Part shown: positions 1 to 46,572 of the stretch, one piece after another
How positions within the stretch are numbered: the stretch's first letter is position 1
Layout: each line of letters opens with the position of its first letter
Source of the DNA: Candidatus Hydrogenedentota bacterium
Lineage (GTDB): Bacteria > Hydrogenedentota > Hydrogenedentia > Hydrogenedentales > JAGMZX01
NCBI GenBank assembly: GCA_018005585.1
Contig: JAGMZX010000029.1
Coordinates: forward strand, 1 to 46,572
DNA length: 46,572 bases
Direction of reading: 5' to 3'
Translations under genes and position numbers: made by a program
The notes under the pieces: generated by a model
What the model was told of the DNA's origin: nothing
The model's database searches: none
The model's input: the letters and a program-made list of their open reading frames with translations, nothing else

Positions 1-2
1 CC

Positions 3-48
3 CATGATTTGCTCCTTCCTATGCTCTAGCATATTTACTAGAGCATAG
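3..48 (-). promoter_or_regulatory. Start region and palindromic operator of a gene leaving the left edge
   Basis: On the minus strand an ATG lies at 5-3, preceded after 6 bases by a strong Shine-Dalgarno AGGAAGGAG (20-12). A gene therefore begins here and leaves the window after two codons. Immediately upstream is a perfect 11-bp inverted repeat, CTATGCTCTAG (19-29) and CTAGAGCATAG (38-48), separated by 8 AT-rich bases. Its position just before the ribosome site suits a dimeric repressor operator, so the unseen gene is probably regulated here, perhaps by itself. The regulator family cannot be told from this sequence. Confidence 0.6.
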
Positions 49-251
49 TCTATGAGAAAACTCCGGAAAAAGCAAGAGAAAAAAGAAAAGACCGCGCCAA
101 AATCTAGTCAAGGGCCAAACACCAGCGTGACGCCGCTGGTGCGGCGTCACATCATTTTGGGGTTTTGAATTCCTGCGCGTGGGCGCGGGAATGGCCGGTT
201 AGCTTGACCTGCCGGGTTCCCGCTTTCGCGGGAAAGACGATGGGGGCAGTG

Positions 252-344
252 GCACGGGCGTCCCGCCCGTGCGGGTCAATGACAGGGGTTTAGGAGCATG
301 GGCAAGATGCCCATGCCACGGTGGCACGGGCGTTCCGCCCGTGC
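252..344. repeat. Three short GC-rich hairpins with 3-nt loops
   Basis: Three hairpins, each with a 9-bp perfect stem and a 3-nt loop, lie in tandem: GCACGGGCG/CGCCCGTGC at 252-272, GCATGGGCA/TGCCCATGC at 296-316, and GCACGGGCG/CGCCCGTGC again at 324-344. The first and third differ only in the loop. They look like interspersed REP-type elements, not coding sequence. The short reading frames crossing them are not supported. Confidence 0.7.
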
Positions 345-480
345 GGCCTTGGGATGCGCAAGGTCTTGTCCGTCGAACGTTATGCGAAGGCGGATGCGTG
401 CGTTTTTGGAAAGTGGCGGCAATCCGCCGCACGCATGAAATGCGGCAATACGTTAGTGAGCCTGGAAAACACCCCGCGTA

Positions 481-572
481 GGGGCGGATTTCAAACCCGC
501 CCGTACCAGACCCGCCCGTACCAGACCCGCCCGTACCAGACCCGTCACGGGGGCGGGTTTCAAACCCGCCCC
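481..572. repeat. 15-bp tandem repeat (3 units) flanked by GGGCGGG/CCCGCCC hairpins
   Basis: Three identical contiguous copies of CCCGCCCGTACCAGA occupy 496-540. They are bracketed by two related elements of the form GGGCGGR-TTTCAAA-CCCGCCC, at 481-502 and 550-572; the second has an 8-bp perfect stem. The layout suggests that the tandem copies grew from the end of such a hairpin element. No protein-coding role is supported. Confidence 0.75.
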
Positions 573-884
573 TACCATTTTATCAGGGGGAGGGCTTCAG
601 CGGTCCCGGGTTCCGGATTCGGGTCTTGGCTTATGTCCAGACTCGTTTTCGCGCGCAAGCGGTATCGCACGCCGGCGACGGGTTTCAAGGTCCGGACTGC
701 GGATTACGGCCGCCACGTCTTCTTTCGGGGTTGCACCCGGAACAAATCCGGAACAAGAGACTGCCGCCGACACGTCTTTTTCAGTCCCCGCCGTATTCCC
801 GGCTTGAGGGCTCAGTCTTGCGGAATCCCCAATGTTTACGCCGTCTTGTCCCCCGGAATGTCGCGGCTGCGGCGGGCGTATAAT
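573..884. other. Intergenic stretch without a recognisable gene
   Basis: About 310 bases lie between the hairpin/tandem repeat cluster and the tRNA. Open frames here are short, lack convincing ribosome binding sites and resemble nothing recognised. No terminator or promoter is convincing. Confidence 0.5.
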
Positions 885-961
885 TGGTGGGCGATACTGG
901 GCTCGAACCAGTGACCTCCGCCGTGTGAAGACGGCGCTCTAACCAGCTGAGCTAATCGCCC
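885..961 (-). tRNA. tRNA-Val (anticodon CAC), CCA end encoded
   Basis: The minus strand folds as a full cloverleaf of 77 nt. It has a 7-bp acceptor stem GGGCGAT/ATCGCCC, a 4-bp D stem GCTC/GAGC, a 5-bp anticodon stem with one G-U pair, a 5-nt variable loop and a T arm ACTGG-TTCGAGC-CCAGT. The discriminator A is followed by an encoded CCA. The 7-nt anticodon loop TTCACAC gives anticodon CAC, which reads the valine codon GTG. Confidence 0.93.
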
Positions 962-975
962 ACAGGCTCGCCGTT

Positions 976-1005
976 ATGCTAGCATAGGCCCTGCTCGAGG
1001 TTCAA
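976..1005 (-). promoter_or_regulatory. Possible promoter of tRNA-Val
   Basis: On the minus strand TTGAAC (1005-1000) and TAGCAT (981-976) are separated by 18 bases, and transcription would begin a few bases before the mature tRNA 5' end at 961. The -10 lies inside the 10-bp palindrome ATGCTAGCAT (976-985). The 15-bp repeat array at 1007 begins directly upstream of the -35. Confidence 0.4.
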
Positions 1006-1006
1006 T

Positions 1007-1200
1007 CCGTCTGGAATCGTGTGGAATCGTCCTGTCTGGAATCGTCCTGTCTGGAGTCGTCCTGTCTGGAGTCGGCCTGTCTGGAGTCGGCCTGTCTGGA
1101 GTCGGCCTGTCTGGAATCGTCCTGTCTGGAATCGTCCTGTCTGGAATCGTCCGTCCGGAGTCGGCCTGTCTGGAATCGTCCGTCCGGAGTCGGCCTGTCT
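1007..1200. repeat. Degenerate 15-bp tandem repeat array, about 12 units
   Basis: The array is built from CCTGTCTGGAATCGT-like units of 15 bases with variants (AATCGT, AGTCGT, AGTCGG), plus shorter CCGTCCGGAGTCGG and GTGGAATCGT pieces at the ends. The unit length is a multiple of three, so several frames stay open on both strands and spell five-residue repeats. These frames have no shared plausible start, cross into the next gene in the wrong frame and are taken as by-products of the repeat. Units abut with no spacers. Confidence 0.85.
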
Positions 1201-1301
1201 TTCACGGGTTTGTGTTGCCTGGCGGACATGTGGCAGGATTTTTGTTCGCATATCGTCCTGGGTGCCGCCGGGAAATATCGCAATCAGGAAGGGGAATTGA
1301 C

Positions 1302-1913
1302 ATGCCGGAGCGGGATTCGAAAGCGCAGGGCCATTTTACGTGGCGGTTTATGAAGGAAGTGTTTCGCACGACAAAGACCACGGGCGCGGTGGGGCCGAGC
1401 AGCATGGCGCTGGCGGAGGAGGTCACGGAACGCGCGCAATTGCAGCGCGCTGACGTTATCGTCGAGTTCGGGTCGGGTACGGGCGTCTTTACGGAGGTGA
1501 TCGAGCGTAAGAAGAAGCCGGGCGCCTATTTCCTGGCGCTGGACGTGAATCCCGAGTTCGTAACGGCAACGCGGGAGCGGTGTCCGCAGGTGCATGTGGT
1601 GGAGGGGAGCGCGGAAGACACGGCGAAGTTCCTGCGGGAAGCCGGTTACGATCATTGTGATGTGATTGTCTCCGGGTTGCCTTGGACGCTGTTTCCGGAA
1701 GAATTGCAGGACCGGATTCTGGGCGCCGCGCATGATGTGCTGGGGCCGGGCGGGCGTTTCGTGACGTTCGCATACACGTTGAGCCCGCTGTTTCATTCGG
1801 GCAAGCGTTTTTTCAAGGGCAAGCTGCCCGCAAAGTTCCCGCGCGTGACCCGTTCGGGCGCGATCTGGAAGAATTTCCCGCCGGCGCACGTGTATATTGC
1901 CGACAAGGACTGA
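1302..1913 (+). CDS. Class I SAM-dependent methyltransferase, phospholipid N-methyltransferase/KsgA-like
   Basis: A 203-residue soluble protein. Residues about 47-55 carry the SAM-binding motif I (VEFGSGTGVFTE). A conserved acidic residue follows in ALDVNPEF, and the later VIVSGLPWTLFP corresponds to the motif IV loop found in PmtA-like phospholipid methyltransferases and the related rRNA adenine dimethylases. The N-terminal stretch with TGAVGPSS also fits these families. The length and the SGLPW motif favour the PmtA-like group over KsgA, but the substrate (phosphatidylethanolamine or another) is inference. The window encodes a phosphatidylethanolamine route at 33-35 kb. The ATG at 1302 was chosen over the longer frame because AGGAAGGGGA lies just before it and the upstream part runs into the tandem repeat array. 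Confidence 0.68.
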   Translation: MPERDSKAQGHFTWRFMKEVFRTTKTTGAVGPSSMALAEEVTERAQLQRADVIVEFGSGTGVFTEVIERKKKPGAYFLALDVNPEFVTATRERCPQVHVVEGSAEDTAKFLREAGYDHCDVIVSGLPWTLFPEELQDRILGAAHDVLGPGGRFVTFAYTLSPLFHSGKRFFKGKLPAKFPRVTRSGAIWKNFPPAHVYIADKD

Positions 1914-1973
1914 TTCTAGAGCAGCGTTCAGCGCTCGTGGCGCTCCTTTGGCGCGGGCACGTGGGAATTCGTA

Positions 1974-2648
1974 ATGTCCAAGAAATCCGCATTGATGGTC
2001 TGGGGCGGCTGGTTGGGGCACCAGCCGAGAGAGTGCGTCGCACTTTTCGCGGCGGAACTCGAGCGCGAGGGTTTCGAGGTTACGGTTTCGGATTCGCTGG
2101 CATCGTTTGAAGATAACGCCGAACTTGCAAGCTACAGCCTTATCGTGCCGTGCTGGACCATGGGCGAGTTGTCGGGTGCTCAGGAGAAGGGCTTGCTTGA
2201 TGCGGTCCGGGCGGGAACGGGGCTCGCGGGCTGGCACGGAGGGATGTGCGACGCGTTCCGCAACAGTCCTGCGTATCAGTTCATGACGGGCGGGCAATGG
2301 GTGGAGCATCCGGGCGGTATCGTCGAGTACACGGTGAATATCGTACGGAGAGACGACCCGGTAGTGGCCGGGCTGGACGACTTTCGGATGCGTTCGGAAC
2401 TGTATTACATGCACGTTGACCCTTCGAACGAGGTGTTGGCTTCGGTCACGGTGGATGGGGCGGTGTACCCGTGGATCGCCGGTTGCGTCATGCCCGCGGT
2501 CTGGAAGCGGGCCTACGGAAGGGGCCGGGTCTTTTATTCGGCGTTGGGTCACCAGGTTTCGGATTTCGACGTGCCGGAGTGCTTCGCGGTCATGAAGCGC
2601 GGCATGTTGTGGGCGAACCGCTCAGCGGAGACGGAGCAGACATCATGA
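1974..2648 (+). CDS. ThuA-like domain protein (glutamine-amidotransferase-like fold)
   Basis: A 224-residue protein of the ThuA family, a flavodoxin/amidotransferase-like fold linked to sugar metabolism, as in trehalose utilisation in rhizobia. Visible family features are the early LMVWGGWLGHQP segment, the GLAGWHGGMCDAFR region with the HGG turn, the GGQWVEHPGG stretch, and the late YGRGRVFYSALGHQ motif near the C-terminus. No signal peptide or membrane segment is seen, so it is probably cytosolic. Its stop overlaps the start of the downstream Gfo/Idh/MocA gene by four bases (ATGA), so the two are probably translated together. ThuA and Gfo/Idh genes commonly sit side by side. The exact reaction is unknown. 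Confidence 0.85.
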   Translation: MSKKSALMVWGGWLGHQPRECVALFAAELEREGFEVTVSDSLASFEDNAELASYSLIVPCWTMGELSGAQEKGLLDAVRAGTGLAGWHGGMCDAFRNSPAYQFMTGGQWVEHPGGIVEYTVNIVRRDDPVVAGLDDFRMRSELYYMHVDPSNEVLASVTVDGAVYPWIAGCVMPAVWKRAYGRGRVFYSALGHQVSDFDVPECFAVMKRGMLWANRSAETEQTS

Positions 2649-3745
2649 AACGTGTAAGGGCCGGCATTATCGGTTGCGGCAATATCTCGGACATTTACTT
2701 CAAGGCCGGAAAACGGTTCGACAATCTCGAGATCGCGGCGTGCGCGGACCTGGTCAAGGAGCGCGCCGAGGCCAAAGCGAAGCAGCATGGCGTTCCGAAG
2801 GCGGTCCCGGTCAAGCAGCTTCTGGCGGACCCTTCGATTGAGGTCGTAGTCAATCTGACCGTACCCAAGGCGCATGCCGAGGTGGCGATGGCCGCACTGG
2901 AGGCGGGGAAACACGTATACACGGAGAAGCCGCTGGGATTGACGCGCGAAGAAGGCGGGGCGATACTGGCGCTCGCGGAGAAGAAAGGACTGCTCGTTGG
3001 TTGCGCGCCGGACACGTTTCTCGGCGCGGGCGGGCAGACGGCGCGGAAGGCGCTGGACGACGGCTGGATCGGCGCGCCGGTCGCGGCGACGGCGTTCATG
3101 CAATGTCACGGGCACGAGTCGTGGCATCCCGATCCGGAGTTCTACTACGAGTTGGGCGGCGGCCCGATGTTCGACATGGGTCCGTATTATTTAACGATGT
3201 TGGTACACCTATTCGGCCCCGTGAAACGCGTGGCGGGCTCGGCGCGCGTCACGTTTCCCGAGCGGGTCATTACCAGCGAGAAGAAATACGGCAAGCGCGT
3301 TTCCGTCGAGACGCCGACGCATGTCGCGGGAACGATCGAGTTCGCGTGCGGGGCCATTGCCGCCATGGTAACCAGTTTCGATGTCTGGCGCGCGACTCCG
3401 CCGCCGCTGGAGGTCCACGGCACCGAAGGTTCGATGCAGGTCCCGGACCCAAACTGTTTCGGCGGCGCGGTTCAGGTGTTCCGGCCCGGCGCGGATGACT
3501 GGAAGGAACTGCCGCATTCGCACATCTATGCCGACAACTCTCGGGGCCTGGGTGTGGCGGACATGGCCGCGGCCATTCGCACGGGCCGTCCGCACCGCGC
3601 GAGCGGCGCGTTGGCCTTCCACGTATTGGATGTCATGCAGGCGTTTCTTGATTCCTCTCAGAAGGGGCGCCACGTTGCGGTTCGCAGCACCTGTGCGCGC
3701 CCGGCGGCGTTGCCGCTGGGGTTGCGCCCTGGCGCGGTGGACTGA
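2645..3745 (+). CDS. Gfo/Idh/MocA family oxidoreductase
   Basis: A 366-residue NAD(P)-dependent dehydrogenase-like protein. The N-terminal Rossmann domain begins with RAGIIGCGNISDIYF (GxGxxS/G), followed by the acidic residue of the second strand (ACAD). The family signature EKPLG lies near residue 100 and holds the conserved Lys. The C-terminal alpha/beta domain contains GGGPMFDMGPYYLTMLVHLFG, the usual GGxxxDxGxHxxD region, with Tyr-Tyr at the position of the common His. No Tat or Sec signal is seen. The start is the ATG overlapping the ThuA stop; the longer open frame upstream is only the shadow of ThuA. Substrate unknown, probably a sugar, inositol or keto derivative. The C-terminal 20 residues are unusually rich in Arg, Ala and Pro. 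Confidence 0.88.
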   Translation: MKRVRAGIIGCGNISDIYFKAGKRFDNLEIAACADLVKERAEAKAKQHGVPKAVPVKQLLADPSIEVVVNLTVPKAHAEVAMAALEAGKHVYTEKPLGLTREEGGAILALAEKKGLLVGCAPDTFLGAGGQTARKALDDGWIGAPVAATAFMQCHGHESWHPDPEFYYELGGGPMFDMGPYYLTMLVHLFGPVKRVAGSARVTFPERVITSEKKYGKRVSVETPTHVAGTIEFACGAIAAMVTSFDVWRATPPPLEVHGTEGSMQVPDPNCFGGAVQVFRPGADDWKELPHSHIYADNSRGLGVADMAAAIRTGRPHRASGALAFHVLDVMQAFLDSSQKGRHVAVRSTCARPAALPLGLRPGAVD

Positions 3746-3805
3746 CCTCGCCGAAGCGGCCGTCCGGCTGCTATACTTCCTCGAGAAACCGGCGGGGAAC
3801 AGGCC

Positions 3806-4507
3806 ATGCAGGCAGAAGACAGAATCATCCATTTTTCGGCCGAATTGATTCATGCGCCGAAGCCTCAAAAGAAGGACGTGCTGCAGGGGTTGTATTACGA
3901 ACTCACTCGGACGAAGGCCGCCTATGACAGCACGGATTTCACGGTGCCGGGCCAGGCGCGGTTTTATTCCAGGCGTGATTCTAGGTCGCAGTCGATATGT
4001 TTGTTCCTGCCGGACCGCGTGCTTCTTGTGGAGGAATGGGCGGATATTCCGCTGAGCGGTTTTCTGGACAGAGTGCATGAAGTGGCCGAACGCACGCTTG
4101 CCGTGCGCGGGATCGAAAGGTATCTGGCCCATGCGTGCACTATCCGGTCTACCTTCGCGCTGACTCACTTTGACGACGCGCGCGTGTTTCTTCTCGATCA
4201 TGTCTGTGGCCAGGAGGGGTTGATCGGCCCGCATTTTCAACGCCCGATTGCCGTGGGCGGGCTGCGGTTCGTGCTGCCGGAAACCCACGAGCACGACGGC
4301 ATGTTGACCATACTCATCGAGTCGTGGCGACACAGCCGCAACGAAGTCTTTGTGGAGGTAAAGGGCGTATTCGGCCGCAAGGCGGTGGGGGTGGGCGAAA
4401 CGCAGACCATATTGAATAGTATCCGCTCGGTTCGGACATTCATCGCGACGAATGTGTACCCCTACTTGAACCAGCACGACGTGCCGAAAGAAGCGGAGAA
4501 TGAGTGA
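3806..4507 (+). CDS. Conserved-looking protein of unknown function
   Basis: A 233-residue soluble protein that I do not recognise. It has no signal peptide, no membrane segment and no obvious catalytic motif. Alternating hydrophobic stretches (SICLFLPDRVLLVEEW, ARVFLLDHV, MLTILIESW, NEVFVEVKGVF) suggest a beta-rich fold, and the hydrophilic C-terminal tail is rich in Glu and Lys. The ATG at 3806 follows GGGGAACAGGCC, a weak ribosome site. Its last 8 bases overlap the start of the arabinofuranosidase gene, so the two are probably one transcription unit. A link to carbohydrate use is suggested only by that overlap. Confidence 0.72.
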   Translation: MQAEDRIIHFSAELIHAPKPQKKDVLQGLYYELTRTKAAYDSTDFTVPGQARFYSRRDSRSQSICLFLPDRVLLVEEWADIPLSGFLDRVHEVAERTLAVRGIERYLAHACTIRSTFALTHFDDARVFLLDHVCGQEGLIGPHFQRPIAVGGLRFVLPETHEHDGMLTILIESWRHSRNEVFVEVKGVFGRKAVGVGETQTILNSIRSVRTFIATNVYPYLNQHDVPKEAENE

Positions 4508-5990
4508 GGCGGCCATTCACCTCTGGCCGGGCCGTCCGCAGGCGCGGATATCCCCGAATCTATATGGTCATTTCGCGGAACATCTGGGCCGGTGTGTTTA
4601 CGAGGGGATTTGGGTCGGTCCTTCTTCACGCGTGCCGCACGTGGACGGCGCGCGCCTGGACGTCATCGCGGCGCTCAAACAGTTGCGCGCGCCGGTGCTG
4701 CGCTGGCCGGGCGGCTGTTTCGCCAACAACTACCACTGGCGGCAGGGCGTCGGGCCTGCCGAAAAGCGGCCAGAGACCGTGAATCTCTGGTGGCGGCAGA
4801 CGGAGCCGAATGCGTTCGGCACGGATGAATTCATGCGGTTCTGCCGGGCCGCGGGTGCGGAGCCGTACCTCTGCTGCAACGTCGGGACGGGCTCGCCGCG
4901 CGAGGCGCTCGAGTGGCTGGAGTACTGCAATTTTGGAGGCGACTCATCGCTTGCGCGCTTGCGCGGGGGGCGGGGTGCCGCTCCGTACTCCGTCCGTTAT
5001 TGGGGCATCGGTAATGAGGCGTGGGGTTGCGGCGGCCGGTTTTCCAGCGCCGATTATGCAAAGGAATACGTGCGTTTTGCCGGTCACATGCGCGCATCCG
5101 ACCCCGCTATCGAACTCGTCGCCTGCGGCGCGTCATTCGGCAACCGCGAGAATGAGGCGCTGAACGCGTGGAATCACGACTTCTGCCAGGATATGCGCCA
5201 TGCCGACCTGATCGACCATTTGTCCATCCACCGGTATTTCTCGCGAGGCGGCGGAGTGTTGTTTTCCGACGCGGAATATCGGGGTGTGTTTGCCGACTTG
5301 CTCACGCTCGAACGCGACTTGACGCTCACGGAGGCGGTGCTTCGCTATTTCTACCCCGGCAAGCACGTAGGGATCGCGGTTGACGAGTGGGGGATGCGGC
5401 ACCCGGAAGCGACGGTCGAGAACGGCCTGGAGCAGGCCTGCACACTGCGTGATGCGGTCGTGGCGGGGGCCGTATTGAACCTGCTCAACCGCTGGGCGCA
5501 TCGGGTGACCATGGCGAATATCGCGCAGATGGTCAACGTGCTGCATTGCCTCGCCGTGACCCGGGACGCGAGCCTGTACCTGACGCCTACCTACCACGTT
5601 TTTGACATGACGCGGCGACATATGGGCGCGAGTCTCGTCACGCATGACGTCGATGCGCCGTCCTATGATGCGCATCCCGTGGGATTCGGCAATGCGCGCA
5701 GCGTATCCGCCTTGAGCGTAAGCGCCTCCGTTTCGGGAAAGCGAGTACACCTGAGCGTCGCCAATCAGACGCCGGACCGGGATGTCGAGACGGCTATCGC
5801 GGTCCACGAGGCCAGACTGGCCGGTGTTGCGGTTCGGATGCTGCACGCCGGGGACCCGCGCGCGGTCAATACGTTCGATAATCCGAAACAAGTCGTTCCC
5901 CGCAGGGTCAAAGTCGAGCCCGTCAAGCAGGAACTGGTCTTCGCGTTCCCGCGCCATTCCTTCACGGTCTTTTCCTTGACGTTGGAGTAG
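4500..5990 (+). CDS. Alpha-L-arabinofuranosidase, GH51 family
   Basis: A 496-residue retaining glycosidase that removes terminal alpha-L-arabinofuranosyl groups from arabinan or arabinoxylan fragments. The family's early ISPNLYGHFAEHLGRCVYEG segment and the LRWPGGCFANNYHW motif (residues 68-80) are clear. The general acid/base is Glu173 in GIGNEAWGCGG, and the nucleophile is probably Glu296 in VDEWG. The C-terminal beta-sandwich typical of GH51 follows (about 390-496). No signal peptide is present, so it probably acts in the cytosol on imported oligosaccharides, as most GH51 enzymes do. Length is normal for the family. It overlaps the preceding unknown gene by 8 bases and lies 14 bases before the glycosyltransferase gene. 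Confidence 0.93.
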   Translation: MSEAAIHLWPGRPQARISPNLYGHFAEHLGRCVYEGIWVGPSSRVPHVDGARLDVIAALKQLRAPVLRWPGGCFANNYHWRQGVGPAEKRPETVNLWWRQTEPNAFGTDEFMRFCRAAGAEPYLCCNVGTGSPREALEWLEYCNFGGDSSLARLRGGRGAAPYSVRYWGIGNEAWGCGGRFSSADYAKEYVRFAGHMRASDPAIELVACGASFGNRENEALNAWNHDFCQDMRHADLIDHLSIHRYFSRGGGVLFSDAEYRGVFADLLTLERDLTLTEAVLRYFYPGKHVGIAVDEWGMRHPEATVENGLEQACTLRDAVVAGAVLNLLNRWAHRVTMANIAQMVNVLHCLAVTRDASLYLTPTYHVFDMTRRHMGASLVTHDVDAPSYDAHPVGFGNARSVSALSVSASVSGKRVHLSVANQTPDRDVETAIAVHEARLAGVAVRMLHAGDPRAVNTFDNPKQVVPRRVKVEPVKQELVFAFPRHSFTVFSLTLE

Positions 5991-6004
5991 CTCAAAGAGG
6001 GCCT

Positions 6005-7009
6005 ATGAGCGCCAGCCCCGCCATTTCCGTGCTGTTGCCTTTCCATAACGCTGAATCTACGCTCGACGCGGCGTTGCGTTCGATCATCGCGCAGACCTGG
6101 CGCGAACTTGAGGTGATCGCATTCGACGACGGTTCGGAAGACGGATCCGCGGCGGTGGCCGCGCGCACGGCCTCGGCAGACGCGCGCATCCGCCTGTTTC
6201 GCTCGCCTCATATCGGGATTGTCGCGGCGCTCCAGGCGAGCAGCGTCGTGGCGCGCGGCGCATTTCTCGCGCGTATGGACGCCGACGATGTGTCTCATCC
6301 ACGGCGCTTCGAACTGCAAATGGCGCTGATGCGGGCCCAGCCGTCGCTGGCGGTGTGCGGTACGCGCGTGCGCATCGTGGGCGCCACGGTTGGCCCGGGC
6401 CGCCGCCGGTACGAGCGATGGATAAACCGGCTGACTTCGCCGGAAGAACTGGCGCGCGAGCTTTTTGTCGAATGCCCGATTGCGCATCCAACCTTTCTGA
6501 TGCGTTGCGCGGCTTTCGAAGCCGTTGGCGGGTATGAGGATCACGGCTGGCCCGAGGATTACGACCTGCTCATGCGCTTTTTCTTGGCGGGCTTAGGAAT
6601 GGGCAAGACGCCGGAGGTGTTGTTCGAATGGCGCGAACGGCCGGGACGCCTGTCCATGACGGACAAGCGCTATTCGGCCGCCTCGTTTCGTGCGCTGAAA
6701 CGGCGTTATCTTTTTCAGACGTGTCTGAGCGAGGGCCGTGCTTTCTGGCAGTGGGGCGCGGGCGAAGTCGGCAAACGCTGGCTGCGCGAATGGCAGGACA
6801 GGCGCCCGGAAGCGGTCATAGATGTTCACCCGCGGAAAATCGGGCGCAATATTCATGGTTTCCGGGTCATGGCCCCGGAGCAGTTACCCTGCGCCGGTGA
6901 GGCTTTCGTAGTGGCGGCGGTGGGTGCGCGGGGTGCACGCGATGAAATTCGCCTGCAATTGGCGGGGCGCGGCTACGTGGAGTTACGGGATTTCATCTTT
7001 GTGGCCTGA
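6005..7009 (+). CDS. Family 2 glycosyltransferase with a C-terminal Rossmann-like domain
   Basis: A 334-residue protein. Residues 1-230 are a GT-A type family 2 glycosyltransferase: AISVLLPFHNAESTLDAALRSI at the start, the DDGSEDGS loop near 41-48, and the metal-binding MDADD (Asp92-x-Asp94). VGGYEDHGWPEDYDLLMRF (about 180-198) is the acceptor-side region, with the ED pair that supplies the catalytic base. After residue 240 comes a second module: WQWGAGEVGKRW looks like a glycine-rich nucleotide-binding loop, and IDVHPRKIGRNIHGFRV and FVVAAVGARGARDEI follow, as in small Rossmann/PglD-N-like domains. The ribosome site GAGG precedes the ATG by 4 bases. Substrate and acceptor unknown. Confidence 0.85.
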   Translation: MSASPAISVLLPFHNAESTLDAALRSIIAQTWRELEVIAFDDGSEDGSAAVAARTASADARIRLFRSPHIGIVAALQASSVVARGAFLARMDADDVSHPRRFELQMALMRAQPSLAVCGTRVRIVGATVGPGRRRYERWINRLTSPEELARELFVECPIAHPTFLMRCAAFEAVGGYEDHGWPEDYDLLMRFFLAGLGMGKTPEVLFEWRERPGRLSMTDKRYSAASFRALKRRYLFQTCLSEGRAFWQWGAGEVGKRWLREWQDRRPEAVIDVHPRKIGRNIHGFRVMAPEQLPCAGEAFVVAAVGARGARDEIRLQLAGRGYVELRDFIFVA

Positions 7010-7144
7010 CGCGTGGCGACGCCGAGTAATGCGCAAGTACGCGCGGGGGATAGGAGATGCGAAGGAAGAGGGCCTGCGTCACGATCGTGGGGATTATGCG
7101 GCCCTTTTTCCCCAGTAGTCCTCCTGGCGAAGGAAGACAGGATA

Positions 7145-7174
7145 TTGCGGCATGATGCCGCCGTTGTTTATACT
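7145..7174 (+). promoter_or_regulatory. Probable promoter of citrate synthase with an inverted repeat in the spacer
   Basis: TTGCGG (7145-7150) and TATACT (7169-7174) are 18 bases apart, placing the transcript start near 7181, about 130 bases before the gltA start. The -35 and spacer hold the perfect inverted repeat GCGGCAT-G-ATGCCGC (7147-7161), where a dimeric regulator could bind. The 304-base gap 7010-7313 contains no gene. Confidence 0.5.
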
Positions 7175-7313
7175 GACCGCCTGTGCAAATCTCCGGGATT
7201 CGGGTAGTAAGGGGCGCGGGTGAACACGGTTTGGGACGGGCTTCCGAGTAGCGTGTAGTTCGTTGGCGCTCAGGAACAACAAAGGCCGCATGGCGCGGAC
7301 TGCGGAGAGAATT

Positions 7314-8594
7314 ATGTCCACGGCCAAGCTGATTCTGGACGGGAAGGAGTATGAATTCCCGGTTATCGAAGGCACGGAGAACGAGCGCGCCATCGACATA
7401 GCGAAGCTGCGCAGTGATACCGGGTACATCACGCACGACCCGAGTTATGGGAACACGGGCTCCTGCAAGAGTTCGATTACCTATATTGACGGAGAGCGGG
7501 GTATCCTCCGGTATCGGGGCTATCCGGTCGAGGACCTGGCGGGGAAGGTGCGTTATTCGACAGTGGCGTATCTGTTGATCCACGGCGAATTGCCCACGCG
7601 CGAACAGGCCATCGAGTGGCGCCGCCTGCTGACGCAGAACAGCTTGATTCATGAAAGCATGATCAATTTCTTCGATCATTTTCCGGTTACGGCGCACCCC
7701 ATGAATATCCTGGCGTCGATGATTTCCGCCATGTCCTCGTTCTATCCCTACGACGCTGAGGACGAACAGCACGTATACCGGAATGTCGTGCGCCTGATTG
7801 GCCAAGTGAAAACGATAGCCGCGTTCGCCTTTCGAAAGTCGCGCGGCGAACCGGTGGTCTATCCGCGCATGGGTTACAGCTATCCGGCGAACTTCCTGCG
7901 CATGATGTTCGCCAGCCCCGCGGAAGATTACCGCGTCCCGAAGGTGCTCGAAGAGGCGTTGCGCGTCTTGCTCATTGTGCACGCCGATCACGAGCAGAAC
8001 TGCAGTACCTCAACAGTGCGGATGGTCGGCAGCAGTCTCGCCAATATATACGCGGCGGTTTCGTCCGGAATCAACGCATTGTGGGGACGTCTGCACGGCG
8101 GCGCCAATCAGGCCGTAATCGAGATGCTTCAGAAGATCCAGGCGGACGAAGGGGGCTACAAGAAGTACATCGAGATGGCGAAAGACAAGAATTCCACCTT
8201 CCGTCTGATGGGGTTCGGGCACCGCGTCTACAAGAACTTCGATCCGCGCGCGATCATCCTGAAGAAAGCGTGCGACGACGTCTTGAACACGCTGGGTATT
8301 TCCGACCCGTTACTCGACGTTGCCAAGCATCTGGAAGATGCCGCCTTGCACGACGATTTCTTCATCGAGCGCAAGCTGTATCCCAACGTCGATTTTTACA
8401 GCGGTATTCTCTATCGCGCGATCGGCATTCCAACGGATATGTTCACGGTCATGTTTGCCATGGGACGCACGCCGGGCTGGATTGCGCACTGGCTGGAAAT
8501 GCGGAATGACCCCGAGACGCGCATCCACCGCCCACGGCAGATCTACGTGGGCCTGACGGAACGCCGCTACACGCAGCGCCGCCAGATCGACTAG
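7314..8594 (+). CDS. gltA: Citrate synthase (hexameric GltA type)
   Basis: A 426-residue enzyme that condenses oxaloacetate with acetyl-CoA to citrate, the entry step of the TCA cycle. It is collinear with E. coli GltA (427 residues). HADHEQN is at 223-229, the catalytic His261 is in WGRLHGGAN, His303 in GFGHRVYKNFDPR, and Asp360 in NVDFYSGILYRAIG; the CoA-side GRTPGWIAHWLE segment also matches. The N-terminal beta domain of this type is present. The ATG at 7314 was chosen because GGAGAGA lies just upstream and the protein then starts as the family does; earlier in-frame codons are in the leader. It is a single-gene unit facing the convergent symporter gene. Confidence 0.96.
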   Translation: MSTAKLILDGKEYEFPVIEGTENERAIDIAKLRSDTGYITHDPSYGNTGSCKSSITYIDGERGILRYRGYPVEDLAGKVRYSTVAYLLIHGELPTREQAIEWRRLLTQNSLIHESMINFFDHFPVTAHPMNILASMISAMSSFYPYDAEDEQHVYRNVVRLIGQVKTIAAFAFRKSRGEPVVYPRMGYSYPANFLRMMFASPAEDYRVPKVLEEALRVLLIVHADHEQNCSTSTVRMVGSSLANIYAAVSSGINALWGRLHGGANQAVIEMLQKIQADEGGYKKYIEMAKDKNSTFRLMGFGHRVYKNFDPRAIILKKACDDVLNTLGISDPLLDVAKHLEDAALHDDFFIERKLYPNVDFYSGILYRAIGIPTDMFTVMFAMGRTPGWIAHWLEMRNDPETRIHRPRQIYVGLTERRYTQRRQID

Positions 8595-8704
8595 ACGTCA
8601 GGACCTCGCGAGACAGGCGTCGGGCCGCCCGGAAGATAATCAGATTCGCGTGTCGCATCGCTTCGTTTCCGCTGTGCACTGTGGGTCTGACCGGGGCCCC
8701 GCGC

Positions 8705-10195
8705 TCACAATGGATGCGGCCATTCGAAATCCTCGGCGGGAGGTTCGGCGATGGGGGTCTGCGAAGGGGCGGCCGCGAGTTTGTGCCGTGCTCGCAAGGC
8801 GCGGCGCTTGCGCAGCAGGCGCTGGATGCGTTCGTGCTTGGCGTCGGTCAGAGGCATGAACAGGAAGGCGATGGCCGCGAGGATGAAGCACACGCCCACC
8901 ACGGGCCCGTAGAGAATGGCAAGCCCGCGCGCCGTCTCGGGCGTCTGCTCAAACTGTCCCTCCTGGAGTCCGATGGTGCGCAGCAGGATGCCCGTGCTCG
9001 CCAGCGCGGACGCGCGCGCGAACTTCGTCATCATGGTCCAACAGCCGAAATACAAGCCCTCGCGCTGCACGCCGGTCTTCAGTTCGTCGTAGTCCACAAT
9101 GTCCGCCACGAGCGACTCGAAGATGATGATCGAACCGACGAGAAACCCGCCAAGCACGGAGCCGAGGAGCATCGGCGGGAGCACCTGCCCGGGCGGCAGC
9201 AGGGGATAAATGACGACCGTCGTGAGGCCGAGCCCGAGCGCGCCCCAAAAGGCGGGCATCTTCTTGCCGTAACGGCGCGAAATCACGACCCATGCCCCAA
9301 TGGAAAAACAGATGACCACCGTAAAAAGGCCGAGAATATTGATATGGATCTCCCGCTCGCTCAGGCCGAGCCGGACCTGGTAGTAGTAGATCGCGGTGGA
9401 CGTGTTGATCGTTCGCCCGATGTAGGCGAGAACGTACGTGATGAGCAGGGGCAGGAACGCCCTATTCGTGGCGACCGAGCGCAAACCGCGGAGAAACCCC
9501 CGCAATTCAGCCGCGGCCGAGCCGCGTGGGGTCCGGCGGAGTCTGTCGCGCGGGTGAATGGGCCGGTCTATCTTGCGCACGCTGAGAAACGTAATCAGGC
9601 CCGTGGCCAACATGGCGATGCCGACCCAGCGGCTTGCGAGCGTACGCGAAACGCCGAGTCGTTCCTCGAAGTAGATGACGAGCAGGCCAGGCAGCAGCAC
9701 GGCGACCATGAAGCCGAGCGTGCGGAAGAGCAAGCGCCAGCCGAAGAGTTCAGTGCGTTCATTGCGGTCGAACGAGACTTCGCCAGCGAGCGCGGCATGC
9801 GGCACGGCGACAATGGTCATCGACGTGTTGACGAACATGTACGCGGCCAGCAGGTACAGGAATTTGCCCGTCTGCGTGTCAATGTCGGGCCGCGAAAAGA
9901 TTACGACGACACCAAGAGCCAACAGGATCGAACCCAGCAGTATGTACGGGCGGCGCTTGCCCAGGCGGGTCTGAGTGCGATCGGAGATGCCGCCCATGAC
10001 CGGGTCCAGGACGGCGTCCCAGAGCATGGGCAGTGCCAGCGCAAACCCGGCGAGTTCCGCGCGCAGGCCGATCACTTTCGTGTAGAACTCAAGGAGATAA
10101 AAGACCAGCATGACCTCCGCCGCGGACATGCCCAGTTCGACCGCGCCGTAACCGGTCTTGGTGCGCAGCGACAAGCGGCGCTTGTGCGGTTTCAT
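8705..10195 (-). CDS. GPH-type (MelB-like) sugar:cation symporter, MFS superfamily
   Basis: A 496-residue polytopic membrane protein with about 12 predicted membrane segments. The N-terminal half shows the glycoside-pentoside-hexuronide signature: GYGAVELGMSAAEVMLVFYLLEFYT, then LPMLWDAVLDPVMGGISDRTQTRLGKRRPYILLG, where the Asp of the cation site and the DRTxTRxGKRRP loop are preserved. A charged C-terminal tail ends the protein. It probably imports sugars or uronides with H+ or Na+. The ATG at 10195 overlaps the stop of the DUF1295 gene (ATGA), so the longer upstream frame is not used. Substrate not predictable; arabinosides and rhamnosides are guesses from the glycosidases in the window. 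Confidence 0.88.
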   Translation of the reverse strand: MKPHKRRLSLRTKTGYGAVELGMSAAEVMLVFYLLEFYTKVIGLRAELAGFALALPMLWDAVLDPVMGGISDRTQTRLGKRRPYILLGSILLALGVVVIFSRPDIDTQTGKFLYLLAAYMFVNTSMTIVAVPHAALAGEVSFDRNERTELFGWRLLFRTLGFMVAVLLPGLLVIYFEERLGVSRTLASRWVGIAMLATGLITFLSVRKIDRPIHPRDRLRRTPRGSAAAELRGFLRGLRSVATNRAFLPLLITYVLAYIGRTINTSTAIYYYQVRLGLSEREIHINILGLFTVVICFSIGAWVVISRRYGKKMPAFWGALGLGLTTVVIYPLLPPGQVLPPMLLGSVLGGFLVGSIIIFESLVADIVDYDELKTGVQREGLYFGCWTMMTKFARASALASTGILLRTIGLQEGQFEQTPETARGLAILYGPVVGVCFILAAIAFLFMPLTDAKHERIQRLLRKRRALRARHKLAAAPSQTPIAEPPAEDFEWPHPL

Positions 10196-10983
10196 CGCGC
10201 ACCCGGCTTCGGGAACCAGGGAAAGAACGCGCTTGTGGTTCGCTGGTACGCCCGATAGTTGTCGCCGCGCGATGCCAGAGCCTGTCGCTCGGTGTAGGGG
10301 ATGCCCGTCACGCGAAACAGGAACAGGAACATGAGGACCGGTCCGAGCAGCGATACCGCGGCCCGCCAAGTGCCGAGACTGAGCAGGACATATGCCCACC
10401 AATGCAGCCACTCGAAGAAGTAGTTCGGGTGGCGGGAATAGCGCCAGAGCCCGCTGTTGCAGACTTGGCCGCGGTTGGCGGGATTCGCGCGCCACGCGGC
10501 CAATTGCCGGTCCGCGATGGACTCCCCGAGTATCGCGCCAAGGCCGGCCGCCATGCCCAGATAATGCCATGGCAGCAGATGCGGGCCGGGCTGCAGGGCC
10601 ACGATTAACTGCGGAATGGAGAAAGCAGTGATGAGCGCGGCCTGCGCCAGGAAGAAAATCAGAAAATTCCGTTGGGCGTTGACGCCCCAGCGCGCGCGCA
10701 GCACGGTGTAACGTCCGTCCTCAGCGCCGTGCAGTACACGATTCACCAGGAGATACCCCGCGAGCCGAAGGCTCCAAGACCCTCCCACCACCGCGAGGGC
10801 CACGCGAAAAGGGACACTTCCAGGAGCCGCGGCAGCGTACCAGAGGGCCGTTGCGCCGACGCCTGCGGCCCAGCCGAAGTCGACGATATTCGCATTTTCC
10901 CGTGCGCGCTGCACCAGGTACAATGCGGCCATGAGCATTACGGCGCCCGCCGCCGCAACGGTAATCAGCGTAATCGAAGTCAA
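10192..10983 (-). CDS. DUF1295 membrane protein (steroid 5-alpha-reductase/ICMT-like)
   Basis: A 263-residue integral membrane protein with six or seven hydrophobic segments. The C-terminal part carries the family signature GLWRYSRHPNYFFEWLHWWAYVLL, followed by GIPYTERQALASRGDNYRAYQRTTSAFFPWFPK. This places it in the DUF1295 group related to 3-oxo-5-alpha-steroid 4-dehydrogenases and isoprenylcysteine methyltransferases. Its biochemical role in bacteria is not settled. The start is a TTG directly abutting the TAA of the upstream thiol protein (no spacer), with no good ribosome site, so it may depend on re-initiation. An internal ATG at residue 16 is an alternative. The three genes DCC, DUF1295 and symporter are contiguous on this strand. 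Confidence 0.83.
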   Translation of the reverse strand: MTSITLITVAAAGAVMLMAALYLVQRARENANIVDFGWAAGVGATALWYAAAAPGSVPFRVALAVVGGSWSLRLAGYLLVNRVLHGAEDGRYTVLRARWGVNAQRNFLIFFLAQAALITAFSIPQLIVALQPGPHLLPWHYLGMAAGLGAILGESIADRQLAAWRANPANRGQVCNSGLWRYSRHPNYFFEWLHWWAYVLLSLGTWRAAVSLLGPVLMFLFLFRVTGIPYTERQALASRGDNYRAYQRTTSAFFPWFPKPGAR

Positions 10984-11385
10984 TTACCGGCAATTCCCAT
11001 CCGTGCGGCAGCGTTTCCCCAAGCGCGGCCGCATCATAAGTGCCGACAAGGCGCGCCGATTGCCTGCTATCCACCCATAAGCGACCGGCATCAATCGGCA
11101 AAGACCGGGGATGCGCCACGCCGGAACCGTCCAGCACCAGCCGCGCATTAGGCGCAGCAAGTGCGGCAGCGCATCGGCCCCAGCATACACGGTGCCGTCG
11201 GGCAGGACAAGATGGACTGCCTGAAGGCAGGCTTCGGGTGCGACTTGCGGCGCGCGGCGTGCGCGCTCTTCGGACTGGCAGGGAAGAAACTCTACGGCGC
11301 CGGGAGGCAGGCGGCGCGCCAGCCAGTCCCGGGCGGCCAAGCACAGCGGACACTCACCGTCATATATGAGGATAGCACCATCCAT
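10984..11385 (-). CDS. DCC-type thiol-disulfide oxidoreductase family protein (DUF393)
   Basis: A 133-residue small protein of the DUF393/YuxK family, thioredoxin-like redox proteins. The diagnostic start ILIYDGECPLCLAARDWL contains the DGxCPLC motif with its two cysteines. Later EFLPCQSEE and VLPDGTVYAGADALPHLL match the usual order. No signal peptide is seen. The ATG at 11385 puts the motif 9 residues from the N-terminus, as in the family; the longer frame is rejected because it would add an atypical extension. It directly abuts the DUF1295 gene. Reaction unknown, probably disulfide handling. Confidence 0.85.
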   Translation of the reverse strand: MDGAILIYDGECPLCLAARDWLARRLPPGAVEFLPCQSEERARRAPQVAPEACLQAVHLVLPDGTVYAGADALPHLLRLMRGWCWTVPAWRIPGLCRLMPVAYGWIAGNRRALSALMMRPRLGKRCRTDGNCR

Positions 11386-11467
11386 TTCCGATTTCGCCAG
11401 CGTTTTCAGCACCTGCAAGAACCACCATGCCTGAAGCGGCCCGTAGCCGCACCGGAACACAAGCATC

Positions 11468-11992
11468 TCAACGTTTGGGAGATGCCTGATGTTTGCTCTT
11501 GCGCACGTTGCGCGCAAGATTCAGTTTCGCTTGGATGGCCATGCGTTGCCGCGCGCGCCCAGGCTCTATGTCTGTAGTGGAGACTTGACGTTTTGCCTCC
11601 ACGACCTCATGCACCGTGGGCACCGCTTCGCCGCCACGCATCTTTTCCCGCAAGCCGCGCATGTTTTCCGCGCACTCCCGGTCCAGTTCCGTCAGGCATT
11701 TTTCGCAGAGACGCTTGGTCACGCTGATGGCGGGCGCACCGCAGCGGCCGCAGGGGACGGAATCGCTTACGGCGGAGTTGGCGAGCCGGCCCGCGTCAAT
11801 CATGCGCAAGACGCAGGACTTTTCAACCTCTGCCGCGCTGGCGACCTGCTCAACGGACAGACCCGGGGTCTCATTCAGAACGCCGCGGATGCGGTCGTAG
11901 TCGGCTTCTTCTTTCGGCATGCACGCAACGCAAATAGGCGTCTGCACCCGATTGAAAAGACGTCCACATCTCTTGCACTTATCAAGGGACAT
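11468..11992 (-). CDS. Zinc-ribbon protein resembling the YvyF/TIGR03826 family
   Basis: A 174-residue cytosolic protein. A four-cysteine knuckle starts it (KCKRCGRLF...ICVACMPKEE), like the flagellar-operon protein YvyF/TIGR03826. Next comes a region like a helix-turn-helix (about 40-72: LSVEQVASAAEVEKSCVLRMIDAGRL). A second knuckle CGRCGAP...RLCEKCL spans about 81-100. The C-terminus is a long, basic, probably helical tail. Two zinc sites around a helix-turn-helix suggest nucleic-acid or protein binding. There are no flagellar genes nearby, so the YvyF comparison is structural only. The start lies after GAGGAACACGAG. Confidence 0.62.
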   Translation of the reverse strand: MSLDKCKRCGRLFNRVQTPICVACMPKEEADYDRIRGVLNETPGLSVEQVASAAEVEKSCVLRMIDAGRLANSAVSDSVPCGRCGAPAISVTKRLCEKCLTELDRECAENMRGLREKMRGGEAVPTVHEVVEAKRQVSTTDIEPGRARQRMAIQAKLNLARNVRKSKHQASPKR

Positions 11993-12137
11993 CTCGTGTT
12001 CCTCTGCTATTCGCCCTTACTATACCACGATGCGGCAAATTCGGGCGCTGGTGCTCGGGACATCAAGCACCCGGGGCGTTCCCGCGCAGTTCTTGTCCCG
12101 CCCGTGGCCGGAGCGGGCAAGCGCCCCCCGGCGCTGC

Positions 12138-14315
12138 TCAGTACTTCCGCGCGTGAGCGAGGACTTTTTTCAGGGCGGCTACGATGTCGCGCAGGTCTTC
12201 TTCCGTCAGTTGGGGGTGGAGCGGGAGCGAGAGTATTTCATGCGACACTTGCGTTGCATTGGGATAGTCCTCCGGCTTCATGCCCAGTGCTTCGCGATAG
12301 TACTGGTGCAGGTGCAGCCCGTGGAAGTGAACGCCCGTGCCGATGTTCTCCCGCCGCAGCGCGTACGCAATCTCGTTCCGTGTCTTCGCAAGCTTGTCCA
12401 GGCGCAAGCGGATGATGAAGAGGTGCCAGGCATGCTCGACGCCGGGGCCGGCGCCCGGCAGCACGATTTCCTCGACATCCTTCAATACTTCTCGATACAT
12501 CATGGCAATACGGATGCGCGCCGCCTTGAATGCCGGGAACTTCTTGACCTGCTCCAGGCCCATCGCGGCACCGACGTTGTTCAAGACATACTTATAGCCA
12601 GGCACTATGACTTCGGGCGGCGCCGCGGCGGCGCTGCGGGAATAGCGGTCCCAGGCGGTGGCCGACATGCCGTTAGCCGCGAGCAGGCGCAAGGTCTTCT
12701 CCAACTTCTCGTCCTGCGTCGTAATCATCCCGCCTTCCATGGTGGTGATGTTCTTGATGGCGTAGAAACTGAAACAAGCCAAGTTGTCGAATGCGCCGAT
12801 GGGCCGGCCCTGGTAGGCCGCGCCCAAAGCATGCGCGGCGTCTTCAATTACCGGCAGACCGTGCCGGGCCGCGATGGCGCGTATTGCTTCCATATCGCAG
12901 GGATGGCCCGCCATGTGCACGGGCATGATGACCTTGGTGCGGCCGGTGATGGCCGCTTCCAGCGACCGCGGGTCCATGTTCAGGGTCTCGGGGATGACAT
13001 CGGCGAATACGATTCTGGCCCCCATATTCAGGATGGTGTTTCCCGTGGACGCCCAATTGACCGGCGAGGTAATCACCTCGTCGCCCGGCTGCACGCCCAG
13101 CGCGACCAGGCCCAGGTGCAGCGCGGCCGTACACGAGGAAACCGCGACGGCACGGGAGGCATGCACCGTCTCCGCGAAGGCGCGTTCAAACGCTGCGACC
13201 TGCGGGCCGGAGGTCAGCCAGCCGGAGCGCAGCGCCCGCAAGACCGCCTGCTCCTCTTCCGGGCCCAGACTGGGCTTGGATAGAGGGATGAACCGCGCGG
13301 CAGTGGGTTCGCCGCCTTCTTCCGCCGGAATGGACCGCAGTTGCTTCAGCCGCATGGCGTTCGAATACACCGGCGCATCGGGGTCGATCTTCTCATCTCT
13401 CAGGTGCGCGGTCACTTCGGCGATGCCCTCGTCGATGCCCAGGTTTGCGGTGAAGCCCAGCCGTTCCCGGAGTTTCGCGAAGCGGGTGCGGTAGTGGCGC
13501 AGGTCTTCATCATCGTTCGCCCGGTCGATGCGCACATCGCCGATGCTTCGCGCGACGCACTCCGCCAATTCGCCGATCCGGATATTGAGTTCGTCCACGC
13601 CGACATTGAATATTTCGCCGCTCACCTGCGCCGAGGGCGCTTCGAGCAGCAGCAGCATCGCTTGCGCCGCGTCCCGCACATGCAGGAACGGCCGCTGCTG
13701 CCGCCCGCCGCCGCGCACTTCGATGGCGCCTTTGCGCATCGCCGTGGCCACCATCTGATTGATGGCCAGGTCGAACCGCATGCGCGGAGACCAGCCAAAC
13801 AACGTGGCCGCCCGCGAGATGACCGGCTCGAACGTGTCTTGGCGCATGGCCAGCAAGGCCTCTTCGGCCGCGAGTTTGGTGCGCGCAAACGTCGATACAG
13901 GCCGCGCCGCGCTCTGTTCGTCCACGATGTCGAAAACACCGTGGCCGTAGACGCTGACGGAGGAAGCGAACACGAAACGGCGCACGCCTCGCTGCAGGGC
14001 CTGCCGCGCCAGTTCGATGGTGCTCTCGACGTTGACATCGAAGGCCATGTCTTCATCCAGGTAGCAGGATGGGTCGTTTGCCAGTCCCGCGAGGTGCACG
14101 ATGGCGTCCATTTCCTCGAGCAGCCCGGGATGTTCCTGGAGCCGCCGCACGTCGCCTTCCAGCACTTCGCAGCGGTCTTGCGCCGCAAGCGTCTCAACGG
14201 GCGCGCGGCCAAAGCAGAATCGGTCGAACACGCGGACCATATGACCCCGCTCGAGCAACGCCGCCACAAGATGACAGCCCAGATAGCCGGCCCCGCCGGT
14301 TACGAGAATGTGCAT
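12138..14315 (-). CDS. Fusion: NAD-dependent epimerase (SDR) plus DegT/DnrJ/EryC1/StrS aminotransferase
   Basis: A 725-residue two-domain enzyme of nucleotide-sugar metabolism. Residues 1-320 are an extended SDR: TGGAGYLGCHLV at the start, then DVRR, VHLAG and SSVSVYG. The YxxxK position reads F143-A-R-T-K147, so the catalytic Tyr is Phe (codon TTT at 13889-13887). After a linker, residues about 345-725 are a PLP aminotransferase of the DegT class: SSCTAALHLGL, EDAAHALGA, and FSFYAIKNITTMEGG with the Schiff-base Lys521 intact. Such partners normally make amino-sugars for glycans as separate proteins. I chose the ATG at 14315, with GGGAGA 7-8 bases upstream; an in-frame GTG at 14330 would add five residues. 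Confidence 0.9.
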   Translation of the reverse strand: MHILVTGGAGYLGCHLVAALLERGHMVRVFDRFCFGRAPVETLAAQDRCEVLEGDVRRLQEHPGLLEEMDAIVHLAGLANDPSCYLDEDMAFDVNVESTIELARQALQRGVRRFVFASSVSVYGHGVFDIVDEQSAARPVSTFARTKLAAEEALLAMRQDTFEPVISRAATLFGWSPRMRFDLAINQMVATAMRKGAIEVRGGGRQQRPFLHVRDAAQAMLLLLEAPSAQVSGEIFNVGVDELNIRIGELAECVARSIGDVRIDRANDDEDLRHYRTRFAKLRERLGFTANLGIDEGIAEVTAHLRDEKIDPDAPVYSNAMRLKQLRSIPAEEGGEPTAARFIPLSKPSLGPEEEQAVLRALRSGWLTSGPQVAAFERAFAETVHASRAVAVSSCTAALHLGLVALGVQPGDEVITSPVNWASTGNTILNMGARIVFADVIPETLNMDPRSLEAAITGRTKVIMPVHMAGHPCDMEAIRAIAARHGLPVIEDAAHALGAAYQGRPIGAFDNLACFSFYAIKNITTMEGGMITTQDEKLEKTLRLLAANGMSATAWDRYSRSAAAAPPEVIVPGYKYVLNNVGAAMGLEQVKKFPAFKAARIRIAMMYREVLKDVEEIVLPGAGPGVEHAWHLFIIRLRLDKLAKTRNEIAYALRRENIGTGVHFHGLHLHQYYREALGMKPEDYPNATQVSHEILSLPLHPQLTEEDLRDIVAALKKVLAHARKY

Positions 14316-14346
14316 GGAAGGGTCTCCCACGTGGTCTTGCGCCGTT

Positions 14347-14377
14347 AGTATAGCAACTCCGCGGCGACCGCGGGCAA
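14347..14377 (-). promoter_or_regulatory. Possible promoter of the SDR-aminotransferase fusion gene
   Basis: On the minus strand TTGCCC (14377-14372) and TATACT (14352-14347) are 19 bases apart, giving a transcript start near 14340, about 25 bases before the ATG. The spacer is one or two bases longer than ideal. The region lies between divergent genes. Confidence 0.38.
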
Positions 14378-14438
14378 TGCGGTTGGCCGCGGGCGGGATT
14401 TCTGATATCGTGATGAAGGGAAAGCATATCCAGTCAGC

Positions 14439-15305
14439 ATGAAAGACAACATGCCGGAATCACACGAAAACCAGATGGAATTTCCCTGGGCCGGTGCGCG
14501 CGAATCCGCGCCCGCGCCGCCTGTTCCGGTTGGCGCCGCGCAGCCGCGGCAGCTCCCCGCGCAGCCGGCCCCGGCTCCGGCCGCGTCCGAAGCGGACGCG
14601 AAGGCTGCGGCGATGCGCCGCGCCGGGCAAGCGCTGCTGGACGACCTCACACAGGGCACGGGGTTGGCGATACGGCTTCACATTACGAATAACAGTTCGA
14701 CGATGATGACGGTGCGGAAGCCGCCTAATGGCAAGAGCGCCTGTGTACGCCTGCACCACATGTTTCTCGATGCGCCGCCGGAAGTGCGCCGCGCTCTGAT
14801 CGAGTGGGTGCGCAAACCCAAGGCGCCGCATGCAAGCGAGGTGATCGGCGCGTTCATAGAGACCCAACGCGGGAAGATCCGGCCAAAACGCAGACGGACC
14901 GTCTGGCTGCGGACGCGAGGCCGCTGTTTCAACCTGCAGCGGATTTTCGACGAGGTCAACGCGGCGCACTTTGAGGGGAAAATCACGGCGAGGATTACCT
15001 GGGGCAAACTGTCGGCATGGCCCAAGCGCTCCATTCGCTACGGGAGCTATGTGCAAGAGGACAACCTCATTCGCATTCACCCATTGCTGGACCAGGAATT
15101 TGTGCCCGAGTGTGTGGTCCGCTACGTCGTGTTCCACGAGATGCTGCACGCCCTGCTCGGCGTCGAGGAGGGTCCGGATGGCCGCCGCCGCGTACACCCG
15201 CCCGAATTCAAACGCCGCGAGGCCGCGTACCCTGATTTCGCGCGCGCTTCCGCCTGGTGCGAAGATACACGCAATTTCCGGCGCATGTCGCGTCTCAGGC
15301 GTTAG
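14439..15305 (+). CDS. SprT-like zinc metallopeptidase domain protein
   Basis: A 288-residue protein. Residues 1-60 are a Pro/Ala-rich, probably disordered segment. A middle part with ALLDDLTQGTGLAIRLHITNNSSTMMTVRK resembles the beta region that precedes bacterial SprT-like domains. The C-terminal SprT-like module contains FNLQRIFDEVNAAHFEGKITARITWG and the zinc motif H233-E-M-L-H237 followed by VHPPEFKRRE, which supplies the third His. The family includes SprT and eukaryotic Spartan, which cleave DNA-protein crosslinks; whether this one does is unknown. No signal peptide. It stands alone, divergent from the fusion gene and 42 bases before the next gene. Confidence 0.85.
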   Translation: MKDNMPESHENQMEFPWAGARESAPAPPVPVGAAQPRQLPAQPAPAPAASEADAKAAAMRRAGQALLDDLTQGTGLAIRLHITNNSSTMMTVRKPPNGKSACVRLHHMFLDAPPEVRRALIEWVRKPKAPHASEVIGAFIETQRGKIRPKRRRTVWLRTRGRCFNLQRIFDEVNAAHFEGKITARITWGKLSAWPKRSIRYGSYVQEDNLIRIHPLLDQEFVPECVVRYVVFHEMLHALLGVEEGPDGRRRVHPPEFKRREAAYPDFARASAWCEDTRNFRRMSRLRR

Positions 15306-15347
15306 CATCCGGGCGCAGTGAGCCGCCGCAGACCGAGGCTTTGACCT

Positions 15348-15899
15348 ATGGCGATTCTGTCGATCAAACGCTCCATTCGCGCGGGCCGCTTCCTGTTCCT
15401 CACGTTCATCGGTTTTGCCGTCGCCATGAGCGTGTCGTTCCTGCTGGCGCGGATGCAGGCCGGCACCAGTGCGCGCTCCCCCGTGCTTGCCCCCGCGAAC
15501 GTCGAAAAAGCGGAGCAATTACGTCTGCTTGCGAACGAACTGACCAGCCTTGCGGAAACCTACGTGGACGAAATCGCAAAGAGCGAAAGGGCCGTCGCGC
15601 CAAGGGCGCGCCAATGGATCGGAGACGATTTCGAGGCGAGGCTGAACAGTCTTCGGTTGCAGATGGGCGAACTGGCGGCGCGCTACGCGCTGCCTGAAAC
15701 GGAACTGCGTATTCTGGAAAATGCCGCGGGCCGGTTGCGGCTCATGGCGCAGCAGCCGGAGAACCTCGAACTGCGTCGTACCGGCTTGCGGGCCGCGCTG
15801 GATTGTGCAACGGCTGTCGAGCGGCAAATTGAAGAATGGGGCGCGGGCAAGTATCTGCACACGCCGCCTTTCAGGCCGCGTTTTGGTGAAGATTCGTGA
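15348..15899 (+). CDS. Small membrane-anchored protein of unknown function
   Basis: A 183-residue protein with one N-terminal membrane segment (about 13-34: GRFLFLTFIGFAVAMSVSFLLA) preceded by several Arg and Lys, so the bulk of the chain probably faces the periplasm. The rest is predicted helical and charged, with heptad-like stretches (VEKAEQLRLLANELTSLAETYVDEIAK and later AAGRLRLMAQQPENLELRRTGLRAALDCA), like a coiled-coil bundle. No family is recognised. It lies just upstream of the ECF sigma promoter and may or may not belong to that system. Confidence 0.65.
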   Translation: MAILSIKRSIRAGRFLFLTFIGFAVAMSVSFLLARMQAGTSARSPVLAPANVEKAEQLRLLANELTSLAETYVDEIAKSERAVAPRARQWIGDDFEARLNSLRLQMGELAARYALPETELRILENAAGRLRLMAQQPENLELRRTGLRAALDCATAVERQIEEWGAGKYLHTPPFRPRFGEDS

Positions 15900-15991
15900 A
15901 TCTTCCCGGAGTGCGGCCGGTTCCCGGGCGGGGATGCCTTGTCTCGGCCCGGCGTGGCGCTTTAGAATAGCGCGCCACGTAGTGAGGCAGT

Positions 15992-16020
15992 GTGACAATT
16001 TCGAGTTTTGACTGTATAGT
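15992..16020 (+). promoter_or_regulatory. Strong housekeeping-type promoter for the ECF sigma gene
   Basis: GTGACA (15992-15997) and TATAGT (16015-16020) each match the sigma-70 consensus at 5 of 6 bases and are exactly 17 bases apart. The transcript should start near 16027, about 63 bases before the sigma factor ATG. Confidence 0.62.
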
Positions 16021-16030
16021 AGCCGGAAAA

Positions 16031-16065
16031 CCTGCGTGGGCAGCCGTATCTGGCTGCCGCGCAGG
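16031..16065 (+). promoter_or_regulatory. Large hairpin in the ECF sigma mRNA leader
   Basis: CCTGCG (16031-16036) pairs with CGCAGG (16060-16065), and GGCAGCC (16039-16045) with GGCTGCC (16052-16058) around a 6-nt loop: 13 base pairs broken by a small internal loop. It begins a few bases after the predicted transcript start. No U-tract follows, so it is a leader structure and not a standard terminator. Confidence 0.6.
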
Positions 16066-16089
16066 GTATTCCCCGGTGCGAGGGCTCGC

Positions 16090-16680
16090 ATGGGCACAGT
16101 AGAAGAACGAGCCGACGAGGAACTCATGGGGCTGCTGTGCCAGGGCATTGACGATGCCTTGGCCGTTCTGGTGCGGCGATATCAGAATGACGTATTCCGG
16201 TTCTGCCTGCATTACCTCAAAAACGTCGAGCAGGCGAAGGAATCGGCCCAGGAAACGTTCTTACGGATTTACACCGCGCGGAAACGCTTTGACGTCTCCC
16301 GCAAGTTCAAGCCCTGGATGCTCTGTATTGCGCGCAACCTCTGCTTGAACGAACTGAAACGTAAGAAGCCCGTAGGCATGGAGACGCTGGAGGACTACGC
16401 CAGCAGCGCCCGCGAGGATTCCGGTGCATTGGTGGAATCGCCCGTGGACGGCCCGGCGGAACTCCTGATGGCGTCGGAACGGCGCCGGTTGTTGATGGCT
16501 GCCTTGGAGCGGCTGCCAGACGAGGCGCAAGAGATAATAAAACTGCGGTTTTTTGAGCGGTTACCCGCAAGGGAGATTGCAGAAATCATAGAGAGTACGG
16601 AGGGTGCGGTGCGCACACGGCTGCATCGCCTTCTCCGCCAACTGCGTGATGAATGCGCGCACTTGCGAGAAGAAGTGTGA
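16090..16680 (+). CDS. ECF-type RNA polymerase sigma factor
   Basis: A 196-residue group IV sigma factor. Region 2 runs from about 14 to 85: ALAVLVRRYQNDVFRFCLHYLKNVEQAKESAQETFLRIYTARKRFDVSRKFKPWMLCIARNLCLNELKRKK, with the usual core-binding and -10 recognition helices. After an acidic linker, region 4 runs from about 135 to 190: ALERLPDEAQEIIKLRFFERLPAREIAEIIESTEGAVRTRLHRLLRQL, a clear helix-turn-helix. The ATG at 16090 fits the family length; the longer frame runs through the leader hairpin. Its TGA overlaps the GTG start of the next gene (GTGA), so the two are translationally coupled. Its activity is probably held in check by that downstream membrane protein. Confidence 0.93.
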   Translation: MGTVEERADEELMGLLCQGIDDALAVLVRRYQNDVFRFCLHYLKNVEQAKESAQETFLRIYTARKRFDVSRKFKPWMLCIARNLCLNELKRKKPVGMETLEDYASSAREDSGALVESPVDGPAELLMASERRRLLMAALERLPDEAQEIIKLRFFERLPAREIAEIIESTEGAVRTRLHRLLRQLRDECAHLREEV

Positions 16681-18389
16681 ACGGAGCAAGCGACGCCACA
16701 TATCGCGAGGCAGTGGAAACGCTGCTGGGCGGCGGAATGGACGCATCCGCGGCGGAGGCGCTCGAAGCGCGTATCCGTGACGCATCCGCCGCGGGGTGGG
16801 AAGACTACGCCAGCCTCAAGGCGCTGGGGAGTGACCTCGAGGCTATCGGGGCGGCCTTGGCCTCGCAGGCGGCGCGGGTTGATTTTGTCGAGGACGTCCA
16901 ACTCTGCGTTGACCTCGAGGCTGTGGGTGATTCGTCCGTCGCCGCTTTGTCGGAAGTTGACCTCACGGAAGAGGTAGCACTGCGCGCCGGCCTGGTTTCT
17001 CTGGGCGAACGGTTCGCTGCGGCTGTGCCGCCCGTGGACCTCGTTGACGCCGTGGCACAGGCGGTCGCGGCGGAGAAGTCGAAGGCGAACGTCGTGACGC
17101 TGCGCGCCCGGGAACGCGGCCAGAGCAACCGCCGCTACGAACGCAGAAATGTCGTGGTTTGGCTTGGATTCGCGGCTGCGGCGTGCGTGCTGCTCGCCGT
17201 GACGCTGGGCGCTTTGCGGGTCTGGTTCGGTCCCGAATACGGGCAGGGCACGTTTCGGACCGCTCGGGATATGCGTCATATGCGCCCTGTCGGTCCGCTG
17301 ACCCCGGACTCAGGCGGCGACGCAGGTGACGGAACGATTGCGCGGGTAGTCCCGGAACCGGTTTCCGCGTCCGCGACTACGCTCGAACCAGCCGCCGAAC
17401 CGCAGCCGGAGAAGCCGGAAGCAAACCCGTACGACGCGATCACGATGGAAAACATACTGCTCGCGCGGGCCAACGCCATCAACGGCGGCGACGGGGACCG
17501 GGCTTTTCTCGCGGGGCTGGCGAGCCTTTCCCCCGAGGAAGTGCGGCGTCTGCTGGAAAAGGCAAATCTGTCGCGCGAGGCAATACTCGGCGCGGCGTTG
17601 TTTCTGCCCCCGGAAGAGGCGGTGAATTTGCTCCTGGCCAAACTGAGCCAGTCGCCCAATGACCCGTACCTGCGCTACGCATTGGCGAAGAACCTCGGCG
17701 AAATGGAAGGCGGCGCGGAGGAAGCGCGCAGGCAATTGGCGGAGTGGCGCCGTACGGACCCGAACAATGCCATGCCTTACATGATGGAGGCGGAACTGGC
17801 GTTGCGCGAAAAAGATATCGATGCGGCCCTGCTGGCGTTTGAACAGGCCGCAGGCTACGACCAGGCTTACGGATACGCGGCGGAAACCGCTAACAACAGG
17901 GTGGAAGCGCTGGTCGCGGCGGGATATGGCGGCGAAGAGGCGCGGTTACTCGCCGCGGCTACCGCGGGGTCGCAGGAATACCTGCATATACGCGAGTTGA
18001 CGAAAGACCTCCTTGAGCAAGGGCGTTACTATGAATCCATAGGTGATTACGCCACCGCGGAGAGCATTTATGGGGCGGTGCGGCAGTTTGGCCAGGATGT
18101 CTGGCTGGGCGCTACGTACATCAACGAAGAACTTGCGGGCCTGGAAACGCAACACGATGCCTTGGGCAGCCTGCAGGGCCTCTATGAGGTGCTCGGAGAC
18201 CCGCAAACGGCGGATGCGCTGATGCAGAGCTTCACCTTGCTCGCGCAAGCCTTTGAAGACCTTAGAACCTATATCGAGTCGTACAACTCCGTGTTTGCCT
18301 CGGGCGACATGAATTGGATCAACGTCATAACCAACCTCGTGCTTCAGCAGGGGGATCGCGCCCTTCCCGGCCTTCCGGCGCAGGAATAG
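16677..18389 (+). CDS. Single-pass membrane TPR protein, probable anti-sigma partner
   Basis: A 570-residue protein. Residues 1-155 are cytosolic and Ala/Glu/Asp-rich, with repeated segments of the type VDFVEDVQ...VDLTEEVA...VDLVDAVA. They lack the HxxxCxxC zinc motif of ZAS-type anti-sigmas. One membrane helix (about 161-183, VVWLGFAAAACVLLAVTLGAL) follows a basic stretch. A Pro/Ala-rich linker then leads to a helical-repeat periplasmic part (about 250-570) with TPR-like units such as YLRYALAKNLGEMEGGAEEARRQLAEWRRTDPNNAMPYMMEAELALREKDIDAALLAFEQAAG. The GTG start overlaps the sigma stop, with GAGAAGAA just before it. Topology and coupling point to a membrane sensor that binds the sigma factor; this is inference. 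Confidence 0.78.
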   Translation: MNGASDATYREAVETLLGGGMDASAAEALEARIRDASAAGWEDYASLKALGSDLEAIGAALASQAARVDFVEDVQLCVDLEAVGDSSVAALSEVDLTEEVALRAGLVSLGERFAAAVPPVDLVDAVAQAVAAEKSKANVVTLRARERGQSNRRYERRNVVVWLGFAAAACVLLAVTLGALRVWFGPEYGQGTFRTARDMRHMRPVGPLTPDSGGDAGDGTIARVVPEPVSASATTLEPAAEPQPEKPEANPYDAITMENILLARANAINGGDGDRAFLAGLASLSPEEVRRLLEKANLSREAILGAALFLPPEEAVNLLLAKLSQSPNDPYLRYALAKNLGEMEGGAEEARRQLAEWRRTDPNNAMPYMMEAELALREKDIDAALLAFEQAAGYDQAYGYAAETANNRVEALVAAGYGGEEARLLAAATAGSQEYLHIRELTKDLLEQGRYYESIGDYATAESIYGAVRQFGQDVWLGATYINEELAGLETQHDALGSLQGLYEVLGDPQTADALMQSFTLLAQAFEDLRTYIESYNSVFASGDMNWINVITNLVLQQGDRALPGLPAQE

Positions 18390-18453
18390 GCCTCCTGCTT
18401 TGTCCAGGTGTCGGCGCAACGTTGCCACGCCGTCTGTTGCTTTCAACGTGCGC

Positions 18454-21400
18454 TTATTCATCCGCCGGGGCCTCATCCGCGTATTGCTGAAGTGCGGCGG
18501 CGCGAACCTTAGGCAGGCTTTCCGCTTGGATGCGCGCAACCTGCTGCACGAGCAGCGCGGGGGCGTCGTGTTCGGTCTGGACCTCGCCCGTGAGCAGGTA
18601 AGGCCCCAGCGACGTGAGCAGAGGGCCGAACTGCTGGTACGTCTCGGGGAACAGCACCGCCTCGAACGTGCCCGCCGTGTCTTCGCAGGTAAGGAATTTC
18701 ATCACGCCGCGCCCGTCCTTCAGCGCGACGCGCCGCTGCGCGATGAGCCAGCCGGCGGCGGTGACGGTTTGCCCGGCGTAGTGGGGCAAGTCGATGCTGA
18801 GAACCAGTTGGTGGTCCTGGAGCCGGTTCTGGTAGTAGAGGAGGGGGTGCCGGGGTCCGGCGAGCAGGCCGAGCGCAGACCATTCAAGGTCGGTACGTTT
18901 TTTGGCGGGGTAATCGGGCACGTGGGGCGCGTTGACATTATCAGACGCTAAAAATAGATTATTTATATTTGTTTTTATTTGTTTTGCTTTTGAATACGTG
19001 GTATGCAGCTGGAGGAACTGCGCCGGGCGTGCCTGCGCAAAGCAGTCGAACGCACCCGCATCGAACAACGCCGTCGCGTCGGCATGTGCGATGCCCGTGC
19101 GCTCGTACAAATCCGCCACGCTCTCAAACGGTCCGTGCCGGCGCGCTTCGAGGACGGCCTCGACGGCAGTGTGGCTCAGGTCGCGCACTTCAATGAACCC
19201 GATACGTATGGCATCGTCTTCGACCGTGTATTCGAAGGCGCTGCGGTTGATGCAGGGGGGCCGCACCTCGATGCCGAAGCGTTTGGCCTCTTCGAGGTAG
19301 ACATGGGGCGTGTAGAATCCACCCCGGTTCGTGAGCACGGCGGCGAGGAATTCGGGCGTGTAGTGGGCCTTGAGATAGGTGCAGCGGTAGGCGAGTTCGC
19401 CGTAGGTGGCGGCGTGGGCCTTGCAGTACGAGTAGGCGGCGAAACTGGCGACACGCTCCCAGATTTCCTGGGCTGTGCCCCCGGCTACGCCGTTTGCGCG
19501 GGCCTTCTCGATGAACCGTTTCATGGATTTGGCCATTTCGCGGGGGCTGCGTTTCTTGGTCATGGCGCGGCGAAGCGCGTCGGCCTCGGCGAGGCTCATC
19601 CCGGCGACGGCGCTGGCCACCTTGAGGATGTCTTCCTGGTAGAGCATGACGCCGCAGGTGTCGCGAAGCACTTCTTCGAGCGCGGGGTGGAGGTAATCGA
19701 CCGCTTCGAGGCCGCGGCAGCGCGCGATGAACCGTTCCTTCATGCCGCTGCCCGCCGGACCGGGCCGGATCAGCGACAGCGCCTTGATCACCATTTCGGT
19801 ATCGCGCGCGCGCACCTTGGGCAGCAGCCCGCGCATGGCGGGCGACTCGATCTGGAAGCAGCCGATGGTGTGGCCCTTGATCAGGAGTCTGGCCGTGAGC
19901 GGGTCGCGGTCGGGCACGTGTTCGAGGTCGAGTTCGACGCCGCGGTTTCCCTTGATCAAGCGGAGTGTGTCGTCGATCACCGTGAGCGAGCGGTGGCCGA
20001 GCAGGTCCATCTTGACCAGACCCAGCGCCTCGACGGGGCCCATGTCATACTGCGTGACAACGAACCCTTTCGCCGCGCGCTGCAGCGGCGTGAACCGCGT
20101 GAGCGGCTCCGGCGCGATGACCAGACCGCATGGGTGCATCGACAGGTGGCGCGGGAACTCGCCGATGCACTCGGCAATCTCGAGGATCGATCGCAGCGGC
20201 TCTTCGTCGAAGCGCAGCCCGCGGCATTCCGGGATATGCGCGGCCAGCGTGCGGATGTCGCCCGCGCCGTAATGGGGGATGCGGCGCGTCACCTCGCCGA
20301 TCTCGCGATCGGTGAGCCCGTGCGCCTTCGCCGTCTCGCGCAGCGCGGAGCGCGCCTGGAACGTGTTGAACGAGGCGATCATCGCGACCCGGTCCGACCC
20401 GTAGCGGGTGTAGACGTATTCGACGACCTCGTCGCGGCGGCGCCAGCACATGTCGAGGTCGATGTCCGGGCAATCGGTGCGGTCCGGGTTCAGAAACCGC
20501 TCGAAATACAGGTCGTAATGGAACGGGTCCACACGCGTAATGCCCAGCGCATAGGCGACCGCGCTGTTCGCCGCCGAACCGCGCCCGAGGATCGGGATGC
20601 CCCGCCCGCGCGCGTATTGAACGATGTTCCACACGATCAGGAAGTACGGCGCGAAGCCGAGCCGGTCGATTACGCCCAGTTCGTAATGGAGCCGGTCCAT
20701 GATCGCCGGTGTAAGCGGGCGGTAACGCGCTTTTGCGCCTTCGAAGGTCTTTTTCCACAGCGACGAGAACGGCGTTTCGCCGTCCGGCAGCGCCAGTTCC
20801 GGGAACAGCGGCTTGCCCAGGCTCAATTCGAGTTCGCACTGCTCCGCGGCCCATTCCGTGTTCAGCAGCGCATCGGGCCAGTCCGCGTAGAGCCGCTCCA
20901 TCTCGTGCGGCGCGCGGAACCACGCGCCCGGCGGCGCCGCATCGCCCGGCTCGAGCGCGTCCACCGTCGTGTTGCGTCGCACCGCGCATAGCGTCTGGTG
21001 GATGCGGTAGTCGCGCGGTTCGAGAAAGTACACCGGGTTCATCGCGGCCGCGCGCAGGCCGCGGCGCTTCGCGAATGCGTGCAGCTTTTCACAGCGGTAG
21101 CGCGCCGCCGCGCCGCCGTAATGCGTCAGGGCCACGAGCGGCTTCAACCCGCGCGCCAGCAGCGCCCCGATCAGCCGCGTGTCGTCCGAGAGCACGAACA
21201 GATGCTCATCCCCGAACGGAAACGGCCACGCCGAAAGTACGCGTTCTAACGCGTCGCCGCGGTTGTCCGCGCCCCCGGACGACACATTCCCCATCCGCCC
21301 CGTTTGTTCCGCATGTCCTTTTTCCCCCAATTGCAGAACCGTCACCAAAAAGCACAACTGCCCATACCCGTCCCGGTCCCGCGCCAGCACCACGCACGGC

Positions 21401-21597
21401 CCCAACCTCGCGCCAAGAATGGGGGAGACCCCCGCCTCGCGCGCCGCCTGGTAAAACGGGACCGCCCCGTACAATCCGCCCGTGTCCGCCAGCGCCAACG
21501 CGCGCATCCCGTGCTCGACCGCCCGCGCTACCAGTTGGCGCACCCCGGGCGTTCCCTCCATCAACGAAAACCGGCTATGTGCCTCCAGGTGGATCAT
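18454..21597 (-). CDS. dnaE2: Error-prone DnaE2-like DNA polymerase III alpha subunit
   Basis: A 1047-residue C-family DNA polymerase. The N-terminal PHP domain is recognisable (HSRFSLMEGTPG) but its metal motifs are altered: ADTGGLYG where TDHGNL is usual, and NPVYF where NDVHY is usual. It therefore probably lacks proofreading. The palm carries GRGSAANSAVAYALGITRVDP and the catalytic aspartates of CPDIDLD (Asp378, Asp380), with the third in KMDLLG. A helix-hairpin-helix part and a C-terminal OB fold (about 935-1015) follow. Length is that of DnaE2/ImuC, shorter than replicative DnaE. A LexA-like box lies 10 bases upstream of the ATG. No imuA or imuB is nearby. Residues about 865-890 are encoded by a very AT-rich patch. 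It could be an unusual DnaE1. Confidence 0.82.
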   Translation of the reverse strand: MIHLEAHSRFSLMEGTPGVRQLVARAVEHGMRALALADTGGLYGAVPFYQAAREAGVSPILGARLGPCVVLARDRDGYGQLCFLVTVLQLGEKGHAEQTGRMGNVSSGGADNRGDALERVLSAWPFPFGDEHLFVLSDDTRLIGALLARGLKPLVALTHYGGAAARYRCEKLHAFAKRRGLRAAAMNPVYFLEPRDYRIHQTLCAVRRNTTVDALEPGDAAPPGAWFRAPHEMERLYADWPDALLNTEWAAEQCELELSLGKPLFPELALPDGETPFSSLWKKTFEGAKARYRPLTPAIMDRLHYELGVIDRLGFAPYFLIVWNIVQYARGRGIPILGRGSAANSAVAYALGITRVDPFHYDLYFERFLNPDRTDCPDIDLDMCWRRRDEVVEYVYTRYGSDRVAMIASFNTFQARSALRETAKAHGLTDREIGEVTRRIPHYGAGDIRTLAAHIPECRGLRFDEEPLRSILEIAECIGEFPRHLSMHPCGLVIAPEPLTRFTPLQRAAKGFVVTQYDMGPVEALGLVKMDLLGHRSLTVIDDTLRLIKGNRGVELDLEHVPDRDPLTARLLIKGHTIGCFQIESPAMRGLLPKVRARDTEMVIKALSLIRPGPAGSGMKERFIARCRGLEAVDYLHPALEEVLRDTCGVMLYQEDILKVASAVAGMSLAEADALRRAMTKKRSPREMAKSMKRFIEKARANGVAGGTAQEIWERVASFAAYSYCKAHAATYGELAYRCTYLKAHYTPEFLAAVLTNRGGFYTPHVYLEEAKRFGIEVRPPCINRSAFEYTVEDDAIRIGFIEVRDLSHTAVEAVLEARRHGPFESVADLYERTGIAHADATALFDAGAFDCFAQARPAQFLQLHTTYSKAKQIKTNINNLFLASDNVNAPHVPDYPAKKRTDLEWSALGLLAGPRHPLLYYQNRLQDHQLVLSIDLPHYAGQTVTAAGWLIAQRRVALKDGRGVMKFLTCEDTAGTFEAVLFPETYQQFGPLLTSLGPYLLTGEVQTEHDAPALLVQQVARIQAESLPKVRAAALQQYADEAPADE

Positions 21598-21603
21598 GAT
21601 CCC

Positions 21604-21632
21604 ATTATACTGTATATTTTTTCAGTATGCCA
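21604..21632 (-). promoter_or_regulatory. LexA-like SOS box overlapping the dnaE2 promoter
   Basis: The palindrome ATACTG-N10-CAGTAT spans 21607-21628; its core TACTGTATATTTTTTCAGTA (21608-21627) closely follows the E. coli LexA box, CTGT-N8-ACAG, with one departure (TCAG). On the minus strand a perfect -10 TATAAT (21609-21604) overlaps one arm, with a poor -35 TGGCAT (21632-21627) at 17 bases. The transcript would begin at about 21597, the A of the dnaE2 ATG, so the mRNA may be leaderless. Confidence 0.7.
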
Positions 21633-22126
21633 TCCTGCTCGCGGTTCACCTGTCCGACGCCTGTGGCATACCGCCACCGTCGAGGGTCATCGACTGCCGC
21701 TACGCACCCGATCCCGGGTATCATCCTCCTTGACTCGCTGCTTGCGGCGGTGACGTCGCCGTTGTCTCAGACGTGACCCCGGCGCTTACTCGACTTCCAG
21801 GCGAACACAGGTGCCGCGGGTCGGGCCATGAGACCTGGCTCGGCATGCTGGCCCTGGAACGCACCGGCGTCGTGTTGCCGCAGTCCGTCAACGCTTGCGC
21901 TCCATCGGCTCCGACGGAAAGACCTGAGCGTACGCGCGAACGGCGTCGGCTTGCCCACCGGCCAGAAAAAAGCATGTGGCAAAACGGCATGGGGGATGAG
22001 AGGGGCGCACCCCCGGTCCTCCCGTTCTATCCCTTCTGGGATTTGTTCGGAGCGACTCTTCATCACACACGAAACCCGGGTCGCAGACAGGCGTTCCATG
22101 CAGGATGTTTCAAGAAAGTACACAAT
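21633..22126. other. Intergenic stretch without a recognisable gene
   Basis: About 490 bases upstream of dnaE2. Base composition falls from GC-rich to AT-rich toward 22100. Several frames of 60-137 codons are open on both strands, but none has a good ribosome site, and their Arg/Pro-rich or mixed content looks non-coding. No transposase or integrase fragment is recognised. Confidence 0.45.
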
Positions 22127-22376
22127 AAAAAACTACTGATCTTCTGGTCATCTGGAGTACGCTCCGAATTTTTATTAAGTTCATAACGCGCCTATTAACA
22201 GGATGTTATGCGCTATACGCTGAGAATGTTTCTTAGGTGCGTATATGACATGCTTCTCGTGAGGAAGGACTGCAGACATGCATTGTCTGAGCTCATGGAG
22301 GCATGCTTCAAGATGCGACAGCACAGTTGGAGAGGCTTGTTTTCGAGGTGTAATTCCCTGGGGCGAAAACTAAACA
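22127..22376 (-). ncRNA. Candidate small non-coding RNA downstream of zapA (6S-like position)
   Basis: This stretch is much richer in A and T than its surroundings and has no credible reading frame, yet a well-formed promoter (22411-22383) fires into it. Near the 5' end GTTTTCG (22370-22364) pairs perfectly with CGAAAAC (22345-22339); CAGACA/TGTCTG forms a small hairpin near 22290-22270; and the region ends in six T (22132-22127). In many proteobacteria the 6S RNA gene lies just after zapA, as here, but I could not trace the classic 6S fold with its large central bubble. The identity is therefore open and the 3' end uncertain. Confidence 0.3.
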
Positions 22377-22382
22377 TAATAT

Positions 22383-22411
22383 ATATTATCAGACGTTATG
22401 CCTGTAGGCAA
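22383..22411 (-). promoter_or_regulatory. Promoter firing into the AT-rich region after zapA
   Basis: On the minus strand TTGCCT (22411-22406) and TAATAT (22388-22383) are exactly 17 bases apart, with transcript start near 22376. It lies 115 bases beyond the zapA stop and points to a stretch with no protein gene for about 750 bases. Confidence 0.5.
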
Positions 22412-22525
22412 GACACACCCTTCAGATGCTTTGAGCGCCGCTTAAGATTACGCCCGGCCCAGCTTGTCCCTTGAATACGACCTTCTCTCGGACCGCCTAT
22501 CGCAAGGTACCGATGTCACGTGGTC

Positions 22526-22882
22526 TCAACGCAGACGGGGTTTGCGCTTGGGCATTTGGATGACGGTCGGCGTGGATTTCTCCCGAGGCGGCGGCGCATC
22601 GGTGAGCAGGGCCTCCAGCCTGGCGTGGATGGCGTCGAGTTCCTTGCGGTATCCGTCTTTCAGGTCTTCGATGGTTGCCTCCAGTTCGCGGACCTTGACG
22701 GCGAAGGCGTAGGCGGTCTGCAGTAGGAATGCCTGAGTATCGATGCGGCTGCTGTTGTCCTCTATCTTGCGGTACAGGGCTGCCACCTCGTCTGCTACTT
22801 TCTGGGACGTCGCAGCGTCTAGGTATTGAGCGACCGTGACGGTAATGTTGTTGATTTTGACCTTAACGTTCTTGGCGCTCAC
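22526..22882 (-). CDS. zapA: ZapA-like cell division protein
   Basis: A 118-residue protein. The N-terminal globular part (VKVKINNITVTVAQYLDAATSQKVADEVAALYRKIEDNSS) is the ZapA fold, though the usual I.G..Y.L segment is replaced by NITVTVAQYL. A long helix for tetramerisation follows (AFLLQTAYAFAVKVRELEATIEDLKDGYRKELDAIHARLEALL). ZapA crosslinks FtsZ filaments at the division site. The last 20 residues form a basic tail (MPKRKPRLR) absent from short ZapA proteins. The GTG start overlaps the stop of the upstream coiled-coil gene (GTGA). The pheS-pheT-zapA neighbourhood is common in bacteria and supports the call. Confidence 0.8.
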   Translation of the reverse strand: MSAKNVKVKINNITVTVAQYLDAATSQKVADEVAALYRKIEDNSSRIDTQAFLLQTAYAFAVKVRELEATIEDLKDGYRKELDAIHARLEALLTDAPPPREKSTPTVIQMPKRKPRLR

Positions 22883-23175
22883 TTAAGGAACTCCCCAGTG
22901 AGGGCTTTGGTGTACTGCAGGATGCGACTCAATCTCTGCTGAAGCTCCTCGTAGATGCCCTCAAGCTTCTCGTTGCGTTTCTGGAGGACTTCGTAGTCGG
23001 GCACGGTCTGTTTCAGCGCTGAAAGTTCCTGGCCCTGACTCCAGTAGCGCCGGAGGATACCGCCGGTCTTTTGCTCTTCGGATTCGACCGATTGCCGGGA
23101 CTGGGCCAAGGCCTGTTCCAAGCGGTCAATATCCGCATGAATGCGTTGGACCCGTTCTTCGATGGCGCCGCTCAC
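22879..23175 (-). CDS. Small coiled-coil protein, possible division partner of ZapA
   Basis: A 98-residue protein that is almost entirely predicted helix. It has heptad-like runs (EERVQRIHADIDRLEQALAQSRQSVESEEQ and later VLQKRNEKLEGIYEELQQRLSRILQYTKAL) broken around residues 38-58 by GGILRRYWSQGQE. No signal or membrane segment. Both its GTG start and its stop sit in GTGA overlaps, with pheT upstream and zapA downstream, so it is translated with them. A ZapB-like or other FtsZ-accessory role is suggested by position and shape only; no sequence signature shows it. Confidence 0.75.
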   Translation of the reverse strand: MSGAIEERVQRIHADIDRLEQALAQSRQSVESEEQKTGGILRRYWSQGQELSALKQTVPDYEVLQKRNEKLEGIYEELQQRLSRILQYTKALTGEFLK

Positions 23176-25568
23176 CGTAGTTCCGCCTTGTGTTCTCTTT
23201 GGAGGGCTTTGAGTATTTTATCACAAGCTTTTTGCGTGTCGGCGTCGGTTAACGTGCGTTCCGCGGATTGGAACACGAAACCCAGGGCCACGCTCTTTTT
23301 TCCTGCGGGGACCGGTTTGCCCCGGTAGACGTCGAAAATATCGACACGCTCCAGTATCTTGCCGCCGGCGCGTTGGGCGGTGTCGCGCAAAGCACCGGCG
23401 GATACGGCATCGTCTACTACGACCGCCAGGTCTCGGAGAGACGGCGGGTAGGTTGGGAAAGTCTGGAACTGCGGATGCCGGGTCTTGCGCTGCAGCAGCG
23501 GTGACAGCGTAAGTTCCAATAGGTAAACGTCTTGTGGAATGTCAAACTGGCGGAGAACCTGCGGATGGAGGCGGCCGCAGCGTCCGATAATTGCGTCATG
23601 GACCGTGACGACCGCCGCCTGACCCTGCAAAAATACCTTACTCTCAAGCGGTGCGAACGTCGCTTCGGCTTGGAAGTACGCAAGGACGGTCTCTGCGACA
23701 CCTTTCAAATCGTAGAAATCGGCCGGGCGTTGCGAATGACTCCAATGCTGGGCATCCGCTGCGCCGCTCAGGGCAACGCCCAGGGTTGGCGGCTCGTCAG
23801 GCAGGTCCTGGCCGGGTCTGGGGCGGTACACGGGCCCGATTTCAAACAGGGCGAGGTTGGCCGAGCCGTGGCGGACATTCAAGCCGACATTGTGGATGAG
23901 ACCGGGCAACAAAGACGACCGCATGGTCGCTTGGCGTTCCGAAAGCGGGTTTTGCAGGCGAACCATGTCGAGATACGCTTCTTCGAGCCCCGCCTTGCGC
24001 ACGTCGTCCTCGGAGCTGAAGGTCCAATTGCAGACTTCGGTCAGGCCGTAGCCGACAAGGAGCCGCCGGAGCCCGCCGAGGATGCGATGCTCCGGCGCGA
24101 ATCGCTGTTCGACCGGCGGCACGGATGGCACCGTCGCGGGGAACTGGCCGAAACCGTGGAACCGGGCGACCTCCTCTATGAGGTCGGCCTCCTGAGCTAC
24201 GTCGTGCCGCCACGTGGGCACACGCACGGCACACGCCTCGGGCGTCGTGCTGGTGATTTCAAAGCCGAGTCCGGTCAGGTAGCCGCGTTGGCTGTCCGGC
24301 GGTACCTCCGCGCCGAGGAGCGCGTTGTTGCGCGCATAGCGCAGCGTGACTTCGCGGCGTGGCAGGGGCGCCGGATACGCGTCGAGGACGCCCTGGGCGA
24401 TTTCCGCGCCTGCAAGCTCCTGCATGAGCGCGGCGGCCCGGTCGATGGCGGTCCGGGCCATTTCGGGGTCGGCGCCGCGCTGGAAGCGCTGCGACGATTC
24501 GGTCATGAGCCCGAGTGCGCGCGAGGTGCGCCGGATGGAGACGGGGTCGAAGTAAGCGCTTTCGAGGAACACGGAGGCAGTCCCCTCCCCCACTTCGCTG
24601 TTTTCGCCGCCCATGATGCCGGCGACGGCCTGGGGCCGCCCGGCGTCGGCGATGACCAGCATCTGCTCGGTCAGCACGCGCGTTTCGCCATCCAGCGTGC
24701 GCATTGTTTCGCCGGCATGTGCGCGGCGGACGACTATCCGGTGCTCGGCCAGCAGATTGTAGTCGAACGCGTGGAGGGGGTGTCCGGTTTCGAGCAGAAC
24801 ATAGTTCGTTACATCGACCACGTTGTTGATGGGACGCTGGCCCGCAGCCAGCAGCCGCTTGCACATCCAGGCGGGCGACGGCCCGATCGTCACGTTCCGG
24901 AGTACGCGCCCAATGTATCGCGGACAGAGGTCCGGCGCATCATTTGTAACGGAAGAGTATTTCGATGCAGGCTCGCCAGATTCGCGGAGGCTGATTTGCG
25001 GCAGACGCAGTGGCGTGCCGTAGCGAGCGGCCAATTCGCGCGCGACGCCAATCATGCTGGCCCAGTCGCCCCGGTTTGGCAATACTTCAATCTCGAAGAT
25101 TACGTCATCGAGACCGAGATAGGGTTTGGCGTCTCTGCCGACGGGGATGTCCGGGTCCATGATGATCAGACCGGAATGGTCCTCGCCGAGGCCGAGTTCA
25201 TCGGCGGCGCACATCATGCCGTAGGATTCGACACCGCGCATCTTGCGTTTGGAAATTTCAAAGCCGCCCGCCAGTTTCGCGCCGACAATGGCCGTGGGCA
25301 CCTTGTCGCCGGCTTTCATGTTCTTCGCGCCGCAGATGATTTGAAGCGGCTCGCCCTGACCCACGTCCGTCTTGCACACGACGAGATTGTCCGCGTTTGG
25401 GTGTTGTTCGATAGACAGGATCTGTCCGACATAGACCTGGGTGATGTCCGCGCCGGGCCGTTCGATGGCCTCGATTTCGAGGCCGAGCATGGTCATGTCT
25501 CGGGCGAGCTGGTCCGGGTCGACTGCAATGTCCACATATTCTTTCAGCCAGTTTAGAGAGATGCGCAT
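23172..25568 (-). CDS. pheT: Phenylalanine-tRNA ligase, beta subunit
   Basis: A 798-residue subunit of the alpha2-beta2 enzyme that charges tRNA-Phe. The start MRISLNWLKEYVDIAVDPDQLARDMTMLGLE is typical. A tRNA-binding OB domain follows (about 40-150: VYVGQILSIEQHPNADNLVVCKTDVG...IICGAKNMKAGDKVPTAIVGAKLAGG), then the B3/B4 editing domain (LLAAGQRPINNVVDVTNYVLLETGHPLHAFD), the B5 domain, a pseudo-catalytic core, and the C-terminal ferredoxin-fold anticodon-binding domain (QTFPTYPPSLRDLAVVVDDAVS). Full length for the long form of the family. The ATG at 25568 is 2 bases after the pheS stop, and the stop overlaps the next gene by 4 bases. Confidence 0.97.
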   Translation of the reverse strand: MRISLNWLKEYVDIAVDPDQLARDMTMLGLEIEAIERPGADITQVYVGQILSIEQHPNADNLVVCKTDVGQGEPLQIICGAKNMKAGDKVPTAIVGAKLAGGFEISKRKMRGVESYGMMCAADELGLGEDHSGLIIMDPDIPVGRDAKPYLGLDDVIFEIEVLPNRGDWASMIGVARELAARYGTPLRLPQISLRESGEPASKYSSVTNDAPDLCPRYIGRVLRNVTIGPSPAWMCKRLLAAGQRPINNVVDVTNYVLLETGHPLHAFDYNLLAEHRIVVRRAHAGETMRTLDGETRVLTEQMLVIADAGRPQAVAGIMGGENSEVGEGTASVFLESAYFDPVSIRRTSRALGLMTESSQRFQRGADPEMARTAIDRAAALMQELAGAEIAQGVLDAYPAPLPRREVTLRYARNNALLGAEVPPDSQRGYLTGLGFEITSTTPEACAVRVPTWRHDVAQEADLIEEVARFHGFGQFPATVPSVPPVEQRFAPEHRILGGLRRLLVGYGLTEVCNWTFSSEDDVRKAGLEEAYLDMVRLQNPLSERQATMRSSLLPGLIHNVGLNVRHGSANLALFEIGPVYRPRPGQDLPDEPPTLGVALSGAADAQHWSHSQRPADFYDLKGVAETVLAYFQAEATFAPLESKVFLQGQAAVVTVHDAIIGRCGRLHPQVLRQFDIPQDVYLLELTLSPLLQRKTRHPQFQTFPTYPPSLRDLAVVVDDAVSAGALRDTAQRAGGKILERVDIFDVYRGKPVPAGKKSVALGFVFQSAERTLTDADTQKACDKILKALQREHKAELR

Positions 25569-25570
25569 GG

Positions 25571-26587
25571 TCAGAACTGCTCCAGGAATCGCACGTCGTT
25601 TTCGTAGAGGTAACTGATGCTGCTGATGGCGTGGCGCAGCATGGCGATCCGGTCTACGCCCATACCGAAGGCGAAGCCGGTGTAGGTTTCGTAGTCGTAA
25701 TTGGCATAGCGGAACACGTTGGGGTGCACCATGCCGCAGCCGAGGATTTCGAGCCAGCCGCTGTGCTTGCAGACGCGGCATCCGGTGCCCCTGCAAACCG
25801 AACACGAGATGTCCATCTCGGCGGATGGCTCGGTGAACGGGAAGAAGTGAGGCCGGAAACGGGTCTTGGTTTCGGGGCCAAAAAAGCGGCGGACGAACAA
25901 GGCGAGAGAACCCTTGAGGTCAGCAAAGGTGACATGCCGGTCGACGAGCAGCCCCTCGATCTGGTTGAACATGGGGCTATGACTTGCGTCATTGTCGACG
26001 CGATAGGTGCGCCCCGGCACCACGATGGCGACGGGCGGTTTCGTGCGTTCCATGACCCGCATCTGCACGGGCGATGTGTGCGTGCGCAGGACCACCCCCG
26101 GCTTGATGAAGAATGTGTCGTGGCTGTCTCGAGCGGGATGGTCGGGCGGCGTGTTCAGGCTGTCGAAATTGTAGTATTCCGTCTCAACATCCGGGCCGGC
26201 GGCGACCTGGAAACCCAATTCCGTAAATATTTCAACGATATCGTCGACCACCTGATTGATTACATGCATATGGCCGCGGCGCGGACGCCGTCCCGGCAGG
26301 GACAGATCCACGGCCTCGCCTGCGGCGCGCGCGGCAATCTCCCGTGCATCGAGTTCCTGTTTGCGCGCCTCCAAAGCGTCCGTGACGGCCTGCTTGGACT
26401 CATTGATGGCCTTGCCGAGCGCGGGCCGGTCCTCTGGAGCGGCTTCGCTCAGAATCCGCATCAACTCCGCGAAACGGCCCTTGCGCCCAAGGTACCGTAC
26501 GCGTGTCTCCTCAAGGGCGCGCAAGTCCTCCAGCGTGGCGATTTCGTTGATGGCCGTTTGACGTACCGCCTCACAATCCACGTTCAT
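25571..26587 (-). CDS. pheS: Phenylalanine-tRNA ligase, alpha subunit
   Basis: A 338-residue catalytic subunit of PheRS. An N-terminal coiled coil (1-85) is followed by the class II core: GHMHVINQVVDDIVEIFTELGFQVAAGPDVETEYYNFDSLNTPPDHPARD holds motif 1 and the substrate-side loop, LLRTHTSPVQ-like LRTHTSPVQMRVM follows, HSPMFNQIEG carries motif 2 elements, and GFAFGMGVDRIAMLRH is motif 3. A cysteine-rich insert CSVCRGTGCRVCKHSGWLEILGCGMVHP, seen in many bacterial PheS, precedes motif 3. No leader peptide or T-box was found upstream; the gene lies only 10 bases after yggS, so it probably relies on read-through from it. Confidence 0.97.
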   Translation of the reverse strand: MNVDCEAVRQTAINEIATLEDLRALEETRVRYLGRKGRFAELMRILSEAAPEDRPALGKAINESKQAVTDALEARKQELDAREIAARAAGEAVDLSLPGRRPRRGHMHVINQVVDDIVEIFTELGFQVAAGPDVETEYYNFDSLNTPPDHPARDSHDTFFIKPGVVLRTHTSPVQMRVMERTKPPVAIVVPGRTYRVDNDASHSPMFNQIEGLLVDRHVTFADLKGSLALFVRRFFGPETKTRFRPHFFPFTEPSAEMDISCSVCRGTGCRVCKHSGWLEILGCGMVHPNVFRYANYDYETYTGFAFGMGVDRIAMLRHAISSISYLYENDVRFLEQF

Positions 26588-26597
26588 GCTGGTCCCT

Positions 26598-27314
26598 TCA
26601 GTTCTTGGCCTCAGCGCCTATAAATAACGCCGTGCCTATGCGCACCTGCGTCGCGCCTTCCTCGACTGCGACCTCGAAATCGTCCGACATGCCCATGGAC
26701 CGCTCGGGCAGTTCCAGCCGGTCCGCCAGCAGGCGCAGACCGCCGAAGACACGCCGCAACTCCGGTTCCGGCGCGCCCAGGGGCGCCATGGTCATCAGAC
26801 CTTCCACCTTAAGGCGGTCGAGCGAGGCCATGTGTTTCAAGACCGTCTTGACGGCATCGGGCGCAAAACCGTGCTTCTGCGCCTCGCCGGAGACGTTCAC
26901 CTCAATAAGCACGCTGAGCCTGCGGTCCTGTTCGAGGCACCGCTGCTGCAAGGCATCGGCCAATTCGGTCCGGTCTACGGCATCCACGGTATCGAACAAT
27001 TCCACGACGTCCCGCGCCTTGCGGCGCTGCACGGCACCGATCATATGCCAGTGCACCGCGCTGCTTTCCAGCGCGGCAATCTTGGGGCGCGCCATCTCGA
27101 CGCGGTTTTCACCCAGATCGTCGACGCCAAGCGCTACCAGTGCGCGGATTTCATCCACGCCGACGGTCTTCGTGACCGCGACCATGCGAATGCTGTCCGA
27201 AGGCCGGTTCGCGCGGCTTGCGGCCTCCGCAATCCGGGCGCGTACGGCAGCCAGATTTCGTGCAATGCTCTCAGGCGCAACACTCACGGCGCGGTCTTCT
27301 TCCAGGCGGAGCAT
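26598..27314 (-). CDS. yggS: YggS family PLP-binding protein
   Basis: A 238-residue protein of the YggS/PLPBP family, which binds pyridoxal phosphate and helps PLP and amino-acid balance. The cofactor Lys lies in [18 protein letters not shown]; the barrel signatures [29 protein letters not shown] (HxIGxxQxxK), [16 protein letters not shown] and EGLMTMAP follow. [26 protein letters not shown]-like ends it, with FIG for FG. The start is uncertain: ATG at 27314 as given, or GTG at 27287, which has GGAAGA upstream and gives the more usual N-terminus. In many bacteria yggS lies near division genes; here it shares the strand with zapA, 4 kb away. Confidence 0.92.
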   Translation of the reverse strand: [238 protein letters not shown]

Positions 27315-27380
27315 ATCCCGCGCCGCCTGTATACCGGGTTTCCCGCCCGTTCCAGCCGGGACGTCCCCGTCGCGCGGCAG

Positions 27381-28931
27381 TCACGGCGACTCCGCGGAAT
27401 CTTGGTCGAGCAGGCGCAAACGCGTCTCCTCGTCCGTTTCGCGCAGCACCGCCTTCTTCTCGGACGTGGACAGGGGAATCCCTGCTTGCTGCTTGTACTC
27501 GATAATGAGCCGCGATGCCTCGTCCCAGAAGGCGCTGCTCTGCCAGCGGGCATGTTCGAGAAGGGCAATGGCCTCGAGATGGCGCCCTTCTTCCGCCAGT
27601 TTCAGCGCCTCAATCCGGTAGACGCGTCCCACCGCAAAGGATTCGTTCATTTCGCCGTAAATGGCTTTCGCCTTGTCATACGCCTGGAAAGCCAGCTGGC
27701 GCTTCTCTTGCCTGGTTTCGGGGTCTTCCGCGGCGCGCGCATCGGCCAGGATACGGTCGCCTTCCTGTTCTTCGAGGAGTGCTTCATTGCGCTTGATGAA
27801 GCGCGGCGCGACGATGTTGTCGGGAAACCGGCGGAGATAATCGCGCCAGCCGCGCAACGCGTCGCGGTACTGTCTGTTCAGTTCCATGCACTGGTAGAGC
27901 TGGCGGGGCACCCACCGTTCGTGCGGCAGGCGCGTGGCCTGCGTGAGGTATCTGACCGCATTGGCATAGTCGTGCAGCTTATTGCGGAAGTGAGCGAAGC
28001 CTTGTTCAAAATAGAGCTTGTATTCGCGCGGGTTGTTCCGGATGCCGTCATCGAGATAGTCCACCGCCATGTAATAGTACCGCTCCTTCTCGCCCGCGAG
28101 CACGTTATGCGCAGCCAGCCACTGCTTGTCCTGGGGTTTGGTCTCCCCCATGCCCGCCGTCAGGTTGTAGGCGAGATGCCATGCGCCGACGAGGTACGCG
28201 TCGACGAATTTGGGGTCGAGCATGACGGTCGTCTTCATGAGCGGCAGCATGCGGTGCGTCATGCCCATGTGCCAGTACTTGTCCACTTGCAGCCAGACAA
28301 AATTCGCGGCGATCTTCCGGAAGCCAAAGAAGAGATTGAACAGGTTTACACCGGAACTCTGGGCCTCCGCGATGTCCACATCGCGCGCGAAAGCGAGTTG
28401 ACCCGCGCTTAGATAGCGGTGGAAATCTTCACGCGCTTCCTGCAGCAGCGGGCTTGTCGCCAGCCCCCAGACTACGCCCTCCGGGTCGCCTTCGCCCATC
28501 AGCCGGACAAGTGCCGCTTCGCTTTCAGGTGCGTTCGGGTCGCCGCCCAGTTCGCCTCGTGTGGCCGCGAGTACGCGGGAGAAGAGCTCCCGGTCTCTCG
28601 GTTTTCCCGATGCAATAGCGGGATCAGATAACGCGGCGACCATGCCGGAGCCCAAAGCGCCCGCAAAACCCGTTGGGGCGGGCAAGACGGCGGCGCTACC
28701 GACGGCATCCGCCGTGATGGCGAGCGCCCGCGTGCCCGTGTTCCATTGCTCCGCAGGCCTTCCTTGGGCGTCCTGGCCGACGAGATACACCTCGGCGGTG
28801 ACGCCGTCGAGCCATCGATAGAACCGCTCCGATTCGCGCAGATGCCGCAGACGGGTCCCTTGGATTGAACCCAGGGCCAGCAGGGCGATCAGGCCGGCGA
28901 TTAGACCAATATGAGCCAGTCGATGCGGCAT
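27381..28931 (-). CDS. Membrane-anchored TPR protein linked to an ABC-2 transporter
   Basis: A 516-residue protein with one N-terminal membrane helix (about 5-24: LAHIGLIAGLIALLALGSI). A Gly/Ala-rich region and a helical region follow, with LFNLFFGFRKIAANFVWLQVDKYWHMG, where the aromatic-rich segment may touch the membrane. TPR-like repeats lie between about 225 and 440 (VDAYLVGAWHLAYNL, YYYMAVDYLDDGIRNNPREYKLYFEQGFAHFRNKLHDYANAVRYLTQATRLP). It starts 4 bases after the stop of the ABC permease gene, so it is most probably a periplasmic accessory of that transporter. I know no characterised member. The ATG at 28931 was chosen because the longer frame overlaps the permease. Confidence 0.78.
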   Translation of the reverse strand: MPHRLAHIGLIAGLIALLALGSIQGTRLRHLRESERFYRWLDGVTAEVYLVGQDAQGRPAEQWNTGTRALAITADAVGSAAVLPAPTGFAGALGSGMVAALSDPAIASGKPRDRELFSRVLAATRGELGGDPNAPESEAALVRLMGEGDPEGVVWGLATSPLLQEAREDFHRYLSAGQLAFARDVDIAEAQSSGVNLFNLFFGFRKIAANFVWLQVDKYWHMGMTHRMLPLMKTTVMLDPKFVDAYLVGAWHLAYNLTAGMGETKPQDKQWLAAHNVLAGEKERYYYMAVDYLDDGIRNNPREYKLYFEQGFAHFRNKLHDYANAVRYLTQATRLPHERWVPRQLYQCMELNRQYRDALRGWRDYLRRFPDNIVAPRFIKRNEALLEEQEGDRILADARAAEDPETRQEKRQLAFQAYDKAKAIYGEMNESFAVGRVYRIEALKLAEEGRHLEAIALLEHARWQSSAFWDEASRLIIEYKQQAGIPLSTSEKKAVLRETDEETRLRLLDQDSAESP

Positions 28932-28935
28932 GACT

Positions 28936-29841
28936 TCAGATTTCCTTGCGGCGGTAGAAGAGATAGGCCAACAAGAAACCCGATGCGGCATAAACCAGAC
29001 CGTACATAATGAGTTGCGGTATGAGGTCGATGGTCGGCGGGTCGTTCGGCGGCTTGTCCAGTATCTGCATTTTCAGGTCGTATTCCTGCAGGTTGGGCAA
29101 GACGCGGTACAGGCTTTCAGCAAGTCCGCCCACCAATTTTTCGATGGAAAATGCGTCGTAGAGGTCGCGGAGGCCTTCGAACCCGGCCCAGCCCTTCCAG
29201 CCGGAGCGCACCCCCACGTCCTTCAGGTATTCCGTCAGGCTTCCGGTGATCCAGACGAACAGGCCGCCGATGGTGGGCAGCACGGCGGATGTGGACGTGC
29301 ACGAAATGGCGAACGTGAACGCGGATACGATGAGGAACTCGAAGTACGTGAAAAAAATGGACCAGAGGAGCAGCGTGGGCATGACGCCCTGGCGGAAATA
29401 TAAGAGCATGAAGAACAAGGCGCCCATGAGGCCCAGATTAATCAGCACAATAAGTTGTACGCCCACGAACTTGCCCAGCAGATACTGGAACCTGCGCACG
29501 GGCTTGGAGAGGATCGTGTAGACCACACGGTTTTCCAACTCGGTCGGCACCGCCGATGCGGAGACGAAAATGGTTATGAGTACGCCGAAAATCGATATGG
29601 AAGTGACGCAGATGTCCTTGACCAGCTTTAGTGAGGGGTCTTTTTCCACGTCGCCCACAGTCGTCGGGTTCAGGAACGCGCCCATAAAGCTCGACCCGAA
29701 GATGACAAGCAAGCTCAGGATAAGAAAGCCGACAAGGGTCTTCTTGCGAATACCTTCGCGGTAGGTATACCTGGCGATGGTCCAGGGTCCGCGCAGCGAG
29801 GCAAGGAGCCCGCCTGCTGAAGTTCTTGCTACGCCGTTCAT
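28936..29841 (-). CDS. ABC-2 type transporter permease
   Basis: A 301-residue membrane protein with six hydrophobic segments. It begins with WTIARYTYREGIRKKTLVGFLILSLLVIFGSSFM, the usual ABC-2 start (TxREGIRxKxL). ELENRVVYTILSKPVRRFQYLLGKFVGVQ is the coupling segment typical of these permeases. A large loop between the fifth and sixth membrane segments (about 190-270: TEYLKDVGVRSGWKGWAGFEGLRDLYDAFSIEKLVGG) is probably periplasmic. It ends in a short basic tail YRRKEI. The ATG at 29841 overlaps the ATPase stop (ATGA). Together with the ATPase and TPR protein it forms a three-part transport or envelope system; the substrate is unknown. Confidence 0.88.
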   Translation of the reverse strand: MNGVARTSAGGLLASLRGPWTIARYTYREGIRKKTLVGFLILSLLVIFGSSFMGAFLNPTTVGDVEKDPSLKLVKDICVTSISIFGVLITIFVSASAVPTELENRVVYTILSKPVRRFQYLLGKFVGVQLIVLINLGLMGALFFMLLYFRQGVMPTLLLWSIFFTYFEFLIVSAFTFAISCTSTSAVLPTIGGLFVWITGSLTEYLKDVGVRSGWKGWAGFEGLRDLYDAFSIEKLVGGLAESLYRVLPNLQEYDLKMQILDKPPNDPPTIDLIPQLIMYGLVYAASGFLLAYLFYRRKEI

Positions 29842-30788
29842 ACCGTTGCCTTCCTTATGGCCGCTTCCGCCGCGCCCACAACGCGGACAAAGAGCTCTTC
29901 GAGCGTTTCCCGCCGCGGCGCGACGCTGAGCAGGCGCAGACCCGCTGCCTTGCACCGGTCCAGGGCCTCATAGAGATGGGCCTCATCGGGCACGCGCAGC
30001 TTGACGCGGTCTGCCACCTTGTCTTCCACCGTAAAGCCCGCATTCTCCAGCATTTTCACGCCCTGCTCGCCACCCGAGACGAGGATAGTCACCTCGCGGT
30101 CCGTCAGCAGTTCGTGAATCGGTCCCTGGGTCTGGAGCACGCCACCGCTCAGGATGCCGATGCGGTCGCTGATGAGTTCCACTTCGAGCAGTTCGTGACT
30201 GCTGATGAGCAGCGTCTTGCCCTCGTCGCGCAGGCGAGCCAGAATGTCCCGGATTTCCTTGCGTGCAATCGGGTCCAGGCCGGTGGTCGGTTCGTCCAGG
30301 ATCAGAATCTGCGGGTCGCTGATGAGGGCCTGCGCGAGGCCGATACGCTGTCGCATGCCCTTCGAGTAGCCACGCAGAAGACGCTTGCGCGCGTAAGTCA
30401 TGCCAACCGTTTCCATGACGGCGTCAATGCGTTTTTCGAGGTCCTTGCCGCCGAGGCCGTAGAGTTGGCCGTAAAACCGCAGGATTTCCTCACCTTTCAG
30501 GAAATCGGGATAATATGCGCCCTCAGGCAGATAGCCAATGTTCTGGCGGACTTTGCGGGAAGTGATTGCCTCCGTGCCGAGAATCTTGATCTGGCCTGAC
30601 GTGGGAAAAATCAGGCCGAGCAACAGCTTGATGGTGGTCGTCTTGCCGGAGCCGTTTGGGCCAAGATAGCCGTAGATTTCCCCGCTGTGGACGGCCAGGT
30701 TCAGGTCCTTGAGGGCGGCCACATCCTGGCTGCCGAAGGCCCCTTCGTAGGTCTTGCTCAAGTTGAAAGTCTCAATAATAACCGACAC
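29838..30788 (-). CDS. ABC transporter ATP-binding protein (ABC-2 export type)
   Basis: A 316-residue ATPase. Walker A is GPNGSGKTT (about 43-51), the Q-loop lies near IGYLPEGAYYPDFLKGEE, the signature is GYSKGMRQRIGLAQAL with SKG in place of SGG, Walker B is ILILDEPTTGLDP, and the switch His is in ISSHELLEVE. A C-terminal domain (about 235-316) like the accessory domain of ABC-2 ATPases ends it. The GTG at 30788 was chosen because GAGAGG lies 9 bases upstream and the protein then starts IIETFNLSKTYEG; the longer frame adds a Pro/Arg-rich non-family extension. First gene of a string running to zapA. Confidence 0.93.
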   Translation of the reverse strand: MSVIIETFNLSKTYEGAFGSQDVAALKDLNLAVHSGEIYGYLGPNGSGKTTTIKLLLGLIFPTSGQIKILGTEAITSRKVRQNIGYLPEGAYYPDFLKGEEILRFYGQLYGLGGKDLEKRIDAVMETVGMTYARKRLLRGYSKGMRQRIGLAQALISDPQILILDEPTTGLDPIARKEIRDILARLRDEGKTLLISSHELLEVELISDRIGILSGGVLQTQGPIHELLTDREVTILVSGGEQGVKMLENAGFTVEDKVADRVKLRVPDEAHLYEALDRCKAAGLRLLSVAPRRETLEELFVRVVGAAEAAIRKATV

Positions 30789-30925
30789 GGCCGCATGCCT
30801 CTCGTTCTTGGTTGCTGGGACGTGCCAGCCGGAACCCACCGGCTCCGGCGCCGTCATACCCCGAGAACCAGGCCAAGCCGCGAAAGACCTGGCCAAGAAA
30901 ACGATGATAACAGGAGAATCACAGT

Positions 30926-31960
30926 CTAATCAAAAGCAGGTGCCTCAGTGGTTTGCGCGCCTGCACCAGCTTTCTCTTGTTCCACCCAGGCGATGAGATC
31001 GGCTGCGTCAGGCATCGTGCCGTCCCACGATCGGACGGCGACGCCATTGCGGACGAACGAGAGCCGTGGCGGTTCGCGGTCGATGTAGGTAACAAAGGTA
31101 AGGAAGTCGTTGCCGAGACTGAACGTAGGGAACAGGGCGCCGGTTGTGATGCGAAACTCATCGACCGTACCCGGTTCCGGCTCGTAACAGAGGCCCAGCA
31201 GCGGGGGCAGCACGTCGGGGCGCAACGTGTATTCGTTCAGCGTGGGCACGCTGGCCATGCAATGTTCGCAGGTGGCGCTCAATAGGGCCACCAGATACGT
31301 GCCGCGTCCGAGATGGTACTGCTGTCCTGTCTCGTCTTCGAACTCAAATTGGGCAAATGGCCGTGCAGGGGACGCGGTTTCCACGGGGTCCGCTCCCTGA
31401 CCTTGCGCCTGCTCCCGCGGCGGCTTGACGCCGGGCATTCCCGCATAGAGTTCCAGATAAGACGTGCCAAGAGCCGCTGCTGCCACAAGCAGCGTGGCGA
31501 CGCCCGCATCCAGTGCCTGGAACGCGGCAGCGGGCCCGCTATCCTGACGCCGGAATCCCAGCCACGCCCAGGCGGTGCAAGCCATTAATCCGAGATTCTT
31601 TGCCGTTGAGACGCCGGGGCTCATGCGGAGTTCACCCATACAGCCGCAGTCCTTGAGCCCGTGAAAGGCCCACGCATACAGGATCAAGCCGGTAAAAGCG
31701 AGCAGCACGAGTTGCACCACGGCCAATACCAGCGTGCGCGGACGCAAGCCAACGAGCATAGCCGCGCCAAGGGCGATTTCGAGCGTGATGAAGAACAGTG
31801 CGGCCGGCCCGAGCAAAGCCTTGTTCTCGAGAACGTGGTATTCGTGTATTTGCACGGCGAACAGCGCAGGGTGCTGGACCTTTAACAGCGCGGTAAACAC
31901 GAAGAAAGCTCCGAGCAGCAACTCGACGGGACGGGCGGTAATTTGCAGCAAGCGTGACAT
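30926..31960 (-). CDS. MauE/DoxX-type membrane domain fused to a thioredoxin-like domain
   Basis: A 344-residue protein. Residues 1-165 hold four or five membrane helices of the MauE/DoxX type, with PVELLLGAFFVFTALLKVQHP at the start, an ETALG-like LEIALGAAMLVG, and the paired cysteines of LKDCGCMGE (Cys105, Cys107). After a Pro/Gln-rich linker (about 175-200), residues 205-335 are thioredoxin-like, with the redox motif S-A-T-C231-E-H-C234 and a late VRNGVAVRSWDGTMPDAADLIAWV. The order suggests electron transfer from the membrane to a periplasmic dithiol, as MauE partners do. The ATG at 31960 lies in a weak ribosome site context. Partner unknown. Confidence 0.85.
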   Translation of the reverse strand: MSRLLQITARPVELLLGAFFVFTALLKVQHPALFAVQIHEYHVLENKALLGPAALFFITLEIALGAAMLVGLRPRTLVLAVVQLVLLAFTGLILYAWAFHGLKDCGCMGELRMSPGVSTAKNLGLMACTAWAWLGFRRQDSGPAAAFQALDAGVATLLVAAAALGTSYLELYAGMPGVKPPREQAQGQGADPVETASPARPFAQFEFEDETGQQYHLGRGTYLVALLSATCEHCMASVPTLNEYTLRPDVLPPLLGLCYEPEPGTVDEFRITTGALFPTFSLGNDFLTFVTYIDREPPRLSFVRNGVAVRSWDGTMPDAADLIAWVEQEKAGAGAQTTEAPAFD

Positions 31961-32066
31961 CAGATGGCGGTCTCCAACTGCTTATGACTTAACGATTGGG
32001 AACAATACAAAGGGAACACCGAAGCATCGGCCGTTATGCGGGATGCGGCGCGCCGGAGAGGCGGCG

Positions 32067-33140
32067 TCAGAAGTCCCATCGGAAACCCGCGCCTACGGAA
32101 GTGCCCCATTCGTCCAAACCGGTGAGCCCCGGGTCGTTATCATAGTCCAGCCGCAAGTTGAGGCGAAGCTTCAACCGCTCCGTAAGGGGAAACACCAACG
32201 AAGTCTCGGACCGCGCCCGGAAATCGCCGATATCTGTCGCGCTGGGATAGACGGCGATGTCGCTGTCAAAAGCGCCGGTCTTGAAGATTGCGCGGGAGTA
32301 ACGCAGCCGGAGCGCTGCGTTGAGTTCCTTCTCGGAATTCTTCTCGTCCCGCCGTGGAAACCGCATTTGCCCCTGGTCTTCGAGCGCGCTGCCATCCCAA
32401 TCCTCATAGGCTGCGCCCAGCCCGGCAAAGCCATGCAACGAGTCCCCGCCATTGCCCCAGAGCATGTCCTGTATGCCCAAGGTCAACTGGGCGCGCAGGC
32501 CGAGCCCGGCGCTCGTGTCACGCTCGGCATCCCCGCGCACAAACGGCCCCATACCGGCCGCACCGCCGCGCCACCATTCCAGGGAGCCTTCGGCGAGACT
32601 CGGGAAGTAGCCGGAATCGTCGCGTCCGACGAGTACATGCCCGCTGAGGCTCTGCCCCTCCGTTTCTCGTTGAAGGTCGACACGTCCAACGAGGTCCGTG
32701 CTTGTGCGCGATGTGTCGCGCCACTGCAAAGCGGTCTCGACGCCGACCTGTGTGACGGCATCTGGCGCGGAACCGGGCGGCGTTTCCGGAGTCGAGGGAA
32801 TGGGCAATGCCTCCACGACATCCGCAAGGGCCAGCGGGGTGGCCGCGCCGCCGTTAATCGGCACGACCTGCTGTTCTTCCGGGGACCTTCTGAACTTGCC
32901 GTAGATTACCTCGCCGTTCGTCAGCGTAATGACCAGATTGGCGTCTGTGGTCAGGCCTTGCAGCGTGTCCATGGGTACCATCAGTTGCCCGGCCAGGGAC
33001 GTGCGGAAAACAAGGGTCCCCTCGACAATACGGACCACGTTTCCGGACAGCGTTTCCTGTTCGTTTAGCGCTACGACGTCGGCGCCGGCGCGAATCGCTA
33101 CCAGGAAGCCTGCCACTCCAATAAATAGGCTTCCGCGCAT
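32067..33140 (-). CDS. DUF481 outer-membrane beta-barrel protein
   Basis: A 357-residue exported protein. The N-terminal signal peptide (about 1-20: MRGSLFIGVAGFLVAIRAGA-D) precedes a small soluble part (about 21-110: LSGNVVRIVEGTLVFRTSLAGQLMVPMDTLQGLTTDANLVITLTNGEVIYGKF), an SH3-like fold often found in front of DUF481 domains. The remaining 240 residues alternate in barrel-strand fashion and end in GTSVGAGFRWDF, with the terminal Phe recognised by the outer-membrane assembly machinery. This supports a Gram-negative envelope. GGAG lies 8 bases before the ATG. It sits 106 bases upstream of the MauE-thioredoxin gene; a link is not shown. Confidence 0.85.
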   Translation of the reverse strand: MRGSLFIGVAGFLVAIRAGADVVALNEQETLSGNVVRIVEGTLVFRTSLAGQLMVPMDTLQGLTTDANLVITLTNGEVIYGKFRRSPEEQQVVPINGGAATPLALADVVEALPIPSTPETPPGSAPDAVTQVGVETALQWRDTSRTSTDLVGRVDLQRETEGQSLSGHVLVGRDDSGYFPSLAEGSLEWWRGGAAGMGPFVRGDAERDTSAGLGLRAQLTLGIQDMLWGNGGDSLHGFAGLGAAYEDWDGSALEDQGQMRFPRRDEKNSEKELNAALRLRYSRAIFKTGAFDSDIAVYPSATDIGDFRARSETSLVFPLTERLKLRLNLRLDYDNDPGLTGLDEWGTSVGAGFRWDF

Positions 33141-33259
33141 GAGTTACACTCCACTTAGATCTTACTGCGGGATCAGCCGGGATGCAAGAACGGGGAGACC
33201 GCAACGTTCCAAGGACAGAAGAGGCGCGGCAGACCAAGAGGCCAAATGACGCGCAAGTC

Positions 33260-34150
33260 TCAGATGGGACTGTGCTGCCCGGTGTCGACGTTGCCGGGTG
33301 CCGGGCGTGCGCGAACAGGCGCCGCGGCCGTGGCCGCGGGCTGCGTGGCTTCGGGCTCGTTCTCTTGATCTTGACCGGTCACATAGGTGTAGGCGGTGTC
33401 GCACATTCCGAAGAGCACGTAGGTGGCGGCAACGGGGAAGAGCACGATGGCGGGCGATATCGTGATAGCGTAATGGATAATCGCCATTGCGTAGGCGATG
33501 ATGCCGAGGGCCATGAAGGCGTGGCGCGGTGCCAGGATGAAGGACTTCATCTTGTCCTTGGGGTACCGGACCGTGCTGACCATGAGCCAGGCCATCAGGA
33601 GCGTGAGCGCGCCGACGGCGTAGTAGTCGAAATTCGATTTGATGAACCCGAAAAACCGCAGGAAGAGCACGAAGGCGGCTACGGTAGCGCCCGCGGCGGG
33701 CGACGGCAGCCCCACGAACGATTCGCGCCGGTCGGCCTGGTAGACGTTGAACCGGGCCAGCCGCAACGCAGCGCAGATAACGTAGATAATCGCCACAAAT
33801 GCGCCGGTCTTCCCCACGAAAGAACCTTCCTTCGGCGCGTGTTGCAGGTAGACGGCAAACACAAGCACGGCGGGGGCCACGCCGAACGAGACGAGATCGC
33901 ACAGGCTGTCCAGTTGCTTCCCGAATTCGGAGACACTTCGGGTGAGGCGCGCCACGGTGCCGTCGAGCATGTCGAAAATGATGGCCGTGAGAATCAGATA
34001 AGCGGCACGTTCATATTCATTGCCGATGCTCGCAAAGATGCTGGCGGTGCCCAGGTAGAGGCTGAACGTCGTCATTGCGCTCGCCAGCACGTTGATGGGC
34101 CGACGGCGTATCCGCAGTTTGCGTTTGCTCTTTTTCCGGAGGTTTTTCAT
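33260..34150 (-). CDS. pssA: CDP-diacylglycerol--serine O-phosphatidyltransferase
   Basis: A 296-residue integral membrane enzyme making phosphatidylserine from CDP-diacylglycerol and serine. The CDP-alcohol transferase signature is complete: Asp60-x2-Asp63-Gly64-x2-Ala67-Arg68-x8-Gly77-x3-Asp81-x3-Asp85. A basic N-terminus (KNLRKKSKRKLRIRRRPIN) and several further membrane helices follow. The C-terminal 45 residues are Ala/Pro/Glu-rich and probably disordered, longer than usual. The ATG at 34150 overlaps the psd stop (ATGA), so the two steps from CDP-diacylglycerol to phosphatidylethanolamine are coupled. Confidence 0.95.
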   Translation of the reverse strand: MKNLRKKSKRKLRIRRRPINVLASAMTTFSLYLGTASIFASIGNEYERAAYLILTAIIFDMLDGTVARLTRSVSEFGKQLDSLCDLVSFGVAPAVLVFAVYLQHAPKEGSFVGKTGAFVAIIYVICAALRLARFNVYQADRRESFVGLPSPAAGATVAAFVLFLRFFGFIKSNFDYYAVGALTLLMAWLMVSTVRYPKDKMKSFILAPRHAFMALGIIAYAMAIIHYAITISPAIVLFPVAATYVLFGMCDTAYTYVTGQDQENEPEATQPAATAAAPVRARPAPGNVDTGQHSPI

Positions 34151-34797
34151 CGTGTGCGAGCCACTATCGTAAGGCCTGCCCGGACCTCAGCCCTAAGCTT
34201 AACACAAATCCGCGTTTCAGGCGGCAAATACAGTTCCGTTCGCGAGCCAAACCGGATCATGCCGAACTTCTCGCCCGTGCGGAGCGGCGTGCCCGGCGTT
34301 ACAGGACACACGATGCGGCGTGCGACAGCGCCGGATATCTGCCGCACGGTCATCGGCCCCGCCGGGGTATCGAGGTAGACCGCGTTCGCCTCGTTTGCAT
34401 CACCGGCCGCCGGCTTCATGGCGAGGTGAAACTTGCCGGGCGTGTAACGCGTCTCGCGGACCACGCCGTTGTATGGCGCCCGGTTCACATGCACGTTGAA
34501 CAAGGAAAGAAAAATGGCGACACGCTTGCACGGGCCTGCGTAATGGGGGGATTCCGGCAGTTCATCAATGGCCACCACGACGCCGTCCGCGGGCGCGACG
34601 ATCTCGTCATTTTTGGCCGTGACCGTGCGCGGAAAATCGCGGAAGAAGAGCACAACGGCAAGACCGGCAGCGAGGACCAGCGCGCCTATCCACTGGAGGC
34701 CGGCGGGCCAGAATACGGCGGTCAGCACGGCACCCGCCGCAAGCAAAGGCGCGTAAAAACGCGCGCCCTCCCGCCAGCCACTGAAAGGTCTGTTCAC
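34147..34797 (-). CDS. psd: Phosphatidylserine decarboxylase, short archaetidylserine-type
   Basis: A 216-residue proenzyme that decarboxylates phosphatidylserine to phosphatidylethanolamine. Two N-terminal membrane segments (about 15-50) are followed by RDFPRTV, ADGVVVAIDELPE, FLSLFNVHVNRAPYNGVV and GKFHLAM. The self-cleavage Gly-Ser pair lies in IRFGSRTELYLP (FGS, where LGST is common in long forms) and would give the pyruvoyl group. Length fits the short Psd group. The start is GTG at 34797, whose GTGA overlaps the radC stop; the stop overlaps pssA. Confidence 0.94.
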   Translation of the reverse strand: MNRPFSGWREGARFYAPLLAAGAVLTAVFWPAGLQWIGALVLAAGLAVVLFFRDFPRTVTAKNDEIVAPADGVVVAIDELPESPHYAGPCKRVAIFLSLFNVHVNRAPYNGVVRETRYTPGKFHLAMKPAAGDANEANAVYLDTPAGPMTVRQISGAVARRIVCPVTPGTPLRTGEKFGMIRFGSRTELYLPPETRICVKLRAEVRAGLTIVARTR

Positions 34798-35489
34798 ATC
34801 AACCGCCTTTCTTTCATGCTCACGTATCTTCCGTCGCCAAACACGACATGGTCAAGGACGTCAATGCCAAGCTTGGCGCCCGCCTCGCACAATAACCGGG
34901 TCAACTCGATGTCCGTGCCGCTGGGCTCGGGTTCGCCGCTCGGATGGTTGTGGCAGACAATGATGGCGGCGGCGTTCTCGCGCACGGCCTGCCGGAACAC
35001 CTCGCGTGGTCCGGCGCTGGTGCTGTCGAGACCGCCCCGCGATATGTCCGCCACCTTGAGCACATCGTTCTTCCTGTTGAGTAGCACGCTCTTGAACTGT
35101 TCCGTCTCACAATCCTTGAACTCCAGCATCAACAGGTCGGCCACGTCTTGCGCGGACCGGATACGCTTGACGGCGGGCCGCTGGTAGGCGGCGAGGCGCT
35201 TGCCCAATTCAAGCGCCGCCTTGAGTTCAATGGCCTTGACCCTGCCAACGCCTTTGACCCTTTGAATGACCTCCAACGAGGCGTTGCTCAGGTTGCGCAG
35301 GTCTCCAAGATCGGCCAGGACGCGTTCCGCGAGGGCTACGGCGCCCGCTTCGCGCGTGCCGGTGCGGAACAGGACGGCGATCAGCTCCGCGTCGCGCAGC
35401 GCCTCCGCACCGAGGCGCGCGAGGCGCTCCCGGGGGCGGTCCTCCTCGGGCATGCTGCGTACCGCGGTAGAGTATGGCGTCTGGCTCAT
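34794..35489 (-). CDS. radC: RadC family (JAMM/MPN+) protein
   Basis: A 231-residue protein. The N-terminal helix-hairpin-helix part (PRERLARLGAEALRDAELIAVLFRTGTREAGAVALAERVL, then VKGVGRVKAIELKAALELGKRL) is followed by the JAMM metal site VCHNHPSGEPEPSGTD and the closing LDHVVFGDGRYVSMKERRLM. RadC was once thought to act in DNA repair; its true role is unsettled. The gene overlaps psd by four bases, an unexpected place between lipid genes and the release-factor genes. No good ribosome site precedes the ATG; an internal ATG at residue 13 is an alternative. Confidence 0.93.
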   Translation of the reverse strand: MSQTPYSTAVRSMPEEDRPRERLARLGAEALRDAELIAVLFRTGTREAGAVALAERVLADLGDLRNLSNASLEVIQRVKGVGRVKAIELKAALELGKRLAAYQRPAVKRIRSAQDVADLLMLEFKDCETEQFKSVLLNRKNDVLKVADISRGGLDSTSAGPREVFRQAVRENAAAIIVCHNHPSGEPEPSGTDIELTRLLCEAGAKLGIDVLDHVVFGDGRYVSMKERRLM

Positions 35490-35558
35490 GGTCGATTGCT
35501 TATGTCCTCGTGACAGTCAAGTCTAACATAAGCGCGCGCCGCTCTGTCGACAGCCCGG

Positions 35559-36407
35559 TCACGGCATCATCCCGCGCGCCACGCGCGGGATGCCCGCCAG
35601 GTCATTTATGAATCCGACTGCCCGGAACCCGGCCTGTTCGAGCAGCGCGGCGGCCGTGTCGCGTTGACGCTCGCCGACCTCGAAGGCGAGCAGGCCGCCC
35701 GGCTTGAGGCGACCGGGCGCGCCCGACACGATGCGGCGGGTAATATCAAGTCCGTCCGGGCCGCCAAGCACGGCGCGCGGGTCTTCGTGCAAGCGGATGA
35801 CCGGCGGCAGGAGCGGCCAATCGGCCGACTCGACATAGGGTGGGTTCGCTACGATAACGTCAAAGGGACCGTCGCCAGGTTGCAGGGCCTCGAACAGGTC
35901 GCCTTGGCGGGTCTGCAGCGCTACGCCGTTTCGTCTGGCGTTTGCCTCCGCAACTTGCACCGCGTAGGGGGCGATATCTGTCGCGACCACGCGGCAGCGC
36001 GGCGCATGGTGCGCGACCGCGATAGCCACGCAGCCGGTGCCCGTGCAGAGGTCGAGTGCGTCGGCGGTCTTGTTGCCGAGATAGTGCAGGGCGGTTTCAA
36101 CCAGGTGTTCGGTCTCGGGGCGCGGCACGAGCACGGGCGGCTGAACAGAAAACGGCAACGAGAAGAACTCCCATTCGCCGGTGATGTACGCAATGGGTTC
36201 CGCGTTCATGCGGCGCGCGACACAGGATTCAAAACCCTTCGGGTCGACGAGGTCTCTCGAGCGCGCGAGCACTTGGGCGCGACGCATCCCGAGCGCGTGC
36301 GCAAGCAAGATTTCAGCGTCAAGTCGCGGAGTCTCCGTCACCGGGGCAAGGCGTCGCGCGGCGTTTCCCAGAAGGTCCGAAACCCGTTGTGGGCCAGCAG
36401 GACTCAT
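35559..36407 (-). CDS. prmC: Release factor glutamine methyltransferase
   Basis: A 282-residue SAM-dependent enzyme that methylates the Gln of the GGQ motif in peptide-chain release factors. The N-terminal helical domain (1-75, with [15 protein letters not shown]) is followed by the core: [39 protein letters not shown] (SAM motif), [11 protein letters not shown], and the catalytic NPPY in [12 protein letters not shown]. The C-terminal [20 protein letters not shown] segment is typical. The ATG overlaps the prfA stop (ATGA), so enzyme and substrate are made together. Confidence 0.95.
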
Positions 36408-37483
36408 ACCGGCGCGGCGAGTTTGGCTGCACGGTCCGCCGCGACGAGAGCATTAATGATGGTTTGAAGTTCGCCCTCGATGACGCGGTCGAGATTGTGT
36501 TGCGTGAAGTTGATGCGGTGGTCCGTGACCCGGTTCTGCGGAAAATTGTACGTGCGGACTTTCTCGCTGCGGTCGCCGCTGCGCACCTGGCTGCGGCGTG
36601 TCTCTGAACGGGCCGCGGCCTCTTCCTCTTCTTTGAGGGCCAACAGCCGCGAGCGCAGCACCTTGAGCGCCTTCGCCTTGTTCTTGTGCTGCGATTTCTC
36701 GTCCTGGATTGTGATGACGATGCCAGTGGGCTTGTGGGTGAGCCGCACGGCGGAATCAGTCGTGTTGACGCTCTGGCCGCCGGGGCCTGAGGAACGGTAG
36801 ACGTCGAAGTGGACCTCTTCGGGATTGATGACGACGTCCACTTCCTCCGCTTCCGGGAGAACGGCCACCGTGACGGCGGAAGTGTGAATACGCCCTTGCG
36901 CCTCGGTCTGGGGCACGCGCTGCACGCGGTGTACGCCTCCCTCCCACTTCATCTGACTGTAGACCTTGTCGCCGGTGATCTGGAAGCAGATTTCCTTGTA
37001 ACCGCCCAATTCCGTGGGGCTGGCGCTGATGGTTTCCACTTTCCAGCCCCTGGATTCCGCGTAGCGCGAATACATGCGGAACAGATCGCCCACAAACAGG
37101 CCCGCTTCTTCCCCGCCGGTACCCGCCCGGATTTCAAGGATTGTATTCTTGTCGTCGTTGGGATCCTGCGGGACTAGCAGCAGTTTGATCTGTTGTTCGA
37201 GACCCGCCACGGACGCAGTGAGCAGTTCCTTTTCTTCCTCGGCCAGTTGACGGAGTTCCTCGTCTTTCTCCTCGCGCAGCAGTCGCTCCGCCTCTTCCAG
37301 ACGCCTTTCTTCCGCATCGAAGCGGCGGAAACACCGTACAAGTTCGCTGATCTGCGCCTGGGCCTTGGCGAGGCGGCGGTAAGACTCCGGATTCACGGCC
37401 ACTTCAGGCGTGGCCATGCTTTGAGTCAGGCGGTCGTACTCCGCCGCGACCGCGAGGAGTTTATCCCGCGTGATGGTGTCCAT
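36404..37483 (-). CDS. prfA: Peptide chain release factor 1
   Basis: A 359-residue class I release factor that ends translation at UAA and UAG. The stop-codon recognition tripeptide of RF1 type is Pro191-Gln-Thr193 in [14 protein letters not shown] (PxT, against SPF in RF2). The peptidyl-tRNA hydrolysis motif is Gly235-Gly-Gln237 in [20 protein letters not shown]. The acidic coiled N-terminal domain and the C-terminal [18 protein letters not shown] are as expected. Length is normal. It lies 12 bases after rpmE and overlaps prmC. Confidence 0.97.
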
Positions 37484-37495
37484 GGGACGGGAACG

Positions 37496-37699
37496 TCACT
37501 TGGTGCCGGCATACTTCTTCTGGAACCGTTCCACGCGGCCTTCGCTGTCCACGAACTTCTGCTTGCCCGTGTAGAAGGGGTGGCACGCCGAGCAGATTTC
37601 CACGTTGATGGCCTTTTTCGTGGAACGTGTCTTAAAGGTGTTGCCGCAGGCGCACCGCACGGTCGTTTCTACGTATTCGGGGTGAATACCCTTTTTCAC
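37496..37699 (-). CDS. rpmE: 50S ribosomal protein L31, zinc-binding type
   Basis: A 67-residue ribosomal protein. It begins [22 protein letters not shown] and keeps the four zinc ligands of the C+ form: CAC (residues 16 and 18) and CSAC in [26 protein letters not shown]. The zinc form is the one expected when zinc is plentiful. The start is GTG at 37699, with GGGAGA upstream. A promoter and a hairpin with a U-tract lie in the roughly 100-base leader. First gene of the rpmE-prfA-prmC unit. Confidence 0.97.
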
Positions 37700-37727
37700 A
37701 GTTGCATCTCCCTATGCCGATCCACAC

Positions 37728-37766
37728 AAAAAACCGGGGCTGCAACACACTTGCCACACCACCCCG
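37728..37766 (-). promoter_or_regulatory. Hairpin with U-tract in the rpmE leader, possible attenuator
   Basis: On the minus strand CGGGG (37766-37762) pairs with CCCCG (37739-37735), and inside it GCAA (37754-37751) pairs with TTGC (37745-37742). The stem is followed by T6 (37733-37728). It lies between the rpmE promoter and the rpmE start, 29 bases before the GTG, so it would end or pause transcription before the L31 gene. It could instead be the terminator of leuA if the promoter call is wrong. Confidence 0.5.
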
Positions 37767-37802
37767 AGCATCGGTGTTTCGTCACTTATGTTAATACCGG
37801 TG

Positions 37803-37832
37803 ATTCTAGCGTAAGTGCGCTGTCCGAAGCAA
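37803..37832 (-). promoter_or_regulatory. rpmE: Promoter of the rpmE-prfA-prmC unit
   Basis: On the minus strand TTGCTT (37832-37827) and TAGAAT (37808-37803) are 18 bases apart. The transcript would start near 37796, leaving a leader of about 97 bases before the rpmE GTG. The promoter lies just downstream of leuA. Confidence 0.55.
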
Positions 37833-37876
37833 CTTGAACTGCAGAAAAACGATAACTCGCCGAACTGGCAGATGGC

Positions 37877-39421
37877 TCAACTCGCCGTCGCGCCCTGTTC
37901 GAGTACGCCTTTGCGCGCGAGGTACATGTTGGCCGCGTCCGCATAGGCCTTGACCGCGGCCACAACAATATCCGTATCGACGCCTTTGCCCCGGAAGTCC
38001 TTGCCCCCGAAATTGACGGTGACGTAGGCTTCGCCGAGGGCATCCTTGCCGGGCGTGGTGGCGCGAATCTCGAATTGTTCGAGCCGGCCGGCGACTTTCA
38101 TCAGTTTCTCGACTGCGCGGAACGCCGCGTCGACTGAGCCGTCGCCGGTTGCGGTTTCGGCCAGCGGCTTGTTCCCTTTCACCATCTTGACATAGGCCAA
38201 TGCAGGGTCGCCGCCGGACGTGCGCACCTGATCCAACTGGAAGACCTGGAAGGCTTGATCATAGGTGGATACAATCAGCATAACAAGGTCTTCGTCGTAG
38301 ATCTCTTTCTTCTTCTCGGTAAGCGCAATGAATTTCTCGTAGAGTTTCTGCAAGTCATTGGCGTTTAATGCGTAACCGAGTTCTTCGCAGCGCTTGGCCA
38401 GCCCGGCGCGCCCGGAATGCTTGCCAAGCACGAGTTGGCTCTGGTGCAGGCCGACCGTTGCGGGCGTCATGATCTCGTAGGTGCGTGCGTTCGCAATCAC
38501 GCCGTGTTGATGAATGCCCGATTCGTGGGCGAACGCGTTGCGCCCGACTATCGGCTTGTTGTACGGGATGGCCATGCCGGTGATCTTGCTGAGCAGGGTA
38601 CTCGACGGCACGATTTCCGGCGTGACGATTCCGCATTCGAACGGATAGGTGTCGTGGCGCACGTGAGAGGACATCACGAATTCTTCGAGCGAGGTATTGC
38701 CCGCGCGCTCGCCAATTCCACTGACGGTGCATTCGACCTGCCGCGCCCCGCCCGCGACAGCCGCCAGCGCGTTCGCCACCGCCAGCCCCAGGTCGTTGTG
38801 GTTGTGCGACGAGAAGATGACCTGACCCGCACGGGGCACGTCCTTGGTTTTTCCAATGACGTACTCGAACATCTCCTTGATCTCGCCGGGCGTTGTGTAG
38901 CCCACCGTGTCCGGCAGATTGATCACGTCCGCGCCCGCCTCGATGGCCGCCCTGGTCAGTGCGACGAGGAAATCCCAATCCGAACGCGTTGCGTCCTCCG
39001 CGGAGAATTCGACGCGCGGTGGCACGAGCTTCTTCGCCAGCGACACGGCTTCGTGAGTTGCTTCAAGGACTTGCTCGCGAGTCATGCGCAGTTTGTGTTT
39101 CAGGTGGATGTCGGACGACGCGATGAAGGTGTGCAGCGTGGGTTTTTCCGCGGGTTCCAGGGCCTGCGCGGCGCGCTCGATATCCTGCGGCAGCGCGCGG
39201 GCCAGCGCGGCGACACGGCATGCCTTGATTTCCGACGCCACCTTGCGGACGCCCTCGAACTCCTGCGCCGACGCGATAGGGAATCCCGCCTCGATGGTGT
39301 CGACGCCCAAGCGTTCGAGTTGCCGCGCCATGCGGATTTTCTCGTGTTCATGCATGCTCATGCCGGGCGACTGTTCGCCGTCCCGCAGCGTAGTGTCAAA
39401 AATCTCCACTCGAATCGACAT
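37877..39421 (-). CDS. leuA: 2-isopropylmalate synthase
   Basis: A 514-residue enzyme that joins acetyl-CoA and 2-oxoisovalerate, the first step of leucine synthesis. The start [19 protein letters not shown] is the DRE-TIM metallolyase motif; the metal-binding [37 protein letters not shown] and the [11 protein letters not shown] region are clear. The C-terminal third (about 390-514) is the LeuA dimer domain for leucine feedback, which separates it from homocitrate synthase; citramalate synthase CimA also has it, but the active-site layout is closest to LeuA. The ATG at 39421 has AAGGAAAC upstream. No T-box or leader peptide was recognised; a GC-rich inverted repeat lies 52-76 bases upstream. 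Confidence 0.94.
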
Positions 39422-39472
39422 CTGGGGTTTCCTTATCGCGCGTGTTGTGCGGCCCGCCCGGCCTAGACCAGA

Positions 39473-39497
39473 CGGGGCGGACACTGCGTCCGCCCCG
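39473..39497. repeat. Perfect 10-bp inverted repeat between leuA and the rhamnosidase gene
   Basis: CGGGGCGGAC (39473-39482) and GTCCGCCCCG (39488-39497) surround ACTGC. It resembles the short GC-rich hairpins at 250-572 in style and is probably the same class of interspersed element. It could also form in the leuA leader. Confidence 0.7.
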
Positions 39498-39588
39498 AAT
39501 GCATAACACCGCTCATTGCCAAAAGTCTACCAGAAGAAGCCTATTTTGTTCAAAAACAGGCTGCGCCCAAGGGGCCCGCGACGAAAGG

Positions 39589-39617
39589 TCGCAACGCGGC
39601 CGCTTGCCTGCTAATAT
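39589..39617 (+). promoter_or_regulatory. Weak candidate promoter of the rhamnosidase-transpeptidase gene
   Basis: TAATAT (39612-39617) is a fair -10; the base sequence 17 bases upstream, TCGCAA (39589-39594), is a poor -35. The transcript would start near 39624, about 20 bases before the ATG at 39645. Confidence 0.3.
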
Positions 39618-39644
39618 TGCGCGAATTTGGGAAAGGAATCCTTC

Positions 39645-42479
39645 ATGCAGGGTGCGTGCAACGGAATGTTGTTGACGTTGACGGTCTTGAGCGGGCTCGC
39701 GGCGGGCGATGCGATCGACGGCGCGGCATGGTTGCGCGACCCGGTGTTCGCGGGCGTGGAAATCATCGACCTGTTCCACAAGGAAGACGCGGACGGGCCG
39801 AAATTGCGCGGTCCCCGGAATGTGCATACGCTCTTCCGCAAAGAGGTCGTTCTGAAGGAACGTCCTGAACGCGCCACGATTGCCTTTTCGGCGGACGACT
39901 ATGCGAAACTCTATATAAACGGGCAATTCGTGGTTCAGGGGCCCGAACCGGGTTATCCCTTCGCATATCCTTATTGCCTTGTCGATGTTACAGGCTTTTT
40001 CGACGCCGGTGTCAACTGTGTGGGCGCGCATGTGTTTTATCAAGGCCTCCTCAATCGCGTGTGGTGCAGCGCCGACAACAGGTCCGGATTTCTGCTTGCG
40101 CTCGCGGTGCGCTATCCGGACGGCCGCGAGGAACGGTTTGTAACGGAGCCGTCGTGGCGCTGCCTCAGGCTGGAGGCGTTTCCCGGCGAACGCGCTATCG
40201 GCTATGACACGCAGTTCGCGGAAGACATCGACATGCGGCGCATGCCCGTCGGCTGGCAGGCGGCGGGATTCAACGATAGCGGCTGGGCCACGCCCATGAC
40301 CGGGGCCCAAGACCATGTTTTCGTGCGGCAGGTAACACCCCCGCTCCAGGTTACAAAGGTCACGGCCGCTGTAGAAAAGGAGACCGGGGCCGGTCATTAT
40401 TTCTACGACTTCGGGCGCGAGATTGTGGGGCACACGCGCATCCGGGTGCGCGGCCCGGCGGGGCATGTAATTGCGGTGCGCCATGGAGAAGAACTCAGCG
40501 CGCCCGAGACCGTCCGTTATGAGATGCGCGCGAAGTGCGTCTATGAAGAGTTTCCTGTCCTTTCCGGCGGCGAGGACGTTATTGAATTCTACGACTACAA
40601 GGCGTTCCGGTACCTGGAGATTCTCAATGCCCCGGTTCCGCCGGAGGTCTGGGTCGAGGTGCGGCATCATCGCTTCGACGCCGCGGCGGCGACCCTCGAC
40701 GCGGGCGGTCATGTGCTCGAACAGATCTGGAACTTGTGCAAGAACGGCGTCGAGATGGGTTCGCAGGGCGGGTTCTTGGACTGCCCCAGCCGCGAGAAGG
40801 GTCAGTACCTCGGCGACGGCGTGATTGCCGCGCGTTCGCAGATGTGGCTGACGGGCGACCTGTCGCTGACCGGCAAATTTCTCCTCGATTTCCATTATTC
40901 GCAACGCATTTGCCCAGGCATGATGGCGGTCGCGCCCGGGAGTTTCATGCAGGAAATCGCCGAGTATTCGCTGCAATGGCCGTTGTTGCTGGAGCAGCAC
41001 TTTCTGCGCAGTGGCGACCGGGAGTTCCTGACGCTCATGGTGGATCGGGCCTTTCCAGGCCTGTTCGGCTATTTTGCCGGATATGAAGATGAAAGCGGGC
41101 TGCTTTCGCGCATGAAAGAGAAATGGGTTCTGGTGGATTGGCCCAAGAACCTCCGTGACGATTACGACTATGAATATGCGGAACACAGAGCAAATACGGT
41201 TCTAAATGCCTTCTATTACGGTGCATTGAACACAGCGGCGCGGCTCGCACGGGAAACTGGCCGCGACGCGGCGCCGTACGAAGCGAAGGCGGCGCGCGTG
41301 GCGCAGGCATTTGCGCAAAGGCTGGCCGACCCGGCCACGGGCCTCTACGTGGACGCGCCGGGTTCCAAGCATAGTTCGCTGCACGCGAATGCCATTCCCC
41401 TCGCGTTTGGTTTGACGGCGGGCGCGAATCCCGAGGCAATGCTCAACCTGATCCGCCAGAAGCGGCTGAGCTGCGGTGTCTATATCGCAGCCTATGTAAT
41501 AGAAGCGTGTTTCAAGAATAACGCCCCGGACCTGGGGTACGCCCTGATCACGTCCGGCGATGAACGCTCGTGGCTAGAGATGCTGCGGAATGGCGCCACG
41601 GCTTGCATGGAGGCGTGGGGCCCCGACCAGAAATGGAATACCAGCTGGTGTCATCCGTGGAGCAGCAGTCCGATATATTTGATTGTTGAGAACGTCTTCG
41701 GCCTGAGTCCGGGCGCGCCCGGTTGGAGTACAATACGTTTCGCGCCACCGCGCATTCCGGATTTGCCGGCCGCGCAGCTGACCGTGCCGCATCCGGCGGG
41801 CCGGATCACTGTGCAATACACGCCGGTGACGGGCTATACTATCACGGGTCCGGCGGGTGTGGCCATCGAGACCACGGAACCAGAAGGAGCCGCAATTACG
41901 GTGAAAAACACGGCATTGCAAGCCTCGTCACGCTTGCAGGACAGCGACCTCGACATCCTCGAAGGAGCGGGCTGGGCGGAACGCGTGGGTGACGGGACCG
42001 GGGTGTGGGTTTCCGTGGCGCGACAGATGCTCTACGTGATTGAAGGGCAGTGCACGGTCTGGCAGGCGCGCTGCTCGACCGCGGCCGCTGGAATTGGTTC
42101 CGAACTGAGCAGCATGAAAACGCCGCTGGGCTGGCATCGTGTGCAAAAGAAGGTCGGCGACGGAGCGCCTTGGGGGCAGGAGTTCAAAAGCCGGCAGGCC
42201 ACGAACAGGACGTGGCAACCGGGCGAGGAAACAAAAGACGACATGGTCTTGACGCGCGTTCTGGTCCTGGAAGGACTCGAAGAGGGGAAGAACCGGGGCA
42301 AGAACGGGGCGGGCGTGTGCGTCGATTCAACGGCGCGCGGCATATACATCCACGGGACCAACGGTGAGGCGGAGATAGGCACGCCGGCCTCCCACGGCTG
42401 CGTCCGGTTGACGAACGACGATGTGATCGAGTGCTTCACGCGGGTGCCTGAGGGCACACCGGTCTTGATCACGGAGTAA
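39645..42479 (+). CDS. Fusion: GH78 alpha-L-rhamnosidase-like enzyme plus C-terminal L,D-transpeptidase (YkuD)
   Basis: A 944-residue exported protein. An N-terminal hydrophobic segment ending in LAAGDA (about 8-23) looks like a signal peptide, though without basic residues. Residues 25-330 are beta domains like those in front of GH78 barrels. Residues about 340-690 form the (alpha/alpha)6 barrel: FLDCPSREKGQYLGDG holds the Asp379/Glu pair, and CMEAWGPDQKWNTSWCHPWSSSP the later acidic residue. A beta domain closes at about 750. From about 785 to 944 a YkuD domain follows, with VWVSVARQMLYVIEG, TPLGWHRV, and the catalytic HGTN (His903) and S-H-G-C919-V-R. The frame is uninterrupted. GAAAGGA precedes the ATG by 7 bases. 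Substrates of both halves are inferred. Confidence 0.88.
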   Translation: MQGACNGMLLTLTVLSGLAAGDAIDGAAWLRDPVFAGVEIIDLFHKEDADGPKLRGPRNVHTLFRKEVVLKERPERATIAFSADDYAKLYINGQFVVQGPEPGYPFAYPYCLVDVTGFFDAGVNCVGAHVFYQGLLNRVWCSADNRSGFLLALAVRYPDGREERFVTEPSWRCLRLEAFPGERAIGYDTQFAEDIDMRRMPVGWQAAGFNDSGWATPMTGAQDHVFVRQVTPPLQVTKVTAAVEKETGAGHYFYDFGREIVGHTRIRVRGPAGHVIAVRHGEELSAPETVRYEMRAKCVYEEFPVLSGGEDVIEFYDYKAFRYLEILNAPVPPEVWVEVRHHRFDAAAATLDAGGHVLEQIWNLCKNGVEMGSQGGFLDCPSREKGQYLGDGVIAARSQMWLTGDLSLTGKFLLDFHYSQRICPGMMAVAPGSFMQEIAEYSLQWPLLLEQHFLRSGDREFLTLMVDRAFPGLFGYFAGYEDESGLLSRMKEKWVLVDWPKNLRDDYDYEYAEHRANTVLNAFYYGALNTAARLARETGRDAAPYEAKAARVAQAFAQRLADPATGLYVDAPGSKHSSLHANAIPLAFGLTAGANPEAMLNLIRQKRLSCGVYIAAYVIEACFKNNAPDLGYALITSGDERSWLEMLRNGATACMEAWGPDQKWNTSWCHPWSSSPIYLIVENVFGLSPGAPGWSTIRFAPPRIPDLPAAQLTVPHPAGRITVQYTPVTGYTITGPAGVAIETTEPEGAAITVKNTALQASSRLQDSDLDILEGAGWAERVGDGTGVWVSVARQMLYVIEGQCTVWQARCSTAAAGIGSELSSMKTPLGWHRVQKKVGDGAPWGQEFKSRQATNRTWQPGEETKDDMVLTRVLVLEGLEEGKNRGKNGAGVCVDSTARGIYIHGTNGEAEIGTPASHGCVRLTNDDVIECFTRVPEGTPVLITE

Positions 42480-42623
42480 TCGGGCGGGAACAGGGAACCG
42501 AAAGACCGGCTTACGATGCAGTCTCCGCTACATCCCCGCTCGTGTGCGCGCCCGGTGTCGGATCAATGCCAGTTCCTGCTCGTCCGCCGAAGACCGGGCC
42601 CCGGTGCAGAAGGGGGCCGTCTC

Positions 42624-43037
42624 TCAAGGATACGTCACTTCCAGGACGAGGGACGTGATTCTGATGGAGACTGCGCCAGAATTCCGTATCCGTATCGTAT
42701 TCTCTCCGCTCCTCAGTGCGCCGAACGGGTCGTTTCCGGCGGCAACCAATTCGGGCAGCCGCCCGCGCGTCGCCAGTTCCTCATGGGCGCTTGGATACAT
42801 CATCTTCTGAATGCCGTTCGGACAAAGCAGGTACGTCGTGATTGCGTCCGGGCACTCGGCGGCGTGTTTCTCGACCATCGCCATGGACAGATCGTCGCGC
42901 CAGAGCAGATTTGTGCCGTCGTTATTGAAGAGGAGCCGCCTCTGAAGCTCTTCCGCGGCTGAAGCATGCGCCAGAGTCAGAAGCAGCACCGGGACGAGGC
43001 CGAAAACAAGACCTGTGTTTCGCCGCCGTGTCTGCAT
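42624..43037 (-). CDS. Small secreted protein, possibly an internally deleted remnant
   Basis: A 137-residue protein with a clear signal peptide (about 1-28: basic start, then GLVFGLVPVLLLTLAHASA-A). The mature part opens RRLLFNNDGTNLLWRDDLSMAMVEKHAAECPDAITTYLLCPNGIQKMMYPS, which looks to me like the start of much larger secreted glycosidase-like proteins. After NDPFG it jumps to ALRSGENTIRIRN...ITSLVLEVTYP, the style of a closing beta-sandwich strand. The central domain such proteins should have is missing. A good ribosome site (GGAGA) is kept, so it may still be expressed. Lies 45 bases after the URO-D-like gene. The remnant view rests on memory of related proteins. Confidence 0.55.
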   Translation of the reverse strand: MQTRRRNTGLVFGLVPVLLLTLAHASAAEELQRRLLFNNDGTNLLWRDDLSMAMVEKHAAECPDAITTYLLCPNGIQKMMYPSAHEELATRGRLPELVAAGNDPFGALRSGENTIRIRNSGAVSIRITSLVLEVTYP

Positions 43038-43082
43038 GATGCTGTTCTCCCCCGCCCTCTCGCGGTCCTGCCGGTGACGCCG

Positions 43083-44180
43083 CTATTCGACCGGAATTGA
43101 CAGCGTCTCCCCGGCAAGTCTGGCGAAGTCGAGGACGCGTTCGCCGGGCGTGCCTTCGTCGATATCGGCCATAACGATATCGCATGGACTCAGTTCCGTG
43201 CGAATACGGACCAGGTCGGCCCGGAGCGCCTCGACCGGCTTTGCGGTGAGGTCCATAGGCGTGTACATCACGGCACGGCGCGCATGCGGGCACAGCGCGC
43301 GGATGCGCGGGAAAGTGGACTCCAGCCCCATGTCGACATAGCCGAGATTGGGGATGGTGGCGTAGTGGCCGATGTGCGGGTCGACGTTCCACGCGCAGTT
43401 ATGAATGCCGAAAGCCGGAAAAGCCGCCGCAATCCGCGCGTCATAGGGCAGGATGTGCTCCGCGTACAGCCCAGGAGAGACCATGTTGACAACACAATTG
43501 CTGAGGGTTGCGTGCTCGACGAGGAAGCCGCTTTCGCGCTGCCGGGCATAGAGCGTACGCATGCCCTGGATCATGGTTTCTGCAATGACTTCGAAAAGAT
43601 GATGTGCCAGCGGCGCGTCGGCGAGCAAGTCGCTGAAGATTTCCGCGCCGCGAAGGCGGAATGCCGTGTTCAGCACCCCCTGCCAGTTGACATACCCGGA
43701 AACCACGCCGCATTCGCGGGCAATCACGTCTATTTGCTCGAACAATTGACGGCCCGCCTCGGATTCTTCAAGGGAAACGGGCCGAAGGGATGCGATTTCG
43801 CGGGGCGTCAGGAACGCGTGTTCCGCGGCGGGCCAGTTGTCGGCGGCGTAACGGCAGGGAACGCGGAACAACCGCGCCACAAACGTGGCGCCGTGTACGC
43901 CGTCAATGGTCATGGCTGGCGCGCCGTCGCCGGTGCCGCTGAACGGAATTCCGGGGAACGCGCGGCGCAGTTCGCGGCGCATCCGTGCCAGCGTTTCCCC
44001 GCGATAGACGGGGTCGAGGTGCCATCGTTCCGAGAAGTCGATACCGCAACGGGCTCGAAACCAGCGGGGCGTGAAACCGAATTCGACACGCACGGGCGGT
44101 TCCGCGCCCGTGCAGGGCGCACGGGTCGCGGGCGCGGCGGGCGCGATGTAACTGCGCAAGGTCTTCATGGTTTCGGGCAC
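43083..44180 (-). CDS. Uroporphyrinogen decarboxylase (URO-D) superfamily protein
   Basis: A protein of about 365 residues with a TIM-barrel layout like URO-D and the MtaA/CmuA methyltransferases. Visible landmarks are GFTPRWFRARCGIDFSERWH near the N-terminus, GVVSGYVNWQGVLNTAFRLRGAEIFSDLLADAPLAHHLFEVI in the middle, and IHNCAWNVDPHIGHYATIPNLGYVDMGLES near residue 270, with the HxCxxxD-like metal site of the methyltransferase branch. It is not a haem-pathway enzyme by these features; members in this kind of organism are of unknown function, perhaps corrinoid-linked methyl transfer. The GTG at 44180 has AGGGAG 8 bases upstream; ATG 44168 and GTG 44189 are alternatives. Confidence 0.75.
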   Translation of the reverse strand: MPETMKTLRSYIAPAAPATRAPCTGAEPPVRVEFGFTPRWFRARCGIDFSERWHLDPVYRGETLARMRRELRRAFPGIPFSGTGDGAPAMTIDGVHGATFVARLFRVPCRYAADNWPAAEHAFLTPREIASLRPVSLEESEAGRQLFEQIDVIARECGVVSGYVNWQGVLNTAFRLRGAEIFSDLLADAPLAHHLFEVIAETMIQGMRTLYARQRESGFLVEHATLSNCVVNMVSPGLYAEHILPYDARIAAAFPAFGIHNCAWNVDPHIGHYATIPNLGYVDMGLESTFPRIRALCPHARRAVMYTPMDLTAKPVEALRADLVRIRTELSPCDIVMADIDEGTPGERVLDFARLAGETLSIPVE

Positions 44181-44354
44181 GCAGCGCACTCCCTGTTGTC
44201 ATCTACAAGGGCTGGCAAATATCGTACAGGCAAGATGGGGCACGGGCAAGGCCTCCGGCGCAGCATGCGCTCATCTATTGCATTGCGCTTCGAAAATGCA
44301 TAATCTCATGAAAGAACCGGGTCGCAGCGGCCGAACTTTCGGGGAACAGGCCTC

Positions 44355-44753
44355 ATGTATGAGGCATTGAATTGTGGCTTTTTTGTATTCCATACGGTCT
44401 TTGTCCTGTTTGTCCTGTCCGGATGGTTGTGGCGGCTGACACGCCCGTGTCACCTTGCGGCATGCATCCTGACGGCTTTTTCCTGGGGCGTGCTCGGGCT
44501 GCGCTATGGTTTCGGGTACTGTCCCTTCACGGACTGGCACTGGCGTGTCCGGGTGCAACTGGGCGAGGGCGATATGCCGCGTTCGTACCTCAAATTCCTC
44601 CTCGACAAGATCACCGGCCTGGACTTCGACGCCGGTCTCGTGGACACGTCCGCCATCGTCGTGTTTGCTGTCGTGAGCGCGATTTCCTTGATATGTTGCG
44701 TCCGAGATTGGCGGCGAAAGCAGAATAGTCATGTCACTGGAGACTGCCCGTGA
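44355..44753 (+). CDS. Small membrane protein, DUF2784-like
   Basis: A 132-residue protein with three hydrophobic segments (about 7-26, 34-52 and 97-115). The stretch GLRYGFGYCPFTDWHWRVRVQLGEGDMPRSYLKFLLDKITGLDFD between the second and third resembles the conserved loop of DUF2784 proteins, with GYCP-T-W. No function is known for the family. It ends by overlapping the next gene in a GTGATG context, so it is translated together with the SDR gene. AGG lies 6 bases before the ATG. Confidence 0.65.
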   Translation: MYEALNCGFFVFHTVFVLFVLSGWLWRLTRPCHLAACILTAFSWGVLGLRYGFGYCPFTDWHWRVRVQLGEGDMPRSYLKFLLDKITGLDFDAGLVDTSAIVVFAVVSAISLICCVRDWRRKQNSHVTGDCP

Positions 44754-45802
44754 TGGTTGAAACGCGAGACAGCTGGCCAAAGCGAGTCGAAGACGTTGAG
44801 CACCTCGAGGAACTCCTGAGCCGCCCCACCGACGGCGTCATTGAGACTATGGCGCGTCTGCAAGGCGACATCGTCGTGCTCGGCGCCGGCGGGAAGATGG
44901 GCCCGTCGCTGGCGCGCATGGCGCGGCGCGCATCGGACACCGCGGGCGTGAAACGGCGGGTCACCGGTGTGGCGCGGTTTTCGTCGCCGGAGACAGTGAC
45001 CCGTCTCGAACGGCATGGCGTCGAGACGCTTCGCTGTGACCTGCTGGATGAAGATGCTCTGGACTCTTTGCCCGACGCGGAGAACGTCGTTTTCATGGCG
45101 GGCATGAAATTCGGCGCGACGTGCAACGAGCCGCTTACGTGGGCCACGAATTGCCTGCTACCCGCAATGGTTGCGCAGCGATATCGCAAAAGCCGGATCG
45201 TGGCCTTCTCCACGGGAAATGTCTACGGCCTCAGCCCGCTGGAACGGGGCGGCTCGGTCGAGACCGGCGCGCTGCGGCCCGAAGGCGAATACGCCATGAG
45301 CTGCGTGGGCCGTGAACGGCTGCTTACATATTGCAGCACGGCGCTTGGCGTGCCGATGGCCATTCTCCGCCTCAATTATGCGTGCGAGATGCGCTACGGC
45401 GTCTTGCTCGATATCGCGTCGCGCGTCTTCCGGGCAGAACCTGTCGACCTCACGATGGGATACTTCAACGCGATCTGGCAGGGCGATGCGAACTCCTATG
45501 CCCTGCAGGCGCTGGGCCAGACCGCCACGCCTCCGCTGGTGTTGAACGTCACGGGAACGGAAATCCTGTCCGTGCGCGACGTAGCGTTGCGTTTCGCATC
45601 ATTGCTCGGCGGGCCGGCGCGTTTCTGCGGCGGGCCCGCGCCTGACGCGCTGCTCAGCAACGCATCGTGCTGCCACACCCTGCTGGGGCCGCCGCAAACA
45701 CCCATTGCGCGCGTCATCGAATGGGTGGCGGAGTGGGTGCGCAGCGGCGGGCCCATGCTGAACAAGCCCACGCATTTCGAGGTGCGCGACGGCAAGTTCT
45801 GA
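44750..45802 (+). CDS. SDR-superfamily NAD-dependent epimerase-like protein lacking the catalytic Lys
   Basis: A 350-residue protein with an N-terminal 35-residue extension before the Rossmann loop IVVLGAGGKMGPSLARM (GxxGxxG). DLLDEDALDSLPDAENVVFMAGM and IVAFSTGNVYGL are the second-strand and active-site Ser regions. The usual YxxxK reads EYAMSCVGRERL: Tyr is kept, but Cys stands where Lys should be. The closing part has a typical LNVTGTEILSVRDVALRFASLLG. The start is GTG 44750 or ATG 44753, both inside the overlap with the upstream gene; GGAG lies 7 bases before the GTG. The DHDPS-family gene follows after 67 bases, so a sugar-acid pathway is plausible. Confidence 0.83.
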   Translation: MMVETRDSWPKRVEDVEHLEELLSRPTDGVIETMARLQGDIVVLGAGGKMGPSLARMARRASDTAGVKRRVTGVARFSSPETVTRLERHGVETLRCDLLDEDALDSLPDAENVVFMAGMKFGATCNEPLTWATNCLLPAMVAQRYRKSRIVAFSTGNVYGLSPLERGGSVETGALRPEGEYAMSCVGRERLLTYCSTALGVPMAILRLNYACEMRYGVLLDIASRVFRAEPVDLTMGYFNAIWQGDANSYALQALGQTATPPLVLNVTGTEILSVRDVALRFASLLGGPARFCGGPAPDALLSNASCCHTLLGPPQTPIARVIEWVAEWVRSGGPMLNKPTHFEVRDGKF

Positions 45803-45869
45803 TGCCCGCGCCGCTTTTCTCAGGAATGAGACGCCGTTATACTTGCCGTTACCGGGAGGATGGCCGGGC

Positions 45870-46572
45870 GTGCCGCCACACTTGGACACAGCCATTCAAA
45901 GCGCGCTGACGGAAGGCGGGGTGATTCCCGCGCATCCGCTGGCGCTGAGCGGAAACCGCTGCCTGGACGAGCGGCGCCAGCGCGCATTGACCCGCTACTA
46001 TATTGCTGCGGGCGCGACCGGCCTGGCGGTCGGCGTGCATACGACGCAGTTTGCCATTCGCGACCCCAGGATAGGCCTGTTTGCGCCCGTGCTCGCACTG
46101 GCCGCCGAAGAAATGGACCGCGCGGATGCGGGCCGCGCGGCGCCGCTGGTGCGCATCGGCGGCATCTGCGGAAGGACGGACCAGGCCGTACACGAGGCCG
46201 GGTTGTTGCATTCGCTGGGGTACCACGCCGGTCTGCTCAGCCTGGGCGCCTTGCGCGATGCGGACTTGGACGCTTTGCTCGACCACTGCCGCGCCGTGGC
46301 CGAGGTGGTCCCGGTCATGGGGTTCTATCTGCAGCCGTCCGTTGGCGGGCGCGTTCTGCCCCACACGTTCTGGCGGCGCTTCACGGAGATCGAGAACGTC
46401 GTGGCCATCAAGATCGCTCCGTTCAATCGCTATCAAACGCTGGACGTCGTGCGCGCTGTTGCCGAGGCAGGCCGAGATGACATAGCGCTGTACACTGGCA
46501 ACGACGATAATATCCTCATCGATTTGGTGACTCCTTATCGCTGTGCCACAGGAGCGCGCGTGGTGGAGCGCC
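45870..46572 (+). CDS. Dihydrodipicolinate synthase/N-acetylneuraminate lyase family protein, cut by the right edge
   Basis: The first 234 codons of a TIM-barrel aldolase; the gene continues past the window. It begins at GTG 45870 with GGGAGG 10 bases upstream. ALTEGGVIPAHPLAL and YYIAAGATGLAVGVHTTQFAIRDP form the substrate-side loops, as in DHDPS-like proteins paired with oxidoreductases. The Schiff-base Lys is probably in NVVAIKIAPFN, and IALYTGNDDN matches the later loop. The position after an SDR gene suggests keto-acid or sugar-acid cleavage and not lysine synthesis. Substrate unknown. Confidence 0.85.
   Translation, partial: MPPHLDTAIQSALTEGGVIPAHPLALSGNRCLDERRQRALTRYYIAAGATGLAVGVHTTQFAIRDPRIGLFAPVLALAAEEMDRADAGRAAPLVRIGGICGRTDQAVHEAGLLHSLGYHAGLLSLGALRDADLDALLDHCRAVAEVVPVMGFYLQPSVGGRVLPHTFWRRFTEIENVVAIKIAPFNRYQTLDVVRAVAEAGRDDIALYTGNDDNILIDLVTPYRCATGARVVER

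Follow-up and report, generated by a model that had tools for sequence, protein, structure and literature searches.

The window, i.e., the whole 46,572-nt stretch of DNA that was analysed, was assigned to Candidatus Hydrogenedentota by homologues and is part of an assembly (here G000, with other G numbers denoting related genomes and f numbers denoting families) which comprises 6.08 Mb in 288 contigs and is 97% complete. It carries a gene for an accessory C-family DNA polymerase, the promoter of which is covered by a palindrome predicted to serve as LexA operator (Table 1). Across the promoter, the wider minus-strand stretch reads GATGGCATACTGAAAAAATATACAGTATAATGGGATCATG, while the plus-strand letters of the operator are TACTGTATATTTTTTCAGTA. 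Within positions 21500-22600, a sigma-70 scan identified ATGGCA-N18-TATAAT as the sole promoter-like site (10 of 12 matches), with a -35 element that is weak at 4 of 6 matches. As only six bases lie between the -10 hexamer and the start codon, transcription is predicted to begin (+1) at the A of the ATG. The preliminary description of the locus had reported this box at this position, lying over a promoter whose TATAAT directs the start point onto the ATG, and was found to be right in sequence, coordinates and geometry. An Rfam search of the window revealed no RNA feature near the polymerase gene, its single match being a distant tRNA gene.

Table 1. Features of the polymerase gene, its promoter and the tRNA gene, in window coordinates.
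Feature	Position	Strand	Basis or remark
Accessory C-family DNA polymerase gene, 1047 aa	18454-21597	minus	domain searches, alignment, trees
Predicted LexA operator TACTGAAAAAATATACAGTA, 20-bp palindrome	21608-21627	minus	sequence, matrix score 26.9, conservation
Operator core CTG-N10-CAG	21610-21625		
-10 hexamer TATAAT	21609-21604	minus	overlaps operator 3' end; promoter scan
Weak -35 ATGGCA, 18-nt spacer	21628-21633	minus	promoter scan
GGGATC, six bases separating -10 and ATG	21603-21598	minus	
ATG start codon	21597-21595	minus	1047-codon gene
Predicted transcription start, A of ATG (leaderless mRNA)	21597	minus	geometry conserved in eight genomes
tRNA gene	888-961	minus	lone Rfam match in the window

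Pfam searches with the polymerase identified PHP, polymerase core, fingers and HhH regions next to a weak OB match, whereas the NCBIfam models for DnaE1 (783.6 bits, cut-off 1002) and for the error-prone polymerase DnaE2 (694.8 bits, cut-off 939) were both matched below their cut-offs. Alignment to E. coli DnaE documents intact catalytic aspartates (PDIDLD, KMD), degraded PHP metal residues and the absence of a C-terminal domain; a separate DnaE1 is encoded at G000:C98. In two unrooted trees, the window protein groups, with strong support, with sequences from Planctomycetota and with an enzyme encoded on a Desulfosarcina plasmid, and both trees place it, again with strong support, outside the DnaE1 and the ImuB-linked DnaE2 clades, the separation from DnaE2A being fully supported. 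It was likewise found outside two iPolY/Streptomyces plasmid sequences. Judged from sequence, the polymerase is a member of a third, well-supported C-family clade and not a DnaE2 by descent, and the label "dnaE2-like", which the preliminary description had attached to it, does not hold as worded.

DnaE2 has been split into DnaE2A, which occurs with ImuA/ImuB, and DnaE2B and DnaE2X, which both occur without them (PMC12926913). By gene association the window enzyme resembles DnaE2B, a likeness to be read alongside trees that include no named Bacteroidetes DnaE2B sequences. With the DnaE2B-PolY-RecA module of Bacteroidetes (PMC12926913, PMC6511836) it has in common a DnaE without ImuA/ImuB and an active Y-family polymerase with a RecA-type motif, but the phyla are new and the polymerase and dinB genes of G000 are unlinked, yet both boxed. 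The Desulfosarcina ovata plasmid enzyme (NZ_AP021877.1) is of the same clade (36% identity), and the lexA-DUF72-PolY-dnaE cassette encoding it also links dnaE to lexA and a Y-family protein; it differs in that this Y-family protein is devoid of the N-terminal catalytic motif, and in its long tree branch. NZ_AP021877.1 itself is a mobilizable plasmid on which lexA is followed by the DUF72 gene, the gene for the inactive-looking Y-family protein (annotated as hypothetical) and dnaE (L174:3339-9114).

LexA control was examined at the level of the genome and of its order. G000 encodes one LexA and one RecA, whereby a second LexA was ruled out. Its lexA promoter carries CTGAATTTCTTTACAG, ending approximately 20 bp before the ATG, and its recA promoter carries CTGAACAAAAATTCAC; the search for a differing operator at these two genes hence returned the same box. 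In the same order, the box is located 29-86 bp upstream of lexA in 48 of 51 lexA genes, while the three lexA genes without a CTG-N10-CAG box (G006, G013 and G019; L125, L132 and L131) all belong to family f6, which may have switched its LexA motif. The 43 distinct lexA sites define the operator consensus as CTGAA-N6-TTCAG, and not as the enterobacterial CTGTA-N6-TACAG core; the operator at the polymerase gene is a mixed form (CTGAA...TACAG). For recA promoters of the order, the best site scores at least 14.8 in 30 of 31. The recA operators are, order-wide, mostly asymmetric (GTGAA-N6-TTCAGTAT; L083-L112) with a weakened half-site, as if some leakiness of recA were retained. Like the enterobacterial LexA box (CTGT-N8-ACAG), the Hydrogenedentota operator is a palindrome with CTG-N10-CAG spacing that is placed over the promoter and precedes lexA, recA, dinB and a mutagenesis polymerase, but it differs in its core, CTGAA-N6-TTCAG, and in the recA form, GTGAA-N6-TTCAG. 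Of the earlier designation "E. coli-like LexA box", the spacing thus stands and the core does not, and "E. coli-spaced" describes the site better.

The plain CTG-N10-CAG pattern is not enriched in the window (9 sites versus 10.6 expected), and this frequency would fit a chance palindrome of an AT-rich promoter that has nothing to do with LexA. Pattern counts were of little help here: across the genome, the degenerate pattern STGWA-N6-TWCAG barely exceeds its control (31 versus 26), and true boxes were discriminated only by a weight matrix, trained solely on lexA promoters of related genomes, and by conservation. With this matrix, the operator scores 26.9 and the runner-up site of the 46.6-kb window 8.8, while 5.6 Mb of simulated first-order Markov sequence yielded no site above 20 and hence none near the score of the operator. 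The 6.08-Mb genome contains two copies of the strict palindrome TACTGWA-N6-TWCAGTA, namely in the polymerase promoter and before a helicase gene, and 40 genomes contain 16 in total, as compared to three sites for a control pattern. Considering further that lexA, recA and dinB bear the same box and that it is kept before polymerase homologues in several families, a chance origin was rejected and is regarded as next to impossible.

Further boxed genes were found in G000, the list of which rests on pattern hits and is incomplete. A box with a score of 25.4 lies directly before the gene for a 236-aa DnaQ-like 3'-5' exonuclease (Pfam RNase_T; G000:C121:11430-11445, L148:1489-1515), which might have an editing or DNA-processing role in the SOS response. 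The helicase gene mentioned above encodes a DEAD-type Hel308-like enzyme and is preceded by a perfect box of score 20.5 (G000:C181:5350-5365, L151:1500-1515); its 88%-identical counterpart in the same-genus genome G001 is likewise boxed (L188). Moreover, CTGAACGCGTGTTCAG (score 20.4; G000:C30:3907-3922, L142:1500-1515) is located 28 bp before miaB, encoding a tRNA methylthiotransferase, and could be a real box or a chance match.

Directly upstream of the polymerase homologue, boxes scoring 24-31 were identified in 15 genomes. Five more homologues (G009, G015, G021, G044 and G050) are themselves unboxed and lie approximately 24-475 bp behind a same-strand dinB, which in these genomes is preceded by a box scoring 15.5-23.2; dinB and the polymerase gene hence probably form an operon behind one box. 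No box was found before the homologues of G051 and G017 or in the three DnaE1 promoters scanned, and homologues with a nearby contig end or a missing start were left out of the count. The suggested link of the polymerase to the SOS response is therefore borne out by the box at the genome's own lexA, recA and dinB as well as by its retention before homologues.

The distance between box and ATG is exactly 12 nt in eight genomes, which belong to two families (G000, G010, G027, G035, G038, G045, G053 and G057), each of which possesses TATAAT, TATACT or TATCCT followed by six bases and the ATG, whereby these six bases all differ (GGGATC, GAGGGC, TTTATC, GAAACT, CTAGGC, GTCAGG, GTAGAC, GTACCC). Fixed distance combined with varying letters is the pattern to be expected from selection on a leaderless start. 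Most members of family f10 have a good -35 element (TTGACA, TTGACT, TTGATT or TTGAAA) with a 17-nt spacer, so that the operator itself constitutes the promoter spacer. Other homologues have leaders of 18-57 nt and hence leaderlessness is not universal. These short leaders in several relatives, together with the scatter of a few bases that start sites show about the ideal distance, would be compatible with a LexA-controlled gene whose mRNA nevertheless has a leader, owing to a start a few bases off or to a second promoter. However, 21500-22600 offers no other promoter-like site, the 12-nt distance is exact in eight genomes despite the differing six bases, and the homologues align from residue 1-2, which renders a later start codon unlikely. 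An mRNA with a leader is therefore considered improbable, and the leaderless mRNA, which the preliminary description had predicted from the arrangement and whose exact geometry is shared by seven other genomes, is the favoured reading.

The absence of imuA and imuB from the neighbourhood, as described beforehand, extends to the entire genome, as a whole-genome search identified neither ImuA nor ImuB in G000; the only Y-family gene encodes a DinB that is of the active type by its motifs. Moreover, the absence is systematic: among 60 genomes, 28 possess the window-type polymerase and 14 possess imuB, but none possesses both (hypergeometric 2.7e-5, a value that is too optimistic as the genomes are related). 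Both module types were found within families f1, f3 and f4, the two members of the window's genus included, and the imuA-imuB-dnaE2 cassettes of eight relatives bear the same operator (scores 28-31). According to these sequence comparisons, a single regulator controls two SOS polymerase modules that alternate between genomes. With the ImuA-ImuB-DnaE2 mutasome (DnaE2A) the window system shares a second DnaE without C-terminal domain and with a degraded PHP site, LexA control, and the operator found in the cassettes of sister genomes; the differences are that the window enzyme is of another DnaE clade and that its genome is free of imuA/imuB. On account of its length, domain loss and SOS control, the enzyme might be taken for the canonical DnaE2 of such a mutasome, with imuA/imuB located elsewhere or missing from an assembly in 288 contigs. 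This was rejected, given that none are encoded in G000, that polymerase and imuB co-occur in 0 of 60 genomes and that the enzyme is separated from the ImuB-linked DnaE2 clade by a fully supported branching; hidden imuAB genes are thus highly improbable. In two related genomes (G024:C88, L156; G003:C84), the imuA-imuB-dnaE2 cassette has the gene for a second, diverged LexA as its neighbour. The cassette of G024 has no CTGAA-N6-TTCAG box, and a lexA2 cassette with an operator of its own is the probable explanation.

Considering possible partners of the polymerase, the DinB of G000 possesses intact active-site motifs and a clamp-type motif, QLCLF, followed by EKWEHALESVDRIRARFGFDYLRFGRS, which was identified by eye as the motif resembling the RecA N-terminus that has been described (PMC6511836). 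The dinB gene lies apart from the polymerase gene and has its own box, beginning 26 bp before the ATG. The dnaE of this clade lies immediately behind dinB in Planctomycetota as well as in five Hydrogenedentota genomes, once in the order lexA-dinB-dnaE, and dinB is present in 24 of the 28 genomes with the window-type polymerase; the literature search returned no relevant report on dinB-dnaE operons. Both the gene order and the co-occurrence speak against a LexA-controlled polymerase that acts alone, or in concert with RecA and the standard clamp, the shared box or operon then reflecting common regulation and DinB being no subunit. For such an independent polymerase, on the other hand, speaks that dinB is also present in 5 of the 14 genomes with imuB and in 12 of the 18 that have neither module, that the dinB of family f10 is without a box while the polymerase gene is strongly boxed, and that no dinB was matched in G002 (97% complete), which does have the polymerase. 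From the unboxed f10 dinB and from G002 it follows that DinB is not an obligatory partner everywhere. Action without DinB is hence a serious contender, although held to be somewhat less probable than its opposite, and for the DinB-polymerase partnership as such the balance is about even; as compared to ImuA/ImuB, DinB with its RecA-type motif is the likelier partner.

Taken together, the LexA operator, the geometry of its promoter, the clade of the polymerase and the lack of imuAB are established at the sequence level, and the gene likely encodes an SOS-induced accessory polymerase, expressed from a leaderless mRNA, which stands in place of the ImuAB mutasome. In the suggested mechanism, LexA dimers would bind the palindrome between the -35 and -10 elements and thereby keep RNA polymerase off. 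Upon DNA damage, RecA filaments would trigger LexA self-cleavage and the polymerase gene would become transcribed, presumably from the A of its own ATG, yielding a leaderless mRNA. By its sequence, the enzyme thus formed keeps the active site but is devoid of a PHP metal site and of the C-terminal domain tying replicative DnaE to the clamp loader, and hence it most likely copies past lesions, presumably in an error-prone manner. In doing so it would fill the place of ImuA-ImuB-DnaE2, perhaps together with the SOS-controlled, active DinB with its RecA-type motif. A wider proposal is put forward tentatively and at less than even confidence: in Hydrogenedentota and Planctomycetota, the third-lineage polymerase and an active, RecA-binding DinB may constitute a mutasome that, inside a single SOS regulon, replaces ImuA-ImuB-DnaE2 in one genome after another, in part from leaderless mRNAs with the operator as promoter spacer.

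A literature search on Hydrogenedentes and LexA returned nothing relevant, and CTGAA-N6-TTCAG would hence provide a LexA operator for a phylum whose SOS response was not found described in the literature searched. The mutually exclusive exchange of two SOS polymerase modules, with the regulator unchanged, within single families and even one genus, opens a way to study the requirements of an accessory DnaE that functions without ImuAB, and the predicted leaderless promoter prompts one to ask how stressed cells translate a repair polymerase.

Follow-up and report, generated by a model that had tools for sequence, protein, structure and literature searches.

Can an alpha-L-rhamnosidase and a cell-wall enzyme be genuinely joined in one protein and, if so, what would the joining be for? 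The question is raised by a gene at positions 39645-42479 (forward strand) of the window, by which we mean the whole stretch of 46,572 nucleotides analyzed here, taken from a Candidatus Hydrogenedentota genome of 6.08 Mb and 97% completeness. The gene is a single open frame of 944 residues with zero internal stops, and its ATG (39645) lies 7 bases downstream of a purine-rich stretch. An earlier note had described it as a one-frame fusion of GH78 and YkuD, with a single N-terminal signal-like stretch and a complete YkuD motif reached without a stop between the halves, and translation and Pfam searches bore this description out. The following features were identified:

39630..39637, + strand: putative ribosome-binding-like purine-rich stretch, ggaaagga (read directly)
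39645..42479, + strand: coding sequence of the GH78-YkuD fusion, 944 codons and a stop (translation, Pfam, orthologues)
39645..39713, + strand: signal-peptide-like N-terminus, residues 1-23 (read directly, hydropathy)
39864..40355, + strand: GH78 N-terminal domain, Bac_rhamnosid_N, residues 74-237 (Pfam, 1e-11)
40380..40634, + strand: GH78 concanavalin-like domain, Bac_rhamnosid, residues 246-330 (Pfam, 5e-11)
40695..41696, + strand: GH78 six-hairpin catalytic domain, Bac_rhamnosid6H, residues 351-684 (Pfam, 7e-41), with D379, E384, D391 and E656
41700..41825, + strand: GH78 C-terminal domain, Bac_rhamnosid_C, residues 686-727 (Pfam, 9e-5)
41874..41954, + strand: variable linker, about residues 744-770 (pLDDT below 50 at 757-761; linker dN/dS)
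41955..42476, + strand: YkuD (ElsL-like) domain with an N-terminal helix, residues 771-944, with H903, C919 and R921

All four Bac_rhamnosid models and YkuD exceed their Pfam cut-offs, the YkuD match (PF03734) covering residues 787-942 (2e-22, 80.7 bits against a cut-off of 23.4). The N-terminus is hydrophobic (best 13-residue mean of 2.0) and without early positive charge, residues 1-21 have a pLDDT below 50 in the full-length AlphaFold model, and the signal peptide of this particular protein appears weak. The predicted protein is thus composed of a weak signal peptide, a complete GH78 alpha-L-rhamnosidase, a short linker and a complete YkuD domain.

The AlphaFold models had a mean pLDDT of 86.5 for the full-length protein and 92.8 for the YkuD half alone. 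Two internal stretches of the full-length model were of low confidence: residues 757-761, where this fits a linker joining the halves, and residues 842-868, inside YkuD. The best matches of the full model were solved GH78 rhamnosidases (3w5n, with E 5.6e-45, 3w5m and 2okx), at 17-22% identity. These enzymes, RhaB from Bacillus sp. GL1 (2okx) and that of Streptomyces avermitilis (3w5m/3w5n), resemble the fusion protein in domains, fold and carboxylates, whereas the fusion protein has an additional C-terminal YkuD domain. The YkuD model superposed on Bacillus subtilis YkuD (4a1i) with Z 16.9 over 116 residues at 2.5 A, and its fold was also close to those of Csd6 (Z 14.2) and Pgp2 (Z 13.5).

Both active sites are intact, as the earlier description had it for the YkuD motif. 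The GH78 half presents the domain set of its family, including the six-hairpin catalytic domain and four carboxylates, and the YkuD half presents, in a domain above the cut-off, the HGxN (HGTN at 903-906) and SxGCxR (S-H-G-C919-V-R) motifs. In an alignment of 26 fused rows, E384, D391, E656, H670, H903, S916 and C919 are invariant (26/26), D379 is kept in 25 and R921 in 23, the three exceptions being Cys and all belonging to one genus (g6). The D379, E384, D391 and E656 residues align with D567, E572, D579 and E841 of 2okx, as counted on the alignment. A review gives a set numbered Asp568, Glu572, Asp579 and Glu841, which we take to be the numbering of RhaB (2okx). These four residues of alpha-L-rhamnosidase are described as catalytic or binding in the accessible part of that review (PMC12155574). 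The first of them differs by one between the two sources, being D567 in the 2okx alignment and Asp568 in PMC12155574.

Both halves are under purifying selection. Nei-Gojobori estimates were obtained for seven pairs, most with dS above 1, so that the values are rough: dN/dS was 0.05-0.18 for the GH78 half and 0.07-0.20 for the YkuD half (six of the seven pairs in each case, one being saturated). For the linker, with 11-17 codons only, three pairs gave 0.76-1.1, two gave 0.19-0.22 and the other two were saturated. The sole close pair (L012/L014) gave 0.11 for GH78, 0.07 for YkuD and 1.1 for the linker. Both halves look functional, and each would be expected to be catalytically active.

We then considered how widespread this architecture is, in a sample of 68 genomes of Candidatus Hydrogenedentota. 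A YkuD orthologue is present in 61 genomes, as one full copy in 60 of them, and was not found in the other seven. The full fusion, with the same domain order in one frame, occurs in 26 genomes, belonging to 17 genera and 7 families, and these orthologues are 45-63% identical to the window protein. The remaining genomes with YkuD have the C-terminal part of GH78 followed by YkuD, truncated at a contig end (4 genomes), the halves in two overlapping frames (1), a decayed GH78 plus YkuD (5), YkuD alone (22 genes in 21 genomes, one genome having a pair), a YkuD joined to ankyrin repeats (1) or a YkuD at a contig end whose architecture was left unassigned (3). The only other genome of the same genus among the 68 (G001) has lost the fusion, although other close relatives retain it; the candidate explanation of a same-genus oddity was ruled out, since the fusion spans 7 families.

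A hidden stop near 41900-42000, which the earlier note had raised as a possible sequencing error, is likewise excluded by the single frame in these 26 genomes, and with orthologues at 45-63% identity neither chance nor a missed stop explains the fusion. The one observation in favor of two genes fused by an assembly or frameshift artefact is the genome in which the halves are in two overlapping frames (G025, locus L163); since 26 separate and independent genomes refute it, we regard such an artefact as practically negligible. The fusion is genuine, old and conserved in many Hydrogenedentota. No report of a joint GH78 and YkuD or transpeptidase protein was found in the literature searched, and the accessible part of PMC11653725 treats GH78 and transpeptidase as separate proteins. 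GH78-YkuD is a new architecture of known parts, and not a new kind of system; through it a phylum that is uncultured and poorly understood has a carbohydrate-degrading enzyme joined to a cell-wall enzyme in a single conserved protein.

Contig records matching with more than 50% identity were titled Candidatus Hydrogenedentota, Hydrogenedentes or Hydrogenedens, with three exceptions: an uncultured bacterium (L054), Nitrospiraceae OTbin.67 (L053) and an Omnitrophota record with GH78 only (L051). OTbin.67 carries the same match as G054, which is classed in the order of the window genome. Since this contig scan relied on exact peptides, distant fusions elsewhere may be missed. Among relatives of the genome of the Omnitrophota record (G072), 35 of 57 match, a count of matches irrespective of frame architecture. 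At least 113 of 288 Verrucomicrobiota genomes have a match at E 1e-20, and GH78 was present in none of the eight Verrucomicrobiota frames of 408 aa or more inspected among the matches listed.

The trees suggest how the different forms are related. In a quick LG+G4 tree of GH78, with SH-aLRT support only, all Hydrogenedentota rows form one clade, with the Omnitrophota piece inside it; the deepest split of this clade has fused rows on either side, and the rows with GH78 only are nested, requiring at least four changes. The YkuD tree, with good support for only 29 of its 75 inner branches, roughly follows families, with solo forms adjoining fused ones in family f1 and, repeatedly, in f10. The rows of family f6 cluster with two sequences from Verrucomicrobiota (98/93), a grouping from which the YkuD half of f6 could have a second origin; a single clade of all Hydrogenedentota YkuD rows was not rejected (p-AU 0.40). 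The fusion looks ancestral, most likely with a single origin that predates the divergence of the sampled Hydrogenedentota families, and with later loss of GH78 in several lineages.

Traces of this loss were found at the loci themselves. G049, G047 and G055, all of genus g35, have the gene at one and the same locus, fused in G049 and solo in the other two. Neighbors common to G047 and G049, at 63-73% identity, are two genes upstream, the nearer of them sulfatase-like by eye, and two downstream. G055 has the downstream pair as well, together with additional upstream genes, but here the sulfatase-like gene is missing. The signal segments are homologous in this genus (scores of 76 and 62, where 500 shuffles reached at most 44 and 45), as is that of the G043 gene (L160) to L019 of the same genus, g31 (60 against a shuffled maximum of 39); compared with L021, L160 scored 30, reached by 51 of 500 shuffles. 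From the homologous segments in two genera and the same neighbors in one, we deduce that, in g35 and g31 at the least, solo forms arose when GH78 was deleted and the signal segment ahead of it stayed. The comparison of G001 with the window gene was weaker (score of 38, reached by 2 of 500 shuffles), with no common neighbors within the 6 kb compared, and remnants of the linker were clear of shuffles in two of five comparisons of solo forms.

In the five decayed forms, E656 is gone from all, D379 from four, D391 from three and E384 from four (the aligned E of the fifth, L146, being of doubtful placing); the intact acid motif is gone from all five, and H903, S916, C919 and R921 are kept by all five. 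GH78 frames without YkuD keep D379, E384, D391 and E656 in six of six aligned (five GH78-only and one split, the alignment covering neither two more GH78-only rows nor two cut rows). GH78 is repeatedly lost or decayed while YkuD stays intact, which points to YkuD as the conserved core that selection keeps and to GH78 as dispensable. The fused, split, deleted-in-place, decayed and solitary forms provide a natural series for asking why such fusions last.

The proposal that the YkuD half needs the fusion for its export is contradicted by the solo forms: a hydrophobic stretch precedes YkuD in all 22 solo genes (best 13-residue mean of 1.7-3.1), with signals judged by eye and hydropathy, and GH78 is thus not needed for YkuD export. 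Given these signal-like segments, the Hydrogenedentota YkuD forms probably act outside the cytoplasm.

Which reaction the YkuD half would catalyze there is a further question. B. subtilis YkuD, the E. coli Ldts and the L,D-carboxypeptidases Pgp2 and Csd6 are exported enzymes which share the HGxN/SxGC motifs and, for B. subtilis YkuD, Csd6 and Pgp2, the fold of the fusion YkuD; to our knowledge, none of them is joined to a glycoside hydrolase. By sequence, the fusion YkuD resembles the ElsL model more than it does the models of the E. coli Ldts, and its nearest curated NCBIfam family is ElsL (NF040925; E 8e-31), with a score of 107 bits that falls far below the cut-off of 270. This cut-off is narrow, since three short ElsL-like Verrucomicrobiota frames (99-120 bits) fail it too. 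ElsL, known from Acinetobacter baumannii with orthologues in Verrucomicrobia, is described in the accessible part of PMC8649774 as a leaderless L,D-carboxypeptidase that serves cell-wall recycling in the cytoplasm; among its orthologues, that study retained only those of 105-200 aa without a leader. The window protein differs in being fused, below the family cut-off, 944 aa long and apparently exported, with a signal-like N-terminus, and its relatives are likewise. The YkuD half is predicted to be an L,D-carboxypeptidase or a transpeptidase, which neither the fold nor so low an ElsL score can distinguish; of the designation L,D-transpeptidase proposed earlier, the YkuD domain stands, while transpeptidation becomes one possibility beside the L,D-carboxypeptidase activity of the nearest family. 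Hydrogenedentota are predicted, in the accessible part of PMC11406978, to be Gram-negative, with meso-DAP and LPS. The LdcA family (PF02016) was found in one of the 68 genomes, by a search that was positive in 6 of 14 control genomes, and its not being found in the other 67 leaves room for an L,D-carboxypeptidase role of the YkuD half. This would widen the range of ElsL-like YkuD domains, which have been described as recycling enzymes of the cytoplasm, to proteins that are apparently exported, and in a phylum where the canonical L,D-carboxypeptidase family is this scarce.

For the GH78 half, a role as catabolic exo-rhamnosidase is favored, with modest confidence, from raw counts of L-rhamnose isomerase (RhaA) and from the many pectinases of the phylum, which the accessible part of PMC9765126 describes as rich in them. 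Of the 31 genomes with the fusion (full, cut or split), 28 have RhaA, compared with 17 of the 37 without it (Fisher p 1e-4, raw); at 90% completeness or more, the figures are 26 of 26 and 8 of 16. With phylogenetic pairing, six independent pairs on supported branches gave a mean of 0.6 for and 1.1 against, at low power, and in the absence of a signal in these pairs shared descent may explain the link.

The reading we prefer, and consider evenly poised between true and false, is that of a periplasmic two-enzyme protein, in which a catabolic rhamnosidase is exported together with a peptidoglycan L,D-carboxypeptidase or transpeptidase. The GH78 domain, as an exo-alpha-L-rhamnosidase, would most likely free L-rhamnose from plant or algal glycans, to be catabolized via L-rhamnose isomerase, and the YkuD domain would carry out Cys-dependent L,D-acyl transfer on peptidoglycan stem peptides, in an ElsL-like manner but outside the cytoplasm. 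The fusion would co-export both enzymes, and substrate binding by YkuD would keep the rhamnosidase near the sacculus; the occurrence of YkuD alone in 21 genomes speaks against such a tethering role. Co-export with loose wall attachment is the simplest reading of the coupling. The halves may instead be unrelated exported enzymes which share one signal peptide by historical accident and are functionally uncoupled. The repeated fission, deletion and decay of GH78, the carboxylates kept by GH78 frames without YkuD and a linker less constrained than the halves in three of five computable pairs are all consistent with this, but retention of the intact fusion by 26 genomes of 7 families suggests some benefit, and we consider a mere accident possible, if rather doubtful.

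Coupling kept over 7 families would also fit envelope remodeling, which the earlier note had suggested beside self-anchoring, with GH78 trimming rhamnose from the cell's own wall-bound polysaccharide and YkuD editing the adjacent peptidoglycan. A rhamnose of its own is plausible for the phylum, since the RmlC family (dTDP-rhamnose synthesis) is present in 61 of the 68 genomes; however, RmlC is independent of GH78 (31 of 35 genomes with GH78 and 30 of 33 without), GH78 retention tracks RhaA in the raw counts, and no rhamnose-polymer-like gene was seen among the six neighboring window frames scanned, which makes remodeling unlikely. Rhamnosidase and YkuD activities could both act on foreign walls, and an antagonistic or predatory enzyme, directed at the rhamnose-decorated walls of other bacteria, could be imagined; a YkuD orthologue so widely present, nearly always in a single full copy and roughly tracking families, has rather a housekeeping pattern, and with no delivery module among the same six frames we find this reading very improbable. 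A further proposal, that YkuD is the rhamnosidase's own anchor, its Cys forming a perhaps long-lived thioester with stem peptides that would hold the glycosidase covalently on the sacculus, we judge improbable, and we know of no L,D-enzyme that fixes itself to the wall via a thioester. Were it true, the protein would be a self-tethering periplasmic sugar enzyme.

The six neighboring window frames scanned (LeuA, a URO-D-like frame below the cut-off, an epimerase, a DHDPS family member, DUF2784 and one without a match) contain no clear rhamnose or wall cluster. Frames of 39 loci, namely the window end, 14 with a fusion and 24 others, were also clustered by BLAST, and the largest clusters considered. 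The gene neighborhood was dropped as a clue to function, as the widest family among these clusters (the gene itself and antisense frames excepted) reached 9 of 39 loci; in eight of them it lies tail-to-tail downstream, and its L054 member has only a borderline TrAA12-like match.

Parts of the fused GH78-YkuD gene, or their relatives, occur in the following further arrangements; the last entry is a frame on the opposite strand of the main gene itself:

L163:833-3893 (G025), a GH78 frame and a YkuD frame that overlap
L213 (G034:C587), fused gene adjoining a GH78-only copy
L051:4001-6271 (record titled Omnitrophota), closely related GH78 sequence interrupted by two in-frame stops
L149:1793-3385 (G011), ankyrin repeats and YkuD orthologue
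L150:3-1586 (G056), apparent multi-pass membrane protein and YkuD orthologue
L212:737-2965 (G000:C44, the window's own genome), chimera of PGA_cap, a segment weakly matching the end of GH78 and a YkuD-like domain
Window 39513-41186, minus strand, open frame 557 aa long that runs opposite the GH78 part of the main gene

The two-frame arrangement at L163 may be due to either a sequencing frameshift or a natural split, and the adjoining copies at L213, the second of which is truncated by the contig end, are likely to represent a tandem duplication. In the GH78 tree, the L051 sequence was placed inside Hydrogenedentota, adjoining a row of family f4, and transfer, decay and binning error are all candidate explanations for its origin. 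Similar shadow frames were found on the strand opposite the gene in relatives, and the antisense frame of the window, together with these counterparts, is probably a composition effect.

The YkuD orthologue was also observed with other partners, namely the ankyrin repeats of L149, where GH78 is absent, and what appears from its sequence to be a multi-pass membrane protein, which precedes YkuD in L150, a frame truncated by the contig start. In the L212 chimera, a PGA_cap (CapA-like) domain is followed by the segment weakly matching the end of GH78 and by the YkuD-like domain, which lacks the catalytic cysteine and has HGAD in place of HGTN. Some solo YkuD genes (L155, L222, L223 and L224) have, as judged by eye, a signal segment with a lipobox-like end (e.g. 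LAAC), which suggests that their products are lipoproteins.

PF02016, the canonical L,D-carboxypeptidase family, was found in only one of the 68 Hydrogenedentota genomes. We also noticed a variant YkuD motif, SxGC[IV]C instead of SxGC[IV]R, in four sequences of genus g6 (L030, L032, L033 and L163) and two of Verrucomicrobiota (L174 and L180); these six form one group in the YkuD tree (support 98/93).
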